From Methanolacinia petrolearia DSM 11571 (GTDB taxonomy: Archaea > Halobacteriota > Methanomicrobia > Methanomicrobiales > Methanomicrobiaceae): DNA of 64,000 nt. The translations under genes were made by a program, and so were the position numbers. The notes under the pieces are model-generated. The model was given only the letters and a program-made list of their open reading frames with translations. It made no database searches and was not told the origin of the DNA. The stretch covers positions 2,170,001 to 2,234,000 of the forward strand of contig NC_014507.1 of the NCBI RefSeq assembly GCF_000147875.1, written 5' to 3'. Positions 1 to 64,000 of this stretch are shown piece after piece; the stretch's first letter is position 1; the number at the start of each line of letters is the position of its first letter.

Positions 1-247
1 TCCTTACATGGCCGATTGCGGCGGCAGAGGCAACGGCAAATCCTGCCGCACCGGCGATCGGGTCTATGCCGAGATAGTAGCCCAGACCTATTCCGCCGAA
101 TGCCGAATGAGAGATTCCTCCTGCAAGGGAGACCATTCTCTTGACGACTACGAACGAGCCGATCACCCCGCATACTATGCTTGCAATGACTCCGGCCAGA
201 AGGGCGTTCCTGAAAAATTCATAGCCGAGAATTGTGATGAGGCTCAT
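1..247 (-). CDS. Metal ABC transporter permease (ZnuB/MntB family), 5' part only
   Basis: Membrane subunit of a metal-ion (Zn/Mn-type) ABC importer; the gene runs off the left edge, so only about 82 N-terminal residues are present. Translation of the minus strand from the ATG at 247-245 begins MSLITILGYEFFRNALLAGV and contains the family-typical stretch GSFVVVKRMVSLAGGISHSA followed by a hydrophobic helix. The start overlaps the stop of the upstream ATPase gene in an ATGA arrangement, which implies translational coupling. Gene order (binding protein, ATPase, permease) is the usual one for this importer class. Confidence 0.85.
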   Translation of the reverse strand, partial: MSLITILGYEFFRNALLAGVIASIVCGVIGSFVVVKRMVSLAGGISHSAFGGIGLGYYLGIDPIAGAAGFAVASAAAIGHVR

Positions 248-963
248 TTGTCATGTCCCCTGAATACCCTGTGCGGGACGCCGTGGGCGATCACGTCGAT
301 CGGGCACCCGTATGCCGAAAGGAGCATATCGTCGGTGATCTCATTGTCATGATGTGTGTAGATCTTTTTGTTCAGGCATGCGACCTTGTCGACCTCAGGG
401 GTAAGCGAACCGATATCGTGCGTCACCATTACGATCGCCATCCGATCCCTGAGCGAGAGCAGGAGCTCGAAGAACTTCTCCGCGGTCGGGGAGTCTATAT
501 AAACTGTCGGCTCATCGAGGAGGAGTACCTTCGGTTCGCCCGCGAGCGCACGGGCGATCATCACCCTCTGCTGTTCCCCGCCGGAGAGCTCGTCGATACT
601 GTTCCCGGAATAACGGGAGATATCCATAATCTCCATCGCCTTCTCGGTCGCATCCCGGTCTTCCTGCCTGTAGCTCTTCCTGACACCCCTGATATGGCCG
701 AGTCTCCCGGTAAGGACCATCTCTCCCACGGTTATCGGATAGGAAAAATCGTATGTCCTGAACTGGGGGACGTAACCGAGGACCGAACGGTTGTCCTTCA
801 GGTCTCCGCCGTTGATCCTGACGGTGCCCGAATCGGGGGTTATGAGCCCGAGGATTACCTTCAGAAGAGTTGTCTTCCCCCCGCCGTTCGGCCCGATTAT
901 CGCGTGGAACTCACCGGGATATATGTCGATTGACACGTCATCGATAATGACGTGGCCGTTCAT
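244..963 (-). CDS. Metal ABC transporter ATP-binding protein (ZnuC-like)
   Basis: ATPase that powers import of a divalent metal through the neighbouring permease. Residues 24-31 are a Walker A (GPNGGGKT), 126-130 the LSGGE signature, 146-152 the Walker B (VLLLDEP), and VTHD the switch histidine. The ATG at 963 is probably too late: about 14 family-typical residues (EPIVEVKNISLK) lie upstream in the same frame, but no ATG, GTG or TTG precedes them before a stop. The only well-placed codon is ATA at 1005-1003, 9 nt after AGGAGG and overlapping the upstream gene's TAA, so a non-canonical start is possible. The 3' end overlaps the permease by 4 nt. Confidence 0.88.
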   Translation of the reverse strand: MNGHVIIDDVSIDIYPGEFHAIIGPNGGGKTTLLKVILGLITPDSGTVRINGGDLKDNRSVLGYVPQFRTYDFSYPITVGEMVLTGRLGHIRGVRKSYRQEDRDATEKAMEIMDISRYSGNSIDELSGGEQQRVMIARALAGEPKVLLLDEPTVYIDSPTAEKFFELLLSLRDRMAIVMVTHDIGSLTPEVDKVACLNKKIYTHHDNEITDDMLLSAYGCPIDVIAHGVPHRVFRGHDK

Positions 964-1001
964 CTTCAGCGAGATGTTCTTTACTTCTACAATCGGCTCT
1001 T

Positions 1002-1889
1002 TTATGAGTCATCTCCTCCTGAAAATGCCTTGGAAACCGTCCTCATGTTCCCGAGATAATCTTCGGCGAGCGGGTCGACAATGGCAACTTTCCCGTCGAT
1101 CTCTGCTGCTATAGCATCGGCATCTGTGGAGCTGAACTCAGGGGATACGAATATCGTGCTCACGTTGTTTTCTATTGCCTCGTCGACAAGCTCTTTTATT
1201 CCGGCGGGAGTCGGCTCTTTTCCTTCTTCGGAGATCGCGATCTGCTCAAGGCCGTAATCGCGGGCAAAGTATGTCCATGCCGGATGGGAGACCATGACGA
1301 CCTTAACGCCTGAAGCATTGATCTCGTCCGATATTTCGCTGTCGAGATCTTCGAGTTCGCCGATATATGCTGCCGTATTTTCGGCATAATAATCTGTTCC
1401 GGACGGATCGAATTCCGAAAGGCCGTCGCGGATGTTTTCAGCCATCTTAACTGCATTCCTGGGAGAGAGCCAGATATGCGGATCTGCACCGCCTTCGGTG
1501 TCGCTGTACACCAAGTCTACGCCTTCAGACGAATTGATTATTGTGATTCCGGGGTTCAGTTCCCTTATTTTGTCGAGCCATGTTAGTTCAAACTCGATTC
1601 CCGAACCGACGATAACATAGATATCCGAATCCGAGACCTCGGCGAGATCGGAGGGTGTCGGTTCGTACGAGTGCGGATCGGCACCGGGCGGGACGAGGAC
1701 GAATACATCAACGTTGTCCCCGCCGACACTTTCGACGAACTGCTCCTGCGGAAGGATGGTAACCGTCACTTTTACTTTCTCCCCGCCGGCTGATGCGGAG
1801 CTGTCCTCTCCCCCGGTGCACCCGCATGAGAGTGCAAATGAAATGAGAATTATCGCTGTTAAAATCAGACCTTTTACAGAGCAATGCAC
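1002..1889 (-). CDS. Metal-binding lipoprotein of the ABC importer (ZnuA-like, cluster A-I)
   Basis: Extracytoplasmic metal-binding protein (PF01297 type) that delivers metal to the permease. The N-terminus is a lipoprotein signal with a lipobox near residue 22 (ALSCGC), so the protein should be membrane-anchored. The likely metal ligands are His73 (DPHSYEP), His138 (DPHIWLSP), His202 (SHPAWTYFA) and Asp272 (VDPLAEDY). Three His plus one Asp, with His rather than Glu at the third position, favours zinc over manganese; this is an inference from family rules. The His-rich loop of many ZnuA proteins is missing. First gene of the leftward three-gene operon. Confidence 0.88.
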   Translation of the reverse strand: MHCSVKGLILTAIILISFALSCGCTGGEDSSASAGGEKVKVTVTILPQEQFVESVGGDNVDVFVLVPPGADPHSYEPTPSDLAEVSDSDIYVIVGSGIEFELTWLDKIRELNPGITIINSSEGVDLVYSDTEGGADPHIWLSPRNAVKMAENIRDGLSEFDPSGTDYYAENTAAYIGELEDLDSEISDEINASGVKVVMVSHPAWTYFARDYGLEQIAISEEGKEPTPAGIKELVDEAIENNVSTIFVSPEFSSTDADAIAAEIDGKVAIVDPLAEDYLGNMRTVSKAFSGGDDS

Positions 1890-2025
1890 ATAATCGCTTC
1901 CGGTTTTATTTTACAGAATAAGATGAGAGCTGATTGATATAAGTGTTGCTGGTGATTTTTTCGGATTTCTGCCATCCGCGGAAAATGATTCAAAATATGA
2001 TGAAAAACCGATTCCTGATGGATAT

Positions 2026-3102
2026 TCAGGCGCGGTTTTTCTCCATGTATGCACTGACCCGATCCGCGACATTTTTTCTCAGGTTCTCGTAGAATATTGC
2101 GTAATCATACATGTGATATACTCCTTTAGGAAAGGTGACGCTCGTTGCAGGGAGCTCTTCGGGGTTCGATATATCGGTTATCACTAGTGCGTTTCCGACT
2201 TTTTGTGCGGCGGCGAAGTTTGGGTACCTTGCCGGGTTTGCGGGATCTTTGTGCCTGAAGAATGCCGCTCCGATGTTCATCCCGGCAGGGGCAAACTCTT
2301 CGTCGCATCTCCAGTTGAGGGGATTTACTACGAATGCTCCGGGGATGATCGTCGGGCCCTCTTTTTCCTTGTCTTTCTCGTCGGATATCGTATTGTAGAG
2401 GATGAAGCACCCGGTATCTGTCGCGTCTTCGCTAATCCTCATCAGCGGGTTTATGTCGAGATCCTCCTGTGTAATCGAATAACCGATGGTATATGCGGCA
2501 ACGAGCCGCTTTAATGATTCTTCATCACCGAACAGGAGTTCACCGGCCTTTGCAAGTTCGACGGTCCTGACGGACCCCTGGCTGTGGGCGGCGATGATTA
2601 TGGGCCTCTCACCTCGGTTGAAGTTCTTCATGAAGTACTCGAACGCGGCTATAATGTCCTGCTGTCCGAGGCTGAATATCGGCTTTACAGCGGTGAGCAT
2701 CAGGGGATTGATCTTCACGTTGTTCTGCCTGTAGAATGGAGCAAATATGTTCGCCTGCCCGTCGAATATACTGGCCTGCTCGACAAGCGTCCATTCGGCT
2801 TTCTCCCTGAGCAACGGATCTGCGAGGTCCATTAAGTATGTCGAATCGTCGGAGAGGATCGTCGGGTAGACCCAGAAGACATCGACAGGCTGCTTTTCTT
2901 TGGTGAAGTGTTCCGGCATGGTAAGCCAGCAGTTGGGATTTGAGTAATCCGGGGCTTCGGGTACATCTCTTTCCGGGTCGAAGGGAGGAAGCTTCTGCGG
3001 TATGCCGAGCTCCTGCCCCCTGAGATTTTCAAGACCGGTTTCGTCGCCTGATATGATATTCATCACTCCGTAACTTTTACAATCGCGTTTTGGGCCCGAC
3101 AT
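2026..3102 (-). CDS. DUF3089 family alpha/beta-hydrolase-like protein
   Basis: Probable alpha/beta-hydrolase of the DUF3089 family; substrate unknown. The family hallmarks seen are a VDVFWVYPT motif in the N-terminal third, QANIFAPFYRQ, and the nucleophile elbow IIAAHSQGS with the predicted catalytic Ser in the middle. An H near GVYHMYDYAIFY may complete the triad. No clear signal peptide is present from this start; an alternative ATG at 3065-3063 (MNIISGDETG) would shorten it by 13 residues. It stands alone between the leftward metal operon and the rightward paralogue cluster, with no obvious partner. Confidence 0.8.
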   Translation of the reverse strand: MSGPKRDCKSYGVMNIISGDETGLENLRGQELGIPQKLPPFDPERDVPEAPDYSNPNCWLTMPEHFTKEKQPVDVFWVYPTILSDDSTYLMDLADPLLREKAEWTLVEQASIFDGQANIFAPFYRQNNVKINPLMLTAVKPIFSLGQQDIIAAFEYFMKNFNRGERPIIIAAHSQGSVRTVELAKAGELLFGDEESLKRLVAAYTIGYSITQEDLDINPLMRISEDATDTGCFILYNTISDEKDKEKEGPTIIPGAFVVNPLNWRCDEEFAPAGMNIGAAFFRHKDPANPARYPNFAAAQKVGNALVITDISNPEELPATSVTFPKGVYHMYDYAIFYENLRKNVADRVSAYMEKNRA

Positions 3103-3139
3103 TTAAAATAAGTTTGTTTTTGAGGTTGTTTTGAATATG

Positions 3140-3206
3140 TCGAATCCTCTCACAGTACTCTTAAAATAACGGATGATCTATAAAAAAATCAAAATGAGGT
3201 GCTAGA
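3140..3206 (+). promoter_or_regulatory. Shared promoter, copy 1
   Basis: A conserved upstream box (TCTCACAGTACTCTTAA, 3148-3164) is followed by a TATA-like CTATAAAAAAA at 3178 and a GAGGTG ribosome-binding site at 3196-3201, 5 nt before the ATG. The same block precedes the next three paralogues. TATA to ATG is about 26 nt, so transcription from that box would start close to the ATG; the TTAAAATAA at 3161 is an alternative TATA that would leave the ribosome-binding site in the transcript. Confidence 0.6.
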
Positions 3207-4220
3207 ATGAATTCCAAAATTATTTCTCTGCTGATAATCTCGGCAGCGATATTTTGTGTGATCTGCCCGGTACAGGCGGATGCGGGGCAGTCGGAACAGA
3301 TTACGATTACGGCGTCGGGAGACAGATCGTACTATAGCGATGAAATGATCACATTCTCCGGAACAAATACAGGATCTGATTATGTATATCTGTTTATCAC
3401 CGGACCGAATCTTAATGAGAACGGCAGCAGACCTGATGAACCCGGTACAGCGGCTGGAACAGGAAACGTGAATACCTTTAGCAGGGCTGCGGTTGCTGAT
3501 AACGACACATGGAAATATAAACTTTTCAATGCCACAGACTTTGAGCCGGGAACCTACACGGTATTTGCAGTAACAGAACCGAATAACATGAAAGATTTGT
3601 CAAAAGGCACATATGATTCCGTATCGATCGCAATTAAGAAGCCGTTTATTACTGTACAGGTTTCCGAACCAGTTGTACAAAGAGGCGAAGAACTGGTGAT
3701 TACCGGCAGTGCCAGTTGGATGCCGCATTCGGTTGCCATATGGGTCCTGGGATTCAATTACTGGAACGGTGCTGAAAACGGTTCGATGGTTACGGTGATA
3801 CCCGAAGATGACGGTTCTTACAGCTACGTACTCGACGGAAACGAGACCGCGAAGATGGAAGACGGGAAATACTATGTAATTGCCCAGCACCCGATGTACA
3901 ACGATGAGTTTAACGTCATTATAGAGGACGACTCTTCCGGAGACGGTGTGCTTGTCACGGGAATCAGGACAGATTCCCCGGAAGAAAACGGATCGGGTTT
4001 CTATATCGGCGGTAATTATGCACTGAGAGGTGCTGATGCCGCGGAGGCACTTATCGAAGAGATAGATTCGGCCGACATTGACGATACATATGACAAATGC
4101 GAGTTTGAAATTAAAGGCCAGGTTGAAAATGGTCAGTCAGGGAACAATCAGCCCGATAAAAATACAGACAATTCAATACTTGCAGCAATCGGAAATCTTT
4201 TTGTAGGGATATCAGGATAA
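3207..4220 (+). CDS. Secreted surface protein, tandem paralogue 1
   Basis: Secreted protein of unknown function, 337 residues. Residues 1-24 are a Sec signal peptide (hydrophobic IISLLIISAAIFCVIC, then QADA). Two beta-rich modules follow: module 1 (about 30-145, hallmarks FSGTNT, YLFITGPNLN, PGTYTVFAVTEPNN) and module 2 (about 150-245, EELVITGSA, VLGFNYWNG, YYVIAQHPMYNDEF). A third segment (about 265-305) carries YALRGADAAEALIEEI and DDTYDKC, and the protein ends in the tail NSILAAIGNLFVGISG. The same modules occur in the DUF3821 protein at 57211-59757. Very close in DNA sequence to the next gene, pointing to recent duplication or gene conversion. No membrane anchor is visible, so the short tail may hold it at the surface. 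Confidence 0.75.
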   Translation: MNSKIISLLIISAAIFCVICPVQADAGQSEQITITASGDRSYYSDEMITFSGTNTGSDYVYLFITGPNLNENGSRPDEPGTAAGTGNVNTFSRAAVADNDTWKYKLFNATDFEPGTYTVFAVTEPNNMKDLSKGTYDSVSIAIKKPFITVQVSEPVVQRGEELVITGSASWMPHSVAIWVLGFNYWNGAENGSMVTVIPEDDGSYSYVLDGNETAKMEDGKYYVIAQHPMYNDEFNVIIEDDSSGDGVLVTGIRTDSPEENGSGFYIGGNYALRGADAAEALIEEIDSADIDDTYDKCEFEIKGQVENGQSGNNQPDKNTDNSILAAIGNLFVGISG

Positions 4221-4266
4221 AACTGATCCCTGCCAGATTCATTTATGACGAATCTTTACCATTCAT

Positions 4267-4289
4267 GGGGCAGAATCCCCCTGTTTTTT
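4267..4289 (+). terminator. Hairpin plus T-run after paralogue 1
   Basis: GGGG (4267-4270) and CCCC (4277-4280) can pair, followed by six T at 4284-4289. It sits 47 nt after the stop codon and resembles a transcription terminator. Confidence 0.5.
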
Positions 4290-4308
4290 CTTTTGGATCT
4301 TCCGTTTT

Positions 4309-4380
4309 ACATGAAAATCACGTTGTGATTTACATTAAACAGTCCATGAAACCTTTGTTTCATAAACGTTTTTGGTCATG
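4309..4380. repeat. Dispersed two-hairpin element, copy 1
   Basis: Two adjacent hairpins: AAATCAC/GTGATTT (4315-4321 with 4325-4331) and ATGAAAC/GTTTCAT (4346-4352 with 4357-4363), then a T-rich CGTTTTTGG. Close relatives lie at 7165-7206, 19121-19188 and 22435-22492. Function unknown; could be a small mobile or processing element. Confidence 0.6.
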
Positions 4381-4435
4381 AGTAATCGTGTGAAGATCTG
4401 ACAAAGAATAAGGATTGCAGGTATTTCCGGTTAAA

Positions 4436-4502
4436 TCGAATCCTCTCACAGTACTCTTAAAATAACGGATGATCTATAAAAAAATGAAAATGAGGTGCTA
4501 GA
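4436..4502 (+). promoter_or_regulatory. Shared promoter, copy 2
   Basis: Almost identical to the block at 3140-3206: TCTCACAGTACTCTTAA box, CTATAAAAAAA from 4474 and GAGGTG 5 nt before the ATG at 4503. The identity continues about 60 bp into the coding region. Confidence 0.6.
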
Positions 4503-5507
4503 ATGAATTCCAAAATTATTTCTCTGCTGATAATCTCGGCAGCGATATTTTGTGTGATATGCCCTGCACAGGCGGAAGCGGATGCGGGACAGTCGGAACA
4601 GATTACAATCACGGCATTGGGAGACGGTTCGTATTATAACGGAGAAGTGATCACGTTCTCAGGAACAGATACCGAATCTGATTACGTATACCTGTTTATC
4701 ACAGGACCGAATCTTAACGCAGATGGCGCCAAACTTGATGATCCCGGTACGGCAGCTATAAGCGGAAACGAGGGTACTTTTGCCAGGGCGGTGGTAGATT
4801 CAGACGACACCTGGGAATATGAGCTTGTCGGTTCCAGGAATTTTGATGCAGGAAGCTACACCATATATGCCGTTACAGAACCAAAGAACAAAGAGGACCT
4901 GTCGTCGGGTGAATATGACACCGTATCGATCATAATAAAGAAGCCGTTTATTACGGTACAGTTATCCGAACCGGTTATCAAAAGAGGCGAAGAATTAACG
5001 ATTACAGGTTCTGCGGAAGGAAACCCGCATTTCGTCGCCGTCTGGGTTTTAGGTTATGATTACTGGAACGGTGCAGAAACTGGTTCGATGGTTACGGTCG
5101 TGCCCGAAGACGACTCATCATATGAATATGTACTTAGCGGAGATGAGACTGCAAAGATGGAAGACGGCGAGTATTATGTTGTCGTTCAGCATTCGATGTA
5201 CAACGACGAGTTCAACGTCGTTACAGAGCCGGCCTCCTCGGGAGACGGAGTAATAGTTACCGGAATCGCGACGGTAGACCAGAAAAGCACAGGCGATAGT
5301 TTCTATATCAGTGGTAAATATGCACTGAGAGGTGCAGATGCTGCAGAGGCGCTTATCGATGAGATAAACTCGGCCGACATAGACGACACATATACCATGT
5401 GCACGTTTAAGGTGGAAGGACAGTCCGGCAGTTACCAGTCGGACAGTAACACAGACAATTCAATCTTTGCAGCGATCGGAAATTTCTTTGACGGGATATT
5501 CGGATAA
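4503..5507 (+). CDS. Secreted surface protein, tandem paralogue 2
   Basis: Secreted protein of unknown function, 334 residues, nearly the same layout as paralogue 1: signal peptide to about residue 26, module 1 with YLFITGPNLNADG and YTIYAVTEPKN, module 2 with VLGYDYWNG and YYVVVQHSMYNDEF, a third segment with YALRGADAAEALIDEI, and the tail DNSIFAAIGNFFDGIFG. Unlike paralogue 1 it begins the mature region with an extra AEADAGQ. The strong DNA-level match to its neighbour, including the promoter, indicates a recent tandem duplication. It may act as an adhesin or sheath component; no catalytic motif is seen. Confidence 0.75.
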   Translation: MNSKIISLLIISAAIFCVICPAQAEADAGQSEQITITALGDGSYYNGEVITFSGTDTESDYVYLFITGPNLNADGAKLDDPGTAAISGNEGTFARAVVDSDDTWEYELVGSRNFDAGSYTIYAVTEPKNKEDLSSGEYDTVSIIIKKPFITVQLSEPVIKRGEELTITGSAEGNPHFVAVWVLGYDYWNGAETGSMVTVVPEDDSSYEYVLSGDETAKMEDGEYYVVVQHSMYNDEFNVVTEPASSGDGVIVTGIATVDQKSTGDSFYISGKYALRGADAAEALIDEINSADIDDTYTMCTFKVEGQSGSYQSDSNTDNSIFAAIGNFFDGIFG

Positions 5508-5561
5508 AACTGATCCATAATTGATCCCCAAAGGGCGGGAGGTTCGGGGGGCCAAACACTC

Positions 5562-5570
5562 TTTTTTTTT
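5562..5570 (+). terminator. T-run after paralogue 2
   Basis: Nine consecutive T follow a GC-rich stretch (GATCCCC at 5523 and GGGGGGCC near 5546 can pair). Likely termination signal for the gene ending at 5507. Confidence 0.4.
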
Positions 5571-5702
5571 ATTCGGATTTTTGTTCATGCATTTCAAGCG
5601 TGAAATTTTATTATCTGATTATAAATGCAAAGTTCGATCATCGGGGCATAATGCAGGATTAAAGAAGTGTTCTGCTTTTCCCGGCGGCATTACTGCGGAT
5701 AC

Positions 5703-5769
5703 GTCGAGTCTTCTCACAGTAATCTTAACAGTGCTGATGATCTATAAAAAATTAAAATGGAGTATTTTT
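5703..5769 (+). promoter_or_regulatory. Shared promoter, copy 3 (divergent)
   Basis: A diverged version of the block before paralogues 1 and 2: TTCTCACAGTAATCTTAA, then TCTATAAAAA at 5741 and a weaker TGGAGT ribosome-binding site before the ATG at 5770. This placement is the main reason for choosing the 5770 start over the upstream in-frame ATG at 5521. Confidence 0.55.
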
Positions 5770-7125
5770 ATGAATTCTAAATTGATCTCCACATTAATTA
5801 TAGTTACAGCGATTTTTTGTATAATGTGCCCGGCACAGGCCGAAGGACAGATAAAAGTCACGGCACTGGGGGACGGTTCGTACTTTTTCGATGAAGTGAT
5901 CGAACTCTCTGGAACGAACACAGCATCCGATAATGTGTACCTTTTCATCACCGGACCGAACCTCAACCCGAACGGAGAAAAACCTGATGAGTTTGGCAGG
6001 GCGGCGATAACCGGCGATGAGGACACTTTTATCAAAACTCCGACAGATGTCGACGGCACATGGGAATATGCACTTGATGCCGGCGGGCTTAGTCTTTCAT
6101 ATGGTACTTACACCATCTATGCCGTAACAGAACCGAATAACAAGGGGGACCTGTCGGGCGGCATGTTTGACACGGTAACTATTGTCCTGAAGAAGCCGGA
6201 GACCCGGACAAAAGTGGAGGCGGCCGCAGAAACAGCTGAAAACAAGGATATTACAATCACAGCATTGGGAGACGGTTCATACTATAACGGTGAAGAGATC
6301 ACGTTCTCAGGAACAGATACCTTATCCGATTCCATTTACCTGTTTATCACGGGGCCTACCCTTGACGCGAACGGCGACAAGCTCGATGAACCGGATACAG
6401 CAGCAATAACAGGGAACGAAGGTACCTTTGTCAGGGTTGACGCGGATGTCGACAACACATGGGAGTACAAGCTTGATACCACCAGGATTGATTTTAATCC
6501 CGGTACTTACACCGTATATGCCGTAACCGAACCGAATAACAAGGAAGACCTGTCGGGCGGTACATATGACACGGTATCGATCGTGATCAAGAGGCCGTTT
6601 ATTTCCGTGAAGGTCTCCGAACCGGTTATCAAAAGAGGCGAAGAACTTGTAATTACTGGCAATGCCGAGGGAGAACCGCAAGCGATCACCATCTGGGTTC
6701 TCGGTTTCAATTACTGGAACGGTGCCAAAACCGGTTCGATGGTGACAGTTGTTCCCGAAGACGACTCCTCATATGAATATGTGCTCAGCGGAGACGAGAC
6801 AGCGAAGATGGACGACGGGGAATATTACGTAATTGCCCAGCACCCGATGTACAACGATGTGTTTGATGTGACCACAGGGGCAGACGGAGACGGGATATTA
6901 GTATCCTGTTTAACTGACCCCGGTTTTTATATCTGGGGAACTGACAACAGGCTTAGAGGTGTTGATGCCGAAGAGATGCTTATCGAGGAGATAGATTCGG
7001 CCGATGTCGACGACACATATGCCAAATGCACGTTTAAGGTAGAAGGACAGGCAGGCAGCAGTACTGACAATTCAATATTTTCATCGATCGGGGAATTTTT
7101 TGCAGGGGTATTCGGATCGAACTGA
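5770..7125 (+). CDS. Secreted surface protein, tandem paralogue 3, with duplicated module
   Basis: Secreted protein of unknown function, 451 residues from the ATG at 5770, which starts the same signal peptide as its neighbours (MNSKLIST...). An in-frame ATG at 5521 would add 83 residues unlike any paralogue and would run through the promoter copy, so I reject it. Module 1 is present twice (about residues 25-145, then again at about 155-270 after the linker TKVEAAAETAENKD), each with FITGP and YAVTEPNNK. One module 2, the segment RLRGVDAEEMLIEEI and the tail DNSIFSSIGEFFAGVFG follow. The internal duplication lengthens it by roughly 115 residues relative to its neighbours. Confidence 0.75.
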   Translation: MNSKLISTLIIVTAIFCIMCPAQAEGQIKVTALGDGSYFFDEVIELSGTNTASDNVYLFITGPNLNPNGEKPDEFGRAAITGDEDTFIKTPTDVDGTWEYALDAGGLSLSYGTYTIYAVTEPNNKGDLSGGMFDTVTIVLKKPETRTKVEAAAETAENKDITITALGDGSYYNGEEITFSGTDTLSDSIYLFITGPTLDANGDKLDEPDTAAITGNEGTFVRVDADVDNTWEYKLDTTRIDFNPGTYTVYAVTEPNNKEDLSGGTYDTVSIVIKRPFISVKVSEPVIKRGEELVITGNAEGEPQAITIWVLGFNYWNGAKTGSMVTVVPEDDSSYEYVLSGDETAKMDDGEYYVIAQHPMYNDVFDVTTGADGDGILVSCLTDPGFYIWGTDNRLRGVDAEEMLIEEIDSADVDDTYAKCTFKVEGQAGSSTDNSIFSSIGEFFAGVFGSN

Positions 7126-7134
7126 TCCCAGAAG

Positions 7135-7164
7135 CATGGCGGGCCATGCCCCCCCATCTCTTTT
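7135..7164 (+). terminator. Hairpin and T-rich run after paralogue 3
   Basis: CATGGC (7135-7140) pairs perfectly with GCCATG (7143-7148), followed by a C-run and CTCTTTTGA. Plausible 3' end for paralogue 3; the T-run is weak. Confidence 0.35.
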
Positions 7165-7206
7165 GATTTTACATGAAACCTTTTTTTCATGAACGTTTTT
7201 GTTCAC
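7165..7206. repeat. Dispersed hairpin element, copy 2 (short form)
   Basis: Carries GATTTTACATGAAAC, a T-run, TTTCATGAACG and TTTTTG, matching the second half of the element at 4309-4380; the first hairpin is missing. Like copy 1 it lies between two of the secreted paralogues. Confidence 0.5.
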
Positions 7207-7289
7207 GTTCATCTGTTCCAGCGTTGAGTTTCTACACAGGACTGAAGGGAAGAAACAGGCCCTCTGGGCGCTGTTTTGTTCCGGTTTAA

Positions 7290-7354
7290 TCGAATTCTCT
7301 CACAGTACTCTTAACACGGCCGGAGAACTATAAAAAATAAAACGAGCTATTCGA
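7290..7354 (+). promoter_or_regulatory. Shared promoter, copy 4
   Basis: TCTCACAGTACTCTTAA (7298-7314) and CTATAAAAAATAA from 7328, 27 nt before the ATG at 7355. No good ribosome-binding site is visible here (CGAGC only), which supports a short or absent leader in this family of promoters. Confidence 0.55.
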
Positions 7355-8410
7355 ATGAATTCCAAATTACTCTCCATATTAATCATATCAGTATCGGTTT
7401 TCTACGTTGTCTGCCCGGCATGGGCAGGCGGGCAGGTTACGATCACGGCACAGGGAGACAGCAGATGTTTCATTGGTGAAAAGATCACGTTCTCCGGTAC
7501 AAACACAGATTCGGATTACACTTACCTGTTTATCACCGGGGCGTACCTTGATCCAGACGGCGACAAGCTGAGCGATCCGGACACGAAAGCGGTAACAGGC
7601 AACGGGGGTACCTTTGCCAGAGCGGCGGTGACCGGCGACAGCTGGAAATACACCCTCGATACCAGAGGTCTGGATCTTGAAGCAGGGGCTTATACCGTAT
7701 ATGCCGTCAGCGAACCGAAAAACAAAGAGGATCTCTCAAGCGGCATATATGACACCGCTTCGATTGTGATAAGAAAGCCTTTTGCTGAGGTAAAGGTCTC
7801 CGACACGGATATCCGGGCCGGCGAAAAACTGACGATCAGCGGCACTGCCTACGGGGAGCCGGGCACGCTCGGCATATGGGTCTTTGGTCCGGGTTACTGG
7901 AACGGTGCCGGAACAGGCTCGATGGTTACGGAATCTCCTGATGCCGACGGGTCGTACAGGTATGTAATCGAAGGGGAAGAAACCTCGAAGATGGATGGAG
8001 GAGAATATTATGTTCTTGTCCAGCACCCGATGTATAACGATCAGCTGGACCTCATCACAAAGCCGGGTTCCGGGGATGATACAATAATCGTATCAGAAAG
8101 AGAGTCTTCCGACCCGGTTTTTGTAGTCTGGGGAAGTTCAGCCATAAGCGGTGTCGATGCCTTAAAAGCACTTACCAGAGGATTGCAATCATCCAATATC
8201 GACGACAGTTATGAACAGTGCAGTTTCAAAGTGGAAGGCATGACCGAAAACGTCCAGTCCCAAACGGAAGAGAAAACTGAAAAATATCAAACCGAAGAGA
8301 AAGAACAGCCTCAAAACGTAGACAATCCCGAGGATGATCAGCCCGAAAAAAGTTCAGGCAACTCCATTTTTTCGGCACTCGCGGATTTCCTGTCGGGCAT
8401 CTTCAGGTAG
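7355..8410 (+). CDS. Secreted surface protein, tandem paralogue 4
   Basis: Secreted protein of unknown function, 351 residues, the most diverged of the four. Signal peptide to about residue 24 (ending CPAWAGG), module 1 (FSGTNT, YLFITGAYLD, YAVSEPKNK), module 2 (LTISGTAYGEP, VFGPGYWNG, YYVLVQHPMYND), a weaker third segment (AISGVDALKALTRGL), then a Q/E/K-rich charged linker (about residues 290-330) not seen in the others and the conserved tail GNSIFSALADFLSGIF. The linker could act as a spacer that projects the modules. Function inferred only from similarity to the DUF3821 locus at the other end of the window. Confidence 0.72.
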   Translation: MNSKLLSILIISVSVFYVVCPAWAGGQVTITAQGDSRCFIGEKITFSGTNTDSDYTYLFITGAYLDPDGDKLSDPDTKAVTGNGGTFARAAVTGDSWKYTLDTRGLDLEAGAYTVYAVSEPKNKEDLSSGIYDTASIVIRKPFAEVKVSDTDIRAGEKLTISGTAYGEPGTLGIWVFGPGYWNGAGTGSMVTESPDADGSYRYVIEGEETSKMDGGEYYVLVQHPMYNDQLDLITKPGSGDDTIIVSERESSDPVFVVWGSSAISGVDALKALTRGLQSSNIDDSYEQCSFKVEGMTENVQSQTEEKTEKYQTEEKEQPQNVDNPEDDQPEKSSGNSIFSALADFLSGIFR

Positions 8411-8533
8411 ATCCGTTCCCGCCTGGGGGAGCCGGGAGCCAATATTCTCTTCTTTTTATCCCGGTTTTGTCTGTTCTTTTAGTCATTCCCGCGGTCATAT
8501 TTCAGGAGATCGTACAGCCTGCCACAGGTAACG

Positions 8534-8611
8534 TGTCGAACCTTTCGACAGGTTAGATCCAATCTGTCGAAAGATCCGGAAATTTTCGACAGGTTGAAGG
8601 TGATCTGTCGA
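8534..8611. repeat. Five alternating CTGTCGAA/TTCGACAG motifs
   Basis: TGTCGAA (8534), TTTCGACAG (8543-8551), CTGTCGAAA (8564-8572), TTTCGACAG (8584-8592) and CTGTCGA (8605-8611) alternate in orientation within 78 bp. Neighbouring pairs form 9-bp inverted repeats, so the DNA could bind a dimeric protein or fold as alternative hairpins. Confidence 0.6.
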
Positions 8612-8859
8612 TCCTTTTTCTTCACAGAGCACTCTGCCATGAGTCCTGAATTGTAAAGTAAAGCTTAAATAATGCCAAAAAGACGCCGTAAACACAGTTT
8701 TTTGGATCCACACAGAAGCCCTGTATTCCACGATCTCCACCTCATCCGACCAGAACATCGTCTGAAAAAACAGTGCCGCTGACGTGCCGTTATATCGATG
8801 TGATCAGGGATTTAATCGAGCTAAAAACGGCAGATTGCAGTTATTTTGGATCACCCTTC

Positions 8860-8904
8860 AAAACCCTCTTCAAATGACAAAAATAAGCTTATTTTGAGGG
8901 TTTT
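8860..8904. repeat. Nested inverted repeat
   Basis: AAAACCCTC (8860-8868) pairs with GAGGGTTTT (8896-8904); inside lies the perfect 16-bp palindrome AAAATAAGCTTATTTT (8880-8895). Could be a bidirectional terminator or a binding site. Confidence 0.5.
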
Positions 8905-9193
8905 TCAGGTGTGATCTTATCCAGGTACCCGACAACCTTCAAAGAACGGAAGATTTGTACTGACAATTAATCATCCTCCATAATAGTACCAACCATAAGA
9001 ACAGAGTGACCATATAAAAAATCTATTTAACAGGTCAAATTAACCACATATCCACAAAAAAGCCCCGATCTGCATCGAAAAAGGAACAGTTAAATTCCGG
9101 CGGTCAAAATCATATATCATTGAACAGGAGCGATTCAGGTTCAATTCACATATCAAAATTCATAGGACACAACCAGACGAAGAGGACGACAAT

Positions 9194-9367
9194 ATGCCGG
9201 AAGAAAATTCAGCGAATACAAATACCGAAAACGGAAATAAGAGCAAGGAAGAAAAAGGCCCGTGCACGGGCGAGACCTGCACGATCGAGATGTGCAGGCG
9301 TTGTCATGCCAATTCACACAAGTGTGCGGTATCCAAAGTCTACGGCGGAATGGACGAGAATAATTAA
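9194..9367 (+). CDS. Small cysteine-rich protein (57 residues)
   Basis: Short gene of unknown function. It begins MPEENSANTN, has an acidic, Asn-rich first third, and then packs Cys24, Cys29, Cys34, Cys37, His38, His42 and Cys44 (motif CTGETCTIEMCRRCHANSHKC is 21 residues, so described here by positions) into 21 residues. This spacing suggests a metal-binding knuckle, possibly zinc. It ends with TAA at 9365-9367. A TATA-like CATATAAAAAAT lies about 180 bp upstream; there is no strong ribosome-binding site. Base use is less AT-rich than the island genes downstream. I do not recognise the family; the Cys/His pattern is the main evidence that it is real. Confidence 0.5.
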   Translation: MPEENSANTNTENGNKSKEEKGPCTGETCTIEMCRRCHANSHKCAVSKVYGGMDENN

Positions 9368-9603
9368 TTTTCAAATTGAAACTTTTTTCTAATTTTTAAT
9401 AAAAGATCAATTCGCATTAATTATTTAGAAATCACAAAGACAAAATAACAAAAACCAGATTTGTGATAAAACCATTCACGGTTTTGTAATTATAAAGGAT
9501 TACTAACAAAAAATAATGAAACGAAAAATAAAAGAAACCTCTTAATCTGAAATAATTTAATAAATATTGATATTGTAATTGCCAATAAGGAGAATTGCCC
9601 GTA

Positions 9604-10869
9604 GTGTCACAGGAAAAAATTGTACTTGATATGTTTGCAGGTGCCGGAGGACTTACAGAGGGATTCTTCCGGAACGATTTCAATATTGTAACCCATATTG
9701 AAAAGAACACCACTGCATGTCATACGCTTGCTACACGGGCATTCTATCACTCTTTGGCCAAGAAAGACCGTCAGGATATTTACTATGATTACTATGATCA
9801 GAATCTAACACGTGAAGAATTCATTGAAGAGTGTAAATCTCTCGATATACCTGATCCTGGTGTTTTTAATTGTGAATTATCTCCGGAAAGGGAAAATTCA
9901 ATAAAAAAAATGGTTGGCGGGAGACTTGAGGAAGCCGGCAGAAAAGATGTTGATGTTATCATCGGAGGCCCTCCCTGTCAGGCATATTCTGTTATTGGAA
10001 GAAGCCGTGATCCGGAAAGAATGGAAAAAGATCCCAGAAACCACCTTTATCTTCACTACCTCCATTTTATTCAGGAGTATCAGCCGGAAGTTTTTGTCTT
10101 TGAAAACGTTCCTGGTCTGATCAGTGCAAAAAAAGGGACTATTCATAAGGATTTCCTCCGCCGTATCGAGGAAATTGGTTATTACACACCTCCTGAACCA
10201 CACATACTGAATGCTCGGGATTTCGGAGTCTTGCAGAACAGGAAGCGTATTATTTTCATAGGATGGAAGAAAGAGCATGATTTCGAATATCCCAATTTCG
10301 GGAATCATGAAAGCGGTTATGTAGTCTGGGATGTGTTACGGGACCTTCCAGAACTTGAACCCGGAACAGGTACCGATGGTCCACAGAGTTACAAAAATGT
10401 GCGTCCAAGTGATTATCTAAGTGAATACGGGATCCGTAATAGTGATAAGTCCGTCCGTCATCATATTGCACGCAGTCATATCGAAAGAGATCGTGAGATC
10501 TACCGGATAGCAATAAAATTATGGAATTCCGAAAGGAAAAGACTTCATTATAATGAACTTCCGAAAAATCTGATAACACATAATAATCTTTCATCTTTTT
10601 TGGATCGCTTCAAAGTGGTAGATGGTGAAGGGTTATCACATGCAGTAGTGGCCCATCTTTCCAGAGACGGACATTACTTCATCCATCCGGACATTAATCA
10701 GGCCCGTTCCCTTACAGTAAGGGAAGCTGCCCGCCTCCAGTCCTTCCCTGACGACTACCTGTTTGAAGGATCAAGAACATCACAGTATGTTCAAATTGGA
10801 AATGCTGTTCCTCCCCTTATGGCTGAAGGAATTGGAAGAAAAATAAATAATATGCTAAAATATTGCTAA
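9604..10869 (+). CDS. DNA (cytosine-5-)-methyltransferase
   Basis: Methylates cytosine at C5 in a specific DNA sequence; first gene of the defence island. Using the TTG at 9595 as residue 1, motif I is DMFAGAGGL (12-20), motif IV GGPPCQAYS (124-132) with catalytic Cys128, motif VI ENVPG (170-174), motif VIII QNRKR and motif X GNAVPP near the end. About 70 extra residues lie between motifs I and IV. The start is uncertain: AAGGAG is 2 nt from TTG 9595 and 11 nt from GTG 9604; I favour GTG. Codons are clearly more AT-rich than in the flanking housekeeping genes. A convergent Vsr gene closes the same cluster. Confidence 0.92.
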   Translation: MSQEKIVLDMFAGAGGLTEGFFRNDFNIVTHIEKNTTACHTLATRAFYHSLAKKDRQDIYYDYYDQNLTREEFIEECKSLDIPDPGVFNCELSPERENSIKKMVGGRLEEAGRKDVDVIIGGPPCQAYSVIGRSRDPERMEKDPRNHLYLHYLHFIQEYQPEVFVFENVPGLISAKKGTIHKDFLRRIEEIGYYTPPEPHILNARDFGVLQNRKRIIFIGWKKEHDFEYPNFGNHESGYVVWDVLRDLPELEPGTGTDGPQSYKNVRPSDYLSEYGIRNSDKSVRHHIARSHIERDREIYRIAIKLWNSERKRLHYNELPKNLITHNNLSSFLDRFKVVDGEGLSHAVVAHLSRDGHYFIHPDINQARSLTVREAARLQSFPDDYLFEGSRTSQYVQIGNAVPPLMAEGIGRKINNMLKYC

Positions 10870-10962
10870 AATTAGATCAAAAAATTTAACCTGTTCTGAA
10901 GATTATGTCTGTTATCTAAGAAATTTTATAGAATTCTATCAGTTAACTTTCGGACGATTAAA

Positions 10963-12468
10963 ATGAATAATAAAATACAGGCTGATTTTGATTTGGTTAA
11001 TCCTGATCCAAGTGCTTTGGTTGAATCATTACGATCTTTTGGCTATAGCCTTGAAGCCTCCCTAGCTGATATTATCGATAATAGTATTGTAGCAGATGCT
11101 GATGATATCCAGATTCAGTTTACTTGGCTAGGAGAAAAATCAAAAATTTCTATCATAGATAACGGTTGCGGGATGACTGAAGCAGAGTTAATTAATTCAA
11201 TGAAACCGGGAAGTAAAAATCCTTTGGATGAACGCGATCCAAAAGATCTCGGAAGATTCGGACTTGGCCTAAAGACAGCTTCCTTTTCACAATGCCGTAG
11301 AGTTACTGTTGGTTCTAAAGCAGAAGGAAATAATATCGTCATCAGAAGATGGGATCTTGATTATATAAATCAATGTAAAGAATGGCGGCTACAAAGGATC
11401 GATCCAAAAGAAGACAATATATTTTCAGCTCTAGATTCTATGGGACACGGAACAATTGTTTTATGGGAACAAATGGATCGCCTAGTTAAAGGAGCTGACA
11501 AGGATGATCGTAAGCGTGAAAATCTTTTTTATAAGCATATTGATAAAGTTAAAAGCCATTTGAGCATGGTTTTTCATAGATTCCTTGAGAAACAGAATTC
11601 CGTAAAAATACAAATCAATAACCATCCTATTTCTCCATGGGATCCTTTCTTAAAAAATCATACCGCAACTCAACACCTTCCAGTAGAACCAATTTACTTC
11701 AGAGGAGAAAAAATAACAGTTCGAGCTTATGTTCTACCCCACAGATCAAAAATGGACGATCAAACATATGAACAAGCCGGAGGTCCCGGAGGATGGAATG
11801 CCCGGCAGGGATTTTATATTTACCGTAACAACAGGCTTATTGTAGCCGGGGACTGGCTAGGTCTTGGTTTCAGGAAAGAAACTTACACGAAACTTGCAAG
11901 AATTCTCGTAGACATCCCCAATTCTATGGACGAATATTGGAAAATAGATGTTAAAAAATCAGTCGCACGACCACCACCACAGCTTAGAGAGGATTTCCAA
12001 CGGATTGCACGTCTTACAATAGATCCTGCCACAGCAGTGTATCGTCACCGTGGAAGAATGGTTGAACGTCAGACCGCGGGAGATTTTGTATTCCCATGGA
12101 ATACGAATGTCAGAGATGGAAATTATTTTTACACAATTAATCGAAAACACCCCCTAATTGCATCAGTTCTCAACGACCCAATTCAAAATAAAAAGAAAAT
12201 TGAAGCAATGTTGAGATTGATCGAGGAAACAGTTCCAGTTCCGGCAATTATTCTTAATAATATGAATAATCCCGATCAGATACTACGTCCTTTTGAAAAC
12301 AGTCCCTCCGAGGAACTTCTTGTGGTATTAGAAGAGATCTGGAATTCTTTGAGGGATAGCGGAATCGATTATAATGAAGCAAAAAGAAGAATCATTAGTA
12401 TGGAACCATTTTGTGACTACCCCCAAAATGTATCAGTATATCTGGAGTCAAAGGAGAATGAACGATGA
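10963..12468 (+). CDS. GHKL (HSP90/MutL/MORC-like) ATPase of the defence island
   Basis: ATP-binding protein of the Bergerat fold, 501 residues. The N-box is EASLADIIDNS (31-41), the G1 box IIDNGCGM (64-71) and the G2 box GRFGLGLKTAS (97-107). The rest resembles the S5-like transducer and a C-terminal extension without a known motif. ATPases of this type dimerise on ATP binding and act as DNA clamps or signal switches (MutL, MORC). It is linked to the Z1 gene by an ATGA overlap, so the two are probably made in matched amounts. A 93-nt gap with the methyltransferase leaves room for its own promoter. AT-rich codon use. Confidence 0.88.
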   Translation: MNNKIQADFDLVNPDPSALVESLRSFGYSLEASLADIIDNSIVADADDIQIQFTWLGEKSKISIIDNGCGMTEAELINSMKPGSKNPLDERDPKDLGRFGLGLKTASFSQCRRVTVGSKAEGNNIVIRRWDLDYINQCKEWRLQRIDPKEDNIFSALDSMGHGTIVLWEQMDRLVKGADKDDRKRENLFYKHIDKVKSHLSMVFHRFLEKQNSVKIQINNHPISPWDPFLKNHTATQHLPVEPIYFRGEKITVRAYVLPHRSKMDDQTYEQAGGPGGWNARQGFYIYRNNRLIVAGDWLGLGFRKETYTKLARILVDIPNSMDEYWKIDVKKSVARPPPQLREDFQRIARLTIDPATAVYRHRGRMVERQTAGDFVFPWNTNVRDGNYFYTINRKHPLIASVLNDPIQNKKKIEAMLRLIEETVPVPAIILNNMNNPDQILRPFENSPSEELLVVLEEIWNSLRDSGIDYNEAKRRIISMEPFCDYPQNVSVYLESKENER

Positions 12469-15227
12469 CAGATACATATAACAGAGCTGTTTCTCTTATC
12501 CTCGTGATGCTAAAAGGAGAAACAAACCCTAATTCAGAAACTATTCAAAAAAAGGTCGACCTCGTACTTGGAATGCTTAAGGCTGAAGGTGATTCCGATC
12601 CTGTAAACAGAGATCGTTTGATCAAAGATATTGAATCAAGATGTGAAATCTGGCGTGGTTCTGCGACAGTTCTTGAAAATAAAAAAGACCATAAAGTTTG
12701 GTTACCTGATAAAAAAAGTCAAATCCCGTGGAAATTCTGGAAGAGATACGAACGCTATCTAATGGAGGAGAAGGGCTTCTCAGAACAAAATATTATTACA
12801 CTTGATAATCTTACTGACGGGGTACTCGAAAGATTGGAGGATCCTGTACGTGAAGATTCATGGGATAGACGGGGAATGGTTGTTGGATATGTACAGTCGG
12901 GAAAAACAGCAAATTATACCGGACTTATCTGCAAAACAGCAGATGCGGGATATAAACTGATTATTGTTCTTGCAGGAATGCATAAAAGTCTGCGAAGTCA
13001 GACCCAGGTACGTCTTGACGAAGGATTCCTTGGATTTGATACTCAGTTAAACCGTGCTTTCAATCAGGAAAATTTAAGAATTGGCGTAGGAAGTTTACCT
13101 GGAGAGGAGTTTATCACGGTTCATTCTCTTACTTCAAGTGCTGATAATGGTGATTTTAACAGAAGAGTTGCATCTCAGGTAGGAGTTCTGCCAGGTGGAA
13201 AAGATCCGGTTATACTTGTTGTAAAAAAGCAAATATCCGTATTAAATAACCTGATTAACTGGGCAATAAGCGTAAGGGGGCAGGAAGATCCAAGTACCGG
13301 AAAGAAGATAGTACGTAATATTCCTCTTCTGGTTATTGATGATGAGGCGGATAACGCATCAGTAAATACCAATCCTATTCCTCTTGATGAAGACGGAAAA
13401 CCGCTTGATGACTACGATGTAAGTAAGACCAACGACAAAATCCGCACCCTATTAGGCCATTTTAAGAAAAGTGCATATGTTGGTTATACTGCAACACCAT
13501 TTGCAAATATTTTTATTTTCCCGGAAGGGGAAACCAAAACACATGGTGAGGATCTCTTCCCCCGTGATTTTATTATAAATCTGCCGAAACCACCGAACTA
13601 CATTGGCCCTTCAGAAATTTTTGGTTTTTCTCATGACGATGAAGATCAGGAAGGTCTGGATATAATAAGAAAAATTTATGATTCGGAACAGTTCATCCCA
13701 AATAATCATAAAAAAGATTTTAAGCCGAAAAACCTTCCTGAATCCCTAAAAACTGCAATAAAATCCTTTATTATTACCTGTGCTGCCCGTAGAGTTCGTG
13801 GAGAATATAGAAATCACAACTCGATGTTGATTCATGTTACAAGATACACTGCTGTACAGAAAGAGTTAGGGGAGCTTGTAAATGAAGAGTTAAGCTTCGT
13901 TCGTCGACAACTTGAATATTCTGACCCTTCAGATCCAGATAAAATATATTCTGAATTTAAGAAGATCTGGAATTCAGATTATATCCCAACAACAGATTCA
14001 GTCAGAAAACAGATAAACGATCCTCTAATATCAGACGTATCTTGGGAAGAACTATCACCTTACTTATATGATTCTGCTGCTAGGATCAGAATCAAACAAA
14101 TAAATGGGACCGCAAAAGATGTACTTGACTATAACGATCAGCCGGACGGATTAAACGTAATCGCCATCGGCGGAGATAAACTATCCAGAGGACTGACTCT
14201 TGAAGGACTTAGTATAAGTTATTATCTCAGGGCTTCACGAATGTATGATACGCTTATGCAAATGGGGAGATGGTTCGGTTTCCGCCCCGGATATATCGAT
14301 CTATGCCGGTTATATACATCCCCTGAACTTGTTGAGTGGTATCAGTATATCAATATGGCTTCTGAAGAATTACGAAGTGAATTTGATTATATGGCTATTC
14401 TTAACTCTACCCCAAGAGAATATGGATTACGTGTTCGGACACATCCTGACGGATTATTGATAACAGCCGTTAATAAAATGAGAACTGGAACGGTTATGCA
14501 ACTTTCTTATTCAAATTCACTTATTGAAACGTATAAATTGTATAAAGACACGGAAAAACTCAGGAATAATCTGAATGTTACAAACCAGTTTATACAAAAC
14601 CTTGGAATTCCAAATGGTTCATCTGTCTTCTTTGAACAGCATAAAATCTGGAAGAATGTGCCTGCTATAGATATCTTAAAGATTTTAGATGAATATCTTA
14701 TCCATGAAGACTTAAAAAAGGCTAATCCTAGATATCTAAAAGAATATATTAGAAAACAGTTATTAAAAGGAGAATTAACTCACTGGACTGTTGCTCTAAT
14801 TAACAATAGCCAAGCAAAAAACACCGCTGTAATTGGGAGCTGTGAAATTGGCCTCACTGTCCGAAAACCGGATTTAAATCTGTCAAATTCAAAATATGTT
14901 CTTAGAAAAGGACACATAATTGATCCCAAACATGAATATATTGATTTTACTGAGATTCAATTTGAAGAAGCTCTCCAGAAAATGAAAAATGATCCTAACA
15001 GGAGAACTCGTTCAGAAGAAGAGCCACAGTTTCCAAGTGGTCAGTATATAAGGGACACCAGACCTCCAGAGCAAGGATTGCTGCTAATTTACCCGTTAGA
15101 TCCTAACCCCCCAAAAGTAGAAATTCCCGTAATAGGACTTGCATTCAGTATTCCTAAAAGTAATAATGATGTAAAAATTGAATATAAAGTAAATAACATC
15201 TACTGGGAGCAGGAATTTGACAGTTGA
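12465..15227 (+). CDS. Z1 domain helicase-like ATPase
   Basis: Large P-loop protein (920 residues) of the Z1 family, related to superfamily II helicases and often found with AIPR, GHKL and nuclease genes. Visible motifs: Walker A GYVQSGKTAN (141-150), Walker B VIDDEADNAS (290-299), GYTATPFAN (340-348), and the helicase motif V/VI-like GGDKLSRGLTLEGL (about 569) and MGRWFGFRPGY (about 600). It probably uses ATP to move along or remodel DNA; direct activity is not known to me. It overlaps the GHKL gene by 4 nt and the next gene by 11 nt, which places it at the centre of the operon. Confidence 0.88.
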   Translation: MTDTYNRAVSLILVMLKGETNPNSETIQKKVDLVLGMLKAEGDSDPVNRDRLIKDIESRCEIWRGSATVLENKKDHKVWLPDKKSQIPWKFWKRYERYLMEEKGFSEQNIITLDNLTDGVLERLEDPVREDSWDRRGMVVGYVQSGKTANYTGLICKTADAGYKLIIVLAGMHKSLRSQTQVRLDEGFLGFDTQLNRAFNQENLRIGVGSLPGEEFITVHSLTSSADNGDFNRRVASQVGVLPGGKDPVILVVKKQISVLNNLINWAISVRGQEDPSTGKKIVRNIPLLVIDDEADNASVNTNPIPLDEDGKPLDDYDVSKTNDKIRTLLGHFKKSAYVGYTATPFANIFIFPEGETKTHGEDLFPRDFIINLPKPPNYIGPSEIFGFSHDDEDQEGLDIIRKIYDSEQFIPNNHKKDFKPKNLPESLKTAIKSFIITCAARRVRGEYRNHNSMLIHVTRYTAVQKELGELVNEELSFVRRQLEYSDPSDPDKIYSEFKKIWNSDYIPTTDSVRKQINDPLISDVSWEELSPYLYDSAARIRIKQINGTAKDVLDYNDQPDGLNVIAIGGDKLSRGLTLEGLSISYYLRASRMYDTLMQMGRWFGFRPGYIDLCRLYTSPELVEWYQYINMASEELRSEFDYMAILNSTPREYGLRVRTHPDGLLITAVNKMRTGTVMQLSYSNSLIETYKLYKDTEKLRNNLNVTNQFIQNLGIPNGSSVFFEQHKIWKNVPAIDILKILDEYLIHEDLKKANPRYLKEYIRKQLLKGELTHWTVALINNSQAKNTAVIGSCEIGLTVRKPDLNLSNSKYVLRKGHIIDPKHEYIDFTEIQFEEALQKMKNDPNRRTRSEEEPQFPSGQYIRDTRPPEQGLLLIYPLDPNPPKVEIPVIGLAFSIPKSNNDVKIEYKVNNIYWEQEFDS

Positions 15228-16242
15228 ACAATTCAGTAAAATATGGGAGCAACTGGAAAAAAACTCCCAATATACTGATAATGAAGGTATCCTTTCAATA
15301 AGGATATTCCCGGAATCCATTTTTGATTTTTTTCTTGGCGTGCAGCACCCTAAGAAAGAACGGATTTTTATGCTTCGTATAAAAAAGGAGAACATAATTA
15401 ATCAGTATTCGCTACCTCGTTCAAAGGGATTTGATATTAAACAGGTAATTCTTCCTGAGGATCAGGGACAGTTCGCTACAATTCAGCTCGTTCTTAATGA
15501 TTTTAGATATCAGGAGATTTTTACACGAGTGACTGAAGATATTGCAGATCATAGTTCCACTAAATCTTCTGAAAAAGAAATGCTTAATGCCCTTTTCAGC
15601 CGTCTGGCGATGTGGCAGCAGTTTCTTGACCGGTATGGAGCAGAGGGCCTTAGTCCTAATGCACAAACCGGCCTTTTTGGAGAACTTAAATTTCTCAAAG
15701 ATTATCTTTTACCTGCAGTAGGTTCTATAAAGGCCGTATCTGCCTGGACAGGACCAAATAAAAAACAACAGGATTTCCAGATCTCAAATATTGCAATCGA
15801 AATAAAAACGAGCACTGCAAAACAACATCAGAAAGTTACAATTGCAAATGAACAACAACTTGATGATACTGGCCTAAGAGCACTTTATATGTATCATCTT
15901 TCAATCAGAGAAATACAAAATAGTGGTATAACATTACCTGAGATTATCGATAAATTAAGATCTGAAATATCTGAAGATTCCAAAGCGTTGTCATTATTTG
16001 AGAATTTTCTTATTCAGGCAGGATATCTGAATGAACAGCGTGAAAAATATGAAACTACAGGTTACATAGACAGAAAAGAACAGATATTCCATATCAGGGA
16101 TAATTTTCCCCGCATTACAGAAAGAGATCTTATTGAAGGAGTTGGAGACGTTCAATACTCTGTTAACATTTCTACCTGTATTCCATTTAATATAGATGAA
16201 ATTACATTCCGGGAAGAACTTGAGAGGTGTAGAAATGACTGA
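15217..16242 (+). CDS. PD-(D/E)XK motif protein (DUF4420 family)
   Basis: Probable nuclease of the restriction-endonuclease fold, 341 residues. The active-site pattern is Glu156 (GLFGELKFL), Asp186 (QQDFQI) and Glu195-x-Lys197 (IAIEIKTST). It starts at a TTG (15217) inside the end of the Z1 gene, with AGGA just before it; translation is likely coupled. In known gene neighbourhoods DUF4420 proteins accompany Z1 and AIPR genes. As there is no other recognisable endonuclease in the operon, it is the best candidate for the DNA-cutting subunit. AT-rich codon use. Confidence 0.82.
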   Translation: MTVEQFSKIWEQLEKNSQYTDNEGILSIRIFPESIFDFFLGVQHPKKERIFMLRIKKENIINQYSLPRSKGFDIKQVILPEDQGQFATIQLVLNDFRYQEIFTRVTEDIADHSSTKSSEKEMLNALFSRLAMWQQFLDRYGAEGLSPNAQTGLFGELKFLKDYLLPAVGSIKAVSAWTGPNKKQQDFQISNIAIEIKTSTAKQHQKVTIANEQQLDDTGLRALYMYHLSIREIQNSGITLPEIIDKLRSEISEDSKALSLFENFLIQAGYLNEQREKYETTGYIDRKEQIFHIRDNFPRITERDLIEGVGDVQYSVNISTCIPFNIDEITFREELERCRND

Positions 16243-18355
16243 CACTGATCTTGAACAATTTGCAGAAATGTTTCATCAGGATATTATTGCCGGAATAAGG
16301 GATTCTGAATCAGAGTTATTTTCTGAAGAGCAGTTCACCAATCTGATGATGGAGTACCTTGCCGATGCCGGAGAGATCGATGACCATGAAATTTGTTTTC
16401 ATCAGGCAAGAGGAATAAAAGTTAATGGCTATTCTTTTTTCAATGATAACGAGGCACTGGACCTTTTTGTATCTAATTATACCGGCGATAATCCACCAGT
16501 ACGTGTAACAAAAACTGATCTCAATCTACAATTAAAACGCCTCAGAAATTTTTTTGATAAAGCAATCAAGAGGGAATATCTAAGTTTTGAAGAATCATCA
16601 CCAGCTTTTGACCTTGCTGATCGCATATACCAGCTTCGGAACAAACTAAATCTTATCCGTTTATTTGTTCTGAGCGATGGAATTGCAAATATCGAAGAAG
16701 TTCCTGATGATGTTTGCGGACCCTATCTTATTTCCAGCCATATCTGGGACATAGAAAGATTACACCGCCTTGTAAGCTCCGAACAAAAACAGGAACCTGT
16801 AGTAATCGATCTGATTAGCGAATTCAATGAACCACTTCCCTGTCTTTCTATGCCGGAAGAGAATTCAGTATACTCTACTTATCTTTCCATAATGCCCGCA
16901 AATATGCTCGCAGATCTATACGGTAAATTTGGTCCACGGCTTCTCGAAAGAAACGTTCGTGCTTATTTACAGATGAGAGGGAACGTAAACAAAGGAATTC
17001 GTGATACAATTATAAACCAGTCTCATATGTTTCTGGCATATAATAACGGGATTTCTGCAACAGCAGACGCAATTGATTTAATTGAGGGCAATAATGGAAT
17101 TCCTTGTATCAGTAAAATTCGTGATTTTCAGATAGTAAATGGAGGCCAGACCACTGCTTCAATATATCATACACGTTCCAAAGAAAAGAAAGATATATCC
17201 GGGGCTTTTATACAGGTAAAACTTACAGTTTTAAAAAACCCTGAAGACGCAGATATCATTGTTCCTAAGATATCTGAATATGCAAACAGCCAGAATAAAA
17301 TAAACGCTGCAGATTTTACATCAAATGATCCTTTCCATATCGCAATTCAGAAATTATCCCGGCAGATTTGGGCACCGGCGAAGAGAGGAAATCAGCGGGA
17401 AACTCATTGGTACTATGAACGTGCCAGAGGGCAATATCAGGATGAAAAAGCACGAAAGCTTACCCCTAAACAAAGAAGAGTATTTGGAGAACAAAATCCT
17501 ACCGGGCAGCGATTCACTAAAACAGACCTTGCCAAATTTGAACAGTCGTGGGATCAATTGCCCTATATTGTTAGTCTAGGAGCGGAGAAAAATTACAGAG
17601 ATTTCATTATAAGATATAGAGAGAACGGAGAATTCACCCCGGATGCCGGCTACTTCCACCTTTTAATCGCAAAGGCCATCCTATTCAAAAGAACAGACAA
17701 AATTGTCCTTAGCCAAAAATACGGAGGATATAAAGCTAATAATGTAACATATACAGTTGCTCTTCTCTCAAAACTTACAGAAAAACGAATTGACCTTGAG
17801 CATATTTGGAAAGAACAGAAACTTTCACAGGCTCTTGATAATGTCATTACCAAAATCTCAGGAATTGTTCAGGCGCATATTACTTCACCACCAGGAGGAA
17901 AAAACATCACTGAATGGTGTAAAAAGAAAGACTGCTGGGATTCATTATTAAAGAAGAATATTTCAATAACGGATGAACTGAAGAATGAATTAGTGGATGA
18001 TGATATTCTAAAGTCACGGGATGTAAGAGCTCGTATGGAACCTGAAAGAAATGAAGATGAAAATAATGAAAATAGTTATTCAGAGGATGGATCTGACCTC
18101 TTGGAATTAGAAAATTCAATTAATTATCAGGATCTTATAAGAAACCTCACTCCTCAAAAATGGCTGAAAATAATCAGGAAAGCAAACGACACAGGGATTT
18201 TTTCAGAGGATCAAATAGTTCTTCTCAGACGGATGCAAAAGATGGCAGGGAGAAGAATTAAGCCAAAAGATGATCAGGTTCAGCAAACTGGAAAAATATT
18301 GCAGAGTCTTATAGACAAAATTCAGGAGGAAGATCCTGAATATCATTTCACTTAA
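16235..18355 (+). CDS. AIPR family protein (abortive infection phage resistance)
   Basis: Member of the AIPR family (PF10592 type), 706 residues from the ATG at 16235. That start is preferred over the upstream in-frame ATG at 16196 because GAGGTG lies 6 nt before it and it overlaps the previous stop by only 8 nt. Family hallmarks: NVRAYLQMRGNVNKGI, FLAYNNGIS, IVNGGQTTASI and ISEYANSQNKINAADF in the middle third. The molecular activity of the family is not settled; it is found in phage-resistance loci and is the probable effector or sensor. Its stop codon lies inside a TTAA that also supplies the stop of the convergent vsr gene. Confidence 0.87.
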   Translation: MTDTDLEQFAEMFHQDIIAGIRDSESELFSEEQFTNLMMEYLADAGEIDDHEICFHQARGIKVNGYSFFNDNEALDLFVSNYTGDNPPVRVTKTDLNLQLKRLRNFFDKAIKREYLSFEESSPAFDLADRIYQLRNKLNLIRLFVLSDGIANIEEVPDDVCGPYLISSHIWDIERLHRLVSSEQKQEPVVIDLISEFNEPLPCLSMPEENSVYSTYLSIMPANMLADLYGKFGPRLLERNVRAYLQMRGNVNKGIRDTIINQSHMFLAYNNGISATADAIDLIEGNNGIPCISKIRDFQIVNGGQTTASIYHTRSKEKKDISGAFIQVKLTVLKNPEDADIIVPKISEYANSQNKINAADFTSNDPFHIAIQKLSRQIWAPAKRGNQRETHWYYERARGQYQDEKARKLTPKQRRVFGEQNPTGQRFTKTDLAKFEQSWDQLPYIVSLGAEKNYRDFIIRYRENGEFTPDAGYFHLLIAKAILFKRTDKIVLSQKYGGYKANNVTYTVALLSKLTEKRIDLEHIWKEQKLSQALDNVITKISGIVQAHITSPPGGKNITEWCKKKDCWDSLLKKNISITDELKNELVDDDILKSRDVRARMEPERNEDENNENSYSEDGSDLLELENSINYQDLIRNLTPQKWLKIIRKANDTGIFSEDQIVLLRRMQKMAGRRIKPKDDQVQQTGKILQSLIDKIQEEDPEYHFT

Positions 18356-18768
18356 CTTCCATTTGATTTTAAAATTGAAATAATTTTTAAAACAACCCCT
18401 TCAGCTTCTCTCCTGACTTCATGCTCCCAGAATCTTAAAACAGTCCAGCCCGAATCCTCAAGTTCCTTCGTGATTTTTTTATCTCTCTCAACATTCCCGT
18501 TGATCTTGTTCATCCAGAATTCTGTATTTGTCTTTGGTTCTATGAAACATTCCGGACACTTGTGCCAGTAACAGCCATCGATGAAAATTGCAATTTTTTT
18601 CTTAGGAAACACGATGTCCGGTTTCCCCGGAAGATCATAATGAATTCTGTAACCTCTCACTCCCTCTGCCCAAAGCATTTTCCGGATCTTCATTTCCGGT
18701 TTTGTATTTTTGCCCTTTATTGCGGACATATTCTTCTTCCGCTGTTCGGGAGTAAGGACATCAGTCAT
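18352..18768 (-). CDS. vsr: Very short patch repair endonuclease (Vsr)
   Basis: Nicks DNA 5' of the T in T:G mismatches that arise by deamination of 5-methylcytosine, so that the C can be restored. 138 residues, full length for the family. Asp51 (GKPDIVF) and His69 (CYWHKCP) fall at the positions of the catalytic residues of the E. coli enzyme, and Cys66, Cys71 and Cys74 fit the structural zinc site. It faces the island genes and shares a 4-nt TTAA with the AIPR stop. Its presence with a cytosine methyltransferase is the standard pairing and supports the view that the methyltransferase makes 5mC. Confidence 0.92.
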   Translation of the reverse strand: MTDVLTPEQRKKNMSAIKGKNTKPEMKIRKMLWAEGVRGYRIHYDLPGKPDIVFPKKKIAIFIDGCYWHKCPECFIEPKTNTEFWMNKINGNVERDKKITKELEDSGWTVLRFWEHEVRREAEGVVLKIISILKSNGS

Positions 18769-18887
18769 TTTGATCTATACCGATGATAAATTTTAGTAAT
18801 TTAGAATTTGTACAGGAAATAAAAGTTTGTTTTGATCAAAACACTCAAAAATACTTTCGAACTTTAAAATCGTACAAAAAACAAAAA

Positions 18888-18959
18888 GGCCGGGGCCGAG
18901 ATTTGAACCCGAGTCCAGGGAGCCACAATCCCTGAGGATAACCACTACCCTACCCCGGC
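18888..18959 (-). tRNA. tRNA-His (GTG)
   Basis: Minus-strand cloverleaf: acceptor GCCGGGG/CCCCGGC, anticodon stem AGGGA/TCCCT around loop TTGTGGC (anticodon GTG), T-loop GTTCAAATC, discriminator C as expected for archaeal tRNA-His. The -1 base in the DNA is T, so G-1 must be added after transcription. No encoded CCA. The 3' end points towards the defence island, a common insertion geometry. Confidence 0.93.
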
Positions 18960-19120
18960 AAATGGCTTATTTATTTTGATGGACATTATAGATTAAGATT
19001 ATCTTTTAGTCCCGGTTTTGGTTAAATGCAGGGCTTTATAAGATAGGATAATAATCATCTGTATCTAATAGTATAGGACAGTCTGGTAATAAGATTCTGA
19101 ATTATCCCTTCCCGCGGCTT

Positions 19121-19188
19121 AACATGAAAATCTCTTTGTGATTTACATGAAACAGTGCATGAAACATTTGTTTCATGACCGTTTTTTT
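19121..19188. repeat. Dispersed two-hairpin element, copy 3, in the aIF5B leader
   Basis: Matches the element at 4309-4380 over most of its length, with CATGAAAC/GTTTCATG (19158-19165 with 19170-19177) and a following T-run. It ends about 12 nt before the aIF5B start and so lies between promoter and gene; it could affect expression of this gene. Confidence 0.6.
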
Positions 19189-19200
19189 GGAGAGAGAACA

Positions 19201-21015
19201 ATGGCAAAGAAAAAGAGTCAGAAGAAATCCAACACAGGTTCCGCATCCTCCTCGCTCAGAACGCCAATCGCATGCGTACTCGGGCATGTAGACCACGGCA
19301 AAACCTCCCTGCTCGACAAGATCAGGGGATCGTCGGTCGTGGCAAAGGAGGAGGGTGCAATCACACAGCATATCGGTGCGACAATAATACCCCTCGAAGC
19401 CATTGAAAAGATGAGCGGAACGGAAGGCAAAATGCACTTCGATATCCCCGGCCTCCTTTTTATCGACACTCCCGGCCACCACGCGTTCACCACCCTCAGG
19501 GCAAGGGGCGGAGCGCTGGCCGACATGGCAATCCTCGTCGTCGATATAAACGAAGGATTCCAGCCGCAGACGATCGAAGCGCTGCACATACTTAAAAACT
19601 TCAAGACCCCGTTCGTGGTCGCCGCAACAAAGATCGACAGGATCCACGGGTGGAGAGTAACCGAAAACGCCCCCTTCCTCAAGTGCTACAAGGCGCAGAA
19701 CGAAAGGGTCCAGACCGATATCGAGAACAAGACCTACGAGATAGTCGGGAAACTCTCCGAAGAAGGCATCAACAGCGAGAGATACGACAGGATAAAGGAT
19801 TTTTCCAAGAATGTCGCAATCGTTCCCGTAAGCGGAGTCACCGGCGAAGGCGTCCCCGATCTCCTCATGGTCATGATCGGGCTTGCACAGCGTTATATGA
19901 CCGAAGGCCTCTCTTTATCGGTCGAAGGCCCCGGCATCGGAACAGTCCTCGAAGTAAAGGAAGAGAAAGGTCTCGGGACTACACTCGACGTTATCCTTTA
20001 TGACGGAACACTCAATGTCGGCGACGAGATAGCGGTCGGCGGAACAAACGGCGTAATCGAGACCAAGGTCAGGTCCCTTCTCCAGCCCCGCCCGATGCAG
20101 GAGATCCTCACGGAAGACAAGTTCGAGAGGGTCAAGTCGGTAACAGCGGCAAGGGGAATCAAGGTCGCCGCACCAAATCTCGACGATGCAGTCGCAGGCT
20201 CGCCCATAAAAGTGATCAAAGGCGACAGAGACGAGATCGTCGACAGCATCATCCACGAGATGGAGGATATCGAGGTCAAACTCTCCGACGAAGGAATCTA
20301 CATCAAGGCAGACACCATCGGTGCCCTCGAAGCACTCTCCAAGGAGCTTGAAGGGCATAACATCCCGATTATGCGTGCGGAGGTCGGACCTGTCAGCAGG
20401 CATGACATCATAGAGGTCGGCACGGTTAAAAACCCCCTGCTCTCGATCCTCCTCGCCTTCAACACACAGCTTCTTCCGGACGCCATAGACACACTGCTCG
20501 ACAACTCGATGAAGCACGTGAAGGTCTTCCAGGGCGGAGTCATATACCACCTCATCGACGACTATCTCGAATGGGAGGAGAACACCCGCCGCGAGATCGA
20601 AAAGCAGACATTTGAAAAGCTGATAATGCCTGCAAAGATCATCCTCCTCCCCGACTGCATATTCAGGCAGAGCAACCCGGCAGTTGTCGGCGTTCGCGTA
20701 CTCGGCGGCAAACTCCAGAGCGGAATCAACCTGGTTCACCTCGACGGAAGAAAGGTCGGCAGGATCAAACAGATTAAGTCCGGGCAGGACAGCATATCCG
20801 AAGCAGGAGAAGGAAAAGAAGTGGCGATATCGATAGAAGGGCCAACAGTGGGAAGGCAGATCGATGTCGGCGACCAGCTCTTTGTCGACATTCCGGAAAA
20901 CCACGTAAAGGTAATCGAAAAAGAGATGCTTGGACGGTTGGATCCCGGAATGAAAGAAGTTTTGGAGGAATTCACCTCCATGAAAAGAAAGGACGAACCC
21001 TTCTGGGGTAAGTAG
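19201..21015 (+). CDS. infB: Translation initiation factor aIF5B
   Basis: GTPase that promotes ribosomal subunit joining and initiator tRNA placement. 604 residues, normal length for the archaeal factor. G1 is GHVDHGKT (28-35), G3 DTPGHH, G4 ATKID; domains II, III and IV follow. The start is the ATG at 19201 with GGAGAG about 5 nt upstream; the in-frame ATG at 19138 lies inside the dispersed repeat and is rejected. No intein is present in the GTPase motif. The gene is separated from tRNA-His by 241 bp that contain repeat copy 3. Confidence 0.95.
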   Translation: MAKKKSQKKSNTGSASSSLRTPIACVLGHVDHGKTSLLDKIRGSSVVAKEEGAITQHIGATIIPLEAIEKMSGTEGKMHFDIPGLLFIDTPGHHAFTTLRARGGALADMAILVVDINEGFQPQTIEALHILKNFKTPFVVAATKIDRIHGWRVTENAPFLKCYKAQNERVQTDIENKTYEIVGKLSEEGINSERYDRIKDFSKNVAIVPVSGVTGEGVPDLLMVMIGLAQRYMTEGLSLSVEGPGIGTVLEVKEEKGLGTTLDVILYDGTLNVGDEIAVGGTNGVIETKVRSLLQPRPMQEILTEDKFERVKSVTAARGIKVAAPNLDDAVAGSPIKVIKGDRDEIVDSIIHEMEDIEVKLSDEGIYIKADTIGALEALSKELEGHNIPIMRAEVGPVSRHDIIEVGTVKNPLLSILLAFNTQLLPDAIDTLLDNSMKHVKVFQGGVIYHLIDDYLEWEENTRREIEKQTFEKLIMPAKIILLPDCIFRQSNPAVVGVRVLGGKLQSGINLVHLDGRKVGRIKQIKSGQDSISEAGEGKEVAISIEGPTVGRQIDVGDQLFVDIPENHVKVIEKEMLGRLDPGMKEVLEEFTSMKRKDEPFWGK

Positions 21016-21069
21016 TTTTTTTAAGGTTACAGCTCAAAATTATAAAGACCTAAATATTGGAGATTCACA

Positions 21070-21477
21070 ATGGCAGATTTCAAAGTAGTATTGTCCGACC
21101 CCAAAAACGGCATGGCTTACAATATCGAGGCTACCGGCGGGATGGCAGGATCATTAATGGGTAAGAGCGTTGGCGACGTAATAAAGGGAGACCTTCTCGG
21201 CTTCGAGGGCTACTCGATCGAGATCACCGGCGCAACAGACAGAACAGGAATTCCGGCAAGAAAGGATCTTCCCGGCGCAGGCAAAAGAAGACTCCTTCTC
21301 TCCGAGAGCACAGGGTTCCACCCAACATACGATGGTCAGCGCATGAGAAAGACCATCAGGGCATCCGAGATCACCGGCGACTTCGTCCAGATCAATGCAA
21401 AGGTCGTCGAATACGGTGCAAAGGCTCTCAAGTCATACTTCGAGCCCGAAGAACAGCCCGCAGAAGCTGCGGAGTGA
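21070..21477 (+). CDS. rps6e: Ribosomal protein eS6
   Basis: Small-subunit ribosomal protein eS6, 135 residues. Characteristic stretches are ADFKVVLSDPKNG at the start, GATDRTGIPARKDLPG and RRLLLSESTGFHP. GGAGATT precedes the ATG by a few bases. It follows aIF5B by 54 bp, separated by a T-run (21017-21023) that may end the upstream transcript. The last dozen residues are acidic (EPEEQPAEAAE). Convergent with the DUF2240 gene. Confidence 0.95.
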   Translation: MADFKVVLSDPKNGMAYNIEATGGMAGSLMGKSVGDVIKGDLLGFEGYSIEITGATDRTGIPARKDLPGAGKRRLLLSESTGFHPTYDGQRMRKTIRASEITGDFVQINAKVVEYGAKALKSYFEPEEQPAEAAE

Positions 21478-21484
21478 AAAAAGA

Positions 21485-21949
21485 TTAATCTATTTTCCCA
21501 ATACTTTTCTTCAATTCATCGAGATATTCTTCAAAGCCGACCCCGTATTCTCTTGCAAGTATGACTATCGCAGCCTCGGGAAGGAGGTTGCCGTCGAATT
21601 CATCCTCCATGAGTGCATTCATCTCCGAGATTACCGCATTTATCTCGATCCCGTTCTTTTCCGCAATGGCGGCGGCAAGAGACTCGACAGGGTCCTTTTT
21701 TTCAAATATCTCAGACGACGGTTTATAGCCGAGAGGTATGTCTATTTTTGAAAACTCCTCGGGTATCGAAAAATAGTCCCCCTCCTTCCTGATCAGGCCC
21801 TCTGCATCCGCCATTGAGATCACCTTCTCCGCCTGCTCGCGGTTCATCCAGTGGCGATCGATAGCGAGATAAAAAACGATTTCGGACTTCTTCAGACGGT
21901 TACGGCCCATGTTCCTGAACGGTGCGGCAATCGTCATTTGAAGAGTCAA
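21485..21949 (-). CDS. DUF2240 family archaeal protein
   Basis: Conserved archaeal protein of unknown function, 154 residues, assigned to DUF2240 from the N-terminal AAPFRNMGRNRLKKSEIVF, the helix with DRHWMNREQAEKVI, and the IPLGYKPSSEIF stretch. The fold looks helical, with a possible winged-helix at the start, but no catalytic residues are evident. It lies 3 nt downstream of the next leftward gene and is probably co-transcribed with it. Confidence 0.7.
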   Translation of the reverse strand: MTLQMTIAAPFRNMGRNRLKKSEIVFYLAIDRHWMNREQAEKVISMADAEGLIRKEGDYFSIPEEFSKIDIPLGYKPSSEIFEKKDPVESLAAAIAEKNGIEINAVISEMNALMEDEFDGNLLPEAAIVILAREYGVGFEEYLDELKKSIGKID

Positions 21950-21952
21950 AGT

Positions 21953-22369
21953 CTACCTCCCGAGAATCAGGTTTTTCAGGTCGAGTGCATCGACATTGCC
22001 GGCAACTCCTTCCTTTGCAATATAGCAGTCGCAGGCCATCCCCTTCTCTTCAACCTTTACCAGAAATGAAGTTGTTGAGCGTGGTATTCTCCTCTCACCG
22101 GTGAGGATCGTCTCGTTGAACATAATCCTGAAATCCACGGTATCAGTTGTCGTGTCATAGAATCCGGGAATATTTTCAATCTTATCGAAACCAGTCTTAT
22201 CTTTTGCAACAAAAACCTGCAGATCGAGTTTTACCAGTTCGTTCCCGACTTTTTTCGTTATATGTTCTCCGTCAAAAGATCCGATTCTGCTGATGACAGT
22301 CATAAAAGGCTCTTCTGCCACAAAATCAAGATCACACCTGAGAGGAAAGCGGAAGTATACTCTGCGCAT
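21953..22369 (-). CDS. Conserved archaeal hypothetical protein
   Basis: 138-residue protein that I do not recognise. It is a mixed alpha/beta soluble protein without signal peptide or membrane helix. The start ATG at 22369 has no ribosome-binding site, but TTTTTATAG lies about 25 nt upstream on the minus strand, which fits a leaderless transcript. It is the first gene of a two-gene unit with DUF2240. A role in translation is a weak guess from the neighbours (eS6, eS8). Confidence 0.65.
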   Translation of the reverse strand: MRRVYFRFPLRCDLDFVAEEPFMTVISRIGSFDGEHITKKVGNELVKLDLQVFVAKDKTGFDKIENIPGFYDTTTDTVDFRIMFNETILTGERRIPRSTTSFLVKVEEKGMACDCYIAKEGVAGNVDALDLKNLILGR

Positions 22370-22403
22370 AAGTACAGAATAGTTTGGTTCCTATAAAAAT
22401 GTG

Positions 22404-22492
22404 CAGGAATCGAATGATTCCTGTACTGTTTTGAGGATAAATCACGAAGTGATTTTACGATGAAACATTCATGTAATGAAGTTTCGAACACG
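22404..22492. repeat. Dispersed hairpin element, copy 4, plus adjacent hairpin
   Basis: An 8-bp hairpin CAGGAATC/GATTCCTG (22404-22411 with 22416-22423) is followed by AAATCAC/GTGATTT (22439-22445 with 22449-22455) and ATGAAACATTCATG. The second part matches the first half of the element at 4309-4380; the ATGAAAC/GTTTCAT hairpin is partly degraded. Confidence 0.5.
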
Positions 22493-22534
22493 TACAGAAT
22501 TTAAAATTGATAAAAGAAAAACGACACAAAAAAA

Positions 22535-22912
22535 TTATTCAGTCAGAACGGCATTAATTGTGCCGTCCTGGCCGGGCCTTGACAGGATCCTTGCATTTCC
22601 AAGCTCTGTCTTGATGATTGCGCCCTTGGTTAAAAGATTACGGCGAACGTAGTTCGGGTTTGCCGGGTTCTCGACCACGGTCTCGATCATAACCTTCTTT
22701 GTCTCACCGGTCTTCGGGTTTGACACGCTTGCAAACTGTGCACGAAGAGCCCTCATCTTGTAGTTTCCGCCATGGGTCCTGATAACCTTGTAGCGAACCT
22801 CGCCGATGTGAGTGTCTGCCGGAGCCCTGCCTACTTCAATTCTTCTCTTACCACGAACGAGACGGACACGACCGCCTGTTACTTTCCTTACGGATCTTCC
22901 TTGCCAAAGCAT
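22535..22912 (-). CDS. rps8e: Ribosomal protein eS8
   Basis: Small-subunit ribosomal protein eS8, 125 residues. Recognised by the basic start WQGRSVRKVTGGRVR, the stretch RTHGGNYKMRALRA and the end PGQDGTINAVLTE. GGTG lies 5 nt before the ATG, and a TATA-like run (GCTATATATATT on the plus strand near 22990) lies upstream. It is a single-gene unit; the T-rich sequence after its stop (reading leftward) is a likely terminator. Confidence 0.95.
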   Translation of the reverse strand: MLWQGRSVRKVTGGRVRLVRGKRRIEVGRAPADTHIGEVRYKVIRTHGGNYKMRALRAQFASVSNPKTGETKKVMIETVVENPANPNYVRRNLLTKGAIIKTELGNARILSRPGQDGTINAVLTE

Positions 22913-23042
22913 TGATACACCTATATCTATTACTATCTCGTCAACAGGAAAAAGCTGATAACGCTTTTCCCGCAGTCAACTGAAGTGCTATATATATTCA
23001 ATTTTTAGTTATTTAACTCCACCGCAAAATGCCGGGGGGAGA

Positions 23043-23690
23043 TCATTTCAGGATCTCTTCGGTGAGTTCCGAAATCCCGTCCCCTGTCTTAAGATTTGTC
23101 TTAAATACAGGCATTACAGGATTATATTTCGCGATGTCATCGACCATTCTCTCGACATTGCATCCGACGTATTCCGCCAGATCCACCTTGTTGATTACAG
23201 CGATATCGCACCCGCGAAACATCATAGGATGCTTGTTGACGACATCGTCGCCCTCTGTCGTGCTCACAACCACTATACGCTTCTCTGCACCGAGGGCAAA
23301 ATCGGTTGGGCACACCATGTTTCCGACATTTTCAATAAAAAGGATGTCAATCTCATCGAGGGGGAGATGCTCGAGTGCATGCTCTACGATATGGGCATCA
23401 AGATGGCACTCCTTACCCGTATTAGCATTAACAGCCTTTGCACCGGTCGCCACGATTCTCTGGAAGTCGTCGTCACCCCAGACATCTCCTGCAATCGCAC
23501 CTGTTTTAAGCCCACGCTTCCCGAGCTCGGGCACAATTCTTTCGATAAGGGAGGTTTTCCCCGAACCGATCGCCCCAAGAAGGTCAAACCCGCGAATTCC
23601 ATGACCCTTTAAAAGATGGTGGTTTTTGTGTGCGAGTCTGTTGTTTGCCTCAAAAATATCCTTTTCAATACTCACGTCAACGTGATGCAT
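23043..23690 (-). CDS. hypB: Hydrogenase nickel incorporation protein HypB
   Basis: GTPase that assists nickel insertion into [NiFe] hydrogenases, as needed for F420-reducing and other methanogen hydrogenases. P-loop GAIGSGKT, metal-site region GKECHLDAHIVEHAL (Cys and His ligands at the dimer interface), G4-type NKVDLAE. The start at MHHVDVSIEKDI (ATG 23690-23688) matches the family; the upstream in-frame ATG would reach into the SRP19 region. 215 residues. HypA is not next to it. Confidence 0.92.
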   Translation of the reverse strand: MHHVDVSIEKDIFEANNRLAHKNHHLLKGHGIRGFDLLGAIGSGKTSLIERIVPELGKRGLKTGAIAGDVWGDDDFQRIVATGAKAVNANTGKECHLDAHIVEHALEHLPLDEIDILFIENVGNMVCPTDFALGAEKRIVVVSTTEGDDVVNKHPMMFRGCDIAVINKVDLAEYVGCNVERMVDDIAKYNPVMPVFKTNLKTGDGISELTEEILK

Positions 23691-23742
23691 GGATAGAGGT
23701 ATGATCATACCTGTTATTAGGTTCACTGATCAAACAGTAATC

Positions 23743-24015
23743 ATGGAAGATGAACGAATCCTTTATCCCTGCTATTTCAATAAGGAACTGAAGAGAAGCG
23801 AAGGGAGGAGGGTGCCGGTATCCGCCGGAATAACCAAACCGGATACCCAGAACATCTATAAAGCAGCAAAAAAGGCGGGGCTTTCGGCAAGAACCGAGGA
23901 GAGCAAACATCCGGCCCACTGGACAGAAAAAGGCGGACGGATCATTGTATCCTGGAAAGGTTCAAAAGAAATACTGATAAAAAAAATAGCAGAGAAATTG
24001 TCGGAAGGTAACTGA
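23743..24015 (+). CDS. srp19: Signal recognition particle protein SRP19
   Basis: Binds SRP RNA and helps SRP54 assembly in protein targeting. 90 residues from ATG 23743 (MEDERILYPCYFNKELKRSE), the usual size and start for archaeal SRP19; RRVPVSAG and ARTEESKHPAHW are typical. Longer in-frame starts at 23689 and 23701 would overlap the divergent hypB start and are less likely. No ribosome-binding site precedes 23743, so the message may be leaderless. The PHP gene follows after 6 nt. Confidence 0.88.
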   Translation: MEDERILYPCYFNKELKRSEGRRVPVSAGITKPDTQNIYKAAKKAGLSARTEESKHPAHWTEKGGRIIVSWKGSKEILIKKIAEKLSEGN

Positions 24016-24021
24016 GCGGAC

Positions 24022-24669
24022 ATGTACGATCTTCACACGCACACTATTCATTCTGACGGGGAGCTCCTTCCGACCGAACTTATCCGGAGGGCCGCTGTTT
24101 TGGGATACGATATCATAGGTATTACCGATCATGCCGACAGGTCGAACATTTCCCAGATCATAAAAATGACTGAATCGATCAGAAGCTCCGCAGAAGAGTA
24201 CGGAATAAGGCTGGTCACAGGCGTGGAGATTACTCACGTCCCTCCGCGGGAGATTCCCGAACTTGCACGGCTTGCAAAGGAAGAAGGTGCGGAGATAGTG
24301 ATTGTCCACGGCGAGACAGTAGTCGAACCTGTGATGAAAGGTACGAATTCAGCTGCATGCAGCTGTGAATACGTTGATATTCTTGCCCACCCCGGTCTGA
24401 TCTCGGAGCAGGATGCAGAACTCGCGAAGGCCAGCGGGGTTTTTCTGGAGATAACTTCAAGGGGAGGGCACAACAGGACGAACGGCCATGTCTACAGGAT
24501 CGCCGAAAGAACAGGATGCAGAATGGTAGTAGATTCGGACACCCACGATCCGGGAGATCTTATGACCGAAGAAGCGCGCAAAGCCGTAGCGCTGGGCGCA
24601 GGAATGAACAGGGACACTGCAGATAAGATTTTATCAGATTATGAAGTCAGAGATCTTCTGAAGAGATAA
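24022..24669 (+). CDS. PHP domain histidinol-phosphatase-like phosphoesterase
   Basis: Metal-dependent phosphoesterase of the PHP family, 215 residues. Metal ligands are visible in DLHTHTIHSDG (start), GITDHAD, GVEITHV, VHGET, LAHPGLI and DSDTHDP (end). The substrate is not clear: similar archaeal proteins are annotated as histidinol-phosphatase or RNase P protein-like PHP enzymes. It follows SRP19 by 6 nt and is probably in the same transcript. Confidence 0.85.
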   Translation: MYDLHTHTIHSDGELLPTELIRRAAVLGYDIIGITDHADRSNISQIIKMTESIRSSAEEYGIRLVTGVEITHVPPREIPELARLAKEEGAEIVIVHGETVVEPVMKGTNSAACSCEYVDILAHPGLISEQDAELAKASGVFLEITSRGGHNRTNGHVYRIAERTGCRMVVDSDTHDPGDLMTEEARKAVALGAGMNRDTADKILSDYEVRDLLKR

Positions 24670-24694
24670 CAAATATTTAAAAGTTGCCGGAAAA

Positions 24695-24703
24695 TTTATA
24701 TAA
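24695..24703 (+). promoter_or_regulatory. TATA box for gar1-tfb
   Basis: TTTATATAA, 61 bp before the Gar1 start, with an A-rich element just upstream; start of transcription expected near 24722. Confidence 0.5.
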
Positions 24704-24755
24704 AATTTAATCTAACATATATAGGTTACGAAAAAAATCGACCAGTTTTTCAGGA

Positions 24756-24989
24756 ATGAGCCTATTGAAATTAGCCGGAATTGTCCAGTTTATAATAAAT
24801 GAGCATATGATCGTTGCAAAATGCGATGCGGCGCAACTGCCCCCCCTGCATGCAAACATCATAGACAGGCGGAACAGAAAAGCCGGAAAACTGGTTGAAA
24901 TTTTTGGAAATATCAAATCACCGTATGCTGTAATATGGTGCGAAAGGTCGGATAACCGAACAACCGGAGAGAAACTTTACACGAAATAA
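24756..24989 (+). CDS. gar1: H/ACA RNA-protein component Gar1
   Basis: Small beta-barrel subunit of the H/ACA ribonucleoprotein that guides pseudouridylation with Cbf5, Nop10 and L7Ae. 77 residues; the pattern [20 protein letters not shown] followed by [13 protein letters not shown] is typical ([20 protein letters not shown] region about 35-55). AGGA precedes the ATG closely. Its position directly upstream of TFB is common in archaea. Confidence 0.85.
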
Positions 24990-25005
24990 TTCACTGGTGA
25001 AAACT

Positions 25006-26013
25006 ATGCAGGAAATAGAGAAACTTAAACAACTTCAGAGCCAGAGAGAGGCTCTTAAAAAGCGTACATCGCAGGTAGAGAAAGAGCAGAAGAAAAAGGA
25101 GGAATCCTCAAAGACGGTCTGTCCCGAGTGTGGAAGCAGGCAGCTTATCCACGACTACGAGCGTGCGGAACTTACCTGCCAGAACTGTGGTCTCGTACTT
25201 GAAGAGGAGTTCATCGACAGGGGTCCCGAGTGGCGTGCATTCGACCACGACCAGCGCATGAAGCGTTCCCGTGTCGGTGCACCGATGACCTTCACGATCC
25301 ACGACAAGGGTCTCTCGACTATGATCGACTGGAGAAACCGCGACTCGTACGGAAGAGCGATCTCCTCGAAGAACCGTGCACAGCTCTACAGGCTCCGCAA
25401 GTGGCAGAGAAGGATTCGTGTTTCGAACGCTACCGAAAGAAACCTTGCATTCGCACTCTCCGAACTCGACCGTATGGCATCGGCTCTCGGTCTTCCTAGA
25501 AATGTCCGTGAGACAGCAGCGGTCGTATACCGTGATGCGGTAGACAAGAACCTCATCCGCGGAAGAAGTATCGAAGGAGTAGCTGCAGCCGCACTCTATG
25601 CAGCCTGCCGCCAGTGCAGCGTCCCGAGAACACTCGACGAGATTGCCGAGGTATCCCGTGTATCGAGGAAAGAGATCGGAAGGACATACAGGTTCATATC
25701 GAGAGAGCTCGGATTGAAACTCCTGCCCACGTCCCCGATCGACTACGTCCCGCGCTTCTGCTCCGGATTAAACCTCAAAGGAGAGGTCCAGTCGAGGGCT
25801 GTTGAGATCCTTCGCCAGGCCGGAGAAAGAGAGCTTACAAGCGGCAGAGGGCCTACAGGAGTCGCAGCGGCCGCGATTTACATCTCCTCGATCCTTGGCG
25901 GCGAGCGCCGTACGCAGCGTGAAGTTGCAGAGGTCGCAGGTGTAACCGAGGTTACGATTAGGAACAGGTATAAAGAGCTGGCAGAGAAATTAGATATAGA
26001 GATTATTCTCTGA
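25006..26013 (+). CDS. tfb: Transcription initiation factor IIB (TFB)
   Basis: Bridges TBP-bound promoter DNA and RNA polymerase. 335 residues from ATG 25006, preceded by GGTGA at a spacing of 5; a GTG at 24997 in the same frame is the alternative. An unusually long charged helix (about 35 residues, rich in K, E and Q) comes before the zinc ribbon (CPEC...CQNC). The B-reader/linker ([10 protein letters not shown]) and two cyclin-like repeats (about 130-215 and 225-310) follow. A single copy is seen in this window. Confidence 0.95.
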
Positions 26014-26039
26014 TTAAACAATTTTTAACGGATTAATTC

Positions 26040-26111
26040 GGGCTTGTAGATCAGGGGTAGATCGCTACGTTCGCAACGTAGAGGCCGCGGGTTCAAATCC
26101 CGCCAAGTCCA
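26040..26111 (+). tRNA. tRNA-Ala (CGC)
   Basis: Acceptor GGGCTTG/CAAGTCC includes the G3-T70 wobble pair that identifies alanine tRNAs; anticodon stem CTACG/CGTAG with loop TTCGCAA (anticodon CGC); T-arm GCGGGTTCAAATCCCGC; discriminator A; no encoded CCA. Confidence 0.95.
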
Positions 26112-26228
26112 TTTTTGTTATTTTGTATATTCGCTAATTTTTTATGATTTTTTTATTTTTCTTCTATCTTCAAGAGATGACCGCAGGTCATCGTCGGGGT
26201 TTCGAAAGGGGTTGAAAACCCCTTCGGT
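26087..26228 (+). repeat. Tandem repeat unit 1 (tRNA-Ala 3' end plus structured tail)
   Basis: Starts in the T-arm of tRNA-Ala (GCGGGTTC) and runs through an AT-rich stretch to a block with two hairpins: ATGACC/GGTCAT and AAGGGGTT/AACCCCTT. It is repeated after 17 nt at 26246-26388. The last ~55 bp of both copies are identical. Confidence 0.8.
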
Positions 26229-26538
26229 CCGCAAAAGCAGATTCTGCGGGTTCAAATCCCGCCAAGTCCATATTTTGTTTCTCTAAAATTAGGCTAATTT
26301 TTTATTATTTTTTTATTTTTTTTATATCTTCAAGATATGACCGCAGGTCATCGTCGGGGTTTCGAAAGGGGTTGAAAACCCCTTCGGTTGCCTCGGCCGG
26401 GGAATATTAATTGCGTTAGATCTACCGCGATTTTGATAATTGTTGACGCTTCAAAAAAACTGATTCATTGAAAACAATAGAAATAAAAGAAAATCTGTTT
26501 ATAACAAAAATCAGTTAAAAAAAGATTCAGAATAAATT
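26112..26538. other. Intergenic region after tRNA-Ala
   Basis: 427 bases without a protein gene. Most is the tail of repeat unit 1 and the whole of unit 2; the spacer 26229-26245 contains CCGCA that can pair with TGCGG at the start of unit 2. The last 150 bases are AT-rich and lie downstream of the FtsZ-like gene. Confidence 0.7.
26246..26388 (+). repeat. Tandem repeat unit 2
   Basis: Second copy of the unit at 26087-26228. It contains the complete T-arm and 3' acceptor strand of tRNA-Ala with the discriminator A, but no 5' half, so it cannot be a tRNA by itself. The AT-rich middle differs slightly; the double-hairpin end is conserved. Confidence 0.8.
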
Positions 26539-29220
26539 TCAGGCCCAAAAAAGATCTTCGTCCTTGGAATCCGATCCCTTTTTGGCATTCTTCTTCTGAC
26601 CGGGTGCAGGGGTGAAATCACCGGTTCCTGAAAAAGAAGATTTCCCCGGACTTCCTTTCGAGTGCCCGGGAGATCCCTTGCCGGTTACCGATTTGGCAAA
26701 GATATCGTCTTTAGGCTTCGCGGCCGCCCCACCTCTCATCCTTATATTGTCTGAAAGAAGTTCCTTCGGGCTGCTTCCACTCCCTTTCCTCATCCTGATA
26801 TTGTCAGAGAGGAGTTCCTTCGGTCCTTTTACACCGCCGCCCTGCCTCATACCAATATTGTCGGAAAGGAGTTCTTTGGGCTTTTTCACCTTGCCCTTCA
26901 CCGATATCCTGTCACTATCTTTGGGAAGGATATTCGGTTTCATATTTACTTTCCCACCCGAGAAAGTGCTGTCGTTGACCGACATATTCTTTCCAACCGA
27001 AACTCCCGAACCGGTAAACGTACTGTCATTCGGATGGATCGCTTTTCCGGCAGAGACCGATCCTCCCCCGAATACATTGTCCTTCGGCCTCATCTTCGAG
27101 CCTGCAGAGAAGTTGCCTGCCGAAAGAGTCTTGTCGGTCGCATGGAATGAATTTCTGCCGATGCTGATCTTCTCACCGACCATCGCAACATCGCTCTTCT
27201 CTTTTGGCATCATCGGGCCCTTTATCCTCGCACCTGCCCCGAAGATTGTATCTTTAGGTGCGTTTCCCATATTGACAGACGTCATCCTCGTCATATCGGA
27301 AACGTTGCGCTCCGATCTTCCCGGAAGGATGATTCCGTTGTTGTCTACCTTCTTCTCTTTCTTTCCCGATATCGAGATCTGGTCGTCCTTTACAGCAGGT
27401 TTTAAGGAATCATTCTCGCGTTTCTCAGCAGAATACTCCTGAAATTCCTGCTCCATAACATACTCTCTCGATGTAAGCGGAATGTCCTCCGGTTCGGGCC
27501 GCCGCCTGACCGGTGTCTTTTCCTCATCCATCCAGCCGCTGTCAAACGGATCTACGGAAGACTCAGGTTCGCTGTCATCCTCCAGGAGTGCGGAGAATGA
27601 ATACTGTTTCTTATATTCTATAAATCGCGGATCATTTGCCAACTCATGGGTTTGGGGTTCTTCTTCAGGCTCATCCTCAAGGAAATCCTTCAGATCAAGA
27701 GACCCTTCTGAATCCTCCGAATATTCCGAATCCATATATCTGTCATCTCCTACCTCAATAATCGGTGCAACATTTAAGTTCCTCTTCGCCTCTGCCCTTG
27801 GGGGTTTTGAAGAATAACCACCTATAAACTCCAATGCCTCCTGTTCAAGGGCCTCATCGTTCCGGCTGTAAGGATCGTAAGCCGGAGCATAGTAATTCTG
27901 CGGGGGCTGTGCTCTCCCGGGCTCATAATTCTGCACTCGCCGGACCGCCTCAGCCGGTTCATCTGCAGGTATAAACCCTGAATCATTCTGAGAGGAACCC
28001 ATTCCTGATAAAAGAAGCATCTCCTCCTCGAGCAGGCTCTGGTCTTCCCCCATTGCTTTCTTCTCATCCTGTTCACGGAGAAAATCGTCCCTGAGCCTTT
28101 TTATCTCTTCCAGCCGCGGGATGTTATGGATTCCCGAGAGCATTATAATAATCCCGACGAACTTCGTATTGGTTACAGGATAATCTCCCGCCCTCATTTC
28201 CAGCCCGGCGATACTCGTATCTATCCATTTTCTGACGGTCTGAAAACCCTTCATCGACAGTTCCCTCGAAGGACCAGCAATCAGGATCAGGGCCTTTTCT
28301 GCGCTTGTCAGGTCGCATGGAACTGAGATATCCTCATAGACGGCTTTCTTTGCAAGAGCGACAATTCTCGTCGCCCTTTTCTGTGACTCCTCACTGAAAT
28401 TGTTCAGCTGTTTTTCAGGGAGCCACTTATCGAATATATCGGTCCAGTTTGTCGGAAGAGGCTCCACCGCATAGCCGACAGCAGTAATTCCATTGCCTTT
28501 CAGGGTATTCAGGATTTCACCGGCATCGAGGACAACCTCGGCTGAATCGAAACCGTCTTCGTTGAACTCTCCCGCTCTCAGTAAAAGTCCGATCTGGCGG
28601 GATATTTTCTCATTCAGCATCCTGTACATATCCCTCGGGTTTTCGGGGAATGTTTTGCCATAGGGTGACGGGGTACTTACCGGATTTCCAGCTTCATCGA
28701 TCGTGACTTCAAAGGAGGCTTTTATCTTCCTGTACCAGGTCTCGTTGTCGAAAAGAAATATTCCGTCGACAGATTCTTCGATCTTTTCAAGATCGTCGGC
28801 CGCTTTTGCCGCCTGCCGCCTGCCTTCTCTGAGATAAGGAAGTGTACAGACTACAAAAACAGGCTCGAAATACGACTTGCGGATCTCTTTGGTCAGATCA
28901 GGGATGATATCACTGAGATTCCCACCCAGACCGGTGAATATCATTATCGCATCGATATCGATATTGTCCATCCTTTTGATCTGTGTCATTACCTCGTTCA
29001 GATCGACGGTGGAGCGTACATCGAAATGGACCTCGGGATCAATTGCAGGAAAGAATATCTTGGACTCATCAGGAAGGTAACGGAGCTGTGACAGGAAATT
29101 TCCGTCAGTATCCACTACTACAGCAGACATACAGCTTATACTGCTGCGCTGGTCCTGATAATATAGCTGGTCGACGATCCTCGACCCTGCACCTCCTACG
29201 CCTATTGTAAGGATCCTCAT
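26539..29220 (-). CDS. FtsZ/tubulin-superfamily protein with long repetitive tail
   Basis: Non-canonical archaeal tubulin-like protein, 893 residues. The N-terminal ~380 residues resemble the FtsZ/CetZ GTPase: GVGGAGSRIVDQL at the start, TGLGGNLSD in place of the canonical GGGTG(S/T)G loop, VCTLPYLREGRRQAAKA, DGIFLFDN, and the T7-region-like NEKISRQIGLLLRAGE. The remaining ~510 residues look disordered and low in complexity: an acidic part, then several ~18-residue repeats (pattern V/I-GK...P/VNDSTF) and three copies of PKELLSDNIxMR. It stands alone, divergent from mer. It may form filaments or act as a scaffold; whether it hydrolyses GTP is unclear because the glycine loop is altered. Confidence 0.8.
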   Translation of the reverse strand: MRILTIGVGGAGSRIVDQLYYQDQRSSISCMSAVVVDTDGNFLSQLRYLPDESKIFFPAIDPEVHFDVRSTVDLNEVMTQIKRMDNIDIDAIMIFTGLGGNLSDIIPDLTKEIRKSYFEPVFVVCTLPYLREGRRQAAKAADDLEKIEESVDGIFLFDNETWYRKIKASFEVTIDEAGNPVSTPSPYGKTFPENPRDMYRMLNEKISRQIGLLLRAGEFNEDGFDSAEVVLDAGEILNTLKGNGITAVGYAVEPLPTNWTDIFDKWLPEKQLNNFSEESQKRATRIVALAKKAVYEDISVPCDLTSAEKALILIAGPSRELSMKGFQTVRKWIDTSIAGLEMRAGDYPVTNTKFVGIIIMLSGIHNIPRLEEIKRLRDDFLREQDEKKAMGEDQSLLEEEMLLLSGMGSSQNDSGFIPADEPAEAVRRVQNYEPGRAQPPQNYYAPAYDPYSRNDEALEQEALEFIGGYSSKPPRAEAKRNLNVAPIIEVGDDRYMDSEYSEDSEGSLDLKDFLEDEPEEEPQTHELANDPRFIEYKKQYSFSALLEDDSEPESSVDPFDSGWMDEEKTPVRRRPEPEDIPLTSREYVMEQEFQEYSAEKRENDSLKPAVKDDQISISGKKEKKVDNNGIILPGRSERNVSDMTRMTSVNMGNAPKDTIFGAGARIKGPMMPKEKSDVAMVGEKISIGRNSFHATDKTLSAGNFSAGSKMRPKDNVFGGGSVSAGKAIHPNDSTFTGSGVSVGKNMSVNDSTFSGGKVNMKPNILPKDSDRISVKGKVKKPKELLSDNIGMRQGGGVKGPKELLSDNIRMRKGSGSSPKELLSDNIRMRGGAAAKPKDDIFAKSVTGKGSPGHSKGSPGKSSFSGTGDFTPAPGQKKNAKKGSDSKDEDLFWA

Positions 29221-29548
29221 ATCAGTGAAAGGCTTCCGAAGTCAGAAATCCCTGACAGGGATTATTCCGCTTTTATCCCACATTCGCTTTATAAAACATG
29301 TACACTCGGAAACTCATGATATACTTTCCGGTGAACCCAATCTGCCGTACGAGCGACATATGTAATAAGAATAATATGTAAGTACATATCAATAAATTCT
29401 CGTGATAAAACAGGCTGAAAATACAGTTATTACAACAGCCGGAATCCATATTTTTCTTATTTTTTTTCAAAATCCAAAAGATAATGCAACAAAATGGCAA
29501 TGTTTTTAAATCTCCCGGAATTAATACTCTATTTGAGGTGAATAGACC
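29221..29548. promoter_or_regulatory. Divergent intergenic region with mer promoter
   Basis: 328 bases between the FtsZ-like gene and mer. TTTTTAAAT at 29503-29511 is a good TATA box for mer, with GAGGTG at 29535-29540 eight nt before the TTG start. The rest is AT-rich, and I see no gene in it. Confidence 0.55.
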
Positions 29549-30547
29549 TTGAGTTATGGAATAGAATTTGTACCAGGAAACATCAGCGTTAAGCAGGTTG
29601 TAAAGTACTGTAAACTCGCAGAGAACAAAGATATTGACTTTGCGTGGATTACAAACCACTATAACAACCGCCACTGCTACCCCACCCTTGCAGCAATTGC
29701 ACAGGCGACAGACAGCCTCAAGATGGGACCGGGTATCATGAACACATTCACGGACACTCCGGCAGCAATTGCATCCTTTATGTGCACACTGAACGAGATC
29801 TCCGAAGGGCGCGCAGTTCTCGGTATCGGACCAGGCGATCTCTCGACACTCCCGAAGCTCGCAATCGACCCCGTAAAGCCCGTTGCACGCCTGAAGGAAG
29901 GTGTCCAGCAGATCAAGGCACTCTGCTCAGGGCAGGAAGTCAAGAAGAGCGGAAACATGGAATTCTTCGACTACGATGGTGCAAAACTTACCGGTGTCCA
30001 GCTTCCGGGCAAGAAGGGAATCCCCGTATACATTGGTGCCCAGGGACCCAAGATGCTCGAACTTGCAGGTGAGATCGGAGAGGGAGCACTCATCAACGCA
30101 TCAAACTCCAAGGACTTCGACATCGCAATCCCGCTGATCAAAGCGGCATGCGACAAGGTTGACGACAAGAAGTTCAAGAAGTTCGATGTCGGTGCATACA
30201 CCGCAATGTCGATCGACCAGAGCGAGAAGAAGGCACGCAATGCAGCAAAGATCGTTGCAGCATTCATTGCAGCAGGTTCACCACCGGCACTTCTCGAACG
30301 CCACGGCCTTGACCTTTCAAACGTAGCAAAGATCAAAGATGCACTTTCACGTTTCGACTTCGGTGCAGTCGGAGGACTTGTCGGAGACGGCGAGATCGAT
30401 GCATTCACAATCGCAGGAACACCTGAGATGGTAAAAGAGAAGTGCGAGAACCTTACCGCATCAGGAGTTACACAGATCATCTTCGGTTCACCACTCGGAC
30501 CCGACATGACAAACTCCATCCGCCTTCTCGGAAAGTACATTGTCTAA
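29549..30547 (+). CDS. mer: 5,10-methylenetetrahydromethanopterin reductase
   Basis: Reduces methylene-H4MPT to methyl-H4MPT with F420H2 in the CO2-reduction path to methane. 332 residues, bacterial luciferase-like TIM barrel; recognised by the start YGIEFVPGN, the segment FAWITNHYNNRHCYPTLAAI and GPGIMNTFTDTPAAIASF. Starts at TTG with a strong GAGGTG ribosome-binding site. Codons are strongly biased to preferred forms, as in highly expressed genes. Single-gene unit with a T-run after the stop (near 30570). Confidence 0.97.
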   Translation: MSYGIEFVPGNISVKQVVKYCKLAENKDIDFAWITNHYNNRHCYPTLAAIAQATDSLKMGPGIMNTFTDTPAAIASFMCTLNEISEGRAVLGIGPGDLSTLPKLAIDPVKPVARLKEGVQQIKALCSGQEVKKSGNMEFFDYDGAKLTGVQLPGKKGIPVYIGAQGPKMLELAGEIGEGALINASNSKDFDIAIPLIKAACDKVDDKKFKKFDVGAYTAMSIDQSEKKARNAAKIVAAFIAAGSPPALLERHGLDLSNVAKIKDALSRFDFGAVGGLVGDGEIDAFTIAGTPEMVKEKCENLTASGVTQIIFGSPLGPDMTNSIRLLGKYIV

Positions 30548-30643
30548 GTAAAACAGGACAATATACCAAAATTTTTTTGTTTTCAGCACCTTTCTTAAAA
30601 TAGTACTGCCCAGGCAGGACAATGTACGAATTCCGGAGTTCTC

Positions 30644-31582
30644 ATGTTTTCAAAGGCTCTTCTTGATAGAAACGGGCGAAAGATCGAGTACAGGGAAGAA
30701 ACACTGACCGGGATCAGGTGCAGGATATGCCCGTCAAGAGAAGAAAGGGGTTTAAATGATCTCAGGATACCTGAGGCATTGGAAATAAATAAGTCCTGCC
30801 CGTTCTGCCCTGAAAATATCGAAATAGATACTCCATGCTTTGAGAACGGCGAAAGAATACATGTTGGAGAAACCACTACGTTTCCAAACATCTACCCCTT
30901 CGGTGAGAACCATATTGTAACGGTAATCACAAAGGAGCATTGCCCACATGAGATTACTGAAAACCAGATCCTTGATTCACTTAAAGGCCAGTTTCTGGGC
31001 CTTAAAGAAAAGAAAGGATTTGCCTCGATAAACTGGAATTATCTATCCTCTGCAGGTGCAAGCATGATCCATCCCCATCTGCAGGGATTCTCGGACGGGA
31101 TTCCTACATACCTGACATCTCTTTACATAAACAGGTCAAAGGAATATTTTGACAGATCGGGATCGAATTACTGGCTTTCAGTAACCGAATCTGAAAAAGA
31201 ATCGGACAGATACCTGTTCGGCGACGAGATAACGTGGTGTGCAAACCCGGTACCGATAGGAGAAAAGGAGATACGGGGATATCTCCCGTTCTGCTCGTTC
31301 AACGATTTTGAAGAGTTCATTCCTGAGATCGCCGGAGGGATCAGGAGAGTAATGGAGATCTATAAAAATGCCGGCAATCATGCCCTCAATATGGCGATCA
31401 GGTTCGGAAAAGACGAACATGAAATGTATTTCAGGGCGTTCGTATCGATGATCGCAAGGATAAACCCAAACCCAGAGTCAATCTCCGATTCGGCATTCAT
31501 GGAAAGACTGCACTTTGAACCTGTCGTCATGACCGTTCCCGAAGATCTAAAAAAGATAAACAGTAGATCCCAGAAGTATTAA
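30644..31582 (+). CDS. Galactose-1-phosphate uridylyltransferase family protein
   Basis: Nucleotidyl-transferase of the GalT branch of the HIT superfamily, 312 residues. The zinc Cys pair CPFC (about 55) and the active-site HPHLQG (His-x-His-x-Gln; about 142-147) are present, as is CRICPS near the start. It probably moves UMP or AMP onto a sugar phosphate; the sugar is not known. GGAG lies 6 nt before the ATG. No other sugar-metabolism genes lie nearby, so the pathway cannot be read from context. Confidence 0.8.
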   Translation: MFSKALLDRNGRKIEYREETLTGIRCRICPSREERGLNDLRIPEALEINKSCPFCPENIEIDTPCFENGERIHVGETTTFPNIYPFGENHIVTVITKEHCPHEITENQILDSLKGQFLGLKEKKGFASINWNYLSSAGASMIHPHLQGFSDGIPTYLTSLYINRSKEYFDRSGSNYWLSVTESEKESDRYLFGDEITWCANPVPIGEKEIRGYLPFCSFNDFEEFIPEIAGGIRRVMEIYKNAGNHALNMAIRFGKDEHEMYFRAFVSMIARINPNPESISDSAFMERLHFEPVVMTVPEDLKKINSRSQKY

Positions 31583-31671
31583 TCAGGCAGAACTTCGGCA
31601 TAAGTATACAGAATAAACCCGCCAGACTGATAAAGAATCATTTCAAACAATATATCACAGGCAGAAATATT

Positions 31672-33132
31672 ATGATTGCAGAACAGGGAGAAAAGGATGG
31701 ACGATACGGCCACTGGCCGGTGCTCTTTCTCCTCTCCCTTGCAACTGCAATAGAACTTATCGACGGAACCGCTCTCAATATATCTCTCCCTACAATCGCA
31801 TCCGACTTCAATATCAACCTGGGGACCGCGTCATGGATCCCGATGGTGTATTTCCTGACGATAAGCTGCCTGCTCCTTCCGTTCGCAAAAGTTAGCGAAA
31901 AAACGGGAACAAGGAAGATCCTTTTTGCAGGACTGTTGCTGTTTACCGTAAGCTCATATTTTTGCGCAATATCAGGAAGAATAGAACTGCTTATCTTCTT
32001 CAGGTTCCTGCAGGCCACCGGCGGTGCGATGATGGCTGCAGCCGTTCCGGCGCAGGTCGCAATAGGATTCACCCCCGAGACAAGAGGGCGTGCACTTGGA
32101 ATTATTATGGGTGCCGGGGGATTCGGCCTTGCAGCAGGACCGGCAATAGGAGGATACATCACCCATTTCATCTCCTGGCACTGGATTTTTTATATCAACA
32201 TACCTATCGGCATCATCGGGATGGCCCTGACATACTTCTGCCTGAAACCATACAGCCCGGCAGAAAGATCGAATGGCTTCGATTACAGCGGACTCGTATT
32301 CATGTCTCTATTTATGGTATCGTTCCTGTTTCTGCTCACGAAAGGAAGCGAATACGGGTGGAGTTCAACGGAGACCATAATAACGGCAGCAGTCTCCATA
32401 CTGGCCCTTGTAATATTCATTATCCAGGAAAAGAGATCCAAAGACCCTATACTGGATATGTCCATATTCCTGTCCTGGACCTTTCTGCTCTCAACAGCCT
32501 TCCTCCTCGTATTCGAGATATTACTAGGTGGAATAGAGCTCATTCTTCCATTCTACCTGGAGAAGGTGCTCGAATTCACTCCCGATATATCAGGACTCTA
32601 CATGCTTATTCCGCCTATGATAATGATCATCGCAGGGCCTGCCGGCGGATTCCTCTCTGACTACGAGGGCAACAGGATGGTCTGTTCGATATCTGCCCTG
32701 ATCGGAATTATCGCATTTGTAATCTTCTTAATATCCCTTACAAGCCCCGGGATGATAATCTACATGGTCATCGCCCTCATCCTTTTCGGAATGGCGATCG
32801 GAGCGGTTGCAAGTTCTGGTGCAAGCAGAATTATCGAACACAGCCCGAAAGGACTTGAGATCACGGGTTCAGCCATAAGTAACCTAGTTTTTTACATAGG
32901 GATGAGCCTTGGAACAGCAATTTATACGCTGATACTCCAGTCGGGGATGACAAGTACAATAATTAACAGCGGAAAAATATCGATAAACGATGTCTCTGCT
33001 TATGCCTTCTCATCTGCGATGCCTTACATCTATATATTCTCGATTATACTCATGGCAGCGGCATTGCTTTTCGCACTGCTGGTACCCGATAAAAAAAGAA
33101 CCGCGGAATCCCGGAACATCACGGACAGATGA
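31672..33132 (+). CDS. MFS transporter, DHA2 (14-helix) drug-efflux type
   Basis: Integral membrane exporter of the major facilitator superfamily, 486 residues with about 14 predicted helices. Motifs: ELIDGTALNISLPTIASDF in helix 1 (typical of DHA2), the motif A-like KVSEKTGTRK loop, and GAGGFGLAAGPAIGGYI (motif C) in helix 5. The substrate is unknown; multidrug or metabolite efflux is usual. No clear ribosome-binding site; CAATATATCAC upstream may serve as promoter. No regulator gene is adjacent. Confidence 0.87.
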   Translation: MIAEQGEKDGRYGHWPVLFLLSLATAIELIDGTALNISLPTIASDFNINLGTASWIPMVYFLTISCLLLPFAKVSEKTGTRKILFAGLLLFTVSSYFCAISGRIELLIFFRFLQATGGAMMAAAVPAQVAIGFTPETRGRALGIIMGAGGFGLAAGPAIGGYITHFISWHWIFYINIPIGIIGMALTYFCLKPYSPAERSNGFDYSGLVFMSLFMVSFLFLLTKGSEYGWSSTETIITAAVSILALVIFIIQEKRSKDPILDMSIFLSWTFLLSTAFLLVFEILLGGIELILPFYLEKVLEFTPDISGLYMLIPPMIMIIAGPAGGFLSDYEGNRMVCSISALIGIIAFVIFLISLTSPGMIIYMVIALILFGMAIGAVASSGASRIIEHSPKGLEITGSAISNLVFYIGMSLGTAIYTLILQSGMTSTIINSGKISINDVSAYAFSSAMPYIYIFSIILMAAALLFALLVPDKKRTAESRNITDR

Positions 33133-33216
33133 ATATTTAATCAACCGTAATCTCCTGCTTTCATTTTCAGTTCATCTCAGCATATTATATTATCAGAAGC
33201 AGAGCAAGATTGAAGG

Positions 33217-33765
33217 TTAGGAAAGACCAATCTCGTTTTTAACGAGCATTACTCCCTCAATTGAGATCTCATAAAATTCAGGAAGCTCAATGTAATCTTC
33301 GATCATCCTGATTCTATCTCTGCTGCATCCCGCCGCAAACGAACGATCCTTCATCTTTTTCGTAACGGTTTTCACTGAAACAGCAGATAAATCTCCGCCT
33401 TTGACCAGGGCACAGGCGATTATCAGCCCCGATATATTGTCGGCCGCCGTGAGTGCAGTATCCACAGGAGTTTTCGAATCCCCGTATATCTCATAATTGT
33501 GCCTCTTCACAGGCCCTGCAATCTCTTCCGGGACCCCGGTTTCGATGAGTATCCTATAGCCTTCTGCACCGTGAAGAGTCATGTCGCCGCCTGTGTATTC
33601 GAAATCAATGTCATGAAGAATCCCGATAATCTCCCATTTCTCCTGATCCTCTCCAAGCCTTACAGCAACAGCCTTCATTACTGCCGCAGTTGCAATACAG
33701 TGATTTATCAGACCTTCACCGCTCACATGAGACTTTAAAAGAGATAAGGCTTCATCGCGCTGCAT
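33217..33765 (-). CDS. HD domain hydrolase
   Basis: Metal-dependent phosphohydrolase-like protein, 182 residues, with HD signature GILHDIDFEYTG (His-Asp at about 50-51), the first His in LINHCIATAAVM and further His in KRHNYEIYG. Related archaeal proteins are annotated only as HD superfamily hydrolases, with nucleotide substrates suspected. It lies between the MFS gene (convergent) and the Cache lipoprotein, with which it may share a transcript (41-bp gap). Confidence 0.83.
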   Translation of the reverse strand: MQRDEALSLLKSHVSGEGLINHCIATAAVMKAVAVRLGEDQEKWEIIGILHDIDFEYTGGDMTLHGAEGYRILIETGVPEEIAGPVKRHNYEIYGDSKTPVDTALTAADNISGLIIACALVKGGDLSAVSVKTVTKKMKDRSFAAGCSRDRIRMIEDYIELPEFYEISIEGVMLVKNEIGLS

Positions 33766-33806
33766 AATGATAAAACGGATTCAATGGAAAAAAAGGATTG
33801 GGATAA

Positions 33807-34763
33807 TCAATACTGGAGCAGATCTCTGGAAATACCCGAACTGATTATCCAGTAGTCATCTTTTTCAACAGGCATGACATAATTCAGGTTCTGCTTAATT
33901 GTACCGTCGGTTCCATCATAACTGTAAATTATGAATCCTCCGCCATTACGGGCGATCTCTGCTGCCCTCTGGATACTTTTAACACCATACTTCATCTCAC
34001 GATCATAGATATTCTCACCTATGATCTCCGGGTATGCAGGATGGGCCAGGATATTTCCATCATAATCCAGCGCAAGGACATACATCCCGTTGTCGAGATC
34101 AAAATAATCCCCGCTCTGGTTGTTGAACACCGAGATTGCTTCATCCATGGATACGTTCCCGGCAAATGATGCCGCACCGGTCATAAAATTCTTCACGTAT
34201 CCAAGATAAAGAGGTGTACCATTGGCTTTATCCACAAGATCGTCAAGATATATTCCTGAGCCTATCCACCATTCATCATCGACTGGATACACATACCCGA
34301 GCTTTTCCTCGTATGTCATATTATCCGACGGATTGGGGTATGTATAAAGAACCGGACCTCCCCCAGATTCTGCAATATCACGGCAGGCCTCGACAAATCT
34401 CATACCGTTGGTGTCTGTCGCGGACAATCCGTTCGTTCCCACAAGGCTCTGGTTGAAAGGCTGGGCTATATAGGTTCCGTTATAGTAAAGTGCATATATA
34501 TACATGGTCCCGTCGACAAATTTGCTGGTAGGATCATTGAACTCTGCGGCAGCCTCTTCCATACCTACTTCTTTTGCATATTCGGATGCGTTCATAACAA
34601 ATTCCTCGAGTTCGGATAAAGTATAATTCCGGGTCTCAACAGGTAACACCGGCACCTGCGGCGTATCGCTGACCTGCTGGGTATCAGAACCCGGGTCCGT
34701 ACAGCCGCAGGATATGCAGATCAATATTAATACCAAAAATACCGGTATGTAGAATATTTTCAT
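33807..34763 (-). CDS. Cache-domain lipoprotein
   Basis: Extracytoplasmic ligand-binding protein, 318 residues. Lipoprotein signal with lipobox near residue 20 (CISCGC). Two related Cache-like domains follow (about 45-175 and 180-318), each with the pattern YxxNGTYIAQPF or YDGNILAHPAYPEIIG and ending in YVxPVDDEWWIGSGIY or YVMPVEKDDYWIISSGI. Such domains usually sense small molecules for chemotaxis receptors or kinases, but no cytoplasmic part is present here. It may pass its ligand to a transporter or receptor encoded elsewhere. Confidence 0.8.
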   Translation of the reverse strand: MKIFYIPVFLVLILICISCGCTDPGSDTQQVSDTPQVPVLPVETRNYTLSELEEFVMNASEYAKEVGMEEAAAEFNDPTSKFVDGTMYIYALYYNGTYIAQPFNQSLVGTNGLSATDTNGMRFVEACRDIAESGGGPVLYTYPNPSDNMTYEEKLGYVYPVDDEWWIGSGIYLDDLVDKANGTPLYLGYVKNFMTGAASFAGNVSMDEAISVFNNQSGDYFDLDNGMYVLALDYDGNILAHPAYPEIIGENIYDREMKYGVKSIQRAAEIARNGGGFIIYSYDGTDGTIKQNLNYVMPVEKDDYWIISSGISRDLLQY

Positions 34764-34859
34764 CAGTAAAGTTTTCTCAATATTTCAATATCAGGTTAAC
34801 TGATGTAAACATCTATCTCAGGATCTTATTCCTGAACAAAAAAAGGATATTTTTTAATT

Positions 34860-35702
34860 TTACCAGGGTTTGTCGATTAATTTGACCTTTTCTACGCGGG
34901 TTCCGTCGCTTTTGTGAGGTTTGCGGATTACACCATCGCAGGACTTCTCGATCTCACGTGCCTCTTCACAGAGGAGCATTGCCTGGCGCATGACTTCGTG
35001 TGCGGATGCAACGATAGGGGTGTAGTTCTCGTGGCCCTTTGTCATGAAGCAGCCCTTTACGTTGATTCCGGCAACGGACTGTGCCATCTCGTATGCTGCG
35101 CGTGCCTTTGCATATGCGTAGGGGTTCGTGAACTCGCCCTCGACAGCCTTGTCCGAGCTCATTACGATCTTCGGGAGAACAAGGTCTGCACCCTTCTTTC
35201 CTTCTTTTACCTGGTCAATGACTTCATCGAGTGCAATCTGGAGTTTGCGGAATGCACCTGTTACTGCGAGAACCTTTACAAGGTTTCCGTTGTAGTCCGC
35301 CATCTCGATCGGGTCGAGGAATTCACGGCGTGCACCGATCATTGCATCGGCCTTCATGATGATGTAACCGAAGCTTGTTTCCTTCAGTGCTGCAAATTCG
35401 TCTTTTTTGGTCGTGATGTCGTCGGTAATTACAACACATGGAATGCCTGCCGCTGCAAGTGCCTCACGTGCACCTTTGGGTCCGGGGAGAACACCGTTCG
35501 GCGAGACTACGATACAGAAGTCAGGGCCGTATGCCTTCATGTTCTCAACGACGCGGTCAATATCTTTTTCCTGGAGCTTCGTTCCGCTTGTGGCCATGAA
35601 TGTTTCCATGTCCTCGCGATCTGCACGCTCATCAAGGAGAAGTTCGGCCATTACACCGCTTGCGATGTTACCGAGTTTTGCAATTCCTACTTTTACTACC
35701 AT
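34860..35702 (-). CDS. mtd: F420-dependent methylenetetrahydromethanopterin dehydrogenase
   Basis: Converts methenyl-H4MPT to methylene-H4MPT with F420H2, one step before mer. 280 residues, full length; recognised by [20 protein letters not shown] at the start, [20 protein letters not shown] and the end [16 protein letters not shown] lies 8 nt before the ATG on the minus strand. The leader overlaps a perfect 14-bp palindrome (35713-35726). Divergent from a Tfx-type regulator. Codon use suggests high expression. Confidence 0.97.
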
Positions 35703-35712
35703 ATTCTATACC

Positions 35713-35726
35713 TCTCAAATTTGAGA
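35713..35726. promoter_or_regulatory. 14-bp palindrome in the mtd leader
   Basis: TCTCAAATTTGAGA is a perfect palindrome that overlaps the mtd ribosome-binding site. It could be an operator or an RNA hairpin that hides the binding site. Confidence 0.45.
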
Positions 35727-35767
35727 ACATTCTAAGATTCATCTGGTCTGATAATAAAGATTTTGAA

Positions 35768-35781
35768 ATATTTGCAAATAT
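35768..35781. promoter_or_regulatory. 14-bp palindrome between mtd and the Tfx gene
   Basis: ATATTTGCAAATAT is a perfect palindrome just upstream of the likely mtd TATA element (TTTATTAT on the minus strand near 35755) and about 40 bp from the TATA element of the regulator gene. A candidate binding site for a dimeric regulator. Confidence 0.45.
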
Positions 35782-35842
35782 CAGAAATATGCGATCGGTT
35801 AACGAAAAGTGTTTAAATTAATCAAAACATATAACCATAGTG

Positions 35843-36247
35843 ATGAAAGACACTCTACTGACTGACAGGCAAAAAGAAGTGTTGAGGTACAGGAAGCAGG
35901 GCCTGACGCAGCAGCAGATAGCTGATATCATACACACGTCCAAGGCAAATATCTGCACCATTGAAAAGGCTGCGATGGAGAATATTAAAAAAGCCCGCGA
36001 AACTCTCGATTTTCTCTACACGCTCGATACTACCCATCTCTGTACAATAGAGAAGGGGATGGATTCGCTCGATGCCGTAAAAAAGATATTTGCGGAAGCC
36101 GAAAAGCCCGGCATCAAGATCCAGTACGATACGATTTCACTGATAAACAAGATGCGCGAATCGAATCCTGAAAAATTCAGGGGAAGATACATAAAAGAGG
36201 ACCTGGAGATCTATATCAACGAAGACGGGGACATCTTCATCAGTTAA
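35843..36247 (+). CDS. Tfx family DNA-binding protein
   Basis: Transcription regulator of the Tfx family, about 134 residues; the founding member binds the fmdE promoter region in Methanothermobacter. The N-terminal helix-turn-helix (LTDRQKEVLRYRKQGLTQ, then IADIIHTSKANICTIEK) is followed by the conserved C-terminal Tfx domain. ATG 35843 follows GTG 35840; either may be used. GTTTAAATTAA ending at 35820 is a TATA box about 25 bp upstream, so the mRNA is probably leaderless. Its divergence from mtd suggests, without proving, that it controls mtd. Confidence 0.85.
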   Translation: MKDTLLTDRQKEVLRYRKQGLTQQQIADIIHTSKANICTIEKAAMENIKKARETLDFLYTLDTTHLCTIEKGMDSLDAVKKIFAEAEKPGIKIQYDTISLINKMRESNPEKFRGRYIKEDLEIYINEDGDIFIS

Positions 36248-36362
36248 ACGAATATCATATTGTTTTTTGCCAATCTACAAACGCAATCGCATAATATAAA
36301 GATCCGCACTCAGACCTGTTACGGCGAACCACTTTTACATCCCGCACGGAATGTTTTAAATA

Positions 36363-36372
36363 GATTTATATT
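36363..36372 (+). promoter_or_regulatory. TATA box upstream of the structured RNA region
   Basis: TTTATATTAT preceded by GTTTTAAATAG; predicted start of transcription near 36395, 40 nt before the closing helix of the candidate RNA and 465 nt before uL3. Confidence 0.4.
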
Positions 36373-36433
36373 ATCTCAGAAAAAATATTTAGGAACCCAT
36401 TATGGGATTATATGGATCGCATGAAGAACGAGA

Positions 36434-36796
36434 GCCGGACCGGCCCTCAAAACAGCGAAACCTAAATCCCGGTGGTTGCCCGGACAACGTAATCGCTGTC
36501 CGGAGATTGCCGAGAAAGGACAAAAAGCCTATGAAGGCTTTCTGTTCGGCTGACAAAGTAGGATCTGATAAATGCGCCTCAAGGGTGGACGAAATTTTCG
36601 GCCCTTTATCCGACGGGATAGCGCACAAATAGGTCAGAATCTTTAGAGAGAGATTTCCGATAACAGGAAAGACAAGGCAGAGGAAAAACGTCCTGTATAA
36701 CAGGCAGGTTCCCGGCCGAATGCAGACAGCATTACAGTCTGCCGCAGTTATGGTTATTCTCAGATTCAGCAGACCGAAAATCCTTTTTGGTCCGGC
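36434..36796 (+). ncRNA. Candidate structured RNA (about 363 nt)
   Basis: I find no convincing protein gene between the Tfx gene and uL3 (36248-36859), but many nested inverted repeats that form one consistent fold. Closing helix GCCGGACC/GGTCCGGC (36434-36441 with 36789-36796). Hairpin 36480-36486/36497-36503 (CCGGACA/TGTCCGG). A two-part stem 36509-36513/36546-36550 with inner 36524-36529/36536-36541. A core helix 36561-36568/36760-36767 encloses stems at 36573-36577/36617-36621, 36654-36658/36666-36670, 36692-36696/36700-36704 and 36722-36727/36737-36742. A final hairpin, 36798-36805/36812-36819, lies just after. It lacks the conserved boxes of RNase P RNA and the SRP helix-8 motif. It may be a separate RNA or the leader of the ribosomal protein operon. 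Confidence 0.5.
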
Positions 36797-36859
36797 CGAA
36801 ATCCGTAAACCCGGATTTCTCGGAAAAAAGTTCAAAGAATAAACAGGACTGATTGATAA

Positions 36860-37873
36860 ATGCCTGGAACAACCAGACCACGCAGAGGATCACTTGCATA
36901 CAGCCCGCGCAAAAGGGCGAAGAGTCAGGTACCGAAGTACCACTCATGGCCTTCGTACAACGGAGAGCCAGCCTTTCAGGGTTATGCAGGTTATAAAGTG
37001 GGTATGACTCATGTCATTATGATCGATGACCACAAGAACAGTCCATCGGAAGGAAAAGAGATCTCAGTACCGGTTACGGTAATCGAGATTCCGCCGATGA
37101 AAGTCATCGCGATTCGTGCCTATACAAACGACACATACGGCAGGAAAGCATTCGCCGAAGTTTGGTCAGAAAACATCGACGAGAGCATCTCACGTGCTAC
37201 ACAGATCCCAAAGAAGCACAATGCCGAAGAACAGAAAGAGAAAATTCTTAAAGGCATCGAAGACGGCTTTGTAACCGACATTTTTGCAATAATGTACACG
37301 CAGCCCGAACAGCTCACAGGTGTCCCGAAGAAAGTTCCGGAACTGATGGAGATCCGCATCGCAGGCGGAGACCTCAGCACACGCCTCGACTTCGGAATCT
37401 CCAAGCTGGGAGAGGAAGTCGAGATCGAGAATGTAGCAAACGCCGGACAGTACATCGATGTAACTGCCGTTACAACCGGAAAGGGAACCCAGGGTGCAGT
37501 AAAACGCTGGGGCATTCAGGTAAGAAAGCGCAAGCACTCACGCGGAAAGAAGAAGCGCCATATCGGAAACCTCGGACCGTGGACACCTCACCACGTAAGG
37601 TGGCAGGTACCGCAGATGGGTCAGATGGGATACCAGCAGAGGACCGAATTCAACAAGCGCATCCTCAGGATCGGCAATAACCCCGAAGAGATCAACCCGG
37701 ATGGAGGATTCCTCCACTACGGACTTGTCAGGGGAAAATACGTTCTGATCAAAGGCTCGATCCCCGGACCTACAAAGCGTCTCATAAGGATTCGCCCGGC
37801 AATACGCCAGGGAGAGCATGTCTTCCGCGAACCGTCGATTAACTTCGTCAGCACAATGAGTAAGCAGGGGTGA
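36860..37873 (+). CDS. rpl3: Ribosomal protein uL3
   Basis: Large-subunit protein next to the peptidyl-transferase centre and first gene of the operon. 337 residues, archaeal/eukaryotic-length L3 ([19 protein letters not shown] start; [19 protein letters not shown]). No strong ribosome-binding site is visible (GATTGATAA). 8 nt separate it from uL4. Confidence 0.96.
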
Positions 37874-37881
37874 AATAGACG

Positions 37882-38628
37882 ATGAAAACACAGATAAAAA
37901 CAATTGACGGAAAGGACGCAGGCGAGATCGAGCTTCCGGTTCTTTTCGAAGAGGAATATCGTCCCGACCTCATTAAAAAGGCTGTAATCTCGATCCAGAG
38001 CATGCGCTACCAGCCTCACGGAACAAACCCATACGCAGGAATAAAAACTTCCGCAGAGTCATGGGGAAGCGGACGCGGTGTTGCACAGGTCCCGAGGATT
38101 AAGAACGGTTCACGTGTAGCAAGAATCCCGCAGGCTGTAGGCGGACGTGCGGCACACCCCCCGAAGGTTGAAAAGATCCTTGTAAAGAAGATCAACAAGC
38201 AGGAAAAGAGAAAAGCGATGAGATCGGCAATCGCTGCAACCACAAACGAGGAACTTGTTCTTGCAAGAGGTCACATCTTTGAAGGGGCAGTACCGGTAGT
38301 TTTCGAGGAAGCCTTTGAAGACCTGAAATCAACAAAAGAAGTAGCAGACGCACTCAGGGCAGCAGGACTCTACGAAGATGTAGTCCGTGCAAGGAACTCA
38401 AGAAAGGTTCGTGCAGGACGCGGAAAGCTCCGTGGAAGACGCTACAAGCAGAGAAAGAGTCTCCTTATCGTTACAGGCGACAAGCAGCTTCGCGCCGGCA
38501 AGAATCTTGCAGGTGTAGACATTACAACAGTCGAACAGCTGAATGTAGAACTCCTGGCACCCGGAACACAGGCAGGAAGACTTACTGTATGGACAGTGCC
38601 TGCCATAAACAGACTGGGGGAGATGTGA
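37882..38628 (+). CDS. rpl4: Ribosomal protein uL4
   Basis: Large-subunit protein lining the exit tunnel, 248 residues. Typical archaeal form ([40 protein letters not shown]). 1 nt separates it from uL23. Confidence 0.96.
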
Positions 38629-38629
38629 A

Positions 38630-38878
38630 ATGATAATCAAGCACCCGTATGTTTCGGAAAAGGCTTCAATGGACATGGAATATGAAGGCAAACTTCAGTT
38701 CATAGTCGACAACAAGGCTTCGAAAAAACAGATCGCTGCAGAGCTTGAGAAGATGTTTGGCCAGAACGTCAAATCAGTCAGAACCCTGATGACGATGAAG
38801 GGCCAGAAGAAAGCGATCGTATGCTTCGAGAACGAGAAGGCCGGCGAGGAGATCCTCAGCAGGCTCGGAATCATGTAA
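38630..38878 (+). CDS. rpl23: Ribosomal protein uL23
   Basis: Exit-tunnel rim protein and docking site for SRP, 82 residues (HPYVSEKASMDMEYEGKLQF, KKQIAAELEKMF). Follows uL4 almost directly; ribosome-binding site GGAGATG lies within the uL4 end. Confidence 0.96.
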   Translation: MIIKHPYVSEKASMDMEYEGKLQFIVDNKASKKQIAAELEKMFGQNVKSVRTLMTMKGQKKAIVCFENEKAGEEILSRLGIM

Positions 38879-38888
38879 GGTGGTCTAA

Positions 38889-39602
38889 ATGGGAAAACGA
38901 ATTATCTCACAGAACCGCGGACGCGGAGGACCTACATACCGTGCACCCTCGCACAAGTATAAGGCGTCGCTCAAGCACCCCGGCAATGTCAAAGAGACAA
39001 TAAAGGGACAGATCATTGACATCGAGCATGATCCGGCCCGCCACGCACCTATTGCAAAGGTCGAACTCGAAGACGGAAAGAAGATGTTCATGCTCGTTAC
39101 TGAAGGGATGGGCGTCTCCGAGAAGGTCGCATGGGGACCCGAAGCAGGAATCAGCAACGGAAACACCCTCAGCCTTAAGGACATCCCCGTAGGAGCATAC
39201 GTCTGCAACGTCGAGGCAAGGCCAAACGACGGCGGAAAGTTTATTCGCGCAAGCGGTGTTCAGGCACAGGTTATCGGAAAATCCGACGACGGACGTGTCG
39301 GTATCAAGATGCCGAGCGGAAAGAACAAGTGGTTCAACGAAGACTGCCGTGCAACAATCGGAATCGTCGCAGGCGGAGGACGCAGCGAGAAACCGTTCGT
39401 CAAGGCAGGAAAGAAGTACCACAAGGTCAAGTCACAGGCACAGAAGTGGCCGAGAGTCAAGGGTGTCTGCATGAACGTCATCGACCACCCGTTCGGTGGC
39501 GGTGGACACCAGCACTGCGGAAGGCCGAAGACTGTTTCAAGAGGCACTTCACCCGGAAGAAAGGTCGGTCATATTGCGGCCAAACGCACAGGAAGGAAAT
39601 AA
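38889..39602 (+). CDS. rpl2: Ribosomal protein uL2
   Basis: Core large-subunit protein required for subunit association, 237 residues. RGGPTYRAPSHKYKASLKHP start and the conserved NVIDHPFGGGGHQH region near the end, with the His that approaches the active centre. GGTG lies 8 nt before the ATG. Confidence 0.97.
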   Translation: MGKRIISQNRGRGGPTYRAPSHKYKASLKHPGNVKETIKGQIIDIEHDPARHAPIAKVELEDGKKMFMLVTEGMGVSEKVAWGPEAGISNGNTLSLKDIPVGAYVCNVEARPNDGGKFIRASGVQAQVIGKSDDGRVGIKMPSGKNKWFNEDCRATIGIVAGGGRSEKPFVKAGKKYHKVKSQAQKWPRVKGVCMNVIDHPFGGGGHQHCGRPKTVSRGTSPGRKVGHIAAKRTGRK

Positions 39603-39619
39603 TCAAGGGGTGAAAAAAT

Positions 39620-40033
39620 ATGGCAAAGAAAACTCAGAAGCGCTTGCCGAGGCGAAAAGAAGAATTTACGTACCACGGCTACAAAATCGAAGAACTTCAG
39701 CAGATGAGCCTTACAGAGCTTCTCCCCATCATGCCTTCAAGGGCACGCCGCAAATACAACCGCGGACTTTCACCGGGGCAGGAAAAGCTGATTTCTGATA
39801 TGAGAGAGGGCAAGGAGCGTGTACGGACGCACCTCCGTGACATGGTAATCATGCCCGAGATGATAGGAAAGACGATCGAAGTGCACAACGGGAAGGAGTT
39901 TGTGAAAGTAGAGCTCCAGCCCGAAGCGGTGTTCCACTACCTTGGAGAGTTCGCCCTTACAAGAAGACGCGTTACTCACGGAAGTGCAGGTATCGGTGCA
40001 ACAAGATCCAGTAAATACGTACCGCTGAAGTGA
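39620..40033 (+). CDS. rps19: Ribosomal protein uS19
   Basis: Head protein of the small subunit, 137 residues, with the conserved [11 protein letters not shown] and [29 protein letters not shown] end. GGGGTG lies 8 nt before the ATG. Confidence 0.96.
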
Positions 40034-40038
40034 TGGCA

Positions 40039-40500
40039 ATGGCAAGGACAGATTATTCACTAAACATCAAAGGCGATGAAGTTGCCCGTGCGAAAGCAAA
40101 CGAACTTCCGATCTCGCCCAAGCACGCCATCGAGATTGCCGCATTCATCAAAGGCAAAACCACAGCAGAGGCCATAGATTATCTTGAAAACGTAGTTGCA
40201 CTCAAAAAGGCAATCCCGTTCAAGAAGTTCAACTGCAATGTTGCACACAAGAAAGGCCTGGACAAGTGGGACGCCGGAAGATACCCGGTAAAAGCTTCAG
40301 AGGAGTACCTCAGGCTCTTAAGATCGGTCGAGAAGAACGCCGAATACATAGGTCTCGACACGGATAACCTCGAGATATTCCATGTATCGGCAAACAGGGG
40401 CCGCAGGCAGAGAGGTATCTTCCCACGTGCAATGGGAAGAGCTACACCGAAATTTGCAGAATCGGTCAACATTGAAATTCTAGTAAAGGAGGCCCAGTAA
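40039..40500 (+). CDS. rpl22: Ribosomal protein uL22
   Basis: Tunnel-lining large-subunit protein, about 153 residues. The start [12 protein letters not shown] at 40039 matches archaeal L22; ATG 40033 and GTG 40030 are in frame and overlap the uS19 stop (TGATG), so coupling is possible. Shares 1 nt with uS3 (TAATG). Confidence 0.94.
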
Positions 40501-41225
40501 TGGCAGTTGAAAGAAGGTTCGTGGAAGACGGTGTACGTGCTGCACGTGTGGAAAAATATCTCCGCAAAGAGCTCAAAAGAGCCGGATACGGCGGAACCGA
40601 GATCGTCAGGACACCTCTCGGAACACAGATAACAATCTACGCCGAGAAACCCGGTATTGTTATCGGAAAGGGCGGAAAAGTAGTCCGCGAGATCACATCA
40701 AATCTCCAGAACGATTACGGCATCGAATCCCCGCAGATCGAAGTCCAGCAAGTTGAAAACCCGGCATTCAATGCACAGATTATGGCAGAACGCCTCGCGA
40801 ATTCACTGGAGAGAGGCTGGTACTTCCGTAAGGCAGGAACCAGCATCATCAGGCGCATAATGGAATCCGGAGCTCTTGGCTGCGAAGTCGTCATCTCAGG
40901 AAAGCTCACCGGAGCAAGGTCGCGTGTCCAGAAATTTACCGAAGGCTACATCAAGCATGCCGGAGAGCCCAGCGAGACAATTGTCGAGCATGGTTTTGCA
41001 ATTGCAATAAAGAAACTCGGAGTCATCGGTTGTCAGGTAAAGATCGTTCCGCCGGGAGCACAGCTTCCGGACCATTTCGAAGTTTTAGAACCTGAAACAA
41101 TCAGCAAATCGGAACCTGCCAGGGCAGAACCCGAAGAAGAGATCCCTGAAGAAGATATCATCGGACAGGAGATCGACGCCGAGATGGAAGCTGTTGAAGA
41201 TGTTCCCAAAGAGGAGGACTTCTGA
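40500..41225 (+). CDS. rps3: Ribosomal protein uS3 with acidic tail
   Basis: Small-subunit protein at the mRNA entry, 241 residues, with a KH domain (KPGIVIGKGGKVVREI). The last ~38 residues are strongly acidic and rich in E, D and P (EPEEEIPEEDIIGQEIDAE), an extension beyond the ordinary fold and similar in character to the eL32 tail. Abuts uL29. Confidence 0.96.
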   Translation: MAVERRFVEDGVRAARVEKYLRKELKRAGYGGTEIVRTPLGTQITIYAEKPGIVIGKGGKVVREITSNLQNDYGIESPQIEVQQVENPAFNAQIMAERLANSLERGWYFRKAGTSIIRRIMESGALGCEVVISGKLTGARSRVQKFTEGYIKHAGEPSETIVEHGFAIAIKKLGVIGCQVKIVPPGAQLPDHFEVLEPETISKSEPARAEPEEEIPEEDIIGQEIDAEMEAVEDVPKEEDF

Positions 41226-41432
41226 ATGGCAATATTCCGTGCATCCGAAGTCAGCCAGTTCAGTGACGCTGAACTGACAGAACAGCTCTCAAAACTGGAG
41301 CTTGAGCTCGTTCAGGATCTTGGCAAGGTCAGCGCAGGAGGAGCACCGGAGAACCCCGGTCGCATCCACGAAGTAAAGCGCACGATCGCCAGGATCAAAA
41401 CGGAGCAGACAAAGAGGAGTAAAGAGGCGTGA
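41226..41432 (+). CDS. rpl29: Ribosomal protein uL29
   Basis: Small helical protein at the tunnel exit, 68 residues (SQFSDAELTEQLSKLELEL; NPGRIHEVKRTIARIKTE). Ends in TGA that overlaps the GTG start of rnp1 by 4 nt. Confidence 0.95.
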   Translation: MAIFRASEVSQFSDAELTEQLSKLELELVQDLGKVSAGGAPENPGRIHEVKRTIARIKTEQTKRSKEA

Positions 41433-41710
41433 TAACACCAGGGAATATCTGCAGGCATGAACTCATCGGTCTTAAGGCAGCGGTAGAGAGATCCACAAAT
41501 CCTTCACAGGTCGGGATCTCCGGCATCGTTGCAGACGAGACTAAGAACATGCTTGTAATATTCTCAGGTGACCGCCTCAAAGCAGTGCAGAAGAAAGGGG
41601 CTGTATTCAGGATGCATCTCCCAGATGATACTCTAGTAAGAGTTGATGGATCGGTGCTTGTTGCGCAGCCTGAAAAAAGAATCAGCATGCGAATTAGAAA
41701 ACCGAGGTAA
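41429..41710 (+). CDS. rnp1: Ribonuclease P protein component 1 (Rpp29/Pop4)
   Basis: Protein subunit of archaeal RNase P, which matures tRNA 5' ends. 93 residues, Sm-like barrel, recognised by the start TPGNICRHELIGLKAAVERS and GISGIVADETKNMLVI. The GTG start lies inside the uL29 stop (GTGA), so translation is probably coupled. Its place in the ribosomal operon is normal for archaea. Confidence 0.93.
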   Translation: MITPGNICRHELIGLKAAVERSTNPSQVGISGIVADETKNMLVIFSGDRLKAVQKKGAVFRMHLPDDTLVRVDGSVLVAQPEKRISMRIRKPR

Positions 41711-41713
41711 ATA

Positions 41714-42040
41714 ATGGCTAAAAATATAGGGTTAAACGTTAACATTCCCGAAAAGGAATGCGACGACGTAAACTGTCCATTTCATGGCAATTTGCCGGTA
41801 CGCGGCCAGGTGATTACCGGCAAAGTCGTGAGTGACCGAATGCAGGGATCTGTTGTTGTTGCAAGAGATTACCTGCACTACGTGAAGAAGTACAAGCGTT
41901 ACGAAAAACGCTCGTCAAAGCTTCACGCACACAACCCTCCGTGTCTTGGAGCCAAGGTCGGCGACACTGTAAAGATCGCAGAGTGCAGACCGCTCTCCAA
42001 GACAAAGACCTTCGTAGTAGTGGAGGTGACTGAGGAATGA
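41714..42040 (+). CDS. rps17: Ribosomal protein uS17
   Basis: Small-subunit OB-fold protein, 108 residues, with archaeal features [17 protein letters not shown] and [20 protein letters not shown]. Overlaps uL14 by 4 nt (ATGA). Confidence 0.96.
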
Positions 42041-42435
42041 AAGCAAAGCAGTCCAGAACTCCGAGAGCGCTTGCAACAGGTTCGAAACTTACCTGTGCAG
42101 ACAACACCGGTGCAAGGCAGGTCCAGGTAGTATCTGTCAACCAGTACCATGGTGTAAGAAAGCGCCAGCCGAAGCTCGGCCTTGGAGATATGGCAACAGT
42201 ATCAGTAAAGAAAGGAACTCCCGATATGCGCCGCAAACTTGAAAAAGCGGTAGTTATCAGGCAGAAAAAAGAGATCAGAAGGATCAACGGCCTGCGCCTT
42301 TCCTTTGAGGACAACGCAATGGTCATCACAAACGAGCGCGGCGAACCGAAGGGCACCGAGATCAAAGGACCGGTTGCAAGAGAGGTTGCCGAACGTTTCC
42401 CGAAGATCGGCTCCATGGCGACGATCATTGTATGA
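42037..42435 (+). CDS. rpl14: Ribosomal protein uL14
   Basis: Large-subunit interface protein, 132 residues ([38 protein letters not shown]). Begins inside the uS17 stop. Confidence 0.97.
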
Positions 42436-42446
42436 GGTGAGCTGAA

Positions 42447-42812
42447 ATGGTTAGAATTGCAAGTACACAGCCAAGAAAACAGCGCAAAGCGCGCTACAAC
42501 GCACCTCTGCATGCACGCGGAAAGTTCCTGAACGCTGCTCTCGCATCGGACTTACAGGAAAAATACGGCAAAAAGAGCTGCCGTATTGTAGTCGGTGACA
42601 CTGTAAAGGTCCAGAGAGGAGACTTCAGGGGCGAGGAAGGAGTCGTCGACGGTGTCGACACCGAGAAGGGAACAGTCATCGTTCACGGCGTATCCGTTAC
42701 AAAAGTCGACGGAACCGAGGTCCCGAGACCCGTATACGCATCGAGCGTGACGATTACAAAGCTCAAACTCGATGATAAAAAGCGTGAAGAGAGACTGGAG
42801 GCCGGAAACTAA
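42447..42812 (+). CDS. rpl24: Ribosomal protein uL24
   Basis: Large-subunit assembly protein with KOW motif, 121 residues (GDTVKVQRGDFRGEEGVVDG). GGTGAG precedes the ATG. Shares one base with eS4 (TAATG). Confidence 0.96.
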   Translation: MVRIASTQPRKQRKARYNAPLHARGKFLNAALASDLQEKYGKKSCRIVVGDTVKVQRGDFRGEEGVVDGVDTEKGTVIVHGVSVTKVDGTEVPRPVYASSVTITKLKLDDKKREERLEAGN

Positions 42813-43540
42813 TGTCAAATCATATGAAGAGACTCACTTCGCCTACGGGATGGCGTATCGCGAAGAAAGAGAATAAATTCGTCATCAAGACCGCACCGGG
42901 CCCCCACAACAGGAACTCGATGCCGATGGCGGTCTGGTTAAGGGACCACATGGGCTTAGCTCTCAACATGAAGGAAGTAAAGAAGATCCTCAAGGAACGT
43001 TCGGTAATCCTCAACGGAGTCCCGTGCACGGACTCGAAGCTTGGAATAGGCGTCTTCGACATCATCTCTATCCCGAAGGTTGACAAGTATTACAGGATTC
43101 TCCGCGACAAGAAGGGAGACTATGTATCGATACCCATCTCAGCAGATGATGCAAAGACACGCCTCTGCAAGGTCGAGAACAAGACGATCGTAAAGGGCGG
43201 AAAGATCCAGCTTAATCTTCGCTACGGTGCGAACCTGATAGTTGATTCACAGGATTACAAGCCCAAAGACTCGATAGTCATCGGACTTGAAGGCGACAAC
43301 CGCTTTAAAGTGACCGATCACTACCCGTTCGCAGAGGGAAGCGTTGCAATGATCATCGGAGGAAGCCACTCGGGAAAGATCGGCAGAATCTCAAAGATCG
43401 ATACAATCCCCGGAAGCATTTCGAACAGGGTCTACCTCAAAGACGAAAAGTCGGGCGAGGACTTCGACACCATTGAAGAATACATCTTCGTTATCGGTAC
43501 GACAGAACCTGCAGTAAAGGAATGGGGGATTGAGGCATGA
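42812..43540 (+). CDS. rps4e: Ribosomal protein eS4
   Basis: Archaeal/eukaryotic small-subunit protein, 242 residues, with an S4-like RNA-binding part (MKEVKKILKERSVILNGV) and a KOW part (GGSHSGKIGRI). Overlaps uL5 by 4 nt. Confidence 0.96.
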   Translation: MSNHMKRLTSPTGWRIAKKENKFVIKTAPGPHNRNSMPMAVWLRDHMGLALNMKEVKKILKERSVILNGVPCTDSKLGIGVFDIISIPKVDKYYRILRDKKGDYVSIPISADDAKTRLCKVENKTIVKGGKIQLNLRYGANLIVDSQDYKPKDSIVIGLEGDNRFKVTDHYPFAEGSVAMIIGGSHSGKIGRISKIDTIPGSISNRVYLKDEKSGEDFDTIEEYIFVIGTTEPAVKEWGIEA

Positions 43541-44043
43541 ACCTAATGCAGGACGTTCATATCGACAAGGTTGTTGTCCACATGAGCGTCGGTGAATCAG
43601 GTGACAAGCTTGTAAAGGCTGAAAATATCATCAGCGAGATTACAGGCCAGAAACCTGTCCGCACGATTGCAAAGAGAACACAGCCTGCCTTCGGAATCAG
43701 GAAGGGTCAGCCCATCGGCTGCAAGGTATATCTCAGGGGAAAGACCGCAGAGGATTTCGTCGAGACTTCCTTAAGCATCCTTGAGAACAAGATCTTTGAA
43801 TCACAGTTCGACCGCTCGGGAAACCTCTCATACGGAGTAGAGGAACATACCGACTTCCCGGGACAGTCATACGATCCGATGATCGGTATCTACGGCATGG
43901 ACGTAAACGTAATCCTTGAAAAGAAAGGAATACGGATCGCACGGCGGAACATTGAGAGAAAGAAGCTCCCGTCAAAGCAGAGAGTAACACGTGAAGATGC
44001 CGTCAAATTCATGACGGAAAAATACCAGGTGGAGGTGCTCTGA
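43537..44043 (+). CDS. rpl5: Ribosomal protein uL5
   Basis: Binds 5S rRNA, 168 residues ([52 protein letters not shown]-like [13 protein letters not shown]). Starts in the eS4 stop, ATGA. Confidence 0.96.
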
Positions 44044-44044
44044 A

Positions 44045-44221
44045 ATGGCACAGAAAAAATCAAAGAACCAGAAGACACCTGAGAAGATCTACGGCCGCGG
44101 TGCGAACGAGTGCCAGATGTGCGGAAGAAAGCAGGGCCTTGTAAGAAGATACAAGATAATGCTTTGCCGCCAGTGTTTCCGTGAATCTGCCCAGAAGATC
44201 GGGTTTAAGAAGATGAATTAG
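44045..44221 (+). CDS. rps14: Ribosomal protein uS14 (zinc form)
   Basis: Small-subunit head protein of only 58 residues. Cys23, Cys26, Cys41 and Cys44 (NECQMCGRK ... MLCRQCFRE) form the zinc site of the archaeal type. GGAGGTG lies just before the ATG, within the uL5 end. Ends with TAG at 44219-44221. Confidence 0.95.
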
Positions 44222-44234
44222 AGGTGTATGCAAG

Positions 44235-44627
44235 ATGACAAGATTAAATCCTATTGCAGATGCAATGAGCGCCATCAAGAACGCCTCTGATACAGGCAAG
44301 ACCTCCTGCATCGTAGAGCCCGCAGGAAAACTTCTCGGCTCGATGCTCGGAATCATGAAAGAGGAAGGCTACATCGAAGGCTTTGAACTGATTGACGACG
44401 GAAGGGGCGGACAGTTTAAGGTCAGCCTCAACGGAAACATCAACAAATGCGGTGTTATTTCGCCAAGATTTGCAGTGAAGACCGACGAGATCGAAAAATG
44501 GGAAAACCAGTACCTTCCTGCAAAGAACTTCGGACTGCTGATAATGACCACCTCTCACGGGGTCATTTCGCACGAGAGCGCACGCCAGAAAGGTATCGGC
44601 GGCGAACTTCTCGCGTATGTATACTGA
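44235..44627 (+). CDS. rps8: Ribosomal protein uS8
   Basis: Binds 16S rRNA early in assembly, 130 residues ([40 protein letters not shown], i.e. the conserved TS.G..SH.eA end). GAGGTG precedes the ATG. Confidence 0.96.
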
Positions 44628-44643
44628 GGAGTGACACAGAAGA

Positions 44644-45168
44644 ATGATTACAGAGAACAGAATTGAAATCCCTGAAGGAGTTAATGCAGAGATCACCGGC
44701 GGAAAACTGGTTGTCTCGGGAAAGAAAGGGACTCTGGAGCGTTTAATGCGTTACCCCGGCATCACAATCAGAATCGAAGACGGAGAGCTGATAATCTCGA
44801 CCGAATCACAGAGAAAGAAGATCTATGCGATGCTCGGGACATATGCATCACATGCGAAGAACATGTTCCGCGGTGTCAACGAGGAATACGAATACGGCAT
44901 GAAGGTCGTATACAGCCACTTCCCTATTCAGTTAAAGGAAATCGGCGGAAAACTCGAGATCGTAAACTTCCTCGGGGAGAAGGAACCGAGATATGCGGAT
45001 ATTCCTGAAGGTGTCAAGATGAAGATCGCCGGAGACGAGATCACACTCACAGGCATCGACAAGGAACTTGTAGGAACCACAGCTTCAAGGATAGAGAAGG
45101 CCACCAAAGTCAGGGGTCGTGACACCCGTGTATTCCAGGATGGCATATATATTGTGAGCAAGGCGTGA
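44644..45168 (+). CDS. rpl6: Ribosomal protein uL6
   Basis: Large-subunit protein near the factor-binding site, 174 residues, with two similar domains (NAEITGGKLVVSGKKGTLER; VKMKIAGDEITLTGIDKELV). Confidence 0.96.
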   Translation: MITENRIEIPEGVNAEITGGKLVVSGKKGTLERLMRYPGITIRIEDGELIISTESQRKKIYAMLGTYASHAKNMFRGVNEEYEYGMKVVYSHFPIQLKEIGGKLEIVNFLGEKEPRYADIPEGVKMKIAGDEITLTGIDKELVGTTASRIEKATKVRGRDTRVFQDGIYIVSKA

Positions 45169-45174
45169 TTTGAG

Positions 45175-45708
45175 ATGGCTGAAGATAAAATAAGACTAAT
45201 CAGGGCCAGAAACGCCCAGCGTGGGTCCTTTAAGCGCCAGGGTCTTTCCAGGAAGAAGAAACTGGATGACACATGGAGAAGGCCACGCGGTCTCCAGAGC
45301 AAACAGAGGAAAGGGTACCGTGCAAAGGGAGCACACCCGCAGCCGGGCTACGGAAGCCCGAAGGCTGTCCGCGGAATGCACCCGAGCGGCTTTGAGGATG
45401 TACTCGTATACAACCTTGCCGACCTGGAAAACCTGAACCCTGAAATACAGGCAATCAGGATCGCCTCTACAGTCGGAAACAAGAAGAGAGAGGAGATCCA
45501 GAAAAAAGCCGAAGAGCTCGGATTCAGGGTCCTGAACCAGAAGGAAGTTATCAAACCTTCAGAGAAGAAAGCGGCAAAGGCCGAAGAGAAATCTGAAGAG
45601 GAAGTTTCCGAAGAGGAAGAAGCCACCGAAGAGACCGAACCTGAAGAGGAAGAGGTCGTCGAAGAGGCTGAAGCCGCAGAGGAAGAAGAGGTGAAGAGCG
45701 ATGAGTGA
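45175..45708 (+). CDS. rpl32e: Ribosomal protein eL32 with long acidic tail
   Basis: Large-subunit protein, 177 residues. Residues 1-125 are the eL32 domain ([38 protein letters not shown]). The last ~50 residues are almost only E, K, A, S, V and T ([19 protein letters not shown]), which is unusual for a basic rRNA-binding protein. The tail is encoded in frame without sign of a frameshift and overlaps eL19 by 8 nt. Confidence 0.95.
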
Positions 45709-46153
45709 CCTTAAGAACCAGAAGAGAATAGCAGCAGCAGTTCTTAAATGCGGAGTACACAGGGTCAAACTCAGTGAAGACCGCGGCGAGGATATTGCAA
45801 ATGCAATCTCACGCGAAGATATCAGGGGCCTCATCGAAGATGGTGCAATCAGCGCAAAACCCGTCCAGGGTGTAAGCCGCGGAAGAGCGAGAGAACTCGC
45901 CAAAAAACGCGGATACGGACACCGCAAGGGACAGGGAAGCAGGAAAGGTGCAAAGGGAGCACGCACTCCGTCCAAGCGGACATGGATCAAAAAGATCCGT
46001 GCAATCAGGAGAGAGCTCCGTGCACTGCGTGACTCCGGCGAGATCGACGCACACTTATACAGGATCATGTACAGGAAGGCAGCAGGCGGTCAGTTCAGGA
46101 GCGTAGCCCATATGAAGGCTCAGCTCGAGCAGATCTCAGGGAGGATGGAATAA
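45701..46153 (+). CDS. rpl19e: Ribosomal protein eL19
   Basis: Long helical large-subunit protein, 150 residues ([40 protein letters not shown]). Abuts uL18 directly. Confidence 0.96.
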
Positions 46154-46681
46154 ATGGCAACCGGACCAAGGTACTTCGTCTCGTTCCGCAGGAGAAGAGA
46201 AGGGAAGACCAACTACTACAGCCGTTTAAAGCTTCTCCTCTCTGGAAAACCCAGAATGGTTGTCAGGAAGACAAACAGGCACATCATATGCCAGCTTGTC
46301 GAAGCAAAGATGGAAGGCGACAGGACACTTGTTGCCGCAAACTCGAGTGAACTTGTAAAATACGGTTACAAGGGTTCGCTTGCAAACACCCCCGCAGCAT
46401 ACCTCACCGGAATGCTCTTTGCCGTAAAGGCATTCAACGCGGGATACGAAACGGCGATTCTCGATATCGGACTGCACCGTGCAACATACGGGGCAAAGGT
46501 CTTTGCAGCACTCAGAGGAGCGGTCGACGCAGGATTAGATATTCCACACAATCCGGATATCCTCCCTGCCGATGAGAGAGTAAAGGGCTCTCACATTGCA
46601 GAGTACGCTCCCGAGAGAGCAGGAGATCTCGTGGAGAATGTCGAAGCCGTTCAGGATGCAATAATGAAGGAGCTGAAATAA
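46154..46681 (+). CDS. rpl18: Ribosomal protein uL18
   Basis: 5S rRNA-binding protein, 175 residues ([39 protein letters not shown]), archaeal/L5e type. Shares one base with uS5. Confidence 0.96.
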
Positions 46682-47298
46682 TGGCCTTTGAACAGGAAGA
46701 ATGGATTCCTCTCACCGGTCTTGGAAAACAGGTGGCAGCGGGAGAGATCTCCGGACTTGATGAAGTTCTTGAGAGCGGAAGGCCTATCAAGGAACCACAG
46801 ATCGTCGATTACTTCCTCCCCGACCTCGAGGACGACGTACTTGACATCAACATGGTGCAGAGGATGACAGACAGCGGAAGGCGTGTAAAATTCCGCTGTG
46901 TCGTAGTTGTAGGAAACCGTAACGGCTACATCGGTTTCGGCCAGGGCAAGGACGTTCAGGTCGGAAACGCCATCAAGAAGGCGATCGATAACGCCAAGAT
47001 CAATATCATCAAGGTAAAGAGAGGCTGCGGCAGCTGGGAATGCGGATGCGGAGAAGGACACTCGCTCCCGTTCCGTGTAATAGGAAAAGCAGGCAGCGTC
47101 AAGGTTACTCTCATGCCGGCACCCCAGGGAATAGGCCTTGTTACCGGTGACATCGGAAAGAAGGTGCTCGAACTTGCAGGTGTAAAGGACATCTGGTCAT
47201 CAGCAGACGGCCAGACGAGGACCACAATCAACTATGCGAAGGCAACCTTCAACGCACTCAAGGAGTCTAACCTTGTAAGAACCGGAGGGTCGAAGTAA
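46681..47298 (+). CDS. rps5: Ribosomal protein uS5
   Basis: Small-subunit accuracy protein, 205 residues ([37 protein letters not shown], the archaeal Cys-rich loop). Shares one base with uL30. Confidence 0.96.
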
Positions 47299-47759
47299 TG
47301 TACTTTGTAGTTCAGGTCAGGGGTGTTGTCAACACCCGTAAAGAGATCAAGGACACCCTCAAGATGCTCCGCCTTCACCACGTCAACCACTGCGTAATAA
47401 TCCCCGACACACCGGCATACACAGGTATGATAAGGAAAGTCAAGGATTACGTGGCATACGGCGAGGCAACACCCGAGATCCTCTCGACGCTCCTTGAGAC
47501 ACGCGGACGTCTTACCGGCGATGAGAAGCTTACCGATGAATACATCAAAGAGAACTCGAAATACGACGGCATCGAATCTTTCGCAGGCGCCGTATGCAGC
47601 GGGGAAGCCCAGTTCAACGACATCCCACGATTAAAACCGGTTCTCAGGCTTCACCCGCCAAGAAAGGGATACAAGTCAATCAAGCGCACGTACCAGCAGG
47701 GCGGCGCTCTTGGCAACTACGGTAGCGATATCGGGAATCTTCTCTACAGGATGAGGTGA
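47298..47759 (+). CDS. rpl30: Ribosomal protein uL30
   Basis: Large-subunit protein, 153 residues, the long archaeal/L7-type form ([39 protein letters not shown]). Confidence 0.96.
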
Positions 47760-47766
47760 ATCGGAG

Positions 47767-48192
47767 ATGCCTGTTAACAAGAGATCAAAATACCGCGGAT
47801 CACGCACATGCGGCGGTGGAACACACAAAAACCGCAGAGGTGCAGGAAACAGGGGCGGAAAAGGCCGTGCAGGACACAGGGACCACAGGTTTACCCACTT
47901 CCTGCTCGCTGATGAGGTTCATAACGGAAAGCACGGGTTCTTCCAACAGAATGCTTCAAAAGTAAAGGCAATCGATGTTGGAAAGCTCGACCAGATGGCA
48001 GATGACCTTGTGGCCTGCGGCGCCGCAACCCTTGAAGGTGATTCAATCACAATCGATGCAGAACAGATCGGAATTGATAAAATACTTGGAGGGGGAAAAA
48101 TTACTCATAAACTGATAATTACCGCCAAGGAATTTTCCGAATCTGCGAGATCGAAGATCGAGGAGAGCGGCGGTCAGGCTCTAACCGCCTAA
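47767..48192 (+). CDS. rpl15: Ribosomal protein uL15
   Basis: Large-subunit assembly protein, 141 residues, glycine/arginine-rich start (KYRGSRTCGGGTHKNRRGAG). Last ribosomal protein of the operon. Confidence 0.95.
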   Translation: MPVNKRSKYRGSRTCGGGTHKNRRGAGNRGGKGRAGHRDHRFTHFLLADEVHNGKHGFFQQNASKVKAIDVGKLDQMADDLVACGAATLEGDSITIDAEQIGIDKILGGGKITHKLIITAKEFSESARSKIEESGGQALTA

Positions 48193-48207
48193 AATTTTTG
48201 GTGAACC

Positions 48208-49641
48208 ATGGGACAAATGCTGGATCGAATGGAGCCCTTACTTGCGGCCATGCCCGCTGTAAAGGCACCCGAAGGACACGTCCACTTCAAGAACAAGATG
48301 TTGTGGACCGCTGCAGTACTAATACTGTATTTTATTCTGACCAATGTACAGATCTTCGGGCTGAGTCCCGACTCTCAGGATCTGCTTGGTATGTACCGAA
48401 CATTGCTCGCAGGAGCATACGGGTCCTTACTCCACCTGGGTATCGGACCTATAGTTACAGCATCAATCGTCCTCCAGCTTTTAAACGGTGCCGACCTTCT
48501 AGGCATCAATACCTCTGAAACACGCGGGCAGGTCATGTACATGGGCCTGCAGAAACTGCTTATCTTCGTGATGATCGTTCTCGAAGCGGCACCGAACGTT
48601 ATAGGCGGATTCCTTCAGCCGAGCACTCAGGTTGCAATGGATTTCTTCGGTGGCAGCACGACTATGGTCACTTTGCTTATATTCCTCCAGTTGTGCATAG
48701 GCGGCGTCCTCATATTCCTTATGGACGAAGTCGTCACAAAATGGGGAGTAGGCTCCGGAGTCGGACTTTTCATTGTAGCCGGTATATCCCAGGGGCTGAT
48801 GAACGGTTTCCTAAACTGGGACAAAGCAACCGATAACTTTTCAGAGGGTTTCTTCCCCAGACTCTTTGAAGTTCTTACACAGGGGGCGAACTTCATCGAT
48901 TATTTCGGTCTGGATCTTCTTGCATTATTTACGACATTACTGATATTCGGAATCGTCGTATATGCAGAGTCCACAAGGATCGAGATCCCGCTTGCACATT
49001 CTGCAGTAAGAGGCGCACGCGGAAGATTCCCTGTAAAGCTCATCTATGCCAGTGTCCTGCCGATGATTCTCGTAAGGGTCCTTCAGGCTAACTGGCAGAT
49101 GTTCGGACTTTTCCTTAACAACATAGGAATTACCATACTTGGAGAATTTGACGGTCAGAACCCGGTCAACGGTATAATGTATGTCACCGCTCCGATCAAC
49201 AGTCCTGAAAACTGGATGTGGTGGCTGTCTGACCTTGGCCATCCTGTATGGGAGGTCATCCTCAGGATGGGAATCGATTTCTTCGTAATGGTCATCGGAG
49301 GTGCGATATTCGCATTGTTCTGGGTCAAGACCGCCGGTCTCGACTCATCGCATGTCGCAAAGCAGATCCAGAGAAGCGGAATGCACATTCCGGGATACAG
49401 GCGCAACGAGCAGGTTCTTGTAAAATACCTCGACAGGTACATCCCGAGAGTTACCGTCATAGGCGGAGTTGCAGTGGGATTCCTCAGTGTTCTCGCCAAC
49501 TATCTCGGTGTCATTGGTTCTGTCGGCGGAACAGGATTGCTTCTGACCGTAAGTATAGTATACAGGCTGTATGAAGAGATTGCAAACGAACAGATCATGG
49601 AAATGTATCCGTTTATGCGCGGATTCTTCGGAAAAGAATAA
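48208..49641 (+). CDS. secY: Preprotein translocase subunit SecY (Sec61 alpha)
   Basis: Pore of the Sec translocon through which the secreted proteins and pilins of this window would pass. 477 residues with ten membrane helices; plug-region helix after the first helix, cytosolic loops RIEIPLAHSAVRGARGRF and KQIQRSGMHIPGYRRNEQV that bind the ribosome. GGTG precedes the ATG at 9 nt. Confidence 0.96.
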   Translation: MGQMLDRMEPLLAAMPAVKAPEGHVHFKNKMLWTAAVLILYFILTNVQIFGLSPDSQDLLGMYRTLLAGAYGSLLHLGIGPIVTASIVLQLLNGADLLGINTSETRGQVMYMGLQKLLIFVMIVLEAAPNVIGGFLQPSTQVAMDFFGGSTTMVTLLIFLQLCIGGVLIFLMDEVVTKWGVGSGVGLFIVAGISQGLMNGFLNWDKATDNFSEGFFPRLFEVLTQGANFIDYFGLDLLALFTTLLIFGIVVYAESTRIEIPLAHSAVRGARGRFPVKLIYASVLPMILVRVLQANWQMFGLFLNNIGITILGEFDGQNPVNGIMYVTAPINSPENWMWWLSDLGHPVWEVILRMGIDFFVMVIGGAIFALFWVKTAGLDSSHVAKQIQRSGMHIPGYRRNEQVLVKYLDRYIPRVTVIGGVAVGFLSVLANYLGVIGSVGGTGLLLTVSIVYRLYEEIANEQIMEMYPFMRGFFGKE

Positions 49642-49656
49642 AGGAAAGGTCTTAAA

Positions 49657-50226
49657 ATGGGGAAAAGAGTGGTTATCACCGGTGTACCCGGTGTAGGAAA
49701 GACGACTGTAATCGACGGTACAAAAGAAAAGCTAAAGGAAGAGAATATCGACTATACCTCGATCAACTTCGGCACATGTATGTTTGAGGTTGCATGCGAA
49801 CAGGGCAAGGTCAAGAACCGCGATGAAATGCGTAAACTGGATCAAATGGAACAGAAAGAGCTGCAGAAGACTGCGGCCCAGCTGATCGCCAAGATCCAGG
49901 ACAACGTAATTGTCGACACACACTGCACGGTCAGCACACCGGGCGGATACCTGCCCGGACTCCCCTCCTGGGTTCTCCAGGAGATGAAACCCGACATGGT
50001 CATTCTCGTTGAAACGGATGTGGATCAGATTCTTATGAGAAGGATGAAAGATGATACACGCGAGAGAGACACGGAAGGATATATCTCCATTAAAGATCAC
50101 CAGGACTATAACCGCTTTATGGCAGCTGCATATTCAATGTATACCGGATGCACTGTCAAGATAATAAAGAACCAGGACTTCCTCCTGGAGAAATCCATCG
50201 AAGAAATGATGGATATTCTGAGGTGA
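49657..50226 (+). CDS. adkA: Adenylate kinase, archaeal type
   Basis: Makes 2 ADP from ATP and AMP. 189 residues; P-loop GVPGVGKTT (8-16), DTHCTVSTPGGYLPGLP in the AMP-binding part, lid region RRMKDDTRERDTE. It belongs to the archaeal trimeric family rather than the bacterial one. GGAAAG lies before the ATG. It usually follows secY in archaea. Confidence 0.92.
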   Translation: MGKRVVITGVPGVGKTTVIDGTKEKLKEENIDYTSINFGTCMFEVACEQGKVKNRDEMRKLDQMEQKELQKTAAQLIAKIQDNVIVDTHCTVSTPGGYLPGLPSWVLQEMKPDMVILVETDVDQILMRRMKDDTRERDTEGYISIKDHQDYNRFMAAAYSMYTGCTVKIIKNQDFLLEKSIEEMMDILR

Positions 50227-50236
50227 ATCAGGCTCC

Positions 50237-50836
50237 ATGTCACAGGCAAAAACCGGCGGCGGAATGTTTACATTCCTGATAATAATGGTCATCGTGATGA
50301 TAATCTACAGTGTCCAGACCTTAAGGGATGGAGTAGCCGCCGGAGCAGGCCTCATTCTCGAACCTATTACAATCCTGCTTGGTTTCAACTGGCTTGTCAC
50401 GATTCTTGTTCTTGCAGCAATTACAGGATGCTACTCATCGCTTCTCCAGAAGTACACAATCGATTACGAGAAGATGCAGCGTGTACAGAAGAAGATGAAA
50501 GAATTTCAGAAGGATTTCAGGGAAGCGCAGCTGGCCGGGGATGAAAAGAGAATCCGCAAGATGAAAGATAAGCAGCAAAAGATGATGGAAGAACAGATGC
50601 AGATGTCGCAGGAGCAGTTCAAGCCCATGGCATGGATAATGATTATTACCATCCCGATATTCCTGTGGCTCCTCAGCAAGGCACACGAGATGGGCGAAGC
50701 TACATTCGCTATAGGCGGAACTATTAATCTTGCAGATCCGCTCTTCTTCCTGCCGGCATGGATCATATGGTATATGCTCTGCTCTCTTGCGCTCAGCCAG
50801 ATTATCAGGAAGACTCTTGATATCGGGGGGTTGTGA
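50237..50836 (+). CDS. EMC3/TMCO1 (DUF106) membrane protein insertase-like protein
   Basis: Archaeal member of the Oxa1/YidC/EMC3 superfamily, thought to insert membrane proteins. 199 residues: helix at 10-27, a second about 45-65, a charged coiled-coil (residues ~70-125, KMQRVQKKMKEFQKDFREAQ) and two helices near the end. Follows secY and adkA and overlaps cmk by 4 nt, in line with a role together with the translocon. Confidence 0.85.
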   Translation: MSQAKTGGGMFTFLIIMVIVMIIYSVQTLRDGVAAGAGLILEPITILLGFNWLVTILVLAAITGCYSSLLQKYTIDYEKMQRVQKKMKEFQKDFREAQLAGDEKRIRKMKDKQQKMMEEQMQMSQEQFKPMAWIMIITIPIFLWLLSKAHEMGEATFAIGGTINLADPLFFLPAWIIWYMLCSLALSQIIRKTLDIGGL

Positions 50837-51363
50837 TGCGGATAACCGTAAGCGGACCGCCCGGAAGCGGAACAACATCATTATCAAAACAACTTTCTGA
50901 AAAACTTTCTTTTGAACTTATCTCGGCAGGAGAGGTATTCCGATCTCTTGCGGCAGAGAGAGGTCTGAGCCTGATAGAATTCGGAAGCCTGTGCGAAAGC
51001 GATCCTTCAGTCGACCGTCTTATCGACGAGAGGCAGAAGGAAAGAGGAGAGGCCGGAGACGACATCATCGTCGAGGGCAGACTTGCAGGACATATGATCG
51101 ATAACGCCGATCTCAGGATCTGGATCGCGGCTTCGGTAGAATGCCGGACACAGAGGATCTCAGAGCGGGAGAACATCGATTTCGAAGCATCAAAAGCAGA
51201 GACCATAGTCCGCGAGAAGTCGGAGGCAGAAAGATACCGTAAATACTACGGGATCGAGATCAATGACCTGTCGATCTACGATCTGGTTATCAACTCCGAA
51301 AAGTGGGGCAGGGAAGAGCTTGCCTTCGTCGTAAATACGGCGATTGAAAACATTAAAATTTAA
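50833..51363 (+). CDS. cmk: Cytidylate kinase
   Basis: Phosphorylates CMP/dCMP. 176 residues, archaeal short form; P-loop GPPGSGTTS (7-15) with the GTTS variant usual for archaeal Cmk, EGRLAGHM in the substrate region and RENIDFEASKAETIVREKSE near the lid. Starts ATG in the preceding stop (ATGCGG, after GGGGGTTGTG). Last gene of the operon. The cbf5 gene that often follows is absent here. Confidence 0.92.
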   Translation: MMRITVSGPPGSGTTSLSKQLSEKLSFELISAGEVFRSLAAERGLSLIEFGSLCESDPSVDRLIDERQKERGEAGDDIIVEGRLAGHMIDNADLRIWIAASVECRTQRISERENIDFEASKAETIVREKSEAERYRKYYGIEINDLSIYDLVINSEKWGREELAFVVNTAIENIKI

Positions 51364-51675
51364 ACACTCGATTTTCAACAACTCGGATTTTGCCGATTTT
51401 TTTTACTCACTTCCTTCGCATTGAGTATTATTTCTCAGTATATCTTCAGTCGGCGTTGAAATGCACCGGCTCACTTTTTGGATGCTGTGAAACAGAGAAG
51501 GTTTTATGAAATTTTCTGTTAGCATGCCGGACAATTCAATACTTCAGGTATTGTGCATGAACCTTCCATTAAACCGTTTAAAGGGTTTATCCAGTAAAAA
51601 TCCGGTTTTTCCCTATTGCACAGGATCTAAAATACGAGAATAAGAAAAATGAGAAGAATCTCATGCAGGTAAATA
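51364..51675. other. Convergent intergenic region with terminators
   Basis: 312 bases with no gene. A T8 run at 51397-51404 follows a weak CGG/CCG stem and should end the ribosomal operon. A hairpin CAATAC/GTATTG lies near 51537-51553, and T-rich sequence on the minus strand (51640-51660) may end the leftward pilus operon. Confidence 0.5.
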
Positions 51676-52146
51676 TCAGGGAACCAGAATAGAGCCTGTT
51701 GACATCAGAGTATTTGTCCTGTGATCGTAAACCGCGTAATCCAGGTGCTCCCCGGAGGAGATTACAAATGAATCCCATCCCAAACTGTTCGTATAATCCG
51801 AGATCAGTTTGAACCTGCCCCCGACGACAACGATGCCGTCACCGGAATAACTTTCAAATCGTGTGCTGTTCGAACCATAGACCTGTATTCCGTCACCAGG
51901 ATTCTCCTGAATGCCGAGGCTTATCATAATTCTCTCAAGCGGAACGGAATCCCCCAGGGTATTATCAAAGATGATATAGTTGCCCGATATTTCCGAAACG
52001 GTGATAGATGACTTGATCGGCTTAGTCTGACTGCTATTCAGGCCGTTTGCAGCTGCAACAACCAGTCCCGCAATAAGAAGGGTGATCGTAAGCATCAGGA
52101 GAACGCCTACCACCTCCGAAACTGCTGAATCTTTCGATTTCATCAT
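51676..52146 (-). CDS. Type IV pilin-like protein (minor), leftward operon
   Basis: Archaeal type IV pilin-like protein, 156 residues. Class III signal: short basic start MMKSKDSA, then VSEVVGVLLMLTITLLIAGL as the hydrophobic helix that remains in the pilus core. The rest is a beta-rich head. Last gene of the operon; begins in the stop of its upstream neighbour (ATGA). Likely a minor or tip subunit since it is grouped with other diverse pilins and the platform protein. Confidence 0.75.
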   Translation of the reverse strand: MMKSKDSAVSEVVGVLLMLTITLLIAGLVVAAANGLNSSQTKPIKSSITVSEISGNYIIFDNTLGDSVPLERIMISLGIQENPGDGIQVYGSNSTRFESYSGDGIVVVGGRFKLISDYTNSLGWDSFVISSGEHLDYAVYDHRTNTLMSTGSILVP

Positions 52147-52616
52147 TTTTCCTCCAGGATTATATTAGATCTGTATATTACCGAACCGGACGGCAGATCA
52201 TAAACTGATATCTCCACTGGTGTCCGGTTCGCGATATAGCCTGCCAGCTCTTCTGTGGTCAGGCCCATAAGTTTTGCAGTTTCGGCCCGATCAGGGGTTG
52301 TAACCTTTGATCCGGCATAAAATTTCTCACTCTGAATTTCGGACAACATGAATATGCCTTCTTTATCATCCACAAATGTGACGATTTGGGTGTTCCCGGG
52401 ACTAAGGGCCTCGCCGCTCCTGTGTTCAAAGATTATTGAAAAATTCGGACCTCCCCCCGCCGTGTAAACGGCAAGTTCCGCCGACGGGGAATGTGCGGGC
52501 GCTCTTACAAGCCCTCCTGCATATGCGGAAAGAAGAGCGGCGATTACAATCAGTAAAGAGAGCATAACCATGACGCCGACGACTGCCGATACCGCATGGC
52601 AGGGATTACATCTCAT
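52143..52616 (-). CDS. Type IV pilin-like protein (minor), leftward operon
   Basis: 157 residues with N-terminal MRCNPCHAVSAVVGVMVMLS followed by a hydrophobic helix, the pattern of archaeal pilins. Two Cys before the processing site (RCNPC) are unusual. Soluble head beta-rich, no known domain. Overlaps both neighbours by 4 nt (ATGA), so stoichiometric expression is likely. Confidence 0.72.
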   Translation of the reverse strand: MRCNPCHAVSAVVGVMVMLSLLIVIAALLSAYAGGLVRAPAHSPSAELAVYTAGGGPNFSIIFEHRSGEALSPGNTQIVTFVDDKEGIFMLSEIQSEKFYAGSKVTTPDRAETAKLMGLTTEELAGYIANRTPVEISVYDLPSGSVIYRSNIILEEK

Positions 52617-53425
52617 ACGACGCTCACCTCAACTTCAAGACAATCGATCTCAAGGTTATCACCGGTCGATACCGAAAAACTTCTGTAAAATCCGCTACCT
52701 CCGGTCATAACGATCGTACCGTCATCCGAAAAAGTATGAGTGTAAAGAGGAGTCCCGCTGTTCCGGGCATCAAGACTCAGTGCGGCCGAACCCGAACCGC
52801 TTACGGAATCCGGACTTACCAGAGTCATTGTAATGATCTGCATGGTAATGCTCCCGGCATTCTCCTCGTATGTCCCTGCCATGTATGACAGGCGATCTTC
52901 GATCTTTTTTCTTTCATTATCCGTTCCATCGCCAACAGAGTTCAGGCTCAATGAAGCCGGTGCAATCTTGTCAGTATTGTCTTTAGTCACCCAGACCGTA
53001 CCGTTCTCGTAGCGGTATCCCTGCAGTTCCCATGAAGAGAAATATGGAGTATAACTGACGCACACCGTTTCGACAGGAATTTCCCGGATTGCGATTCCGT
53101 TTTCATAAATAGTCAGCATCCCAACAGTCGTATTTGCCAGATCAATTCTGCCTCCCGACTCTGAAGCGCTCAGGAGAATGTCCCCTCCCCCAAGAATCAA
53201 CGGCTCACTGAACTGAGCAGGCCTCCCGATACTGTATATGTTCTCTACATCGGCGGAGAACCTGAGAAAGGAATACCTGACGTCCTTGTTATGGAGAATC
53301 TCGGACTGCTGCTTCAGGCCGGGAACATATGTCGAAGTATAAACCGCTACGCAGGTCGCAAGGATCGCCAGTATAAGCATCATTGCAACAACAGTGGATA
53401 CAGCCCTTTCAGTGTCTTTTTTCAT
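52613..53425 (-). CDS. Pilin-like protein with large head, leftward operon
   Basis: 270 residues. Start MKKDTERAVSTVVAMMLILA plus helix; the longest of the four, with a head of about 235 residues rich in Ser, Gly and beta strands. The AVSTVV variant replaces the usual VSPVVG. It resembles archaeal proteins annotated only as type IV pilin or DUF7289-like; assignment is tentative. Overlaps the next gene by 4 nt. Confidence 0.68.
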   Translation of the reverse strand: MKKDTERAVSTVVAMMLILAILATCVAVYTSTYVPGLKQQSEILHNKDVRYSFLRFSADVENIYSIGRPAQFSEPLILGGGDILLSASESGGRIDLANTTVGMLTIYENGIAIREIPVETVCVSYTPYFSSWELQGYRYENGTVWVTKDNTDKIAPASLSLNSVGDGTDNERKKIEDRLSYMAGTYEENAGSITMQIITMTLVSPDSVSGSGSAALSLDARNSGTPLYTHTFSDDGTIVMTGGSGFYRSFSVSTGDNLEIDCLEVEVSVV

Positions 53426-53916
53426 GATAAGGTCACTCCATCATACGCTGCGATGACTTTTTCAGAGCACCTGAGGCGAATATCGTATTTTCCCAAATCA
53501 ATAGACGAAGGCAGTTCGGCTTCAATTCTGCACCCCAGATCGAAAACATTTGAAAGGTCGCTGTAATAGCCTGATGTTGAATTGTATGCATGAATTATGA
53601 GATCTTCAGGCGGTATTGTCACAGTTGTTCCATCCCACTCGGACTTCATAATATAAACGCTCAGGTCTCTTTTATCGATCCAGTCTCCCCCGTGATGCCA
53701 GAAAAAGATGCAGTCCGGGTCCGTGCTTGTGTTCATTGAAATATCAATAACCGTTTCACGCTCTCCCGGAAGCAGGTTGAAAGCGGATGCCAACATGATC
53801 GATACGAGGATTACGACAAGAACGAGTAAGAGCATCTCGCCTACAACGGATGTAATTGCATCCTCCCTCCCTATGGCTTCAGGCCATTTCCCTACTGTAA
53901 CAATATTCGATCTCAT
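53422..53916 (-). CDS. Type IV pilin-like protein (minor), leftward operon
   Basis: 164 residues with a longer N-terminal cytoplasmic stretch (about 20 residues) before AITSVVGEMLLLVLVVILVS, so processing would remove a longer leader than in its neighbours. Head domain beta-rich with WHHGGDWIDKRDLSVYIM typical of archaeal pilin families. Lies 8 nt after the platform gene. Confidence 0.72.
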   Translation of the reverse strand: MRSNIVTVGKWPEAIGREDAITSVVGEMLLLVLVVILVSIMLASAFNLLPGERETVIDISMNTSTDPDCIFFWHHGGDWIDKRDLSVYIMKSEWDGTTVTIPPEDLIIHAYNSTSGYYSDLSNVFDLGCRIEAELPSSIDLGKYDIRLRCSEKVIAAYDGVTLS

Positions 53917-53924
53917 GAATCACC

Positions 53925-55772
53925 TCAGATAACATAAATGAACATGACGATAGTCGCCGTCAGCAGTACAATCGAGTGTTTAAGCCCCGCATATATGCTG
54001 TTTGAAGAAAGCTGCCCTGCCATAATACCTGAAAAAAATGCCAGAATGATTCCTATATGAAACATACTGGCCTTACTGGAGCTGATATCAAGTGTAATGT
54101 TGAAATCGGTGAAGCTCGAAATGAATGCGACATTCATCTGGTATGCCGAGTAGAGGTAGATGCCGAAGGAGAGATAGATTACCGCAAGATAGACAAACGA
54201 AACATTCAGCCGTTTGGATTTCATCCTCAGGTAATGCTCCAGATCCGAGATTGCAATCGCAAGGATCTCTCTTATCGCATCGGTAACTTCGCTTGCCTTG
54301 ACCAGGAGGGATATCGCCCTCTTTACGGAAACAAGACCCACACGCTCTTCCATCCTCACAAGAGCCCCGGATAGAGACGACCCGTACTTCATTTCGTCGG
54401 AGACAATCCTGATCTCCGAGGACAGGACGCTGTTTTTACTGGACGAGATCATAGTGATTGCACTCTGAAGTGTCATACCAATATCACGCATATCCGAGAT
54501 CTCTCGGAGGAGTTCCGGCAACTGTTTTTCTACATTTCTGACATAACGGCTGCGAATTTCATATGAAAGCATCACAGGCAGCATGCCCGATATCAGCATT
54601 ATGCAAATAAGGGCCTCTGTAGTGTTCTGGGGCATCAGCTGCGGGAAAGATCCGATATAATATGTGAAAAATACCAGGCCGGCGGCGACAAAACCGAATA
54701 CGATGCCAATGTTGTAGTCCGAGATATAATATCTGACCGGATGCCTGACTATATCAAGAAGCTTCAACACCTGCTTGCGGTTATTGAATTTCTTGATGAA
54801 ATCCTTATCAAGCTCCAGGTCTGCATCCGGCTCAAGCATGTCGGGACCGAATTCACTGTCATGGATCTCTTTCCTGGATATCGCAAGATTATCGGGGGGA
54901 AGAAGAATATAGAGCACAAAAATCAGGGCAATCGCCCCGAGCGGAAGACCAAGGTACAGAAGGGGTATTATTCCGTCAAGCTGGTTCTGGCCTGAGAGGT
55001 TCTGTGCGACGAGCATTATGATGATGGCAATTGGTCCGGCAACGAATGCGGTGACATAGATCTCGGCAATCATCTCAAGGAACTGCAGGAGAGCCTCCAG
55101 CTCCTGCCTGGCGATCTCACGGTATGATTCGGATTTCGCATTGAAAAAATTCGTAAGGTTTCCTCCTGACCGATAGACAAGAATAAGGTCGCCTATGAGT
55201 TCCTTAAATCTCTCCGAGGGAGTTATGGTTACGACATAGTTCATTGCGCTGAGAAGATCTTCGCCGAATAATTCCACGTCGCGGACAATGATCCCGCACT
55301 CTCTCGATACCTCTCCATAGAGATCCTCGGCCTCGTAGACGCTCCTGAAGATATCATAAAGGACGATGGTGGAGGAGAGGGCCTGCATGTAAGTGATCGC
55401 ATACGGGAGGTCCATGTCAATCCTGTTCTTACGCCCGGATGCCTCAAGCTGCGGATAAAAATACATTCCCAGGAAGACAATGAGCGAAATAAGCACTGCA
55501 CCGCCCATCAGGACTGCAATGTCTGGAACTCCGGGGATCAGCTCTATATTTATATCGAAGACGTAGAAGAGCACGCCGATCATCATCATTGCAAAAAAAG
55601 GGAGGATACTGAACAGGACGGACGCCATCATATACTGGCCAACCTGCGTCTGAATATGTGCCGATCTGAGTAAAAGCTCCATCTGCTTGTTGTTCAGGAA
55701 AGAATCCAGGAAATCCTGTTTCTCTTCAGCTTCAGATCCCTCTTTATTTCGATTCAGTCGTATCGTGGCCAT
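53925..55772 (-). CDS. Type II secretion system F-family membrane platform (TadC/PilC-like)
   Basis: Integral membrane platform of a type IV pilus-like machine, 615 residues. Two T2SSF-type domains (about 90-240 and 395-545) with pairs of membrane helices around them; about nine helices in total, including IIPLLYLGLPLGAIALIFVL and the last at IVLLTATIVMFIYVI. A platform works with a cytoplasmic assembly ATPase, but no such gene is found in the window. It is located between a transglutaminase-like gene and four pilin-like genes. Confidence 0.82.
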   Translation of the reverse strand: MATIRLNRNKEGSEAEEKQDFLDSFLNNKQMELLLRSAHIQTQVGQYMMASVLFSILPFFAMMMIGVLFYVFDINIELIPGVPDIAVLMGGAVLISLIVFLGMYFYPQLEASGRKNRIDMDLPYAITYMQALSSTIVLYDIFRSVYEAEDLYGEVSRECGIIVRDVELFGEDLLSAMNYVVTITPSERFKELIGDLILVYRSGGNLTNFFNAKSESYREIARQELEALLQFLEMIAEIYVTAFVAGPIAIIIMLVAQNLSGQNQLDGIIPLLYLGLPLGAIALIFVLYILLPPDNLAISRKEIHDSEFGPDMLEPDADLELDKDFIKKFNNRKQVLKLLDIVRHPVRYYISDYNIGIVFGFVAAGLVFFTYYIGSFPQLMPQNTTEALICIMLISGMLPVMLSYEIRSRYVRNVEKQLPELLREISDMRDIGMTLQSAITMISSSKNSVLSSEIRIVSDEMKYGSSLSGALVRMEERVGLVSVKRAISLLVKASEVTDAIREILAIAISDLEHYLRMKSKRLNVSFVYLAVIYLSFGIYLYSAYQMNVAFISSFTDFNITLDISSSKASMFHIGIILAFFSGIMAGQLSSNSIYAGLKHSIVLLTATIVMFIYVI

Positions 55773-55794
55773 AGATCATAAACACCCGATCAGC

Positions 55795-57207
55795 TCAGAT
55801 CGGTCCCTGGTAATTCGTCGTCGTCACTTTACCGCTGTATTCGAGCGATACATCAACCCCTGCATTTTTTACGAATATCCCCAGTACATATTTTCCCGGC
55901 GGGTAAGGGCCGGCGATCCTGTAAAAGTCAGAGTCATAGAGCGTCTGCCACCCGGTTTTATCTGCCAGGGTCAATTTCCCTGTATCCTGATCTTTTTCGT
56001 AGAGAACAAGAAGCACATCACTATAGGGTGTCATTTCCTTGTCGGACCTCAACGGGTCCATATCCGTAATCCGGAAAGTTATCCGCCAGGGAGTAGATGT
56101 ATTGGCTTCGGCAAAACCCCAGGGGGTATAGAGAAGCCGCGGTTGTCCGGTTATATCAAGCAGTTTATCGTAAAGACGCCATTTATCGTCCAGTTCCCAC
56201 GAAACTCCGGAGGGATACCAGACAGTCTGATAGTAGTCATATGTCTGTTCAAGCCAGTCGGGGTATGTCAAAGGATGGCTCCTGATAATGTCTGAAGATA
56301 GTAGCTCGGACTGATAATCCAGGTCTTTTCCGAAATCTGCCCTGAATTTGCCACCAGGATTGTACGGAATGCCGCACCATAATGAATCATCGGGGTAGAT
56401 CTCCGGTGAAATCGAATAAAAAGCCGATGAAGGGTATCCTTTTTCCGTTGTATCGACAGTCCAGAAAGGAGACACTGTAATAATTTCTGTACCATCCTCA
56501 TTTGAAACCGGATATACGGGCCTTTGTCTGCTGTCATTCGAAATCAGGCCGAGAGCAACTGCTTCGGGAATCACTGTCTGTTCATCGAAAGATTCCGGCG
56601 GATAATATACGATTGCCACTCCGTATCCCAATTCCCGTAGAAGTGCTGCGGCAAGAATGGAATGATCTCCCGAATCTCCCGCCCCATCGGAAAGAATAAC
56701 GGCAGGGGTTCTCGGGTACTCGGAGCTGTGCCCGGATTCGTAATCGGTTTCATAAGGTATCGAACCTACGAAAGAAAATACGAGACCTGTTACGTCCTCT
56801 TCATCGCTGTAATCCTTCGATTTGATTATTGCCGAAAGTTGTCCGGCCGTATCCGAAACGACACCGTCGTCCCCGGATGAAATGATATATTCCGTAATAT
56901 TATCCGGATAGATCGTTCCGTCGATCCCGTATGCGTAGTCCTGGTATACATCACCAGGAACATTTACGTCGATGGACATCTCTTCATCGCCGTATGTCCA
57001 TGTATACTGTTTATAGCCCAAGGGTGCGTCGTTGTTTTCAATATATCCTGACGAAGCATAATATTCCTTCTCTCCGTTATCTCCCGAATTGAGGAAAGCA
57101 AAACCACCGGTGAATTTGTACATTATTCCCGCACCGCTGACGAGGCACATGAGGATTATTGCTATTACAACCCATTTGAAGAGATTTTGATCGATTTCAA
57201 GTGCCAT
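55795..57207 (-). CDS. Membrane-anchored transglutaminase-fold protein lacking catalytic Cys
   Basis: 470 residues with one N-terminal helix (about 11-30, WVVIAIILMCLVSGAGIMY) and an outside domain. Residues 165-200 (YPRTPAVILSDGAGDSGDHS, then ILAAALLRELGYGVAIVYYP) correspond to the core of archaeal transglutaminase-like proteins, where I would expect YPRTPxETLxxxxGDCED. The catalytic Cys is replaced by Ser179, and the His motif that usually follows is not seen. It is therefore probably a binding or scaffold protein. It sits between the DUF3821 gene and the platform with gaps of 3 and 22 nt. Confidence 0.65.
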   Translation of the reverse strand: MALEIDQNLFKWVVIAIILMCLVSGAGIMYKFTGGFAFLNSGDNGEKEYYASSGYIENNDAPLGYKQYTWTYGDEEMSIDVNVPGDVYQDYAYGIDGTIYPDNITEYIISSGDDGVVSDTAGQLSAIIKSKDYSDEEDVTGLVFSFVGSIPYETDYESGHSSEYPRTPAVILSDGAGDSGDHSILAAALLRELGYGVAIVYYPPESFDEQTVIPEAVALGLISNDSRQRPVYPVSNEDGTEIITVSPFWTVDTTEKGYPSSAFYSISPEIYPDDSLWCGIPYNPGGKFRADFGKDLDYQSELLSSDIIRSHPLTYPDWLEQTYDYYQTVWYPSGVSWELDDKWRLYDKLLDITGQPRLLYTPWGFAEANTSTPWRITFRITDMDPLRSDKEMTPYSDVLLVLYEKDQDTGKLTLADKTGWQTLYDSDFYRIAGPYPPGKYVLGIFVKNAGVDVSLEYSGKVTTTNYQGPI

Positions 57208-57210
57208 TCT

Positions 57211-59757
57211 TCATTTTCTCCTGATTAGACCTACCGCTATAAGGAAGCACAATATGCCTGAAACCGTAATCAAAGCGAAATCCGGTCCTGAAGACTGCTT
57301 TTGGGAGCCTGCCGGCGTGGCAGTGTCGGTTTGTTGCGAAGTTATCGCTGAAGAAGGCACCCTGGTCGGTGAAGTAGTGGAAGGGTCGGATTCCCGGAAA
57401 GAAGGATCACTGCCGGGAGAAAGGTTTTCAGAATCGGAAGATGTTTTTTCACCGACAAGTTCAAAAACAAAGCTTTTTTTGACATCGATATCCTTGCAGT
57501 TCACCGTCACCTGGTACATTCCCTCGTCCCAGGAGGAAGTATCGATGCCTTCATATCCGAAACTCCTGTAGAAATCGGAAGAATCCGACGGTATTGAATC
57601 ATCGACCGGAATTTTCATAGCTGTATTAGATTCGGAACCTACATCGAGATCCAGCCGGTTTATGGATAGATGGAGGGTGTCCTTTGTCTGGGTTTTGTCG
57701 GGGGTCGTACCCGAAGGAGCAAGGTTGGTTGTTCCCGATATGCTGAGTTCGTCTCCGACAATCATCTCACCCGCCGAATCTATCCTGATCCACGGGTCTT
57801 CTATTATGAATTGTGTCATGACATAGATATCATCGGAAAAAGGGCTCTCCAGTAAGTCCACAAGTGCCTCTGCAGCATTTTTGCTCTGGAGAGAACTTAG
57901 ATCGACGCTATCCCCGAATGTCGTCGTAATTTTTCTGAGACCCGAGCCGTAGGAGTCAGCACTTACCTCGAAGGCCTTGTTTGGCCCCGGATGCTGGCAG
58001 ACCATATAGTAGATTCCCGGGTATAAATTGTAAGTAAAACTGCGGTTGTATGTAAATCCGTATTCATTCCAAGGGGCTATTTCATCATCGTCATATGGCT
58101 CGCCGGAGGATGTAATGCCCGGAGACATCCCAGACATGTTGTCTGCATACCTGAAGTTTGAACCGAATATATACCAGCGAAGTTCGGAGGTGCTTCCCCT
58201 GGAAAGCCACCAGCCGTAAAATATGTCCCCTTTGGCAAAGTAGCCGTTGTTGTTGTCATCGAATTTGATATTGAGGGTCGGTTCGCTCAGTGGGAAATCG
58301 TAGGACGGAGGCACATTTCCTTTGATATCGGTCCCGGGGCCGCCCGGATAACTGCTTGAAAGATACCCGTATGGCTTAAGGCTGGCATAAATCGTGTATG
58401 TTCCCGGTTCGAGATCCTTTGTGTTCCATTCATAGCCCCATTCGCCCAGTACCAGGCTGTATTTAGTGCAGGTAAATGTGCTTTCATCTTCATCAACGAC
58501 CTCTGCCCCGATATCTTCAAGTTTCGCTCCGTTTTCAGGGAGATTCGGGCCAGTGATATATAGATAAATATCTACGGGTTTTGTTGCACCGGTCACATAG
58601 CCTTTAAGCATAATTGAATCGCCAATCGCGAACAAACCTGATTCTATCGCCTCGGTGGGTTCGTTAAATACCAGGCTCATTGCACCGGAAGTTACGATAA
58701 AAGATTTTTTTACGGTATTTCCTTCGTTGTCCGTCATTGTAATATCATATGAGTTGGTCGGTGCAGATTCGGGAACAAAAACCTGAAAAGTTTTAGTGCC
58801 GGTCCATCCGGTATGGGCGGATATTTCCTGATCGGAGATCAAGTCGTCCCATTCTCCACTCTCGAAACGGGGTGCATCTGAACCGTATAAACTTCCCGAT
58901 ATCGTAATATTGTAACTTGTAAAAGGGACGCCGGTTATAACCAGATCAAAATACGCATTTTGGCTGACTTCCGAATCAAATGATAATGAAGGAGAAAAAG
59001 AGGAGGCCGTAAACGAATAGGATACGGATTTTTCGAGTCCGTTCAGGTTATTCGTAGAGAAAATCGCGGTTAATGAGACATTGCCCGTTTGTGACGATAC
59101 AATACTTTGATCGATCAGATCGAAAACCGGAGCACCAGCAAGTGTTTCGTCCGGTTTGTTCCTCGGATCGATTAAGAGATTATCGAGTGCAACGGAATTC
59201 TGGTGAATATTTGTAACGGCGGATGTGGTCAGGCTGTCCCGTGCCAGTGAATATTTATACCAGTTCCCTGAAAGATTCGCACCATCAATATTTACTGCCT
59301 GTATAGCGAATGCGATATCGGTCGTCTTTGCTATGCCTGTCGGCTGCTGGGGAAGATTATCAGGTTCGATATCGGTATTGTATGTATATATTCCAATTTC
59401 CCCAATTTCCAACTCCCTGACTATACAATAAGCAGAACCCGAACTTCCGTCAGTATAAAAAGGATAATACAATCCGGGTGTAATGTCACTTCCCGTCAGA
59501 GAGCCCGTACCGCCGGAGAGCGATATAACACCGAACCGGGTTCCGTCGCTATGAACAAACTGAACGGGTAAAGCCCCTGAAGAATTTGTAAATAAAGAAA
59601 AATCCAGATTTTTCTCACCGATAAAAACGACATCCCCCACATTGATTCCGGCATTATCGCCTGAAACTGTTGCATATCGTGCCGACACCGTGCCAATATT
59701 GATTAAACAGAGCAACAGGATTATTAGAATAATGCCAGATGTTTTTCTTATGTCCAT
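57211..59757 (-). CDS. DUF3821 surface protein with C-terminal anchor
   Basis: Large secreted protein, 848 residues, first gene of the leftward pilus operon. Signal peptide to residue 26, then the DUF3821 domain (about 30-120, GINVGDVVFIGEKNLDF). The middle carries modules also found in the four tandem proteins at 3.2-8.4 kb: YLYITGPNLPENGAKLEDIG with PGTYTIYASL, then YYMVCQHPGPNKAFEV and KNAAEALVDLLES. The C-terminus has a Thr/Ser/Pro-rich stretch followed by a helix and RRK, as in anchored or archaeosortase-processed proteins. Likely an adhesin or pilus-associated surface protein. Confidence 0.75.
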   Translation of the reverse strand: MDIRKTSGIILIILLLCLINIGTVSARYATVSGDNAGINVGDVVFIGEKNLDFSLFTNSSGALPVQFVHSDGTRFGVISLSGGTGSLTGSDITPGLYYPFYTDGSSGSAYCIVRELEIGEIGIYTYNTDIEPDNLPQQPTGIAKTTDIAFAIQAVNIDGANLSGNWYKYSLARDSLTTSAVTNIHQNSVALDNLLIDPRNKPDETLAGAPVFDLIDQSIVSSQTGNVSLTAIFSTNNLNGLEKSVSYSFTASSFSPSLSFDSEVSQNAYFDLVITGVPFTSYNITISGSLYGSDAPRFESGEWDDLISDQEISAHTGWTGTKTFQVFVPESAPTNSYDITMTDNEGNTVKKSFIVTSGAMSLVFNEPTEAIESGLFAIGDSIMLKGYVTGATKPVDIYLYITGPNLPENGAKLEDIGAEVVDEDESTFTCTKYSLVLGEWGYEWNTKDLEPGTYTIYASLKPYGYLSSSYPGGPGTDIKGNVPPSYDFPLSEPTLNIKFDDNNNGYFAKGDIFYGWWLSRGSTSELRWYIFGSNFRYADNMSGMSPGITSSGEPYDDDEIAPWNEYGFTYNRSFTYNLYPGIYYMVCQHPGPNKAFEVSADSYGSGLRKITTTFGDSVDLSSLQSKNAAEALVDLLESPFSDDIYVMTQFIIEDPWIRIDSAGEMIVGDELSISGTTNLAPSGTTPDKTQTKDTLHLSINRLDLDVGSESNTAMKIPVDDSIPSDSSDFYRSFGYEGIDTSSWDEGMYQVTVNCKDIDVKKSFVFELVGEKTSSDSENLSPGSDPSFRESDPSTTSPTRVPSSAITSQQTDTATPAGSQKQSSGPDFALITVSGILCFLIAVGLIRRK

Positions 59758-59939
59758 ATCTTTCTCTCTAAAGTCTTTTTTATTTTATTCAGTGCAACAA
59801 TCCATGACTTAACTAAACTTATTTTGATATAATTTGAAAGAAGACCTTCCTGGCAGATCATCTCTCAAAAATCACTCTTAATTTTAACTCGATAGTATAA
59901 AAAAGCCCGATATGGCCCCCTTTTGCTATGCAGACCTAT

Positions 59940-59958
59940 TGTGCAAATCATTTGCACA
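59940..59958. promoter_or_regulatory. 19-bp palindrome, candidate operator
   Basis: TGTGCAAATCATTTGCACA, perfect about its central C. A half-site-like ATGTGCATAAAT follows about 40 bp to the right. A good candidate for a dimeric regulator binding site between the divergent operons. Confidence 0.55.
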
Positions 59959-60088
59959 CATATGCTGATCAGATCAGATCAAACAATATAATGTGCATAA
60001 ATTCAGGAATAAACTTTAAAATAAGCGATTTGCGACTGATTAATATTTGAGGATTGCAAAAACTATCTACCCAATTTTTTAAGATCCT

Positions 60089-60108
60089 AACTCAATTTAA
60101 TTTGAGTT
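60089..60108 (+). promoter_or_regulatory. Hairpin in the leader of the pilin array
   Basis: AACTCAA (60089-60095) and TTGAGTT (60102-60108) can pair around TTTAAT, 8 nt before the ribosome-binding site. May influence translation or mRNA stability of the array. Confidence 0.4.
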
Positions 60109-60132
60109 GTCTCATGGGTGGAGTTTGAGTTT

Positions 60133-60798
60133 ATGAAAAAAATAAGCAGGAAGGCAGAATTGCCTGCATGCAATGACGAAGCTGTTTCTCCGGTAGTCGG
60201 TGTGATGCTGATGCTGGTCGTAACGATCATAATTGCTGCAGTTGTCAGTGGTTTTTCGGGAGGTATTGTCAGTTCGACACAGGCAGCCCCCTCGACGTCA
60301 CTTGACGTTTCGATTTCGGCATCCTCTACAGGTACGTCAAAGTATGCTGTAATTGAAAATCTCGGGGGAGAAAGTCTGAAAACAGAAGATCTGAAGATCA
60401 TCAGTTCATTCACCTGTCCCAGGGTAGTGATGAAAACAAGCGTTGTTAATGCGGGAAAAGTGATTAAACACACGATTGACGGTTCTCTTGATCCAATAGA
60501 AGCGAATGATCTCATTACAAACACATCAATCGTCCCGGATTATCCGTTTACTCCGCAGACAACTAACAATGGTGATGTCGTTAGCACGAAAACGGCAGAC
60601 AGAACTTTTGGCACTGCAGTTTTGAGTGCGGGGAGCAACATCCAGTTCGACAGATCCTATTTCCTCGGATTCGATACTGATGGAGATGACTATATTTCGG
60701 AATACGGTTTCGCAGGAGATGAGATAGTTCATGTAACTATTATACACGTCCCCAGCGGGAAGACGATCTATGATAAAGACGTGGTGGCTACATGGTGA
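60133..60798 (+). CDS. Archaeal type IV pilin, array gene 1 (type A)
   Basis: 221 residues from ATG 60133, which follows GGTGGAG by 9 nt (GTG 60118 is the in-frame alternative). Leader ending in NDE, then AVSPVVGVMLMLVVTIIIAA, the class III pilin helix. Head of type A: SLDVSISAS, ENLGGESLKTEDLKI, a YGFAGDEIVHVTIIHVPSG block and the end YDKDVVATW. Probably a major or structural pilin. Overlaps gene 2 by 7 nt. Confidence 0.82.
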   Translation: MKKISRKAELPACNDEAVSPVVGVMLMLVVTIIIAAVVSGFSGGIVSSTQAAPSTSLDVSISASSTGTSKYAVIENLGGESLKTEDLKIISSFTCPRVVMKTSVVNAGKVIKHTIDGSLDPIEANDLITNTSIVPDYPFTPQTTNNGDVVSTKTADRTFGTAVLSAGSNIQFDRSYFLGFDTDGDDYISEYGFAGDEIVHVTIIHVPSGKTIYDKDVVATW

Positions 60799-61526
60799 AA
60801 ACGATTCGAAGAAATGAAAATGCGGTATCTCCGGTTGTAGGCGTAATGCTCATGCTTGTCGTTACGATCATCATTGCAGCAGTCGTTTCGGGTTTCGGAA
60901 TGGGTATGCTCTCGGACACGAAATCCGCTCCGGCGGTTCAGATCGGATACGTAGGGGTTATGGCCGAAGATCTGGGAGAAGCAGGCAAAATAGGGCTTGT
61001 TTTCGAGAATCTCGGGGGAGATACAATCAGGCTGGATGAGATAAGCCTGAATCTCAGAGAATCGGGAATATCCGATGTGACGGATGCGGAAGGAAATGTG
61101 ACTGCCACGACCAGAGGGCATGAAGCAGTGGTTTCATATAGGGATCTTCCGTCAGAAACAATCATCGCCGAAGGAGCCAATGCTACAACAGCTGTTTTAA
61201 GCTCCACGTATTCATCTTATCGCTTTGCAAAATCACCGGCACGTTCAGCCGGCGTCGGCGCGATAGCTACTTCTTCAACAGTAGTCAGATCCGCATCCAA
61301 TCTCATAATCGAACCAGGACAGAAGTTCATTGTTCTTGCCGATAAGTACTCCGTCGATGACGGGGATAAATTCGGAAGCGTTTATTACGTTGCAGAACGC
61401 GGCAATGCGGCAAATCCATATTCCAGCGGATGGTTCGAGGTCAGTTCGAAGACCACTTACTCGATAGTGGATGATGCATCAGGCTCGATTATATCGACAG
61501 GAAATCTTGTGGGAAGTGTAATATGA
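60792..61526 (+). CDS. Archaeal type IV pilin, array gene 2 (type B)
   Basis: 244 residues. Leader MVKTIRRNEN, helix AVSPVVGVMLMLVVTIIIAA, head of type B: SAPAVQIGYVGVMAEDLGEA, FENLGGDTIRLDEISLNL, FIVLADKYSVDDGDK and the end TTYSIVDDASGSIISTG. Overlaps gene 1 by 7 nt and gene 3 by 4 nt (ATGA), so expression is tightly coupled. Confidence 0.82.
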   Translation: MVKTIRRNENAVSPVVGVMLMLVVTIIIAAVVSGFGMGMLSDTKSAPAVQIGYVGVMAEDLGEAGKIGLVFENLGGDTIRLDEISLNLRESGISDVTDAEGNVTATTRGHEAVVSYRDLPSETIIAEGANATTAVLSSTYSSYRFAKSPARSAGVGAIATSSTVVRSASNLIIEPGQKFIVLADKYSVDDGDKFGSVYYVAERGNAANPYSSGWFEVSSKTTYSIVDDASGSIISTGNLVGSVI

Positions 61527-62194
61527 AGAAAAGATTTGAAAAAAACAACAATCAGAAAGACGTTTCATATAAAGATCTTGCAGTATCGCCGGTAATAGGA
61601 GTGATGCTGATGCTCGTGGTTACAATTATCATTGCCTCATTTGTGGCGGTATTTGCAGGAAGTGCGGCAGATTCAACTACATCTGCGCCCAGTGCTTCGC
61701 TTGATGTAAGTATCATCTCGAACGGTGGCGACACGAAAGACCAGTATGTCATGCTGATAAAACACCTTGGCGGCGACAGTATTCCGTCAAAGGACATTCA
61801 GATCATGTCGTACTATACTTCACCTTCTACATGCACAAACGGAAAAAATATGCTCAGCGGTTCGATAACACAGGGAACCCCTGCAATTTCGGCATCAAAA
61901 CTGAGCTACAGCGACCAGGATGTAAAGATTCCTTACTTAAACAACCTGGCTGTCGGAAGCCCGGGTGATTCGGGAACGAATTTCGGCGAATACACGTTCA
62001 GTGCAGGCGATGTGTTAAGCACCGGCGATAATTTCGGCACGGCGGTTGCAATCTTCGGAATCACTACGACATCGGATATCGATGATAACGAATTTTCGGA
62101 ATACGGCTTTGATAGGGGTTCTTCGGTGGAAGTCAATATAATTTACGCACCCAGCCAGACGAGTATTTATAAAGGGACGGTGACGGTAGTATGA
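61523..62194 (+). CDS. Archaeal type IV pilin, array gene 3 (type A)
   Basis: 223 residues with a long leader of about 20 residues (KKRFEKNNNQKDVSYKDL), then AVSPVIGVMLMLVVTIIIAS. Head of type A (SLDVSIISNGGDTKDQYVML, KHLGGDSIPSKDIQIM, EYGFDRGSSVEVNIIYAPS). Begins in the stop of gene 2 and ends in the start of gene 4. Confidence 0.82.
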   Translation: MKKRFEKNNNQKDVSYKDLAVSPVIGVMLMLVVTIIIASFVAVFAGSAADSTTSAPSASLDVSIISNGGDTKDQYVMLIKHLGGDSIPSKDIQIMSYYTSPSTCTNGKNMLSGSITQGTPAISASKLSYSDQDVKIPYLNNLAVGSPGDSGTNFGEYTFSAGDVLSTGDNFGTAVAIFGITTTSDIDDNEFSEYGFDRGSSVEVNIIYAPSQTSIYKGTVTVV

Positions 62195-62853
62195 TTCGGA
62201 AGATAAACGGAAAAAGAAACGACATGGCCGTATCCCCTGTCGTGGGGGTCATGCTGATGCTTGTAGTTACAATCATAATTGCTTCGATAGTATCTTCGCT
62301 TTCGGGAACGCTTGTGGGTTCTGAAAAGACCGCGCCCCAGTCACAGATAGCTGTGGGATATGACGTCCAGATTACAGATACGGACAAGACGAATAATGTC
62401 TCGGACAGTCCCCGTAACAACAACCGGTTCACCTTCCGTCTCAGCGGCGGAGAACCGATATCGCTCGACAACATCATGATTGAACTAAACGAGGGCGACA
62501 GTTCGATGAAATTCACCTCCGACACCGTACTGAATTCTTCTAATGCAGCTGTAGAGGAGGGAAACAGTCTTGAACTTTATGAGAACAAGGCCGGTAATTC
62601 CACTTACTTCGCCGTATCTCCCGGAATGTCGGATATTGTCGGAGTAGGTGACACGTTCATGCTTGTTGCGGATGACAGTTACGACAGCACTCTCGCTACG
62701 GATGATTCCATCGAAAAAGGAAGATTCCTTACCTGGACCCCCGAAGGATCGTCCGGTACGTTCAAAGCCCAGTACAACGTTCCTCTCGAGTATATAATCT
62801 ACGATACCATCAGCAACAAGCAGATCCAGTCGGGAACGATCATTCTTCAGTAA
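62191..62853 (+). CDS. Archaeal type IV pilin, array gene 4 (type B)
   Basis: 220 residues, leader MIRKINGKRND, then MAVSPVVGVMLMLVVTIIIA. Head of type B: TAPQSQIAVGYDVQI, FRLSGGEPISLDNIMIEL, FMLVADDSYDSTLATDDS and the end YIIYDTISNKQIQSG. ATGA start in gene 3; 14-nt gap before gene 5, so a break between two sets of genes may lie here. Confidence 0.82.
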   Translation: MIRKINGKRNDMAVSPVVGVMLMLVVTIIIASIVSSLSGTLVGSEKTAPQSQIAVGYDVQITDTDKTNNVSDSPRNNNRFTFRLSGGEPISLDNIMIELNEGDSSMKFTSDTVLNSSNAAVEEGNSLELYENKAGNSTYFAVSPGMSDIVGVGDTFMLVADDSYDSTLATDDSIEKGRFLTWTPEGSSGTFKAQYNVPLEYIIYDTISNKQIQSGTIILQ

Positions 62854-62867
62854 CGGAGACGGCTTGT

Positions 62868-63581
62868 ATGATGGCAAAGATAAAAAACAGGGCGAAAACC
62901 AGTTTTTCCTTTATCAGGGAGGACGAAGCAGTATCCCCTGTCGTGGGAGTAATGCTGATGCTCGTTGTAACGATAATAATTGCAGCGGTCGTGAGCGGTT
63001 TTTCCTCCGGCATTGTCGACACTACGGAGAAATCCCCTACTGTGTCGTATGAATTTACTATAAAAGCCGGAGATACTGCTGACACAGCAACAAAAGCCGA
63101 CGGATATCCGATCGAACTCCGTGTTCTTGCCGGGGATACGGTCCCTTCGGAAGATCTCCAGATCGTAACCACGTATACAGTTCCGGACACTTTTCGCGGA
63201 ACTACCCTTGAATACGGGGGCAGGGTAATCAAACATACGCTTGACGGCTCCATATCCCCGTTCAGGGAAGGGACGACATCTTCGGACACTTCAGTAGATG
63301 TAGATGACACCGTGGAAGGCTATCCTTTTACCCCGCAGGTAAACGGATATTCGACGACGTTATTCCCGAATACCGGTGGTTTTCAGAATACGCAATTTTT
63401 CGGCGTCTGCAACTTCGAACCTAACTGCGTTTATTTCTTCATGTATCCTGAGAAGTTTATGGGATTTGACACTGAAGACAGCCAGTACGGCTATGGAGAA
63501 GGATCAGTCGTACACATAACGGTTGTCCACAAACCCAGCGGCACTGCAATATTCGATAAGGATGTGACGGTCAAATGGTAA
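62868..63581 (+). CDS. Archaeal type IV pilin, array gene 5 (type A)
   Basis: 237 residues (ATG 62868 or 62871). Leader of about 22 residues ending REDE, then AVSPVVGVMLMLVVTIIIAA. Head of type A, most like gene 1: GRVIKHTLDGSISPF corresponds to GKVIKHTIDGSLDPI in gene 1, and the ends IFDKDVTVKW and IYDKDVVATW match. An extra segment with two Cys (GVCNFEPNCVYF) could form a disulfide. Overlaps gene 6 by 7 nt. Confidence 0.82.
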   Translation: MMAKIKNRAKTSFSFIREDEAVSPVVGVMLMLVVTIIIAAVVSGFSSGIVDTTEKSPTVSYEFTIKAGDTADTATKADGYPIELRVLAGDTVPSEDLQIVTTYTVPDTFRGTTLEYGGRVIKHTLDGSISPFREGTTSSDTSVDVDDTVEGYPFTPQVNGYSTTLFPNTGGFQNTQFFGVCNFEPNCVYFFMYPEKFMGFDTEDSQYGYGEGSVVHITVVHKPSGTAIFDKDVTVKW

Positions 63582-64000
63582 ACACAGATACAAAAAAAGA
63601 GGCTGTATCTCCTGTCGTGGGAGTAATGCTGATGCTCGTAGTGACGATCATTATTGCCGCAGTAGTTTCAGGGTTCGGAACCGGTATGATCGGAGATACT
63701 CCTACGGCGACTCCCGCTTCGGTTAGGTACGTGGGCATCAGTCCCGGCGGTACGGACAAGGTACTCGACGACGGATTCGTCGGTCTGATCTTTGAAGTTA
63801 CCGGCGGTTCGATTGATCTCGAAAAGCTTAAATTTTATATTTACGGCAGTGATTACGGAGGCGGCGGAGAGGCCTACATGACATACAACGATGTTCCGTG
63901 GAGCAAATATCATATCGGCGGAGAAGGATCAAATGCAAACCAGCTGAAATATCAGTTTAACAATCCCGGAGAAGGTACGCTTGCGTATGATCCCGATGAA
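63575..64000 (+). CDS. Archaeal type IV pilin, array gene 6 (type B), cut by the right edge
   Basis: 142 residues present without a stop. Start MVNTDTKKEAVSPVVGVMLM, then the class III helix and a type B head (TPASVRYVGISPGGTDK, FEVTGGSIDLEKLKFYI) most like gene 2. It overlaps gene 5 by 7 nt, just as gene 2 overlaps gene 1. The array therefore goes on beyond the window. Confidence 0.78.
   Translation, partial: MVNTDTKKEAVSPVVGVMLMLVVTIIIAAVVSGFGTGMIGDTPTATPASVRYVGISPGGTDKVLDDGFVGLIFEVTGGSIDLEKLKFYIYGSDYGGGGEAYMTYNDVPWSKYHIGGEGSNANQLKYQFNNPGEGTLAYDPDE

Follow-up and report, generated by a model that had tools for sequence, protein, structure and literature searches.

A conserved RNA ahead of the uL3-uL4 ribosomal protein operon of Methanolacinia petrolearia and its homology to a SPOUT methyltransferase gene

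Positions 36390-36859 of the window (the whole stretch of DNA analysed, 64,000 nucleotides of contig NC_014507.1 of Methanolacinia petrolearia DSM 11571) appear to form the 5' leader of the mRNA from the uL3-uL4-uL23-uL2... operon, a cis-acting ribosomal protein leader of the RF03135 type, with uL4 as the most likely ligand, which was first embedded in a gene and was kept after the gene had decayed; a probability of about 0.78 is assigned to this reading. The leader DNA is homologous to the PF02598 gene, which encodes a SPOUT methyltransferase, as is evident from shared nucleotide landmarks and from its position before uL3. For much of the phylum it is probable that a regulatory RNA of the largest r-protein operon is written inside an rRNA-methyltransferase-like gene, and that it has repeatedly been freed as a leader on loss of this gene.

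The leader unit begins at about 36390, close to the promoter; the portion conserved in it extends from about 36468 to 36670. The conserved structured part consists of the hairpins H1 and H2 and a core with the helices P1-P4. The following features were recognized:

36363-36370, plus strand: TATA-like box TTTATATT, presumably belonging to the promoter of the operon, from the sequence; AT-rich TATA-like stretches lie ahead of the 5' element in relatives.
36387-36405, plus strand: 5' element ATTTAGGAACCCATTATGG of 19 nt, strongly conserved, with a single occurrence in the window.
36470-36512, plus strand: H1, a hairpin (36480-36486 with 36498-36504) and an outer G-U-rich stem (GGTGGTTG..GATTGCC), from folding and comparison with relatives.
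36518-36547, plus strand: H2, a hairpin with inner stem 36524-36529/36536-36541 and outer stem GGACA/TGTTC; the sequence is variable, the hairpin conserved.
36565-36569 with 36633-36637 (3' strand GTCAG), plus strand: P1, closing helix of the core, from the RF03135 alignment and with 96.9% of cells paired in alignment A2 (see below).
36573-36577 (TGCGC) with 36621-36625 (GCGCA), plus strand: P2, with compensatory changes; partner swap 13.24 versus 10.19 ± 0.27.
36583-36604, plus strand: P3/P3b, GGGU-GGA-CGAAA...UUUCG-GCCC, a conserved internal loop and hairpin; P3 is 100% paired in 71 distinct sequences.
36607-36620, plus strand: P4, hairpin TATCC/GGATA, with compensatory changes at 7 of 7 model pairs; partner swap 16.43 versus 10.99 ± 0.39.
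36654-36670, plus strand: P6-like hairpin TTTCC/GGAAA, from sequence comparison, with a weak fold signal.
36817-36824, plus strand: conserved TTTCTCGG, found in many leaders, the TCTCGG of which is homologous to the SEF codons of the gene.
36860-37873, plus strand: uL3 gene, the first gene of the operon (Pfam PF00297).
From 37882, after uL3: uL4 gene (Pfam PF00573).

From the gene order read at the locus, uL23 and uL2 lie downstream of uL4. The 5' element was kept in gene-bearing and gene-less relatives, and in G018 it is situated just ahead of the methyltransferase start; transcription presumably starts at about this element, judging from the spacing to the TATA-like box. The stretch 36414-36860 folded with -147.4 kcal/mol, compared to -119.6 ± 6.2 kcal/mol for dinucleotide shuffles (z -4.5), and 0 of 100 shuffles were as good. 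The initial annotation had described a nested-hairpin RNA of about 360 nt before the r-protein operon. A structured leader with a conserved core is indeed present there, but the fold as drawn was not borne out, its long-range helices not being conserved. The proposed inner helix (36561-36568 with 36760-36767) takes up the 5' strand of P1. Its downstream complement occurs at chance level: in 59 gene-less leaders the best downstream complement to this strand did not surpass that in shuffles (mean z 0.04), and the exact complement TCAGATTC was found only in the three genomes of the organism's own genus. For the 8-bp closing helix (about 36434-36441 with 36788-36795), the 5' partner is missing already in the same-genus genome G002. 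Other parts of that description agree with the present results, namely the TATA box in front, the start of the operon 63 nt past the claimed end and the lack of a sound protein gene, since neither long open reading frame across the leader (36402-36629, plus strand; 36392-36835, minus strand) matched a protein family. The RNA is also not RNase P RNA, in line with the lack of its motifs noted in that description; RF00373 was unmatched in the window, and the archaeal RNase P RNA of the genome is located elsewhere (G000:C1:2096998-2097307).

A permissive Rfam search, as the initial annotation had suggested, yielded one meaningful match, to RF03135 (L4-Archaeoglobi r-leader) at 36565-36637, with 31.0 bits and E 4.8e-4 in 621 bases. 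This score is under the curated gathering cut-off of 34.5 bits, whereas the same-genus genome G002 scored above it (41.3 bits), as did 102 of 199 Methanomicrobiales genomes. The core 36565-36637 is a diverged member of RF03135: the architecture of the family (P1, P2, P3 with hairpin, P4) is present, and the core lies upstream of the rplC-rplD-rplW-rplB operon. Neither this match nor the homology to the methyltransferase gene was part of the initial annotation. The family, recorded in Rfam (PMC7779021), was introduced by Eckert and Weinberg (2020; PMC7247131) from Archaeoglobi only, as a borderline 5'-UTR candidate; coding sequence is not mentioned in the main text of the paper. The window leader shares with it the P1-P4 architecture, the operon rplC/rplD/rplW/rplB and overlapping matches in gene-bearing and gene-less genomes, and differs by its score under the cut-off, the extra hairpins H1 and H2, and its free-standing state after gene loss. 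A match to mir-205 at 36773-36841 was far under the cut-off of that family and was rejected.

Alignment A1 comprised 46 leaders of the order without a neighbouring methyltransferase gene. The P1-P4 structure, which was written from these sequences, agrees with that of RF03135 published from Archaeoglobi. In a plain MAFFT alignment covariation amounted to 0.211, compared to 0.142 ± 0.008 in shuffles, and was above every shuffle; RNAalifold recovered P3 alone from the plain alignment. A covariance model (R1) was built solely from the 46 gene-less Methanomicrobiales leaders, with no gene-bearing sequence. It scored 46.7 bits in the window and matched 72 of 72 gene-less leaders, including those of family f3, which RF03135 had missed. 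In the model-fitted alignment (A2) 326 compensatory (two-sided) cells were found, versus 120 ± 9 in shuffles. Since A2 is fitted to the structure, an alignment-free partner-swap test was also carried out: the strands of P2, P3b (10.85 versus 7.83 ± 0.27) and P4 paired better with their own partners than with those of other genomes, beyond 500 of 500 permutations. The first pair of P1, otherwise a near-invariant C-G, becomes G-C in the divergent leaders L142 and L151 (genera g35 and g36). Compensatory changes, which the initial annotation had named as a check, were seen in P1, P2 and P4. Its alternative, a leader that regulates the large operon, is supported by the covarying RNA core which the gene-less leaders examined have ahead of uL3. 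False matches of R1 of up to 31 bits were seen within unrelated genes; therefore, the weakest matches (24-33 bits, mostly from family f9) depend on position. Two matches inside coding regions were judged to be due to chance, one at 18084-18149 of the window (20.5 bits), the other in G032 (L257), within a gene for an ATPase.

The 100 nt upstream of the core, which contain H1 and H2, had a mean fold z of -2.30 in 55 gene-less leaders. Downstream, the P6-like hairpin occupies the place of the FWCTPE-coding segment in gene-bearing relatives. Tentatively, and judging from complementarity, TTTCTCGG could pair with CCGAGAAA (36510-36517); no covariation was detected for this CCGAGA/TCTCGG helix, both strands of which are often present, with some genera having only one.

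What we infer for r-protein binding, the ligand, and the direction and mode of control is the following. Whenever one of the r-proteins encoded in the operon, most likely uL4, is in excess over free 23S rRNA, it would bind to the core of the nascent mRNA and thereby lower expression of the operon. The reading as an r-protein leader is based on the cis position before the uL3/uL4 operon, on survival of the RNA without the protein and on the published reading of RF03135. In the window 222 nt separate the end of the core from the uL3 start, and in gene-bearing relatives several hundred nt; at such a distance the uL3 start is unlikely to be masked directly, and the RNA would more likely act on transcription elongation, mRNA decay or coupled translation. 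The bacterial L4 leader of the S10 operon is comparable with respect to the idea of autogenous control, the operon and the proposed ligand. To our knowledge, its sequence and structure are unrelated to those of the window leader. By this analogy uL4 is probably the ligand, as a best guess. A different ligand (uL3, uL2, uL23, L7Ae or a non-ribosomal factor), or a role of the RNA in the processivity of transcription of the long operon, is a real possibility, somewhat short of even odds; uL3 is the first gene, and the R1 model search found no resemblance of the core to 23S rRNA. On the other hand, uL4 is the ligand of the established bacterial leader of the same operon according to PMC7247131, in which the uL4 argument serves as a "prior" for the leader candidate rated borderline, and the loop GGGU-GGA..A-GCCC loosely resembles, by eye only, GGGUGACAGUCCC in domain I of the organism's own 23S rRNA.

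The strong fold would suit a stable non-coding RNA of its own, about 360 nt long and active in trans (a separate RNA was one of the two options in the initial annotation). Such an RNA is very unlikely, because the element is found invariably directly ahead of uL3 and neither its ends, including a 3' boundary, nor its closing helix are conserved.

The gene homologous to the leader is intact in some relatives. The conserved stretch lies within an intact PF02598 SPOUT methyltransferase gene in two genomes of the same family (G008 and G018) and in two of a different family (G033 and G073). The landmarks common to leader and gene are the 5' element ahead of the start codon, TACCGAGAAGG (YREG), GTAGGATCTGA (VGSD), GGTCAGGATCT (VRIY) and TCTCGGAAT (SEF). 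R1, although built without such sequences, matched 38 of 38 gene-bearing genomes, always within PF02598/COG2106 coding sequence directly ahead of uL3. In a phylum sample of 247 genomes PF02598 was present in 125 and RF03135 in 141, with the RNA located within the gene in the copies that were inspected; the genome of Haloferax volcanii matched both. The length of the element modulo 3 falls into a single class in 38 of 38 gene-bearing genomes, compared to 25, 25 and 22 in the three classes of gene-less leaders.

It could be argued that RF03135 is conserved PF02598 coding sequence which merely resembles an RNA family, since for the majority of the genomes in the phylum sample its matches fall within the PF02598 gene, and the conserved motifs coincide with conserved residues. 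This notion is hardly credible, considering that gene-less genomes share the structure and that coding copies responded to synonymous-codon shuffling. With protein and codon use held, 840 consensus pairs were counted in the native sequences versus 649 ± 10 after shuffling, with the same direction in 36 of 36 sequences. As gap placement might favour the native sequence, the test was repeated on ungapped helices (476 native versus 388 ± 6); the best P4 hairpin at any place had 8.75 bp in native and 6.04 bp in shuffled sequences. The plain folding energy of coding copies was not special when compared to other windows of the same gene; since that test was unspecific, pair-based tests were used instead. 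Among 57 PF02598 loci checked, uL3 followed 4-159 nt downstream in 52, and the RNA was present (weakly in one); the other five were not followed by uL3 and contained no RNA, a contrast which is suggestive, as these five genes are from other, more distant families.

In the window itself no open reading frame matched the PF02598 profile, the frames being broken. PF02598 was absent genome-wide from 57 of 60 genomes searched, including that of M. petrolearia, and was present only in G008, G018 and G033; a methyltransferase profile of our own construction found no gene at 61 of 65 uL3 loci from Methanomicrobiales. In a tree from uL3 and uL4, the lineages with the gene branch from among those without it, which corresponds to 8 losses without regain, or 4-6 when weak nodes are collapsed; alternatively, there may have been fewer losses, followed by regain through transfer. 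G206, a genome from outside the order, has kept the RNA before uL3 but not the gene, whereas its congener G233 has both gene and RNA; G206 thus represents a further independent loss with retention. The RNA thus survives at its old place after gene loss, here and in most close relatives, which suggests control of r-protein production. According to the proposed history, the ancestral RNA would have been a portion of the SPOUT methyltransferase coding sequence just ahead of uL3, as it is now in haloarchaea and others; the gene would have decayed in the lineage of M. petrolearia and the RNA would have been kept by selection.

Clear homology to the gene and broken frames would also be expected of a decaying pseudogene, i.e., of functionless leftover sequence; this is extremely improbable, since the element was kept in six families with compensatory changes, after several losses, and helix-forming positions were retained while the surrounding sequence was replaced. 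That the methyltransferase binds or modifies its own mRNA is scarcely likely either, although the RNA lies in the gene of the enzyme, apparently over the part that encodes its inserted OB-fold domain (as read from the description of that domain in PMC1829167), because the RNA persists in genomes wholly without PF02598.

COG2106 genes have been noted in archaeal ribosomal operons, and MT1 is a candidate m3U 23S enzyme (PMC2584109). The gene is the nucleotide-level homologue of the leader core and is likewise situated before uL3; the window copy differs in consisting of broken non-coding remnants. Mammalian lncRNAs which are fossils of coding genes (PMC5577775) are similar in that a protein gene turned into a non-coding RNA locus; in contrast, the archaeal RNA pre-existed in the coding sequence, is a cis leader and was retained after several losses. 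A literature search that took in the main text of PMC7247131 found no paper tying the leader to the methyltransferase gene.

With these data RF03135 changes from a borderline Rfam family to a well-supported, phylum-wide element, and its overlap with a protein gene is explained. The repeated cases of a protein lost and its RNA retained amount to natural experiments, which should make selection at the RNA level and at the protein level separable on one sequence. Autoregulation of archaeal r-proteins becomes directly testable, including in the genetic model Haloferax volcanii. If the proposal is true, living archaea would show, several times over, a route by which coding sequence turns into cis-regulatory RNA. 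Annotation may mislabel such leaders as pseudogenes or intergenic DNA.

G066 (family f5, genus g23) was the single sampled Methanomicrobiales genome with uL3 in which no RNA core was detected. P4 carries very long insertions in L053, L054 and L055, which come from certain Methanomicrobiaceae, and P3b is long in L233 (G206); therefore, the hairpins tolerate expansion. The upstream neighbour of the leader (35840-36247) encodes a Tfx-type DNA-binding protein (PF14601), and mtd (PF01993) is located farther upstream on the opposite strand. By eye, the Tfx-like gene is also found ahead of the leader in several relatives.
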